This document shows positions 1-25,645 of a DNA stretch of 25,645 nucleotides, in pieces. The translations under genes were made by a program, and so were the position numbers. Origin of the DNA: a virus; the IMG/VR virus record IMGVR_UViG_3300038451_000115, positions 1-25,645 of that record; one strand, written 5' to 3'. Each line of letters opens with the position of its first letter. Positions within the stretch are counted from its first letter, which is position 1. Under the pieces are notes generated by a model. It had not been told where the DNA came from. It saw only the letters and a program-made list of their open reading frames with translations, and searched no databases.

Positions 1-1781
1 CCCCCACCATCATAGTCTGGAGGATTCAGCTGGCCAGAAGAGGAGCCCCCGCCATCTGAGCAGCCGCTGTTGTTGTATTCCTTCAGCGAAATAGTGCCAA
101 CCTTGGTGCGGTCCTTGTAGAAACGGGGAGGGTCGCTCTCCTGTCCATCCTCCTCCTTGAATCCGCAGAATGAACCCTGACAGGTCTTCATCCGGCACTC
201 AGCATAGCCATAGACAGCAGGACTTGGCAACAGGTCTGGATACCTCCCGGGATTGCCTCCACCTCCTCCACCACCAGGGATGGGCACCGGTCCTCGCGGG
301 ATCACTCCAATTGGTGGGGAAGTAGCATTATCACACTTGTCATCATCCAACTCAGGGTCCCAATCCCAAATCGATGGATCAACCTGCTGGAGGTCCATGC
401 TAATCTCAATTGCCCCATCGCTCCCGACCGACCACTGCCAAGTCACCACCAGCATAGGCATACCCTTGGCTGAGTTGTCGGGATCGACGTACCCCAATTC
501 AGGAATGTAGAGAAGTATAGGTAATCCCGCCTCGCAGCGCAGCCCATTGACGTCAGTTTTAATTGAGCAAGTTCCAGAGAAGCGAGACCGCATCAAATTA
601 ATCTTAGCCAACCGCCGAGCCAGAGGGATGGTGTTCGCCCAATCAAAGTCGACTTGATTAGGTAGCGGACCCCCATCATCGGTCACGAAATCGCTCTTTT
701 CATAAGCCGGGTAATCAGTTGCCTGCCAGTTGTTTGATTCCAACGTGAAGGTCCCAAAAACCTGATTCACCCGATTAATCTTCGAAGTGCGAGTTGAAGC
801 AGTGACGTTAGCAATTAGAATTGATTTATCGACGGTAAAGGTAGGCTCCACCCACGCCCCGGCATAGACGCGCCACTTCCCACCTGAGTAGACACGAGTC
901 CCGGCCATTGAGGCAATGAAGTTGTTGATAATATCTTCCGCCGAGTCATCCATCGAAATGACCCCATCAAAGGTATATCTCTTCTGCGGAACGTAACCAG
1001 AGCGAGAGGCACAGGAAGGTTTCGTTGGAACAATCTCATCGCAAATGTTCGCCGCAGCAATTAGCTCATCCACGCCAATCTCATTCACCGACAGCCCCGG
1101 ACCTAAGTCGGGCAACATGACATAGTGGTTCTGACAGAGCGCCGGATTATCCGTGTAAGCGGTAGGATAAGGATCACCAGAGGTCGTCGGTAGCCGTGGG
1201 TCCCAAATGTCATTCCTACCTTTGCACACAAAGCTGATATTAGGCACCCCATTCGCAAAGACCGTCGTATCATACTTCATCTGGACCCAGGCACACGCCA
1301 CGCCAACCATCTTGTCAGTTTCGCCCCAATGCCCAGATGGATCCACTCCAATTGCTAACGCGGTTTGGTCGAGTGTTCCTAAGCGATACTCAACATAGAC
1401 ATGACCAATCCAGGGATTAGCTGAATAGGTCCCATCGGAATTAAGGACTGTACCAGTCGGCACCCAGCCTGCCCCGCTTGCAGCCAATGGACACTTCACA
1501 TTATCAAACCACAGCTCTTCAACCTGCTGAATCGGCCCATCACACAGAGCCAGGATGAAATTGAGGTACTCATTATTGGTTCCGTTGGTGAAGATAAAGA
1601 CTTCAATCCCTCCGATCCTGCGCCTCCCATAAATGATCTGGCGGGCTTGAGTGGCGCTCTGAATCATCGTGGTCGTGCCAGAGCCGGTCTTCTTCAGCCG
1701 CTTGGCCTCCATGTAGGCACTAACGGCGACGATTGCGGTCAGCGCGTACAGCCCATAGATGACGATTGTTTCGATGCCCAT
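1..1781 (-). CDS. Tail tip / host-specificity protein (gpJ-like), 3' end missing
   Basis: The minus strand is open from an ATG at 1781 to the left edge, giving 593 codons without a stop, so the C-terminus lies outside the window. The first ~25 residues are hydrophobic (MGIETIVIYGLYALTAIVAV). Motifs typical of siphophage tip attachment proteins follow: YGRRRIGGIEVF, NNEYLNFILALCDGPI, an HWGETDKMVGVACAWVQ block, a VPNISFVCKGRNDIWDPR block, then NPALCQNHYVML and AANICDEIVP. About residues 503-509 are seven consecutive glycines, followed by a Cys-containing segment (CRMKTCQGSFCG), so a receptor-facing domain may be appended by a flexible linker. The start lies 2 nt after the stop of the gene upstream, with no strong Shine-Dalgarno, which suggests coupled translation. 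Family assignment is from recognised motif order; receptor and fold of the C-terminal part are unknown. Confidence 0.85.
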   Translation of the reverse strand, partial: MGIETIVIYGLYALTAIVAVSAYMEAKRLKKTGSGTTTMIQSATQARQIIYGRRRIGGIEVFIFTNGTNNEYLNFILALCDGPIQQVEELWFDNVKCPLAASGAGWVPTGTVLNSDGTYSANPWIGHVYVEYRLGTLDQTALAIGVDPSGHWGETDKMVGVACAWVQMKYDTTVFANGVPNISFVCKGRNDIWDPRLPTTSGDPYPTAYTDNPALCQNHYVMLPDLGPGLSVNEIGVDELIAAANICDEIVPTKPSCASRSGYVPQKRYTFDGVISMDDSAEDIINNFIASMAGTRVYSGGKWRVYAGAWVEPTFTVDKSILIANVTASTRTSKINRVNQVFGTFTLESNNWQATDYPAYEKSDFVTDDGGPLPNQVDFDWANTIPLARRLAKINLMRSRFSGTCSIKTDVNGLRCEAGLPILLYIPELGYVDPDNSAKGMPMLVVTWQWSVGSDGAIEISMDLQQVDPSIWDWDPELDDDKCDNATSPPIGVIPRGPVPIPGGGGGGGNPGRYPDLLPSPAVYGYAECRMKTCQGSFCGFKEEDGQESDPPRFYKDRTKVGTISLKEYNNSGCSDGGGSSSGQLNPPDYDGG

Positions 1782-1783
1782 GA

Positions 1784-2236
1784 TCAGAAGGGTATGTGCC
1801 AAGCGGCCTTGGCCCGATTCATCGGGATCTTAATGAGCCCCTTTAGACCCGGGCTCATCGCATACTGCCCGACGCAAATGCCTAATCCCTGCTCCAATTC
1901 ATTCTTGCCCACGTCTCCGGAGAAGAAGACAGGATCCCCACGCTGGGCCATTCTCCAGTCGCATGGTTGAATTCCAACTTGGGTGAGGACCTTATCAGCA
2001 GCGTGGAGGAAACCATCCTTCCCGAGCTTAGAAAGCAGCCTACTCGCCCCTAAGTCGGAGCGGTACTGCTTAGTGAACTCCTCGCCCAGCTTGACCCCGG
2101 TAATCTCAAAGATCATTAGGGCAGTGAAGCGAACGCAATCATTAAGCCGACGGTGGAAGGGCTTCCACTCCCGACGGGCAATGACGGAATGATAATGTTT
2201 CTCCCAATTAGGCAGACGATGTGTAATCTGGATCAT
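1784..2236 (-). CDS. DUF6950-like / NlpC-P60-like tail protein
   Basis: This 150-residue protein sits directly before the tail tip gene, the position where siphophages usually encode a papain-like (NlpC/P60-type) tip protein. Visible motifs are NDCVRF (Cys34), a SDLGASRLLSKLGKDG stretch, RGDPVFF, GLGICVGQY, and a closing KAAWHI. These match the order seen in the DUF6950 family. Cys34 is placed like a catalytic cysteine, but the segment that would carry the partner histidine reads GICVGQY, so peptidase activity is doubtful. I chose ATG 2236 because it forms an ATGA overlap with the upstream stop; an ATG at 2278 is possible but would overlap the upstream gene by 46 nt. Role in the tip is inferred from position. 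Confidence 0.75.
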   Translation of the reverse strand: MIQITHRLPNWEKHYHSVIARREWKPFHRRLNDCVRFTALMIFEITGVKLGEEFTKQYRSDLGASRLLSKLGKDGFLHAADKVLTQVGIQPCDWRMAQRGDPVFFSGDVGKNELEQGLGICVGQYAMSPGLKGLIKIPMNRAKAAWHIPF

Positions 2237-2862
2237 CCCGGTGTGCCCGCGAGGACTGGTGAACCGGCCTTCCCCCACGGAATGTTCATATCGATGATTT
2301 GAGTGATCTTCGAAAGGGCAGTGTCCCCTAGCCCTGGATGCAAGACTTGCTGATCAGCGTCGGTGTACTTCCAGGACCGCTTGCGCAGGATGTCAGCCAT
2401 CCGACTCTCACAGTTGATCGTGAGCGAGATGGTATCAGGACCCATGTCCGAAGCATCACTGTCGAGTGTCCCTTTCCAGGTCGGCTCCGGTGGCATCTCA
2501 ATAGTCTTAGTCTCTGAATTCCAGAACGCCAAAGTGATCTCCACGGTGTGGTCCTGGTAAGCATCGCTCACAATCTGCGCCCGGATCGTAGGATCAAGTC
2601 CATTCACTTTCACCTGGATGCCGGTCGAACCACTATCAAGGGACTCGGTCAGATTTTGAATGCCTACCACGGACCCTATTCCTACCCAGGTCTGTCCGCT
2701 CCCATCGGTATAATTGTATCTTCCCGTCCATAGATAACGGGGCAGGCTAGGGAAATCAGCGAAGATAAAGATTACCGGCTGGATAACGCCTTTGGCAATT
2801 AGTGCCAGAGTCTCAACGGTAAGAGTGCGTTCGACCGGGGGAAGTGAAGTGCCCGAGCTCAT
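2233..2862 (-). CDS. Minor/distal tail protein (DUF2163-like)
   Basis: A 209-residue protein whose motif order resembles tail-hub proteins of many siphophages and gene transfer agents. It has an early LPRYLWTGRYNYTDGSGQTW motif, then GIGSVVGIQNLTESLD, an IQVKVNGLDPTIRAQIVSDA block, a WKGTLDSDASDMG motif, CESRMADILRKRSWKYT, and a late ITQIIDMNIPWGK. These fit the DUF2163-type tail domain. ATG 2862 makes an ATGA overlap with the gene before it; extending to 2913 would add 17 residues unlike the family. Its stop overlaps the next start in the same way, so the genes 3488 to 1784 look like one coupled set. Role: part of the distal tail or hub below the tube (inferred). Confidence 0.8.
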   Translation of the reverse strand: MSSGTSLPPVERTLTVETLALIAKGVIQPVIFIFADFPSLPRYLWTGRYNYTDGSGQTWVGIGSVVGIQNLTESLDSGSTGIQVKVNGLDPTIRAQIVSDAYQDHTVEITLAFWNSETKTIEMPPEPTWKGTLDSDASDMGPDTISLTINCESRMADILRKRSWKYTDADQQVLHPGLGDTALSKITQIIDMNIPWGKAGSPVLAGTPG

Positions 2863-3488
2863 GGATAGGGAATAGCCTCCTCTGCACCAAAAGCAAAGCC
2901 GGTCATAAACCAATCCTCGCTCCAGGGAAACTTCGGCCAGTCAGTAAGGCGAAAAATTCCATAGGCGTCGGAACCGACATCAATAGCCGTGTTAGCAGCT
3001 ATCCCCCCAACGTTCGGCCAAACCGTCAAAGTAGCTGCCCCTCCCCCACCGGAGTTCACGTCATCGAGCAATTGGTAAAGCCGATTGTTAATTGCAATCC
3101 AGTCTCCGGCCAGAAGCATCTTCGTAATGCTAGGGGGCCAACCCTTGGTGACCAGATCGCAGCCAGTCTGATTTGCTCCATCCACCTCCGGGTGGTAGGA
3201 GCCACTTGGAACATAGGACCCCCGCACCGCTGCGGCGACCTCGTCCTGCATATAGAAAGTCCCTTGGATGCCATTGAGCTTGTGAATGAATGCCATCCAC
3301 TTTTTGGCCGCCGCCAGTGGCATTGCTTGCACCTTCACACTAGCGAGCCGGATCTGCCCTTCCCAGACGTAGATCTTCCGCGTCAAGTCGAAAGGATTAA
3401 TTTGGCGCGCTACGGCCGAGGTCGGGTCCCATTCAAACTCAATGAACCCCGGCGTGTCCGGCAGGTCTAAAGGATAGGTGATAGGCAT
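2859..3488 (-). CDS. Distal tail protein
   Basis: A 209-residue protein immediately downstream of the tape measure gene, the usual site of the distal tail protein in siphophages. It begins with LDLPDTPGFIEFEW, contains KIYVWEGQIRLASVKVQAMP and KKWMAFIHKLNGIQGTFYM, and has a C-terminal half rich in Gly and Trp (WPNVGGIAANTAID, FRLTDWPKFPW). The pattern resembles proteins found between the tape measure and the DUF2163-like protein in related phages. No signal peptide or membrane segment is visible. The start is 6 nt after the tape measure stop and has no clear Shine-Dalgarno, so it is probably translated by re-initiation. The exact structural role is inferred from synteny. Confidence 0.7.
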   Translation of the reverse strand: MPITYPLDLPDTPGFIEFEWDPTSAVARQINPFDLTRKIYVWEGQIRLASVKVQAMPLAAAKKWMAFIHKLNGIQGTFYMQDEVAAAVRGSYVPSGSYHPEVDGANQTGCDLVTKGWPPSITKMLLAGDWIAINNRLYQLLDDVNSGGGGAATLTVWPNVGGIAANTAIDVGSDAYGIFRLTDWPKFPWSEDWFMTGFAFGAEEAIPYP

Positions 3489-3494
3489 GTGAAA

Positions 3495-6440
3495 TTACCG
3501 TTGGACGTTCTTGCGGAAGGTTCCCCCTCGGGCAATTCCATCAAGAACTGCTCGCATGGTCTCCCGTTTGATCTGTTCGGCCTTGGCATTCAGCTCAGCA
3601 TGGGACACTCCGCTGGCGAAGTTCTGATTAACGGTGACGGAATGACTTTGCCCCTCGCGGGTCTTGGTCAAGTCAATAACTTGTTCATCCGGGTGGAGAA
3701 TAGCGTACATTCCTCCCCGATTGTCCACCCCACCCGATCGGGAGCCGCTAGCAGTAAACCCTCCACCTTCGAAATTGGCAATGTCGGTTGCTACCATGAC
3801 CGCCACGTTGGCGTAGCCTAATGCTTCCATCATCGCGGCCATTTCGGGACCCAGGATCGGTCCCCCTTCGGCCAAGGCCTTAGTCGCGGCCAGCTGAGTC
3901 TGGACAATGGCCTGCGCAATCGCGATAGCCTTCTCCATGACGTAGGCAGCCTTGTAAGCAGTGGTACCCTTGGTAGCCAAATTCTCAAGCCCCGTGGCCA
4001 GCGTGGAAGCAGAACTGAGAACGGTCTGATCCATAGTCAGATAGAACTCCTTCTGCTTGTTGGCCAGATCCTGAGTCAGGGTTAAGATCCTGGAATTGGC
4101 GGCCTCGGTAATGCGAACCTTATCTTGAGCAGTGAGGGTGGCCCAGTGAGTGGAATCAGCCTGCTCCTGTCTCCAGAGGGCCTGTTCATCGGTCAATTGG
4201 TTTTTGAGCGCGGTGATGGCGTCCAGCTGTGAACTACCAGTCTTGACTTGGGTATAGGTCCGGAGGAGTTTCTCTCGCGCGGCAGTGTAGGCATCTGTGC
4301 TCATCACCCCGGCTGCGACCTGGGCATCATATTGAGCCTGGGAAATGGTTCCATTCCGAAGCTGCTGGTTATACCGGATTAGGGTTTCCTGTCCATTGAC
4401 GTAGGCATCGTCCAGCTGCGTCAAGCTCACCATCGTCTTAGCAAAGGGATCTTCCACCCCGAGGACGTTCAGCTTCTCCATGGCCATCAGGTACTGAGAA
4501 ACAGAGACTTGACCCGATCCCAAGGCCTTGTTGAAGTCCAAGACTTTTTGGGCGTTGGTCTCCCAAGCATTGGCAATGGTCTTGAGCAGTTCCACTGTTT
4601 GTGGTAGCTGGCTGGCCCGATGAGTATAGTCCTCGAGAGATCCTCCCGTCAGCCGGATTTGGGTGTTGACCGTCCCCCACGCATGGGCCACCCCCGCTGT
4701 TCCTGTCACCATGTCATTGACGCTCTTCTCAAAGGCACTGCCCGTGAACTTCCAATTCTGGACCGACTCGATTTGCTTGTCCACCTGGTCGAGGGCCATG
4801 GTGTACTCGTCCGTCCCGGCCACGAGGTCCTTCTGAAAGTTGAGCCAGTCCTTGGCATAGGTGTCCATGTTCGTCTTGGACTGGGTGAGCTGATTGTTCA
4901 GCGCATCATAATCACTGACCACGCTCGCAATCGCTGCATGAAATTGGGTAGTATCGATTTGAAGCTTCTTAGGCAGAATCTTGTTGGCCAGCTCGGCCAT
5001 GTCTGTCAGCCCTTCCAAGAACCCCGCGACTAGGACATCAAGTCCTTCCCGGGCCCCGACGTAGAAGGCGTCAACGATATAGGTCAGAGCCCCAAAGACC
5101 ATCTTGGCAGTGAGCCATAGTTCGTTGAATGCCCCCATCAGGGCGATGATGACCTGCTCGCCCATCAAGAAGCCTTCGGTCAGATAGCGAACGAGATCGA
5201 TGACAAGTGAAATTCCTTCGACAAAGGTTTTCTGGGTTTCAGTGAGCTGCTTAGTATGTGCCTGGTTAGAAATAATCGCCGCATCGTTATCTGTCCAAGT
5301 CTTCAACATTGGGATCAGCAACTTGTTCAACGCTTCCAGAATAGGAACCAATTCCGAACCAAGGGTGATGAATAGGTTGTGGACGTTGTTCCACATTTCC
5401 TTGGCCTGAGCGTTGAAGGTACCCATCTGGACGTTGGCCACGCTGTCCATTGTCCCGCCGGCATTCTCAAAGTCGGACTGCATCTGCCGGATCGCCCCGC
5501 TCATTCCAAACAAGGCTTGCATGGCCATGAGTGAACGAGCCTGGAACCCGAGCATCTGCTCCATTTGTCTTGTCTCCTGTGGACTCAGTCCGGCCATCTG
5601 TGATTCCAGCATCCCAATGATATCGGCCATGGGCTTCAACCTGCCGGAGGCGTCATAGATGCTCATCCCAAACTGCTTCCAGACCTCCGCGTGAGTCGAG
5701 GCAGATTGGGTCAGCGACCGAATCATCATGTTCAAGTTGGATGCAGCCGTCCCAGCATCCTTGCCTTGCTGGGTGTATGCCGCCATGATGGCCAGACCTT
5801 CTGTCATCCCTCCGCTCAACATCCGAATCTGCGTTCCAGAGGAAGCCAGGGCCGAAGCAAAGGCCATTTGCGAGCTGTTTCCTTCCCGAGCAGCTAAGGT
5901 GACCGCGTCCGCCACCTCGACCAAATGCTGAGCATCAGTCGCCGCATCTCGACTGGCCATTCCCACCGCTACCTCTGCCCGGGCCAGCGTCTGGGCAGCG
6001 GTCGCAGAGTCGGTGTGCGCGGAGATCGCAAACTGATCTGCGACCGCAATGTCCCGGATGGCCTGAGCGGCATCTTTCCCATTCTCCTTCAACGCGCCAT
6101 AGGCCTTGGCCAAATCATCGGCGCTGTTGACCCCATTGTTCGACAGCTCAACGGCCGTGGCTGCCATCTGAATCCTCATTTCCTCAGTGGCCCCGCTCAT
6201 GTTAGCGGTTGCGGCCACGAGGTCCTCTTCGAAGTCAGCGTAGGACTTGATTGCGGCCGCTAGCGTCGCCGCTACGATGGCGCTGATCGCGGTAAACCCA
6301 TACTCAAATGTTCCGACGATGGTTTCGACTGCTCCAGAGGTAGCGTTCTGGACATCAGTCAGGCCCTGCATGTACTGCCGCCCATCGGCGGTCAGAGTCA
6401 GGACCAGTGTGCCTAGCGAATCAGCGCCGGCGACAGCCAT
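3495..6440 (-). CDS. Tail tape measure protein (TP901 family)
   Basis: The longest gene here, 981 residues. It sets tail length and occupies the tube lumen. The N-terminal ~350 residues carry the TP901-type core, with ADFEEDLVAATANMSGATEE, repeated Ala-rich helices, a GGMTEGLAIMAAYTQQGKDA motif and a FGMSIYDASGRLKPMADII block. Hydrophobic stretches occur near residues 50-70 and 420-455 (VIIALMGAFNEL, FGALTYIVDAF), candidates for membrane insertion during DNA entry. Long helical segments rich in Gln and Thr follow. The C-terminus has the familiar Gly-rich tail and MYAILHPDEQVIDLTK. The ATG directly abuts the stop of the chaperone T ORF (TAAATG), with AAGGAAG just upstream as ribosome binding site. 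About 980 residues would correspond to roughly 145 nm at 0.15 nm per residue. Confidence 0.93.
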   Translation of the reverse strand: MAVAGADSLGTLVLTLTADGRQYMQGLTDVQNATSGAVETIVGTFEYGFTAISAIVAATLAAAIKSYADFEEDLVAATANMSGATEEMRIQMAATAVELSNNGVNSADDLAKAYGALKENGKDAAQAIRDIAVADQFAISAHTDSATAAQTLARAEVAVGMASRDAATDAQHLVEVADAVTLAAREGNSSQMAFASALASSGTQIRMLSGGMTEGLAIMAAYTQQGKDAGTAASNLNMMIRSLTQSASTHAEVWKQFGMSIYDASGRLKPMADIIGMLESQMAGLSPQETRQMEQMLGFQARSLMAMQALFGMSGAIRQMQSDFENAGGTMDSVANVQMGTFNAQAKEMWNNVHNLFITLGSELVPILEALNKLLIPMLKTWTDNDAAIISNQAHTKQLTETQKTFVEGISLVIDLVRYLTEGFLMGEQVIIALMGAFNELWLTAKMVFGALTYIVDAFYVGAREGLDVLVAGFLEGLTDMAELANKILPKKLQIDTTQFHAAIASVVSDYDALNNQLTQSKTNMDTYAKDWLNFQKDLVAGTDEYTMALDQVDKQIESVQNWKFTGSAFEKSVNDMVTGTAGVAHAWGTVNTQIRLTGGSLEDYTHRASQLPQTVELLKTIANAWETNAQKVLDFNKALGSGQVSVSQYLMAMEKLNVLGVEDPFAKTMVSLTQLDDAYVNGQETLIRYNQQLRNGTISQAQYDAQVAAGVMSTDAYTAAREKLLRTYTQVKTGSSQLDAITALKNQLTDEQALWRQEQADSTHWATLTAQDKVRITEAANSRILTLTQDLANKQKEFYLTMDQTVLSSASTLATGLENLATKGTTAYKAAYVMEKAIAIAQAIVQTQLAATKALAEGGPILGPEMAAMMEALGYANVAVMVATDIANFEGGGFTASGSRSGGVDNRGGMYAILHPDEQVIDLTKTREGQSHSVTVNQNFASGVSHAELNAKAEQIKRETMRAVLDGIARGGTFRKNVQR

Positions 6441-6791
6441 TTACTTCCTTTTCTTAGGGGGAGGTTTCTTGGGGGGTTGTCCGACGATGGCAGCCCAATT
6501 GGCCTTTGAGCGCTGAATATGACGCTGGCGCTTTTCCTCATCGTCTATGTTTTCCTCGCTCGGCTGGGGACCAGGAGCGAAGTCGAATATGAAGTCCTTC
6601 AATGGTGTAGCTTTGTGAGTCGCGGCAGCATAGATCAGCGCAGCAATGCGAGCCAGGTAAAACTCCTGACGCTGCACCACCTTCAAATCTTCCTGCATGT
6701 ACTCGCACCATTCGAGGAACTCCGTGCTAGAGGTTTCTTGCTGTAGGCGTTGGAGCGGCATCCCTAGGCGGTCCGCTAACCGAAACCACAT
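6441..6791 (-). CDS. Tail assembly chaperone, T part (expressed by -1 frameshift)
   Basis: This ORF lies in the -1 frame relative to the chaperone G ORF and probably has no independent translation. The -1 frame is open from the slippery heptamer at 6821-6827 down to 6441, so the true translated part starts at 6821 and adds 126 residues; the ATG at 6791 is only the first Met. Motifs are WFRLADRLGMPLQRLQQET followed by SSTEFLEWCEYMQED, like the C-terminal domain of lambda GT-type chaperones. The protein ends in a very basic, Pro/Lys-rich tail (PPKKPPPKKRK). In known systems the GT fusion recruits tail tube subunits onto the tape measure. The tape measure gene follows immediately, as expected. 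Confidence 0.85.
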   Translation of the reverse strand: MWFRLADRLGMPLQRLQQETSSTEFLEWCEYMQEDLKVVQRQEFYLARIAALIYAAATHKATPLKDFIFDFAPGPQPSEENIDDEEKRQRHIQRSKANWAAIVGQPPKKPPPKKRK

Positions 6792-6814
6792 GCGGCGCTC
6801 GCCTCGGTTGCCGT

Positions 6815-7192
6815 TTAGACGTTTTTTGTGGCCGCCTCGATCCGAGCCTGTTCATCCTCCGTGAGGGACAGTCCGCTCAGTTCCCGGGCCTTGCGGAAGA
6901 GAGCGGCCTGCACGCTGGCGGGCCAACCGGCAATGATGTCCTCGGGCACATGATTGCCAGCTGCGTCTACTAACGCCATGGTGATCAGCTCAGTCTGATA
7001 ACCATCGAAGTTGCGAACGATCGGGGTTGCCCGACCCTTCGCATCGAGCTCCATCTTGAGACGTTTGGCGCTTTCGGTGTTGTAGGCGTCACGCTCCTTG
7101 CCAGTCAGTTCGGTGAGCGTGTAATCCTTGCCATCGATCTTGACGGGGACCGACTTGAGGGTCGTGGTGAATTCAAGGTTCTCGTTTTTCAT
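6815..7192 (-). CDS. Tail assembly chaperone, G part
   Basis: A 125-residue acidic protein located between the tail tube gene and the tape measure gene, the conserved place of the tail chaperone. It starts KNENLEFTTTLKSVPVKIDG, contains YTLTELTGKERDAYN, and ends LSLTEDEQARIEAATKNV, close to the end of which lies the slippery sequence. Most ribosomes should stop at TAA 6815; a minority should shift to give a fusion of about 250 residues. The ATG 7192 has no Shine-Dalgarno: its leader is rich in A and C (ACCACACACAACCACACCC), resembling the leader of the gene starting at 10489. Function is from synteny plus the frameshift arrangement, which is characteristic. Confidence 0.85.
   Translation of the reverse strand: MKNENLEFTTTLKSVPVKIDGKDYTLTELTGKERDAYNTESAKRLKMELDAKGRATPIVRNFDGYQTELITMALVDAAGNHVPEDIIAGWPASVQAALFRKARELSGLSLTEDEQARIEAATKNV
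6821..6827 (-). other. Programmed -1 ribosomal frameshift site (A AAA AAC)
   Basis: On the coding strand the codons ACA AAA AAC GTC TAA hold the heptamer A AAA AAC in the correct phase (X XXY YYZ), one sense codon before the G stop. A -1 shift there reads CGT CTA AAC GGC and continues without stops into the downstream T ORF through NGNRGERRMWFRLADRLG. The arrangement matches the tail chaperone frameshift known from lambda and many siphophages. I did not identify a definite stimulatory hairpin or upstream Shine-Dalgarno. Confidence 0.87.
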
Positions 7193-7233
7193 GGGTGTGG
7201 TTGTGTGTGGTTATGGTTGCAGGCAGGAATGAA

Positions 7234-7659
7234 TCAGGAACCGGCGACGTAGGCGGGCTTGACCTCAGCCCCGGAGAGGTTGAGATTGGAGGGAGTCAGC
7301 GCCACTTCAGCCGTGGGCAGCTTTCCTTCCTCCAAGGCGCCGAGGGTGAAGCTGTCCAGCCAGCCCCAGAAGGACCAGGTGCTGTTGTCAGGAAACGTCA
7401 CCGTGATCAGCTGGTTCTGTCCCACCATTGATAGGCAGGTCTGCAGGACTGCTGGATCATATTGGACGGAGATCTTGCCGTTGGTGATTGACTTCAACCG
7501 CGCAGCCGCCGCCGTCCGGACATCCTTGTTGCGCATCGTGGTTTGGTCGATCATTTTTCCCACGCTCACTCCGGGTGGGGTGACGTTGATCTCCTTTAAC
7601 TTGACAGTGGGTTCGTCGGAGAACCCGATTAGGGTACTGAAGCCATCTTGTAGGAACAT
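7234..7659 (-). CDS. Major tail tube protein
   Basis: A 141-residue protein placed after the tail terminator-like gene and before the chaperone, which is where siphophages encode the tube subunit. The sequence is beta-rich, with GFSDEPTVKLKEINVTPPGV, SITNGKISVQYDPAVLQT, LITVTFPDNSTWSFWGWLDS and a C-terminal EVALTPSNLNLSGAEVKPAY, similar in layout to lambda V-type tube proteins. ATG 7659 was chosen because AAGGAGA lies about 9 nt upstream; the upstream extension to 7713 adds 18 polar residues overlapping the end of the previous gene and looks spurious. The protein should be made in many copies, which fits the good ribosome binding site. Function is inferred from position and size. Confidence 0.8.
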   Translation of the reverse strand: MFLQDGFSTLIGFSDEPTVKLKEINVTPPGVSVGKMIDQTTMRNKDVRTAAAARLKSITNGKISVQYDPAVLQTCLSMVGQNQLITVTFPDNSTWSFWGWLDSFTLGALEEGKLPTAEVALTPSNLNLSGAEVKPAYVAGS

Positions 7660-7688
7660 GATACTAGATCTCCTTATTTTGGGTTTGG

Positions 7689-8141
7689 TTATTCGCTGCT
7701 CGTCTCCGTGCAAACGAAAGTGACGTTGACGGTAAATAGGAAGCGCCGCTTAGTCCCGGGTTCAGGCCCTAAGGCCAGCGGCACCCCCCGTGAAATAGAA
7801 GGAACAGAATAAAGGTAGCTGCCTAGCGTCGTGGTCGCTCCTTTGAGCTTGTCAATAAAGGCGATCACTGCTCCGAGCTTGGCCCAACCCACGGTATAAT
7901 CTCGCGCCCTGGTCTTGACCTGAACGGCATAGCGTTCGATTACCTTGCCATCATCCATGAGGCGAGCTTCCTTAATCCCCATCACCGCATACACTGCGGC
8001 CGCCTCATGCGGGATATCATCCCCATCCGGCATGGCCGAGACGTAGCAAGGCCAGACCGTCGTGTTGTCATTAGGAACGTTGACCAGGTCTGGCACAGTC
8101 AGGAACAAAGACCGAAGGATAGTGGCGGGAGTATTATTCAT
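7689..8141 (-). CDS. Tail terminator / tail completion protein
   Basis: A 150-residue protein between the HK97 gp10-like gene and the tail tube gene, the normal slot of the tail terminator. Motifs include an early LRSLFLTVPDLV, a PDGDDIPHEAAAVYAVMGI segment, ERYAVQVKTRARDYTVGW, and GSYLYSVPSISRGVPLALG with a beta-rich end (RRFLFTVNVTFVCTETSSE). This pattern is seen in phage minor capsid/tail terminator proteins of about 130-150 residues. The ATG at 8141 overlaps the preceding stop as ATGA. No membrane segment or signal is visible. It would cap the tail tube and form the interface to the head; specific assignment is by gene order. Confidence 0.68.
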   Translation of the reverse strand: MNNTPATILRSLFLTVPDLVNVPNDNTTVWPCYVSAMPDGDDIPHEAAAVYAVMGIKEARLMDDGKVIERYAVQVKTRARDYTVGWAKLGAVIAFIDKLKGATTTLGSYLYSVPSISRGVPLALGPEPGTKRRFLFTVNVTFVCTETSSE

Positions 8142-8587
8142 ACCACAATCTCCTTCTTAATGACATCCCTCAGTTCCTCTGCGTGATCCAAAGCCGGATC
8201 CGAAAGGAACTTAGCTTTCTGCCCTTGACCGCGACTATGGCGGAAGGGTCCGGTCTTAGGCTTCTTGGCCAGCTCCTCGGCATAGTTGATATTGAAGAGC
8301 TCTCCATGCAGAGCGTCCATATTCTCATGGACAAAAATGGCATACTCGGCGGTGTAGCCAACCTGAACCATGGTTCCCCAACCCGCTCCAAGCACCCGCA
8401 CAAAGCCGGAGCCCTTCAGAATGCCATAGTCAACTGGAACCTCTAGCTGGCTGTACCGATACAGCAACAGACCGGCTGCTCGCAGTCCCCGGTTCAACCC
8501 AGCTTGGTGGGCTACCCGCTTCGCTGCCAACTTGGCTAAGGCAGCGTTGAGACTGGAGCGAATGCCAGCGATGTCGGCAATCATCAT
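8138..8587 (-). CDS. HK97 gp10-like tail completion protein
   Basis: A 149-residue protein that resembles the HK97 gp10 family of head-tail joining/tail completion proteins. It begins with a helical, Ala-rich segment (ALAKLAAKRVAHQAGLNRGL), followed by LLLYRYSQLEVPVDYGILKG, a Gly-rich VRVLGAGWGTMVQVGYTAEY and YAIFVHENMDA, which is the typical core of this family (buffer of V-DTG-LK and YA-yvhe motifs). A basic stretch follows (KKPKTGPFRHSRGQGQKAKF) and an amphipathic C-terminal helix closes it. Start and stop both overlap neighbouring genes as ATGA, so expression is coupled with the stopper upstream and the terminator downstream. Confidence 0.78.
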   Translation of the reverse strand: MMIADIAGIRSSLNAALAKLAAKRVAHQAGLNRGLRAAGLLLYRYSQLEVPVDYGILKGSGFVRVLGAGWGTMVQVGYTAEYAIFVHENMDALHGELFNINYAEELAKKPKTGPFRHSRGQGQKAKFLSDPALDHAEELRDVIKKEIVV

Positions 8588-8937
8588 AGGAAGATCGTGT
8601 AAAGGGTCTGAGTATTGCGCAGGTTAGTGACTCGGGCGTGCTGGCGAACTTCAAAGACGCTTGGATTGTTCTTCGGCACAAGCGGATCAACTAGAGAAGC
8701 AAGCGTGCCGAGCATAATCAGGCTCCCGATGACAACGTCTCGATCGATGTAGACAACGGCCGCGCTCACTTGGCGAGTTCCAGTGTGATCAATAAACTCC
8801 TTTGCTTCATCCTGCCAACGACAAGGGATCTGCACCGGTGTCATCACGACCGGCTGACCGTAATCATCGCTAGCCCCATTGGCGGCTCTCGCCCAAAGCA
8901 CCGCCTTGTCCTTCAGGAGTTTAGAAATGAAGCTCAT
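8584..8937 (-). CDS. Head closure (stopper) protein
   Basis: A 117-residue beta-rich protein between the connector adaptor and the gp10-like gene. Its order of motifs, VLWARAANGASDDYGQPV, IPCRWQDEAKEFIDHTGTRQ, AAVVYIDRDVVIGSLIMLG and a final ARVTNLRNTQTLYTIFL, matches small phage stopper proteins that plug the portal after packaging. A GGAGG ribosome binding site lies about 10 nt before ATG 8937, inside the end of the adaptor gene. The stop overlaps the next start as ATGA. The role is inferred from gene order and the recognisable W-DDYG / CRW motifs; no enzymatic motif is present. Confidence 0.75.
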   Translation of the reverse strand: MSFISKLLKDKAVLWARAANGASDDYGQPVVMTPVQIPCRWQDEAKEFIDHTGTRQVSAAVVYIDRDVVIGSLIMLGTLASLVDPLVPKNNPSVFEVRQHARVTNLRNTQTLYTIFL

Positions 8938-8940
8938 CAG

Positions 8941-9402
8941 TTACACCCCTCCTCCGGGCTGACCTACGTCGGTGGGGTTGTAGGTAGCTCGACGCGGCGT
9001 TCCCAGATGAAAGATGCCGAGGTGAAAGTCGCGCATCCGTCCGGCCTTGTTGTTCTTTGCGGCCAGTCCACCATAGGTATCGATCCGCATGGCTGTCTGC
9101 CCCCATTGGGTAGCGTCCAACCCGATGTCCACGACCTTTTGCAGCGTCTGGCGAGCGGCTCCCAGCTGCTCCGTGACCGGCCGGGGATCCCGCACCGCAT
9201 AGAAGTGAGCGGCCACCCAGGTCTCGATCACGGCCAGACGAGAAGCAGAATAGCCTTGCCCTTGCAAGGTGCAGCATTCCGTCACCATCTCATTGGCAAT
9301 GTTGATGAAGGGATTCAGTCCATTAAGGCTGGACCCGACTACGGCCGGATCTGTCTCAATCACGCCGGCGACATCTGTGGGACTGCATCTTCCTGGTAGC
9401 AT
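8941..9402 (-). CDS. Head-tail connector (adaptor) protein
   Basis: A 153-residue helical protein resembling phage head-tail adaptors of the gp6/Ad1 kind. Motifs are SLNGLNPFINIANEMVTECC, a YSASRLAVIETWVAAHFYAV helix, DPRPVTEQLGAARQTLQKVV and LDATQWGQTAMRIDTYGGLA, in the order known from this group. ATG 9402 has AGGA about 7-10 nt upstream and lies 43 nt inside the preceding MptE-like gene. A Gly-rich end (GQPGGGV) precedes the stop. It should form the ring attached beneath the portal. Two Cys in tandem (ECC) near residue 43 are noticeable but without a known role. Confidence 0.78.
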   Translation of the reverse strand: MLPGRCSPTDVAGVIETDPAVVGSSLNGLNPFINIANEMVTECCTLQGQGYSASRLAVIETWVAAHFYAVRDPRPVTEQLGAARQTLQKVVDIGLDATQWGQTAMRIDTYGGLAAKNNKAGRMRDFHLGIFHLGTPRRATYNPTDVGQPGGGV

Positions 9403-10031
9403 GGAGAATTCCTCAGGGCTTCATCCAGGTCCATAAATGGAAACTGAGTGATCGCCGAGTCTCGATTGGTGTTGTAGATTTCCGTGCCCGGGAAGATCTG
9501 GCGGTGGGTCCGGGCGATCTGATACCAAGCCTCATTGAATTTGAGGTACACGGTTGGGTTGGGCTTTTCCACTAACCGCTGGTGCCAGTTGCTGTCTCCC
9601 TCCTTGGACAGCTTGCCATCATAGCCCAGGAGAAAGACTCGGCGGGCCCCAAGCAGCAAGGCCAGATGAATGGCGCTGGCCCCGGTGCTCCCACCATAAC
9701 CGTAATAGAGGCTGCCATCCGTCGTCAGCCCCTTCATGGTGCGGGGCAAGCACAGCACCCATGATAGGTTTGGCGGGACATACTCGCATTGCGTGGCCAC
9801 GCAGCCGCCCTGCTTGAAGTAAGCAAACAGCTCTTCCTCGTACCTGGCGAACCAGGGCTGGTCGCTAAACAGGCAAAGGTGGCAGACATTCGGGCCGTGG
9901 ATAAAGGCCGAGTTGCACCCGATCGTCCGACGCCCCTCTAGTCTGCGCCAATCAAACTCGCGCAGACTAGGGCCCCCTCCGATCAAATAGACATCGGCGT
10001 CGGGCCATTCGCGTTCCGGTGTCCATTTCAC
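9360..10031 (-). CDS. MptE/DUF115-like Rossmann protein, putative glycan or nucleotide-sugar enzyme
   Basis: A 223-residue cytosolic protein lying between structural genes. Its N-terminal motif VYLIGGGPSLREFDWRRLEG followed by GCNSAFIHGPNVC is the glycine-rich loop plus 'N-x-AF' seen in DUF115/MptE-like proteins and phage proteins of similar size. A second block reads YYGYGGSTGASAIHLALLLG, then ARRVFLLGYDG, which is the typical second half of this fold. Members related to this fold include motility-associated glycosylation factors and sialyltransferase-like enzymes, so a role in sugar transfer is possible but not shown. Start is GTG 10031 forming a GTGA overlap with the upstream stop. Together with the 15.8-20.4 kb cassette it makes this phage unusually rich in glycan-type genes. 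Confidence 0.7.
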   Translation of the reverse strand: MKWTPEREWPDADVYLIGGGPSLREFDWRRLEGRRTIGCNSAFIHGPNVCHLCLFSDQPWFARYEEELFAYFKQGGCVATQCEYVPPNLSWVLCLPRTMKGLTTDGSLYYGYGGSTGASAIHLALLLGARRVFLLGYDGKLSKEGDSNWHQRLVEKPNPTVYLKFNEAWYQIARTHRQIFPGTEIYNTNRDSAITQFPFMDLDEALRNSPCYQEDAVPQMSPA

Positions 10032-10489
10032 GCGAGTTCGGCGACATAGGCGTCGACGTCGCCCTTGACCAGGGGTTTCTTGTTGGCAAACCGGGTCGGG
10101 TTGTCCCGATCCGCGACGAAGTACCCGTCAGTCCGCTTGAAGACCAAGAACCCGGCTCGACGGGCTTTCGGGAACTGGGCAGTCACATCAACCCCCGGTT
10201 TTGCGTCTCCCGGGGCCTCAGAACCGCCTGTTTCAGCCGATTCCGCCCTCGATACGCTGGTTTGAGGGGTGGATTGGGGTGTTGGTGCCGGGGCGGGGGC
10301 AGCAGGGGCGCTAGGTGGGCTAGCGGGCGTATCGACCTTCACGAACTTGTTGGGGAAGGCCGCCATTAGATTGAGCTCGGTGACAACGATGTCTCCATCA
10401 GGTTGTCCCTTGCCGTAGACGATCTCTTTCTTCGAGCCGGGCTCAGTGTGGTGGTGGACCCCGGCGATGACGCGATAGGCAGTTTTCAT
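10028..10489 (-). CDS. Hypothetical protein with Pro/Ala-rich linker
   Basis: A 153-residue protein of unknown function downstream of the major capsid gene. The N-terminal ~50 residues (YRVIAGVHHHTEPGSKKEI, NLMAAFPNKFVKVD) look like a small folded domain; residues ~54-75 are a Pro/Ala linker (PASPPSAPAAPAPAPTPQST); the C-terminal half has a compact TAQFPKARRAGFLVFKR segment and ends in PLVKGDVDAYVAELA. Similar two-part proteins next to phage capsid genes are common but without assigned role; a head accessory function is a guess. ATG 10489 has no Shine-Dalgarno and follows a leader rich in A and C. A hairpin terminator separates it from the capsid gene, so it may depend on readthrough. Confidence 0.72.
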   Translation of the reverse strand: MKTAYRVIAGVHHHTEPGSKKEIVYGKGQPDGDIVVTELNLMAAFPNKFVKVDTPASPPSAPAAPAPAPTPQSTPQTSVSRAESAETGGSEAPGDAKPGVDVTAQFPKARRAGFLVFKRTDGYFVADRDNPTRFANKKPLVKGDVDAYVAELA

Positions 10490-10530
10490 AGCGTGTGGTT
10501 TTTGGATGTGTGTGTGGTTGTGACTAGCTC

Positions 10531-10570
10531 AAAAGAAAGGAGCCCAGACAGCACCTAGCACCGTCTGGGG
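10531..10570 (-). terminator. Hairpin terminator after the major capsid gene
   Basis: On the coding strand a perfect 7-bp stem CCCAGAC / GTCTGGG (10543-10569 on the plus strand, 13-nt loop) is followed by CTCCTTTCTTTTG, a T-rich run. It lies about 40 nt after the capsid stop and before the next gene. The tail is interrupted by C, so termination is probably partial, lowering transcription of the connector and tail genes relative to capsid. Confidence 0.6.
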
Positions 10571-10610
10571 CATCCTTTTCCTCATGTCCAGGACTGCAAG
10601 AGTGTCCCGG

Positions 10611-11732
10611 TCAGGTGTTCAGCAGGTCTTGCGCGACGGGAGAGCCGTGGACGATACCGGTGTTGCCGTTGATGTCAGCACGCAGCTGGGGCACCAGAAT
10701 GGCCATCACCTTGTAATTCATCTTCAGCCCGCCCTCTTCCGGCCACTGGACCGTCGTGAAGTCCAGCCCGACGATCTCCCGGATCACGTCCGAGGATTGC
10801 TGGACCAGCAGCATCTGGTAACCAGTCAGGAAGTCGAGCGCCCGAACGTCCTGGATACCGTCGATCGCCTTGAGACGCTCCCGGAGGGTCTGCGTCGCAA
10901 CGTTACCGCCAGTCAGGATGTAGTCGTTGTCGAGGTACTGGTCCCAATTCGTGGCCGCGTACAGGATCCACGGCCCGAAGTGAAGTTGGCTGATCGACGC
11001 TTGCTTCATCGCCAGCACTTCATTCAGCGTGGTCTTCGGCACCCAGGCCGACAGGGTTGGAAGGGTGAGCAGCTTGGTAATGCGCTGCGGGAACGTAGTC
11101 GCCCCGTAGATCGTACCACCCCCGAAGGCAAAGTCGCCACCAGCCCAGTTGCCCAGGCACATCTGCTCGGCGACTTCAGCAACACGTCGGGCGGCCGCTT
11201 CCGCCGCCGCGGTGTCGAGTGGAGTTGCGCTCTCCCGGCTGACCATGATCTGGCGAGCACTGAAGCTGAAGTCAGAGTGGATCAGGGGAAGGGGCAAATT
11301 CTCCATGGCGTACTCCTGGCGGTCGTTCTGCCCCTTGCGCAGACCATCCATGCTCACGCTCGCCGAACCGGGGTCAGTGCTCTTCTCAGAACTCAGCACG
11401 GTCTTGGCGAGGCCGTTCGGAATAGTGAACTGCAAGCCACCAGCCCGCAGGTCAGCGACGAACCGCAAACGACCACGTGCCGCTTTCAGAACGGCCGTAT
11501 CCAGCTGGCGCCACTCGTCGTAGCGCATGGTGGCCGCCGCATTGATGACCATCTTCTGCGGTTCAATCTTCCCGGTGCGCGGGTTGTACTTGTTCAGGGT
11601 GACGCAGGTCCGACCCTTGCTGTCCCAGTAGGGGCGGAAGATGCCAACGTCACCGTTGGCCGCCATTAGGCGGGATGCAACGGAGCCTTGGGCGACGCCG
11701 TTCAGAATGAAATCCAATGCAACTTTGTTCAT
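10611..11732 (-). CDS. Major capsid protein (encapsulin-like HK97 fold)
   Basis: A 373-residue shell protein. The motif order fits the encapsulin/linocin-like branch of phage capsids: DEWRQLDTAVLKAARGRLR, FVADLRAGGLQF, PNGLAKTVLSSEK, SASVSMDGLRKGQNDRQEYA, LPLPLIHSDFSFSARQIMVS, TPLDTAAAEAAARRVAEVAE, FGGGTIYGATTFPQ near a flexible loop, and YQMLLVQQSSDVIREIVGLD. It is longer than bacterial encapsulins (~265-280), with an N-terminal ~70-residue extension. AAGGAAT lies about 8 nt before ATG 11732. Neighbours are a decoration-like protein and the protease/scaffold gene upstream, the usual order. A terminator hairpin follows. No cargo enzyme for an encapsulin compartment is nearby, so a virion capsid is the sensible reading. 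Confidence 0.92.
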   Translation of the reverse strand: MNKVALDFILNGVAQGSVASRLMAANGDVGIFRPYWDSKGRTCVTLNKYNPRTGKIEPQKMVINAAATMRYDEWRQLDTAVLKAARGRLRFVADLRAGGLQFTIPNGLAKTVLSSEKSTDPGSASVSMDGLRKGQNDRQEYAMENLPLPLIHSDFSFSARQIMVSRESATPLDTAAAEAAARRVAEVAEQMCLGNWAGGDFAFGGGTIYGATTFPQRITKLLTLPTLSAWVPKTTLNEVLAMKQASISQLHFGPWILYAATNWDQYLDNDYILTGGNVATQTLRERLKAIDGIQDVRALDFLTGYQMLLVQQSSDVIREIVGLDFTTVQWPEEGGLKMNYKVMAILVPQLRADINGNTGIVHGSPVAQDLLNT

Positions 11733-11753
11733 TGTGATATTCCTTGTTCAGTA

Positions 11754-11766
11754 AGTTGTGGGTTTC
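11754..11766 (-). repeat. 13-bp leader repeat, copy 1 (GAAACCCACAACT)
   Basis: The 13-mer on the coding strand is identical to one at 12307-12319. Copy 1 lies in the gap between the decoration and capsid genes, upstream in the transcript of neither's Shine-Dalgarno core; it is about 20-35 nt before the capsid ATG 11732. A shared regulatory or ribosome-loading element is possible, but chance or duplication cannot be excluded. Confidence 0.55.
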
Positions 11767-11778
11767 GATCGTTAGGCG

Positions 11779-12288
11779 TTAGAAGACCCGCACGCTGTGG
11801 TGCGTGTCGACGGCCCCAGTGCCCGAAAGGTCAACAGCGCCGCCGATCTCATCGACCTCAGCGATGATCTGCTTGACCTGGCCTGTGCTGGCAGCGGCGC
11901 TGGCGAGAATGAGTCGTCCGGCGCCATCACTGATCAGCTGGGAGCCGATTGGATAGTTCGCCCCGGCTTTCAGCAGGGCGTTGACGCGATCGCCAGTCAC
12001 AAAGCAGCGAGCGCCCACCAGGGCACCCGAAGCGTATGCGGTGTCGATGTTAGCCACGCCGCCGGCCTGAGCCGGATCGTTGCGTGACACGAGCGCTTCC
12101 TCAAGGGCGAAGCGTTTGACAGCAAAGCCCCCTTCGGTGGAATGGCGTCGGAAGAGGCCAAGGGAAGTAAGCTCGATCAACATCCCTGGATAGATGTTCG
12201 CATCGTAGGCCTTTGCTTCCTCGCGCTCAACAAACGTCGCCAGTTCAACACGACGGGGCTTTTGCGGAGTTGGAATTACAAGAGTCAT
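11779..12288 (-). CDS. Capsid decoration / cement-like protein
   Basis: A 169-residue protein directly upstream of the major capsid gene. It contains IYPGMLIELTSLGLFRRHST, a VTGDRVNALLKAGANYPIGS block, QLISDGAGRLILASAAAS and a beta-rich C-terminus. The pattern 'GD-V-A-L-G-...-G-S-L-SDG-G-L' is common in phage head decoration or stabilisation proteins of the DUF2190-like type encoded beside capsid genes. ATG 12288 has no Shine-Dalgarno; its leader is A/C-rich and contains GAAACCCACAACT, which recurs upstream of the capsid gene. Role is by analogy and position; structure would be needed to separate decoration from another head function. Confidence 0.72.
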   Translation of the reverse strand: MTLVIPTPQKPRRVELATFVEREEAKAYDANIYPGMLIELTSLGLFRRHSTEGGFAVKRFALEEALVSRNDPAQAGGVANIDTAYASGALVGARCFVTGDRVNALLKAGANYPIGSQLISDGAGRLILASAAASTGQVKQIIAEVDEIGGAVDLSGTGAVDTHHSVRVF

Positions 12289-12306
12289 GGTCGATCTTGG
12301 TTTCTG

Positions 12307-12319
12307 AGTTGTGGGTTTC
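12307..12319 (-). repeat. 13-bp leader repeat, copy 2 (GAAACCCACAACT)
   Basis: Identical to the copy at 11754-11766. It lies about 20-30 nt before the ATG of the decoration-like gene (12288), within the A/C-rich leader that has no Shine-Dalgarno. Confidence 0.55.
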
Positions 12320-12343
12320 TGGGTTTGATGTCAGCGCGGGCCC

Positions 12344-13027
12344 TTAGGAGGCCTTTGCCTCCTCTTCAAAGTTCATCACAGGAGCCTCGAGGACCTCGGC
12401 GTCCTCCCCCTCCTGGTTCTGGACCGGCCGGACTTCGCCCTGACCGTTGAAGAGAGGAGCACGCCCACCGGGCGTGTCATTCTCGACAATCCCACCCCCG
12501 GCCAGCTTGGCGAGTTTCCGAAGCTGCTTGAGGGGCATGGCCATGAGTTCCTCTTCGGTGTACTCGTTGGCCTCGTTCTGGGTGATGTACTCGACCAGGC
12601 GGGAGATCTCAGCTTGGACAGCCTCGACCCCGTTGGTGACCATCTCGCTCACTTCCGGTGGAACGGTCCGGAGGAAAGCGTTGAGGCTGAGGGGTTTCTT
12701 CCCCTTGCCCTTGTTGGCGTTGGTGGCGGGGTCGTCGTCTTTCAACGTGGCCTTGCCGCCCTTGCCCTTCTTCTCGGAGTCCTCGGCCGTGCCTCCGCTG
12801 TCTCCGGCGCCGCGGTCATCGTCCTGGTTGTCTTCGGCGTCCGAGTCTTCGTCAGCGTCGGCAACCGTTGCGTGGTCGATGGCCTCGCGCGTGTTCTGCG
12901 CCAGGGCATCACCTTGCTTGTGGAGCTCCTCGAGCCGCTCCTCAGGAAGTCCGGTGAGGTACTTCCGGTCTTTCTCGGTCCAGCCATGATTTTTGATCAG
13001 GCTTTCAATGAGTTGCTTTTTGTCCAT
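12344..13027 (-). CDS. Probable nested scaffold protein (in-frame internal start)
   Basis: An internal ATG at 13027 (Met618 of the 844-residue protein) would yield a 227-residue C-terminal product. GAGGG lies about 10 nt upstream (GAGGGCACCAATACC before the ATG), a plausible ribosome binding site in the middle of the gene. The domain that starts there (DKKQLIESLIKNHGWTEKDR, GLPEERLEELHKQGD) is followed by a charged acidic linker and an amphipathic end, as expected for a scaffold. Nested protease-scaffold genes are known in lambda (C/Nu3). Whether the internal start is used is inference. Confidence 0.5.
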   Translation of the reverse strand: MDKKQLIESLIKNHGWTEKDRKYLTGLPEERLEELHKQGDALAQNTREAIDHATVADADEDSDAEDNQDDDRGAGDSGGTAEDSEKKGKGGKATLKDDDPATNANKGKGKKPLSLNAFLRTVPPEVSEMVTNGVEAVQAEISRLVEYITQNEANEYTEEELMAMPLKQLRKLAKLAGGGIVENDTPGGRAPLFNGQGEVRPVQNQEGEDAEVLEAPVMNFEEEAKAS

Positions 13028-14878
13028 GGTATTGGTGCCCTCACGGGCTTCGTTGGTGGCGGGTTCGTAAGAGGTCTTGCGAACCACCGCCTCTGGCTCG
13101 CCCTCAAGACTAACTTGGTCATCTCCGTCGACGGAATAAGCCTGCTTGAACAGCTTGCCGCTACCATCGTCGTAGACAAAAGAATCATCAAAAACGTCTG
13201 TCACCCAGCAGGTGCAAATGCTGCCGGGACTGGAGCCATCCGACTTCCCATCACGCAGCTTCTTGGAAATCTGCTGGCGGATGTCATCGAAGGAAATCTC
13301 ATTGAGCGCTTCCTCCTCCTCATTCTTGCCCATGGTCGGATATCGCCGCGCCACCTTAGCCCGCACGATCGCCTTCTCCTTCGGTGAACCATGTTGAGAA
13401 ACACGAGATTTGGCGGCGGCGGCGTGCCTGCGATCGTGAATTGGATAGCGCCGACCCGGCAGCGCGAAAGCTGAATCAGGCAAACGATTGCGGGACTTCG
13501 CCGTCAGAACCTTGTTAGCCGTGACCTTGTCACAATTCGCGGCCATCCCATCGTGCAGCTTGGCCGCGCTGGTGTGATAAGCCGACATGATACTGTCCTG
13601 GCCATTGTTCGCACGCCGATGGGCCGATGCAGCATAGCGGTGGGCAATAGCAGCACTTCGATGGGCCCGAGCCACTCCGGCGGACATCGCTTGGTTGCTG
13701 CGCTCCGTTGCGGCAGCCGTGGCAGCATCACTCTCTTCTGTCCCGCTCCACTCGCCCTCATCATCATTCGCGCCGGCATCGGTCCCCCCGAGGGCGTCAC
13801 TGTGGGAAATATTCTCCGTGGCCCCTTCCTCATGCTCATCAGCCAAGCGTCGCTTGCCCCGATTCTTCGCTGGCTTTGGATTGTCCGTTGAGGCGGCCTC
13901 GGCTTCATCACCCCAATTCTTGTGATCGTTGGCCTTGGTCGTGTGCCAGTCCGAAAACGCTTTGTGCCCGGCCTTCGCGTAGAGCCGCGCCGCTTTGCTA
14001 TGCAACTCAGCCGCTCCATCATGAGCCTTCTTCGTCCCGCTGATCACTGCCCACGCGCCCTTGCGATTGGCGTCCCGACTGGCGGCGTGCGCTGCTTCCA
14101 TCGGCTTCGGAGTCTTGTGCTTGGAGTCGCCTTGCTGATCCAGGTCGGCCTGCTCCTCGTCCTCCTCCGAAGGCTTGCCGGCATTATACGTGAGCACGCG
14201 CACGAGGGTGTCCTCATCGATCTCCGCGGCCTGATTGCGCATGAAGCCCGCCCCGTCATCAATGCTGCAGGCCCCGCGTTTGTCGGGCAGGATGGCCAAA
14301 TGGTCCGGGCGGTAGTTGCGAGCAATGGCATCATACGCCTCCCCATCAAATTCACCTGGGTTAAATTCCTTGTCGACGAAGACGCCAGTGGACAGCTCCA
14401 TCATCTGCTCGTTCTCGATCGCTTTCATCACCCGCGGCTCGACAGCATCGGCTAGGGCCGGCTCGACCCACGCCTCTGCGACCAACCGGCCTTTGTCATC
14501 AAAGCGGGTGTTCATGATCATCCCGACTTGATAATTCTCGGCCACGTCCGGATCACAGGCGCTGCGCCCTTCCCCATTTTCCTCCGGGTGGTTGACCACC
14601 ACTGGCTTCATGTTCCAGACGCAGGGCGTCTTGCTGAGTTCGTCGCCGGGGTAGAACAGCGCACCATTCGAGCCCTTGTGAACGCCCTCCGTGATCATCA
14701 CCATGGGCACCGCGAGGTAGTCGCGCCCTTGCAGGCGCTCATTGCGGACCAGCTTCTTGGAAGGGGTGAGATTGAAAACGATCTCAGTCCGCAGGTTGCG
14801 AACAAGCCCTTCAGTGGCACCTACGTTCAGGACAAGTTTTGAACGACCTTGCCCTTGCCGTTTCCGGGACTTTGACAT
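12344..14878 (-). CDS. DUF2213 prohead protease-like protein with scaffold-like C-terminus
   Basis: An 844-residue multi-domain head protein. Residues ~50-215 are the DUF2213 domain: DYLAVPMVMITEGVHKG, FYPGDELSKTPCVWNMKPVV with VVVNHP (His97), VGMIMNTRFDDKGRLVAEAW, ELSTGVF (Ser163), RNYRPDHLAILPDKRGACS. His97 and Ser163 are candidate catalytic residues by analogy with phage prohead proteases. Residues ~256-325 and ~380-445 are Ala/His-rich helical repeats (AHRSAAIAHRYAASAHRRA). Residues ~466-515 form a DUF6582-like motif (LPDSAFALPGRRYPIHDRRH, VARRYPTMGK). From Met618 a distinct acidic scaffold-like part begins (DKKQLIESLIKNHGWTEKDR), with a D/E-rich linker. It precedes decoration and capsid genes. 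No Shine-Dalgarno precedes ATG 14878. Length is well above simple prohead proteases (~200). Confidence 0.85.
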   Translation of the reverse strand: MSKSRKRQGQGRSKLVLNVGATEGLVRNLRTEIVFNLTPSKKLVRNERLQGRDYLAVPMVMITEGVHKGSNGALFYPGDELSKTPCVWNMKPVVVNHPEENGEGRSACDPDVAENYQVGMIMNTRFDDKGRLVAEAWVEPALADAVEPRVMKAIENEQMMELSTGVFVDKEFNPGEFDGEAYDAIARNYRPDHLAILPDKRGACSIDDGAGFMRNQAAEIDEDTLVRVLTYNAGKPSEEDEEQADLDQQGDSKHKTPKPMEAAHAASRDANRKGAWAVISGTKKAHDGAAELHSKAARLYAKAGHKAFSDWHTTKANDHKNWGDEAEAASTDNPKPAKNRGKRRLADEHEEGATENISHSDALGGTDAGANDDEGEWSGTEESDAATAAATERSNQAMSAGVARAHRSAAIAHRYAASAHRRANNGQDSIMSAYHTSAAKLHDGMAANCDKVTANKVLTAKSRNRLPDSAFALPGRRYPIHDRRHAAAAKSRVSQHGSPKEKAIVRAKVARRYPTMGKNEEEEALNEISFDDIRQQISKKLRDGKSDGSSPGSICTCWVTDVFDDSFVYDDGSGKLFKQAYSVDGDDQVSLEGEPEAVVRKTSYEPATNEAREGTNTMDKKQLIESLIKNHGWTEKDRKYLTGLPEERLEELHKQGDALAQNTREAIDHATVADADEDSDAEDNQDDDRGAGDSGGTAEDSEKKGKGGKATLKDDDPATNANKGKGKKPLSLNAFLRTVPPEVSEMVTNGVEAVQAEISRLVEYITQNEANEYTEEELMAMPLKQLRKLAKLAGGGIVENDTPGGRAPLFNGQGEVRPVQNQEGEDAEVLEAPVMNFEEEAKAS

Positions 14879-14934
14879 AGAGAGTGAAAAACCAATCGAG
14901 GGATGAACAATGAGCCCCTTCGTTGGGTCACTCT

Positions 14935-14979
14935 GCTGAGTCAGCTCTGCCCGTTAGAATGAATTAGCCGGGATGTCAA
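14935..14979 (-). promoter_or_regulatory. Possible promoter with operator-like palindrome before the protease gene
   Basis: In the 124-nt gap before ATG 14878 the coding strand has a perfect TTGACA (14974-14979) with TAACGG 17 nt further on (14951-14956), a weak -10. Five nt downstream is the 11-bp palindrome GCTGAGTCAGC (14935-14945). The -35 is convincing and the -10 is poor. A promoter here would allow the protease and capsid block to be transcribed separately from the upstream glycan cassette. Confidence 0.35.
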
Positions 14980-15002
14980 CTATCTAAATAGGAGGAACTG
15001 AC

Positions 15003-15182
15003 TTAACCCGAAGGCTTTTTCTCCCGCAGCCGATCCTTAATGACAACGCTTTCTTCCTTGGTGAGTCGAAAGATCCTCCCATTCTCAATATAGAGCGCGA
15101 CCTTGCCAAACCACTTTGGGTCACGCAACAGAAGCAATTCTTGAACGACAAGTTCGAGGTCAGGTGGGAGAGGGTTTGTCAT
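15003..15182 (-). CDS. Small hypothetical protein, DUF2292-like pattern
   Basis: A 59-residue protein at the end of the cassette block. It contains DPKWFGKVALYIENGRIFRL, a pattern ('G-v-i-i-NGRi-r-') that recalls the small DUF2292 proteins, followed by TKEESVVIKDRLREKKPSG. I chose the Met at 15182, which overlaps the upstream gene by 23 nt; an ATG at 15308 would prepend 42 residues including a hydrophobic stretch (FISFAAVTSLFLVLSSY) that lies in a frame covering the upstream gene. If that longer form were real it would be membrane-anchored. No clear Shine-Dalgarno is visible for either start. Function unknown. Confidence 0.55.
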   Translation of the reverse strand: MTNPLPPDLELVVQELLLLRDPKWFGKVALYIENGRIFRLTKEESVVIKDRLREKKPSG

Positions 15183-15645
15183 GTGAATTTCGGCTGATGT
15201 CATCAACCGGTAGGAGGAAAGGACGAGGAACAAGGATGTAACGGCGGCAAAGGAGATGAACAAGCACTTGGTGAAGCGGAGTGACCATATTCCCTTCCTT
15301 CCACTCATGCGCCAAGTTGTCAGCTTGTTCGAGCAGGTGAGCTTCGTCGGGCAGTCGGTCGAGTACGCCGAGGAGGCCCTGCAAGCTGCATTCCAACTCG
15401 ACGGCTTGGTGCAGAGCTTGCTGCGTCAGGGCGCTCAGCGCGTCCATCCCAGTCTTGCCAGACGCGGGGGCCAAAGGATCAGGGTCAACCGGCAGGGCCA
15501 GGGTCGGGGCGGCAGCCTGCAGAGCCTTCTTCACGTCCTCCCAATCCGCTCCGGGAAAACGGCGCAGCAAATCTTCTGCTTTGTATTTTCGCAAGACCAT
15601 CGCCACAGCGACACGAGCTTCGGATTCTGTCAGGTTACGGCTCAT
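15160..15645 (-). CDS. Hypothetical helical protein
   Basis: A 161-residue protein of unknown function. The N-terminus (SRNLTESEARVAVAMVLRKY, then RRFPGADWEDVKKALQAAAP) is helical; the central segment has a Gln/Leu-rich helix (DALSALTQQALHQAVELECS, LLGVLDRLPDEAHLLEQADN); the C-terminus is hydrophobic and basic (VHLLCRRYILVPRPFLLPVD). The start overlaps the upstream stop as ATGA, so it is probably translated by coupling. Long antisense open frames across this region have no ribosome binding site and no recognisable domain. I do not recognise a family. Confidence 0.62.
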   Translation of the reverse strand: MSRNLTESEARVAVAMVLRKYKAEDLLRRFPGADWEDVKKALQAAAPTLALPVDPDPLAPASGKTGMDALSALTQQALHQAVELECSLQGLLGVLDRLPDEAHLLEQADNLAHEWKEGNMVTPLHQVLVHLLCRRYILVPRPFLLPVDDISRNSHDKPSPT

Positions 15646-15824
15646 GGAAAACTCTCCAGTTCATATTTATCAGCAAACTCAGCAATGCTCTCCCGCTGAC
15701 GAAGCGTGAACTCCTCGCGCTGCAGGTTGCTGGTGACAAACTCCCGTTCAAAATCATTGAGCTCCTTAAAGTCATCCATCTCCTGCATGACCGCCCGACA
15801 TTGCTCGTGATTGGGGAGAATCAT
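15642..15824 (-). CDS. Small acidic helical phage protein
   Basis: A 60-residue acidic protein. Its core, FKELNDFEREFVTSNLQREE then FTLRQRESIAEFADKY, matches a pattern common in small phage proteins: a W/F-E-x-x-F-v helix followed by 'LS-x-x-Q-x-x-x-i-x-x-i-x-x-KY'. Function of that group is not established. It starts 3 nt after the GT32-methyltransferase stop without a Shine-Dalgarno and its stop overlaps the next start as ATGA, so it is translated as part of the coupled series. Confidence 0.65.
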   Translation of the reverse strand: MILPNHEQCRAVMQEMDDFKELNDFEREFVTSNLQREEFTLRQRESIAEFADKYELESFP

Positions 15825-15827
15825 TGG

Positions 15828-16922
15828 TCAGAGAAGAGTTGGTAGTTCATATGGTTTATAGGCCTCCACGCGCAGAGTTTCCTGATCATCTCGTTCCCGC
15901 CCGATCACCTTCCAATGACCATCACATTCCGCCCGACCTTCCTGATGGATTCGTTCAAACCCGGCGGTGACCAGCATTTGAGAGAGGATCTCATAGTGGT
16001 ACACCATCAAATGTCCATACTTGGTGATGATGTCCTCGCGCCAAGCTCGAGGTAACCGTTCCAGTTCCGGCACGCAGATCCGCAGGACTCCTCCCGGTGC
16101 CAGCACTCGGTGACACTCCTTAAGCAGTCGGTATCCATCCGGGGCGGTCAAGTGCTCGAGGAGATGCTCGAAGAAGACTCGCTCGGCGCAGGCATCAGAA
16201 AAGGGCAAAGGATGAGTAACATCCAGCACCTTAATCTCAGGATGGTTGACCCGTAAGTGGGGATCAAGATCAAAGTTCTCCCAGGGAGGAGGCAAGACGT
16301 TGATTGAGCAACCGAAGTGGAATTGACGTTTCATAGGTAAGGCTTTGCGATAGGTTGATCCCCAGCTCTTCTCCCATCGATGGACCACGATCGACTGAGG
16401 GTGGGGGAGACATTGCGCGGGAGGAGTATCCCATGAATAAGGATAGCAGAGGTGAGAGGCAATGACCGTCAGCCTTTCCCTTGGGGCTTTGGTCATCAGG
16501 AAGACGGCCTGTGGAGGGACTAGGGGAATGGGTAGATGTTCAAACTGCCACTTCACCCAAGGATGCCCAGCCTCTGCTCCAAAGAAGGCATTGCAGAGCA
16601 GCCCGTCTGCCTGCGGCGCAGCAAAGGCCGAGTACTGGACCAACCCATCCAAACTGTGCAGGCACTCAACATCCACGTCGAGATAGATGCCACCAAAGGT
16701 CTGAATGGCCCAAAGTCGCACAAAGTCGGCCGACGCAGCTATCCCTTGGCATCGACTCCGGACCAGTGCCCAGTTCAACCCGAGGTTCTCCATGGTGGTC
16801 TCAGTCCAGAGAAGGTAACGCCAGTCGGGATTCTTTTCCCGGACCGACTCCATCATCTTCTGGAGCCCTTGGTTTGGGGGGTTAGGTCCCAACCATACCT
16901 GATGGAGGATCTTCGGGATCAT
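15828..16922 (-). CDS. GT32-type glycosyltransferase fused to SAM methyltransferase
   Basis: A 364-residue fusion. Residues 1-~195 are a GT32/Och1-like glycosyltransferase: start PKILHQVWLGPNPPNQ, WRYLLWTETTM, ASADFVRLWAIQTFGGIYLD with DVD at 82-84 as the metal-binding motif, and a closing VVHRWEKSWGS. Residues ~200-350 are a class I methyltransferase: motif I FHFGCSINVLPPPWENFDLD (GCS where GCG is usual), LDVTHPLPFSDACAERVFFE, EHLLEHLTAPDGYRLLKECH, RVLAPGGVLRICVPEL, and a late YEILSQMLVTAGFERI. Such domains often act in polysaccharide synthesis. The start overlaps the preceding methyltransferase stop as ATGA. Donor and acceptor sugars cannot be told. It would act in the cytosol. Confidence 0.85.
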   Translation of the reverse strand: MIPKILHQVWLGPNPPNQGLQKMMESVREKNPDWRYLLWTETTMENLGLNWALVRSRCQGIAASADFVRLWAIQTFGGIYLDVDVECLHSLDGLVQYSAFAAPQADGLLCNAFFGAEAGHPWVKWQFEHLPIPLVPPQAVFLMTKAPRERLTVIASHLCYPYSWDTPPAQCLPHPQSIVVHRWEKSWGSTYRKALPMKRQFHFGCSINVLPPPWENFDLDPHLRVNHPEIKVLDVTHPLPFSDACAERVFFEHLLEHLTAPDGYRLLKECHRVLAPGGVLRICVPELERLPRAWREDIITKYGHLMVYHYEILSQMLVTAGFERIHQEGRAECDGHWKVIGRERDDQETLRVEAYKPYELPTLL

Positions 16923-17479
16923 TTCTTCCTTAAGCAGTAGGAGGGCCAGTCAAGCTCAGAGGTCAGGTATTGGATCTCCCAACCTTCCTCAGCACAGAAT
17001 TGATTGACCGCTTTGACCACCCCAAACTCTAGGGTCCTGGCCCATTGGGTGGTTTCGATGTAATCATGCCCCATAATGAAACCCCCCGGTTTCAGTCGCT
17101 TCGACCACAACCTCAGGTCTTGGATGACCTCGGGGTAGATGTGGAACGCATCGAGGTAAAACCAATCGAGCATGAACATGGTCTGGACAGCGATATCAGC
17201 CGAGAAGCCCCGATGGATGATTACTCGACCACGGGCAATGTCTTGAGCCAACTTGCGCTGGGTCTCCCGAAGGTTCTCCTCGTGGTTGCTGTTGTTCATG
17301 CACGCATCCCGCTCATATTCCTTGTATTTGATCCAAGGATCGATCAGATGCAGCGCGGCCAAGGGACACTGCGCCATGATCACAGCGAAGTCTCCTCGGA
17401 AGACTCCGATCTCGGCCCCAATGGAGCCGGGGAGAATGACCTTACGAACGAGGTCTTGTCTGGTTGGTAATTTTTCCAT
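16919..17479 (-). CDS. SAM-dependent methyltransferase (Methyltransf_24-like)
   Basis: A 186-residue class I methyltransferase. Motif I is IGAEIGVFRGDFAVIMAQ (residues ~20-37), then LHLIDPW, a DIARGRVIIHRGFSADIA segment, and the family-typical YLDAFHIYPEVIQDLRLWSK with LKPGGFIMGHDY. Usual members have D-G-x-H-s-Y at the YLDAFHIY position, so the loop is somewhat divergent. The group includes sugar O-methyltransferases and hydroxylase-like enzymes. Met at 17479 overlaps the epimerase end by 38 nt; a Met at 17530 would overlap by 89 nt and adds an unlikely leader. GGAAGG lies about 14 nt upstream, a long spacing. With the neighbours it probably methylates a sugar or glycan. Confidence 0.8.
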   Translation of the reverse strand: MEKLPTRQDLVRKVILPGSIGAEIGVFRGDFAVIMAQCPLAALHLIDPWIKYKEYERDACMNNSNHEENLRETQRKLAQDIARGRVIIHRGFSADIAVQTMFMLDWFYLDAFHIYPEVIQDLRLWSKRLKPGGFIMGHDYIETTQWARTLEFGVVKAVNQFCAEEGWEIQYLTSELDWPSYCLRKK

Positions 17480-18437
17480 AAAGATCGCGCATTCCTTCCC
17501 GCACCGCTGCGCTCGAGCCTCGATGGGCACACCAGCCCAAGGAGGCTAACCGCTGGCAGTCGAGCCGAACGATGGGTACATCACCCTGCCATCCTCGAGT
17601 TCCTCCCGAGTACTCAAACCTCACTTCTTCTGGGTTGAGTCCCACCTCCTCACAAGCGATGCGAGCAATTTGATAGACGGTAATGGCATCACAGGACGCA
17701 ATGTTCCACACCCGATAGGAAGGGAATTGAATCTTCTCAATTCGGAACAGCGCATCAATGACATCGTCCACGTAAATGTAGCTCTTTGATTGCTGCCCGT
17801 CGCCGAGGATCCGGAGGAAGGATGGATGACGGAGTAGCTGATTGATAAAGTCACAGCTGACCCCGTGGGTTTGGTTGGGTCCAACAATGTTAGCCGGACG
17901 CAGCACCCTTGCCCGAAGGCCGAACATGTGGCAATGGGCTGCAATCATTGCCTCGCAAGCGAGCTTGCTGGCTGCATACGTGGAGATCGGAATGCACGGA
18001 CCATGATCCTCCGAGAAAGGGAGGAGACCAGTCGGGGCCTCCCCATAGACCCCGCTGCCCGAGAGGTAGAGCAGGTTTCCGATCTCGCAGATGCGCATCA
18101 ACTCGAGGACGTGCTGGCAAAGCACGGTTCCTTGGCGAAAGTCGATCCCAGGATCTGTCACCGCTTTTGAAATATCGGGATTGGCCACGAGATGAACAAC
18201 GGTATCAAACATGCCCTCCTCTGGGACTGGGACCTGATGAAACCAGTGTGGGTCAGCCAAATCCCCTTCGATGACGTTGAGAAGCGGATGATTAATAAAT
18301 GGCTGAAGATGTTCCCACCTCCCAGAGCTAAAGTTGTCGAAGACGGTGACCCGCTCCATCTCCTCAAGGGCAAGCAAGTGTCGGACCACATTGCTGCCAA
18401 CCATGCCAGCTCCACCAGTAACGAGTATCCTCTTCAT
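17442..18437 (-). CDS. NAD-dependent sugar epimerase/dehydratase (extended SDR)
   Basis: A 331-residue extended short-chain dehydrogenase. The Rossmann loop is ILVTGGAGMVGSNVVRHLL (Gly motif 8-14), then VFDNFSSGRWEHL, VIEGDLADP, VVHLVANPDISKAV, the active-site serine region YLSGSGVYGE and the catalytic ISTYAASK (Tyr154, Lys158). LRPANIVGPNQTHGVSCDFI and SKSYIYVDDVIDALF are further family motifs. This is the layout of UDP- or GDP-sugar 4-epimerases and dehydratases. It would supply a nucleotide sugar for the glycosyltransferases around it. The start overlaps the GT9 stop as ATGA. Exact substrate is not readable from the sequence. Confidence 0.9.
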   Translation of the reverse strand: MKRILVTGGAGMVGSNVVRHLLALEEMERVTVFDNFSSGRWEHLQPFINHPLLNVIEGDLADPHWFHQVPVPEEGMFDTVVHLVANPDISKAVTDPGIDFRQGTVLCQHVLELMRICEIGNLLYLSGSGVYGEAPTGLLPFSEDHGPCIPISTYAASKLACEAMIAAHCHMFGLRARVLRPANIVGPNQTHGVSCDFINQLLRHPSFLRILGDGQQSKSYIYVDDVIDALFRIEKIQFPSYRVWNIASCDAITVYQIARIACEEVGLNPEEVRFEYSGGTRGWQGDVPIVRLDCQRLASLGWCAHRGSSAAVREGMRDLYGKITNQTRPRS

Positions 18438-20143
18438 GCTATAACCCCCCGTTTCTTTGCCTCTTCGAATTCAGCTCGCTTCCATTGCTGCGCATACCAG
18501 ACTTCATCATTCCAGGGAATGGGACGATCCCGATCGACTCCGAATGATAATTCCTTCACCTTGTCCGGAGCCCGCTTGCGCATGAGGGCAAACTTCCGCT
18601 CACCCGTCAACCGGTCCTTGGTCTCCATCCTCCAATCATTGATGTCAGGACCCATTGCTAGGTAATCGCGCACAAACCTCCAGATGGCTGCGTGGCGCAC
18701 TAGAAAGAGAGATTGAGTAGCCGGAACGAACTTGTCCGTGACCAACGGCCGACCAATTACCCAATCCCCTTCGCCTAGGTCGTGGTACATCCGCTCGATG
18801 AAGGGACCAAACGCCAGACAGTCCTGCTCAACGTAAATGAAGTCCAACACGGCGTTATAGGCGATCATGGCCGTAGCAATCATCGGGGGCGTCCATCCGA
18901 CCAGATCAAAGTTCTTGCGCCCCTCCTGCTTGTCCTTGATGTGCCCTAGGTCACCCGGGCAGACAATCGTATCCACCGGCCGTCGATAAAAAGGAGCTGC
19001 TCCCCCGGCGGTCAATACCACCACCTTCTCTGGCAGTGGATTGGCATAGCGTACAAGGTTTTCCATCCACACATCAGCAAACTCATTTGCTGGGATGGGG
19101 GTCTTGGCATTCTTAACGTAGCCCGAGCCTATAAGGTAGTGGCGAGCGGGAGTGGTCACGGTGACAGCGGGGTTGGAAGGTTGAGGTTGGGAAGAAAGGA
19201 TAATCGGAGAAGCAGGAGGAGTAGGTAATGCCTCAGGTGGCTTGCGAATGCTCGCTTCCGAAGTGACCAACAGACCCTTCACGGCCTGCTGAACTGAGGC
19301 GACTGAAATGGTATCCATCGGATTGCGGGGAGGATTTCCCAGATCAATCTGGTTCATACTGTTGAGGCGGTGGCGGATCCCAGTGAAGGGGTGATTAGGA
19401 TCACTCTTTATCGCCACCGTGTCGGGCGCATCACAAAGGATCAACTCGGGACTGGTCACTCCAAATAGCACCACCCGAGGAGTGAAGACAGCCCCGGCGA
19501 CATGGGAGGGGAAGCTATCAATCCCCACAAAGAGACGAGCAGCTGAAATGACCGCGGCCAGCTGCAGGAAGTTGGTTCGATTGCGCAGGTCAAGCACTCC
19601 AGTCAGCTTGTAAGGCGGAGGGCTGCCTGGCTCATAAGCCCCTACCACGACCACCGGCAGCAAGGCCTCCAGCACCAACCACTCAATCAGATCACGCCAA
19701 CGAGCTTCGGCCCAGGCTCGCCCTGGCCATAGTCCTGGACCTGGGGCCACAACCACATACTTCCTACTTAGGTGGGGTGGGATTTGCTCTCGAACCCAAT
19801 GGTGGTCCACTTCGGCCGGATAGATCTCGATGGTGTGAGGACAAGTCCCAGGGGCAAACCCTGCGCTCTTGGCAAAGCCATCAATTAGATGGCGGTCGGG
19901 AGTCTTTTCATACTGCACCAGGTCGAGATTGATCACGGTCTCAGGTGGACAACCATAACCGATCTCGCCTGGGCTAGCCCGCTTCACCCGGGGATTGTTC
20001 AGGAAAATCTCAGGGAACCGAGTCCGAAAAAAGATCTCAGCGTCAGGATACTTGAGGTTGAGGGCCCGGACTACGGCGCTGCACAGCAGGACATCGCCGC
20101 GCATGAGATGGCGAACCAAGACATAGGAGTTGGGATGGGACAT
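18434..20143 (-). CDS. Bi-domain glycosyltransferase: GT9 (heptosyltransferase-like) plus GT-A-like
   Basis: A 569-residue protein with two sugar-transfer modules. Residues 1-~290 resemble GT9 ADP-heptose:LPS heptosyltransferases: YVLVRHLMRGDVLLCSAVVR, ALNLKYPDAEIFFRTRFPEI, VVVAPGPGLWPGRAW, LRNRTNFLQLAAVISAARLF and VGIDSFPSHVAGAV (~206-219). A Pro/Ser-rich linker follows (~300-333). Residues ~334-569 look like a small GT-A domain: VVVLTAGGAAPFYRR, LDFIYVEQDCLAFGPFIERM (ExD-type metal motif ~439-441) and IPWNDEVWYAQQW. ATG 20143 lacks a Shine-Dalgarno and lies inside the preceding small ORF. LPS-type sugars are likely substrates; the second domain is an inference. Confidence 0.82.
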   Translation of the reverse strand: MSHPNSYVLVRHLMRGDVLLCSAVVRALNLKYPDAEIFFRTRFPEIFLNNPRVKRASPGEIGYGCPPETVINLDLVQYEKTPDRHLIDGFAKSAGFAPGTCPHTIEIYPAEVDHHWVREQIPPHLSRKYVVVAPGPGLWPGRAWAEARWRDLIEWLVLEALLPVVVVGAYEPGSPPPYKLTGVLDLRNRTNFLQLAAVISAARLFVGIDSFPSHVAGAVFTPRVVLFGVTSPELILCDAPDTVAIKSDPNHPFTGIRHRLNSMNQIDLGNPPRNPMDTISVASVQQAVKGLLVTSEASIRKPPEALPTPPASPIILSSQPQPSNPAVTVTTPARHYLIGSGYVKNAKTPIPANEFADVWMENLVRYANPLPEKVVVLTAGGAAPFYRRPVDTIVCPGDLGHIKDKQEGRKNFDLVGWTPPMIATAMIAYNAVLDFIYVEQDCLAFGPFIERMYHDLGEGDWVIGRPLVTDKFVPATQSLFLVRHAAIWRFVRDYLAMGPDINDWRMETKDRLTGERKFALMRKRAPDKVKELSFGVDRDRPIPWNDEVWYAQQWKRAEFEEAKKRGVIA

Positions 20144-20351
20144 AGGAGTTAGGGTGTGTGGAAAGGGGGTTCAACGTAACCGCACCGTTTGAAACGCTAG
20201 ATGTAGGGGCAAAGAGCACGTTTCCGCCCACGATAGCGGCGATTCCTGCCCCTACAGCGGGGGTCCAGCATAGCTGACACCCCTGCGCAGCGTCAGGGCC
20301 AGGATTTGAAGCTGTGGGCTTCGTTAAAACGATGTAAAAGAACGTGTTCAT
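20043..20351 (-). CDS. Small ORF of unknown function overlapping the GT9 gene
   Basis: A 102-residue ORF starting with an ATGA overlap at the end of the Mu F-like gene. Residues ~1-64 look like a real small protein: MNTFFYIVLTKPTASNPGP, QGCQLCWTPAVGAGIAAIVG, FAPTSSVSNGAVTLNPLS. The last ~38 residues run in a different frame across the start of the GT9 gene and become Arg/Pro-rich, so they may be an accidental extension. A 19-bp tandem repeat at 20120-20157 marks the point where the frames meet: in a single-copy state this ORF would continue in frame into the GT9 protein. Function unknown. Confidence 0.5.
   Translation of the reverse strand: MNTFFYIVLTKPTASNPGPDAAQGCQLCWTPAVGAGIAAIVGGNVLFAPTSSVSNGAVTLNPLSTHPNSYVPSQLLCLGSPSHARRCPAVQRRSPGPQPQVS
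20120..20157. repeat. 19-bp imperfect tandem repeat at the GT9 start
   Basis: GACATAGGAGTTGGGATGG (20120-20138) and GACATAGGAGTTAGGGTGT (20139-20157) match at 16 of 19 positions. On the coding strand both copies read HPNSYV, the first in the frame of the small ORF and the second in the GT9 frame just after its ATG. The 19-nt period shifts the frame by one. Confidence 0.85.
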
Positions 20352-21301
20352 CCCCCTTCTCCTTCGGCCACCAACTCTTCCTCCGCTGCTTGCTCCTCCT
20401 CACTCACCTGCTCCTCTTCCTTTGGCGCCACGCGCTCTTGCTGCTCCTGTATTGGCATTGGGATCCAAGCGCAGCGGCAGTTGGGATGGAGTGGGATCAT
20501 CCCGCGCGCTTCATCGATGGTGTAAGGACTCTCATCAGCCGCATCTTGGCAGTCGTCACAGACCGCGTCGTCATCAGCCGTGCTCCACTCCGCCTCCATG
20601 CCCAACTCTTCCATCCCCATTGCCTGGAACGCATCCAGCTGCCCCTCCGCGTGAGCGCGAACAATCTCCGTCCGCGCAATCATCAGCGCTCGCGTGCGCG
20701 TCATCCCATCGATCTGGTCCACCATGTCCCGTGCGACTTCAGCTGCCCCTGACCCATCCACCATCCCATCCGCCAGGATCCGATTCAGCTGCGTCTTCTC
20801 ATACGCCGACAGCCCTTTCATCTCCTCAAAGGCCCGGGTGGCCAGGGATTGCACCTGCTCGATCGCGACCGGCGAAGCAAAGGTATCCCGGAGGAACACT
20901 GCTTGAGCTTTGGCGTAGAAGGTAGGATCCGCCCGCAACTCTGGGTGGGCATCAATATAGGCCCGGACAATCCCTTGGCGGTAGGCGCTGGTGATGTAGG
21001 AGGCGGTCAGGGGATTGTCCGGGTCGGTCTGGCCAACGAGACCCAACACCCCTGCGTTCATCTGTTGCTCCAGCCATTGGCTAAAGGCCTGAAGCTTCTT
21101 GGAGTCGGTCAGAAATTGATAAGCGGCATGAGTGACCGGCTTCGGATTCGTCCCTTTGCCCAGCCCGTAGCTGTCCTCTGTCTCAACGTGGCGAATGATC
21201 TGCTTGGCGAGCCATTGGAACCGCCCGATCAGTTCTCGCGCAAAGGCGTTCTGGATGAGCGTCGTTCGGGAGGGATCAATGCGTCTGGCAACGGGAGGCA
21301 T
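20348..21301 (-). CDS. Minor head protein, phage Mu F-like
   Basis: A 317-residue head morphogenesis protein. The C-terminal Mu F-like domain is clear: TRALMIARTEIVRAHAEGQL (~203-222), EAEWSTADDDAVCDDCQDAA with Cys248 and Cys251, YTIDEARGMIPLHPNCRCAW with HPNCRC at 272-277. These Cys/His residues are the conserved ligands of the family. The N-terminal ~150 residues are helical (RFQWLAKQIIRHVETEDSYG). The tail is very acidic (EEEQVSEEEQAAEEELVAEG). It lies downstream of the portal and accessory genes, as usual. ATG 21301 has AAAGGACC upstream. Such proteins are associated with the portal-capsid junction. Confidence 0.9.
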   Translation of the reverse strand: MPPVARRIDPSRTTLIQNAFARELIGRFQWLAKQIIRHVETEDSYGLGKGTNPKPVTHAAYQFLTDSKKLQAFSQWLEQQMNAGVLGLVGQTDPDNPLTASYITSAYRQGIVRAYIDAHPELRADPTFYAKAQAVFLRDTFASPVAIEQVQSLATRAFEEMKGLSAYEKTQLNRILADGMVDGSGAAEVARDMVDQIDGMTRTRALMIARTEIVRAHAEGQLDAFQAMGMEELGMEAEWSTADDDAVCDDCQDAADESPYTIDEARGMIPLHPNCRCAWIPMPIQEQQERVAPKEEEQVSEEEQAAEEELVAEGEGG

Positions 21302-21355
21302 AAAATTGGTCCTTTGGTGTTTTCAGAACCTACTCGGCTCTTACCATCCTCAGGA

Positions 21356-21649
21356 CTAAGCCACCTTGTGGCCGTAGGTCTGGATCGTCTCAGGCTTTAC
21401 TTCACCCTCGATGAACCAGTAACGACCTGGTGCCGTGGTCGAGTCACGATGAGAGCAGGAGGACAAGCGTTCGACTTGTCGTCCATACTGGTCACGCGCG
21501 GCCTCGTCCGCTGATAGGAACAGCACGTTGGTACAGGTGCTGGGCTGGCCCGGTGTTCCCCAATCCGCCGTCACCAGTCCATTGTGAAGAACTCCAACTT
21601 CATCCACCACCTTCACTGCGCTGCCTAGTTTTATGACTTCGCCTTGCAT
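21356..21649 (-). CDS. Small hypothetical phage head-region protein
   Basis: A 97-residue protein whose motif order is familiar from phage head regions: VKVVDEVGVLHNGLVTADWG, TCTNVLFLSADEAARDQYGR, QVERLSSCSHRDSTTAPGRY. Related proteins carry 'GV-H-aLVT-vwG', 'iNLVyVs-D---D-YGRQ-eR-tSv-H' and 'YW' motifs. Function is not known. ATG 21649 has a good ribosome binding site (AAGGAGA about 7 nt before the start). It sits between the 83-residue basic protein and the Mu F-like gene. No catalytic signature is evident. Confidence 0.75.
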   Translation of the reverse strand: MQGEVIKLGSAVKVVDEVGVLHNGLVTADWGTPGQPSTCTNVLFLSADEAARDQYGRQVERLSSCSHRDSTTAPGRYWFIEGEVKPETIQTYGHKVA

Positions 21650-21686
21650 GGTTCTCTCCTTGTTACCCGGGCGGAATTGCCCGGAA

Positions 21687-21938
21687 TCACTCCTTGGCGT
21701 AGCCCGGCTTCTTGGCCGGATTGTGGGACGTGACCTTCCGCTTGGTGAAGGGCTGGCTCTGCCCTTTGGTCGAGGCGATGCGCTTGCGCAGCTTGCCCTG
21801 CCCGACCTTCACTGCGTCAACTTCTGTCTCCGGCAGCAGGGCCTTAGCATCGGCGTTAGCAATAGCGGCACGCTTGGCACGATCATTGTCAATGAGCCGC
21901 TGCCGCTGCTTGAATGATAGGGGCTTGTTCCGATACAT
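21687..21938 (-). CDS. Small basic protein with RNKPLS-x2-QRQ N-terminal motif
   Basis: An 83-residue basic protein. Its N-terminus MYRNKPLSFKQRQRLIDNDR followed by AKRAAIA aligns with the N-terminus of the 161-residue protein (22248-22733), sharing RNKPLS-x2-QRQ-x5-DRA-x-RAA. The rest is Lys/Arg-rich (GQGKLRKRIASTKGQSQPFT, KRKVTSHNPAKKPGY). AAGGAAAG lies before ATG 21938, which I prefer over an ATG at 22046 that would overlap deeply. It overlaps the end of the previous gene by 50 nt. Basic charge is compatible with binding DNA or an acidic partner; function unknown. Confidence 0.68.
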   Translation of the reverse strand: MYRNKPLSFKQRQRLIDNDRAKRAAIANADAKALLPETEVDAVKVGQGKLRKRIASTKGQSQPFTKRKVTSHNPAKKPGYAKE

Positions 21939-22245
21939 GGTCTTTCCTTGCTTGTTCGAGGTGGGCCCGGTATTTGGCCGGGTCATAAACGTCATCAAAA
22001 GGCCAGCCGTTCTCCTTCTCCCATGCCCGCTTAAACTCCAGCTCACCGGCCTCCAGCAAAAACCTGATCAGCTGGTGCCGGTGCTTGAGCGTGCCTAACT
22101 CGGTGATCGCCGGGGCTTCCCGGGCAATGATCGCTCGCAGCTTCTCCGTAGACTGCGCTTGGTATAGGCGCTTGAGCTGGGTGAGCAGCGCCTTAATCCG
22201 ATAGGCCGGATGATCCCGATTAGGAACGGTGATGAAGTGGGGCAC
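21889..22245 (-). CDS. Hypothetical helical protein
   Basis: A 118-residue protein of unknown function. It starts GTG at 22245 (PHFITVPNRDHPAYRIKALL), with AGGAAAG about 8 nt upstream and the previous stop only 2 nt away. Most of it is helical (LLTQLKRLYQAQSTEKLRAI, LKHRHQLIRFLLEAGELEFK) with a WPFDDVYDPAKYRAHLEQAR block near the C-terminus. The end (PIIQAAAAAH) is Ala-rich and overlaps the start of the 83-residue gene by 50 nt in another frame. The overlap and the spacing support translation, but no family is recognised. Confidence 0.62.
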   Translation of the reverse strand: MPHFITVPNRDHPAYRIKALLTQLKRLYQAQSTEKLRAIIAREAPAITELGTLKHRHQLIRFLLEAGELEFKRAWEKENGWPFDDVYDPAKYRAHLEQARKDHVSEQAPIIQAAAAAH

Positions 22246-22247
22246 GG

Positions 22248-22733
22248 CTATTTCTTTCCTGAACCAGCTTCTTTGTCAAGTAGAGCAGCCATTATCTTGG
22301 CACAGTGTGGACAGGAGACAGATGGATGATCGGCTACGGATAATGGTAATCCAGTCACTCCCCATTCAGACCATCCTGCCGAGGAGCCCTGGGGCTCTCT
22401 TCCACAAAGCGCCGTCCAACCATTAACGAAATGAGTGATAACTCCCTTAGTATCTCCTCCGCTGCGAGCACGACTACTAAGATAGGAGACACGGTAGGAC
22501 CCTGAAGACTTTGCGACTTCCAACCTAGCGGTCTCCGATCTTGAGAGTTTTACCTTTTGCGATTCTGTCCCTTCTCCTGACCCTCCCCGCTCTCCTGCCC
22601 GACCCTCATGGCCAAAGTTGCCGGAACCTGTCCCACCGTGCATCGTCAGGGCGGCGCGGTGAGCGCGATCTACTTCAGTCTCAGCTTGCCGCTGGTTGTA
22701 AGACAACGGCTTGTTTCGCAGGCGATGGTACAT
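22248..22733 (-). CDS. Hypothetical protein with RNKPLS motif, GSGNFGHxGR motif and Cys/His cluster
   Basis: A 161-residue protein in three parts. Residues 1-30 contain RNKPLSYNQRQ and DRAHRAA, the motif shared with the 83-residue protein. Residues ~33-52 carry GGTGSGNFGHEGRAGERGGS, a motif widespread in phage head proteins and often next to a Mu F-like or portal domain. The C-terminal part has His101, Cys110 (WTALCG) and CPHC at 141-144, an H/C-x-C-C arrangement that could bind zinc. AGGAGG lies just before ATG 22733, overlapping the portal stop, an excellent ribosome binding site. Head-associated role is inferred from context. Confidence 0.72.
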   Translation of the reverse strand: MYHRLRNKPLSYNQRQAETEVDRAHRAALTMHGGTGSGNFGHEGRAGERGGSGEGTESQKVKLSRSETARLEVAKSSGSYRVSYLSSRARSGGDTKGVITHFVNGWTALCGREPQGSSAGWSEWGVTGLPLSVADHPSVSCPHCAKIMAALLDKEAGSGKK

Positions 22734-22741
22734 AGGCCCTC

Positions 22742-24886
22742 CTAGCGTTTGCGCGTCGTGCTATGGTAACCGGCGCGGAAGCCCTTGCGCCCTTCCCTGG
22801 TGCGGGCGTGCTCGGTCGGGGTTTGGGGCCCCAGCCCAGCCTCCTTCGCGCGCTTGCCGGCCTCTCGGGCCATGATCTCCCGACCCTTCGGCGAATTCCG
22901 CCAAGATGCGTTCTCGGTCAGGTCAGGGGCGGCTGAGTAGCCGGGGCGCAAGACCTCCTCGGCATTGTCAGCCTTGCCCTGCTTCTTAAAGTACTCAATC
23001 TCCGCTAGTCGCTGGTGGGCCTTCCCTTCCGACATAGGCTTAGATAACCGCTTGCCCTTGTGGGAGAAGACTGCCCAGCCCCCTGGCACCTTGCGGACGT
23101 AGTTTGCCGTCAGCTTGTCCCCATCTCCGTTCCCTTCTCCATGCAGCGTCGGTGAGGCAGGCCGAACTGGCTTCTTCACTACGCTCGGCTCAATCTTCCC
23201 CGGTGCTCTGAGTCCTGGGGACCGCGGCGGGGTAAAGGGTCCTTGCGTTTCCCTCAACCCGCCCTTGCCAAAGGCCCCACCACGCGCTGCCCGAGCCTGT
23301 AGGAATGGATCCCCGGCGTTTGGAAAGTTGGAGACCTCGGTAATGCGCGCCCCACCCTTCCCCGTGTTCGGGATGGGCATGCCTCCCGGAGGGGAAGGTT
23401 GCGGAGAAGCTGGGGCCGGCGGATGAAGAGCCTGATAGGTGCTGCCCGGTTGCGCGCCCTGCTTGAGATATTTGGTCAGCTCCTTCATGGCCGCGTCCGC
23501 CTCTTCGTCGGTCATGTTCATAAACAACTTCAAGAAGAGCTTGGGTGGGAGGATTGTATCACACCCACCCGTGACATATTTGTTCAACGCATCGGCCAGC
23601 TGAGCTGCCACCTTGGCCTTCTCCTCATCGCTCGGCGTGTGTAAGTCCTCCCACGTCACCGTCGTACCCTTGTTCATGTCGGCCAAGGGTGGGAGAATAC
23701 CCATGTAGATCAGCCGAGTGACCAGAGGATTGAGAACGTAGGGTTCGCAATACTTGCTCTGGCGATTGCCGATCCGTTCGTTCCAGGCGGACGTATCCTG
23801 ATCACCGGCCAGCCGCGCTTCCTCCGTCCCAATGAAGACCCGATAAGGACAACCAATGGAAGCGCAAATCGCCTGGACATGCGTTTTGAAGTGAGACGCC
23901 GGGTCGGCTAGCTGAACGGTCAGACTCTTAGCCTGCACCCCGACCAACGCCAAGTACCGCTGCAGGCCAGATTGATAAGCTTCAAACTCCTTGCGCATCT
24001 CCTCCGGATCCATCTGCCCCACGCTCTGCAACTCCGGATTGACCTCGAAGCTGATCCCAGGGAAACCACCCTTCCAAAACATCTCCCCCGACCCGGCCAG
24101 CACCTTGCGCAAGTCAATGAGTCGATTGACTACGCTGGCCGGCCTGGGCACGCCGTACACCTCGCTGGACTCCCGATTGTCGGCCAAGTGGATGACTCGC
24201 GTCCAATGGACCGGGGTTGGGCTGGTCGGCATGGGCGCGACCGGCTGGATGACTTCCGTATTCACCCCGTATTGGATGAAATTGATGTTGTAGAGCAGCG
24301 GCTGGCCATAGCGCGGACTGCGAATGTCGATTTCGAACTTGTTAATGGTAACGGCCGACTCGTCGAAGACCCTGGTGTAGATCAGATGCAGACTCGGGTT
24401 GCGAGCTGTCCGACGCCGCAGGTCAATCTTCTTGTTGGGATCCTGCTGCCCTTGGAGCCAAAGGGGCATCGATCCATCCAGCGGTACTCCATCCACCGGC
24501 TCGATCAGCTGCTTGCCATCATCCACCCCAAGCAGAATGACGCCGAAGGTCCCAATACCCGAGAGCTTGTCCGCGCGCTGGAGCAGGGAAAAGAGCTGGA
24601 ACTTCTTCTCCAGCGCCAACCAAGCGACTTCGAAGGGCGTCAAATTTTGGTCGTCCGTCTCGAGAACTTCGGGATCCTGCTTCCAGGCTTCCTCCGGGAA
24701 GATATTGACGACGCGCTTGCAAATCCCTTCCCGATCATAGAAGCTCTTGAGGTAAGCCGGAGTAAGCATCTCCGGGTAACCGCACTCCTTGTCAATGTCC
24801 TTACCCCGGTCAATCAGCTGTTCCAAAAAGCGCCCTCGCAAATTCAGGGCCGTCATCATCAAGTCGTTGGTAGTAATCTGGCTCAT
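22742..24886 (-). CDS. Portal protein (DUF1073 type) with long C-terminal extension
   Basis: A 714-residue portal that forms the DNA channel at the head vertex. The DUF1073 portal domain spans about residues 1-500: LTPAYLKSFYDREGICKRVV, VVNIFPEEAWKQDPEVLE, KLSGIGTFGVILLGVDDGKQ, PASVVNRLIDLRKVLAGSGE, FWKGGFPGISFEVN, YLALVGVQAKSLTVQLADPA, FIGTEEARLAGDQDTSAWNE. After residue ~500 comes a Pro/Gly-rich region, then a small module PGGWAVFSHKGKRLSKPMSE with QRLAEIEYFKK (~600-636) and a basic C-terminus. AGGAGA before ATG 24886 gives a strong start. A nested hairpin lies in its leader. The terminase gene is expected upstream, outside this window. Confidence 0.92.
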   Translation of the reverse strand: MSQITTNDLMMTALNLRGRFLEQLIDRGKDIDKECGYPEMLTPAYLKSFYDREGICKRVVNIFPEEAWKQDPEVLETDDQNLTPFEVAWLALEKKFQLFSLLQRADKLSGIGTFGVILLGVDDGKQLIEPVDGVPLDGSMPLWLQGQQDPNKKIDLRRRTARNPSLHLIYTRVFDESAVTINKFEIDIRSPRYGQPLLYNINFIQYGVNTEVIQPVAPMPTSPTPVHWTRVIHLADNRESSEVYGVPRPASVVNRLIDLRKVLAGSGEMFWKGGFPGISFEVNPELQSVGQMDPEEMRKEFEAYQSGLQRYLALVGVQAKSLTVQLADPASHFKTHVQAICASIGCPYRVFIGTEEARLAGDQDTSAWNERIGNRQSKYCEPYVLNPLVTRLIYMGILPPLADMNKGTTVTWEDLHTPSDEEKAKVAAQLADALNKYVTGGCDTILPPKLFLKLFMNMTDEEADAAMKELTKYLKQGAQPGSTYQALHPPAPASPQPSPPGGMPIPNTGKGGARITEVSNFPNAGDPFLQARAARGGAFGKGGLRETQGPFTPPRSPGLRAPGKIEPSVVKKPVRPASPTLHGEGNGDGDKLTANYVRKVPGGWAVFSHKGKRLSKPMSEGKAHQRLAEIEYFKKQGKADNAEEVLRPGYSAAPDLTENASWRNSPKGREIMAREAGKRAKEAGLGPQTPTEHARTREGRKGFRAGYHSTTRKR

Positions 24887-25106
24887 GGAGTCTCCTTCTC
24901 CCTTATCTATTCGTACTCGCGAGGAGCATCCTCACCCCACCAAGAAACGAATAGAAACCAGAACAACCAGAGGAGCGAGTTGACAGGCCCAGCTTTCAGC
25001 CAAGACACGCACGCAACAGTATCACTCCGTTGGGATGAGTTGTTCGTACTGGCCCAGCTACGACAAACCACTCTAAAAAGCAATGTCTATTTATCCAGCA
25101 GCCTTG
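24887..25106 (-). promoter_or_regulatory. Portal leader with nested inverted repeats
   Basis: A 220-nt gap, the longest intergenic stretch, holds no ORF I can support. CTATTCGT (24907-24914) and ACGAATAG (24947-24954) are an 8-bp perfect inverted repeat that encloses a smaller hairpin, GAGGA-gca-TCCTC (24921-24933). The structure lies 10 nt upstream of the AAGGAGA ribosome binding site of the portal gene. No convincing promoter was found; the structure could be an RNA regulatory element, a processing site or chance. Confidence 0.4.
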
Positions 25107-25433
25107 TCAGTGGGGCAGCTTCGACAGGTCGGCGTGCTGCTTGTCCACTACGTAGATCTCCCAATGCTGCACGAAGTTAGGATTGCAATCCTTCGGTGTG
25201 TCCAGCGAGGCGTGTGGATACTTCTCTGCGGCCAACTCCTTAAAAGGGATCACCGGATGGCGATGGAGGATGATTAACTGTCCAACCTGAAAGTCCCGGG
25301 CAAGGCGCGCCGTGGCTTGTACGGTCCCAGGCATCTTCGGGTCCATTCCCATCTCTGCGAACCTTCCCATCAGCCAAACACCGATGGCCTGCAGATCCTG
25401 GACATACTGCGGTTTGAGCGGGATGATCTTCAT
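25107..25433 (-). CDS. Hypothetical protein
   Basis: A 108-residue protein of unknown function. It reads MKIIPLKPQYVQDLQAIGVW, then ARLARDFQVGQLIILHRHPV, IPFKELAAEKYPHASLDTPK, and ends FVQHWEIYVVDKQHADLSK. Aromatic and charged residues alternate as in a small globular domain, with no membrane segment or Cys pair. ATG 25433 was chosen because it makes an ATGA overlap with the upstream stop; a longer form from 25499 would cover the neighbouring gene. It is the last gene before the portal leader. Early packaging or head-region role is only a guess from position. Confidence 0.65.
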   Translation of the reverse strand: MKIIPLKPQYVQDLQAIGVWLMGRFAEMGMDPKMPGTVQATARLARDFQVGQLIILHRHPVIPFKELAAEKYPHASLDTPKDCNPNFVQHWEIYVVDKQHADLSKLPH

Positions 25434-25627
25434 TCGGTTTCCCCGACCTTGGGCTTGGGTGGATTGACCAAGGGTTTGGTGATCCCACAAAGCTGACAAT
25501 GATTTACAGTCCTCGGAAACGGCATTGGAATAACCAACGTGGCTGCATCACAGCGGCATTGAAACACCTCCCTGCCTCCCACCCTGACGATGTGACACCC
25601 AAATGGAATCTCGGCATTCAATTGCAA
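25430..25627 (-). CDS. Small Cys-containing protein, possible zinc ribbon
   Basis: A 65-residue protein near the right edge. It has GCH near the N-terminus, then FQCRC, and CQLCG about 20 residues further, so four or five Cys with a His could form a zinc site. The start is uncertain: TTG at 25627 or TTG at 25621, since an in-frame stop lies at 25634-25636 and no ATG is available. A weak GGATG precedes 25627. The stop overlaps the next start as ATGA, which supports it being real. Function unknown. Confidence 0.5.
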   Translation of the reverse strand: MQLNAEIPFGCHIVRVGGREVFQCRCDAATLVIPMPFPRTVNHCQLCGITKPLVNPPKPKVGETE

Positions 25628-25645
25628 GAGGGATCATCCGGCGCC

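Follow-up and report, generated by a model that had tools for sequence, protein, structure and literature searches.

A head-operon slot for interchangeable glycan-enzyme modules in related uncultivated phages

Dozens of related viruses fill one slot of the head operon, located between the genes for a MuF-like minor head protein and a prohead protease, with different and interchangeable sets of sugar-making enzymes. The window analyzed here, an IMG/VR record of 25,645 bases from an uncultivated bacterial virus, contains one such set, a cassette (15828-20143) encoded on the same minus strand as the surrounding head genes. The finding is larger than first described, since the glycan-module slot occurs in the head operon of many related uncultivated phages. 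We consider it probable that the phage, a tailed and probably virulent one, expresses the cassette late and uses it to build in the cytoplasm a short, methyl-capped glycan on a virion protein, and that the cassette belongs to a series of modules exchanged at the slot.

Organization of the Head Operon

The portal, MuF, cassette, protease and major capsid genes, together with two small genes, all lie on the minus strand (Table 1). The cargo slot is bounded upstream by the MuF gene and downstream by the protease gene, whose start is at 14878. The first-pass annotation, made from the window alone, had placed four genes for sugar and methyl transfer between these borders; the four ORFs are indeed present and tightly coupled, with Pfam matches above the curated cut-offs and the GT-A half assigned by structure prediction. 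The location holds with two refinements: (i) the two small genes, both with homologues at the same position in the related loci L031, L033 and L034, separate the cassette from the protease gene, and (ii) a possible small ORF, starting on the MuF stop codon and running out of frame into the GT9 gene with its 3' part, precedes the cassette, an ORF of about 100 residues being also present between MuF and GT9 in L033 and L034. The gene overlaps reported earlier include ATGA junctions, found between the GT9·GT-A and epimerase genes and between the methyltransferase and GT32 genes, and a longer overlap of 89 bases between the epimerase and methyltransferase genes based on a GTG start, which is probably 38 bases because the homologues start at an internal ATG (17479; MEKLPTRQ...). 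The set, previously described as comprising five modules, is better counted as six domains: GT9, GT-A, epimerase, Methyltransf_24 (MT24), GT32 and Methyltransf_11 (MT11).

Table 1. Features of the head operon and of the cassette in the window
Feature	Position	Strand	Evidence
Portal protein, 714 aa	22742..24886	-	PF06381 87.7 bits; phrog_146 E 1.9e-60
MuF-like minor head protein, 317 aa	20348..21301	-	PF04233 51.5 bits; phrog_758 head morphogenesis E 2.8e-39
Possible small ORF, 102 aa	20043..20351	-	no Pfam family; ribosome-binding-like sequence of its own
GT9·GT-A fusion glycosyltransferase, 569 aa	18434..20143	-	PF01075 50.8 bits; GT-A half by AlphaFold2 and Foldseek
NAD-dependent NDP-sugar epimerase family protein, GalE-like, 331 aa	17442..18437	-	PF01370 142 bits
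Class I SAM methyltransferase (Methyltransf_24)	16919..17530	-	PF13578 47.7 bits; likely start ATG 17479
GT32·methyltransferase fusion, 364 aa	15828..16922	-	PF04488 48.2 bits; PF08241 (Methyltransf_11) 35.1 bits
Small conserved gene 3' of the cassette, 161 aa	15160..15645	-	no Pfam or PHROG match
Small gene adjoining the protease gene, 101 aa	15003..15308	-	homologues at the same position in L031, L033, L034
DUF2213 prohead protease/scaffold-like protein, 844 aa	12344..14878	-	PF09979 37.2 bits; phrog_2229 head maturation protease E 3.4e-8
Major capsid protein, HK97-type, 373 aa	10611..11732	-	35% identity to the annotated major capsid protein of Brevundimonas phages MaInes and StAshley

Three further features of the operon were observed. 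The capsid protein resembles family 1 encapsulin below the threshold (26.5 bits), in line with its HK97 fold. A Rossmann-type protein with a GGGPSL motif and a weak MptE-like match (9360-10031) adjoins the capsid genes and is conserved in relatives. Finally, the start of the GT9 gene contains an imperfect tandem repeat (20116-20160; CACCCTAACTCCTATGTC / CATCCCAACTCCTATGTC), possibly a duplication of the start site.

An assembly chimera was considered and rejected: copies of the cassette with 99.96-100% nucleotide identity occur in contigs of other metagenomes, one of them the 70,185-base genome G001, and the cassette is therefore not an assembly artefact. A DNA search of 50,697 phage records returned no match to the window, and tblastn with the GT9·GT-A protein gave only short matches to the GT9 motif. 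A genome scan with the portal yielded six loci in unrelated, mostly metagenome-assembled genomes that point to no particular host, and PADLOC returned no defence-system match.

Enzymes of the Cassette

The first protein comprises an N-terminal GT9 domain (about 19244-20143), a Pro-rich linker and a C-terminal GT-A domain (18437-19150). The heptosyltransferases that build the LPS core belong to the GT9 family. The GT9 domain clearly exceeds the Pfam cut-off of 22 bits, and its motif region (GIDSFPSHVAGA...VVLFGVT) is strongly conserved in five homologues. Its best matches among solved structures and NCBIfam models resemble WaaF, WaaC and RfaQ, the NCBIfam LPS heptosyltransferase equivalogs (WaaC, WaaF, WaaQ) scoring 20-54 bits, far below their cut-offs of 134-467.

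The GT-A domain, formed by the C-terminal 240 residues, and its free-standing homologues have no Pfam family match. An AlphaFold2 model built with 16 phage homologues reached a pLDDT of 91.4 and a pTM of 0.91, an earlier run with 7 sequences having been poor (pLDDT 54.6). Foldseek comparison of the model returned GT8 GlyE, GT6 BoGT6a, the xyloside xylosyltransferase XXYLT1 and nucleotidyltransferases of the same fold (query TM about 0.41-0.56), as well as numerous viral glycosyltransferase models, and an ExD motif (E108-x-D110) is invariant in the 16 phage homologues. Structure prediction, the check that the first-pass annotation had proposed, thus bears out its label 'GT-A-like', and the modelled fold identifies the C-terminal half of the protein as a GT-A group outside Pfam coverage. 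Among 398 Pseudomonadota genomes, a single one encodes a homologue, with 23-26% identity, apparently within an exopolysaccharide locus that also contains an initiating transferase. The phage family may descend, through an ancient acquisition, from loci of this type, and it is possible, because of the location of this distant homologue, that the ancestral chemistry acted on host polysaccharide. Other homologues occur in phage head operons, so that the exclusive association with host polysaccharide genes, named in the first-pass annotation as a ground for refuting its proposal, is not seen.

The epimerase-family protein preserves the NAD-binding loop TGGAGMVG, and Tyr154 and Lys158 of the YxxxK motif are invariant in the alignment. 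The closest solved relative is 3ehe, GalE-1 (E 1e-66); of the earlier designation 'epimerase/dehydratase', only the first term is supported, the closest solved relatives being GalE-type 4-epimerases. The window displays SGSGVYG at the site where L125 and L128 carry SSSGTVYG, other relatives SSTAATYG and 3ehe STSTVYG, thereby placing a Gly at what we take to be the catalytic Ser/Thr position of GalE. Since the aligned relatives keep Ser/Thr there, the substitution looks like a private change of this phage; the epimerase step may be weak or lost in the window, and its activity is uncertain.

In the Methyltransf_24 protein, for which no solved relative was found, residues E40, G42, G46, D64, D127, H130, H155 and D156 are invariant in 14 homologues. 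The last protein combines GT32 (about 16354-16922), scoring more than twice its cut-off of 23 bits and with a DxD motif (D82, D84) invariant in 7 homologues, and MT11 (about 15831-16328), which retains most motifs and carries GCS in place of the GCG of most relatives. The cassette proteins are soluble except for one hydrophobic segment in GT9, and no multi-helix membrane protein is present among them.

The MuF-Protease Slot in Related Phages

The search for the gene order in other phage genomes, also suggested in the first-pass annotation, discloses similar sets in the same slot of relatives. With the portal protein as query, 80 related loci were kept, in which the interval between MuF and protease ranges from 27 bases (L088) to 8.4 kb; in L041, L061 and L078 the protease and capsid genes lie directly 3' of the cargo. 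The slots of L031, L033, L034 and L046/L127 comprise GT9, GT-A and MT11 as separate genes, accompanied in L031 by Methyltransf_24 and an epimerase and in L046 by a radical SAM-SPASM protein. Among 87 cargo proteins of more distant relatives, the families found include GT2 (11), Methyltransf_24 (11), FkbM (11), GT11 (10), GT25 (7) and GDP-mannose dehydratase/epimerase (5 matches), the epimerase family being also present. Other slots lack a recognized glycan gene. In the slots of the named relatives Brevundimonas phages MaInes and StAshley, Hardycor1 and Sa179lw none is annotated, and because several relatives (L088, L075) have an empty or tiny slot, the module is dispensable.

In the 24 records with both borders (1.118 Mb), the slots occupy 6.7% of the sequence and contain 17 of the 28 matches to PF13578 (Methyltransf_24), PF00535 (GT2) and PF01370 (epimerase), assigned to slots by hand, against 1.9 expected, an enrichment of about nine-fold. 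The formal p of 1e-13 overstates the effect because operon neighbours are not independent and L098 and L103 overlap identically, but the excess is large nevertheless. The remaining 11 matches lie outside the slots in those genomes, so that the slot is a preferred and not an exclusive site for glycan-enzyme genes.

Several observations were made on individual slots and their borders. In L069 (10462-12335) and L080 (3533-5409), a GDP-mannose 4,6-dehydratase gene (406 bits in L069) is followed by a second sugar epimerase/reductase-family gene, and some relatives may therefore make their own GDP-deoxyhexose. A radical SAM-SPASM protein gene lies 3' of the GT-A/MT11 genes in phages of two different lineages (L046:13295-14149; L118:8669-9454), for which reason the protein may be part of the glycan chemistry. 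In addition, the MuF proteins of several relatives (L061:9081-12233, L083:11379-15392, L048:11389-14592 and L041:11497-13752) have long extensions at the C terminus, the largest protein reaching 1337 aa, and are reminiscent of MuF polymorphic toxins (PMC5576092).

A Recurring Core in at Least Two Lineages

A profile search with the GT-A domain added further contigs, mostly of 65-76 kb (L117-L125, L128), and no portal_3 or MuF match was detected in their fetched stretches or in the whole genomes G004 and G005. All 16 non-redundant GT-A-bearing phage contigs, representing at least two lineages, also carry MT11 and a GT9-like gene, the weakest case being the 179-kb L129. In the second lineage, the one GT9-like gene scored reaches 17.8 bits, below the Pfam cut-off. 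Five contigs of this lineage (L117, L121, L124, L125 and L128) additionally encode Methyltransf_24 and GT32, so that two of them, L125 and L128, contain all six domains of the window, in other orders. The set adjoins a virion structural gene (phrog_3287) in L125 and a terminase gene in L128; the head genes of this lineage are partly unnamed, and its 700-aa protein has no solved relative.

The pairs fused in the window, GT9·GT-A and GT32·MT11, are separate, co-localized genes elsewhere. The fusion of domains that are otherwise separate provides independent evidence that the proteins work together and, with the joint recurrence of the same enzymes in unrelated phages, supports the earlier proposal that the genes act in concert.

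Probable Acceptor and Alternative Explanations

The genome encodes its own glycosyltransferases, as is the case for viruses with glycosylated virions. The domains and folds assigned, their joint occurrence, the place and enrichment of the slot, the recombination boundary and, in relatives, purifying selection are observed; late expression, the sugars and order of the enzymes, a virion acceptor and a benefit we infer, as follows. The cassette would be expressed late, with the head genes, in the cytoplasm, where (i) the epimerase-family protein would supply or edit a nucleotide sugar from the host pool, (ii) the GT9, GT-A and GT32 domains would add up to three sugars successively, and (iii) the two methyltransferases would cap hydroxyls of the short chain. 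The acceptor would most likely be a virion protein of the same operon, such as the capsid protein, the MuF product or some other component of the head or tail, and released particles would then bear a methyl-capped glycan coat determined by the phage, possibly shielding them from adsorption traps, proteases or surface recognition. The single methylated sugar suggested earlier is unlikely: three glycosyltransferase domains and two methyltransferases point instead to a short sugar chain that carries at most two methyl groups.

The first-pass annotation offered two targets, a virion protein or the host surface glycan. In the second case, the enzymes could act in the infected cell on the LPS core, O-antigen or a capsule precursor and thereby prevent superinfecting phages or released progeny from binding to cells or debris. 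The resemblance of GT9 to WaaF/WaaC/RfaQ, the exopolysaccharide context of the cellular GT-A homologue and the precedent of phage-encoded serotype conversion (PMC3636060) all agree with this explanation, which we nevertheless regard as unlikely. Searches of 20 genome-length records from both lineages detected (i) no tyrosine integrase (PF00589), the integrase class covered, with all 14 controls positive, (ii) no GtrA flippase (PF04138), with 7 of 14 control genomes positive, and (iii) no polyprenyl initiating sugar-phosphate transferase, with working controls. Together with the soluble nature of the cassette proteins and the lack of a multi-helix membrane protein among them, these absences argue against lysogenic serotype conversion and a lipid-linked pathway. 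Moreover, genes placed within the head operon would probably be expressed too late to keep out superinfecting phages, and the gene set is swapped at a head-gene junction. Cytoplasmic modification of a co-made virion protein is thereby favoured as the best remaining reading of the gene content.

It is rather improbable that the slot merely gathers passing host polysaccharide genes without a common function, as neutral or transient cargo, although its content is highly variable and sometimes absent, sequence exchange occurs at its border and a catalytic residue of the epimerase is changed. L033 and L034 share 98.6% identity as far as the final base of MuF (L033:13049) and 84% from the GT9 gene on. 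The dN/dS ratios are 0.146 for MT11 and, with dS saturated in both cases, 0.046 for GT9 and 0.021 for GT-A. The drop in identity and the low ratios suggest that the cargo was exchanged at the border with MuF and is maintained by purifying selection. Such strong selection speaks against neutral cargo, as do the catalytic motifs invariant over 30-45% identity, the constant GT9-like, GT-A and MT11 core of all 16 contigs and the presence of the same enzymes in two lineages.

Glycosylation of a modified base of the phage DNA, conferring resistance to restriction, is very improbable: glycosyltransferases that act on DNA are known from phages (Pyle 2024, cited in PMC12619734) and the full genome G001 has FolE- and QueE-like genes elsewhere and may modify its DNA, but thymidylate synthase/hydroxymethylase (PF00303) is absent from G001 and 18 of the 19 other records, being found in 1 of 20, and the cassette sits with head genes, away from replication genes. 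A search for Tet/JBP dioxygenases gave no match in the records, the controls being equally silent. The QueE-like and FolE genes of G001 (L018:6026-8134), with a third gene that is QueD-like by eye and has no family match, form a probable 7-deazaguanine pathway, which points to guanine modification in the DNA of this phage; a weak GT4 match is shown by the gene that follows (L018:8131-9273).

Returning to glycosylation of the virion, the MuF-protease junction would act as a recombination slot through which related phages exchange modules and carry different coats. As a more tentative extension, which we would not yet back against its alternatives taken together, the junction could serve a broad group of uncultivated and apparently virulent phages as a 'virion serotype' locus, where methylated-glycan modules would be swapped by recombination like bacterial O-antigen clusters, and GT9-like, GT-A and MT11, with GT-A outside Pfam, would form a mobile glycosylation unit of at least two lineages.

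Comparison with Known Systems

The chlorovirus PBCV-1 protein A064R, comprising two GT domains and a methyltransferase, builds a methyl-capped glycan on the capsid protein (PMC7019647) and would be a close functional parallel of the cassette. Both systems combine virus-encoded glycosyltransferases fused to a methyltransferase with nucleotide-sugar enzymes, but PBCV-1 infects eukaryotic algae, its domain arrangement is different and its target is proven, whereas that of the window is deduced from the genes. Mycobacteriophage capsids and tails carry glycans (cited in PMC12619734 and PMC11256854), and in Che8, Rita and relatives phage-encoded glycosyltransferases are held responsible for those on capsid and tail subunits. 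In Maravista the glycosyltransferase genes are placed near the 3' genome end, whereas those of the window lie inside the head operon, and no six-domain set is described in the texts consulted.

Shigella and Salmonella phage gtr cassettes are likewise phage-carried glycosyltransferases, but neither a GtrA flippase nor a tyrosine integrase was found in the relatives of the window. Caulobacter FlmG O-glycosylates flagellin by means of soluble cytoplasmic enzymes acting on an assembling surface structure (PMC7591256), but constitutes a cellular, separate system. Bacterial Wzx/Wzy-type exopolysaccharide loci share the distant GT-A homologue (about 23-26% identity), but the window set lacks polymerase, flippase, chain-length and initiating enzymes. 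Phage-encoded virion glycosylation is therefore already known as a kind of system; the slot, the recurring GT9-like/GT-A/MT core and the GT-A group outside Pfam are a new variant within the sources searched.

Phage particles are commonly viewed as bare protein. If the coat is self-made, methyl-capped and interchangeable, the phage surface is chemically variable, which, if true, bears on adsorption, stability in soil, recognition by hosts and animals, and the evolution of viral surface serotypes. The slot provides a simple genomic marker for such phages, with a constant core of three enzymes, and a candidate function for genes of the glycosyltransferase, epimerase and FkbM families, often recorded merely as auxiliary metabolic genes in surveys of environmental viruses.
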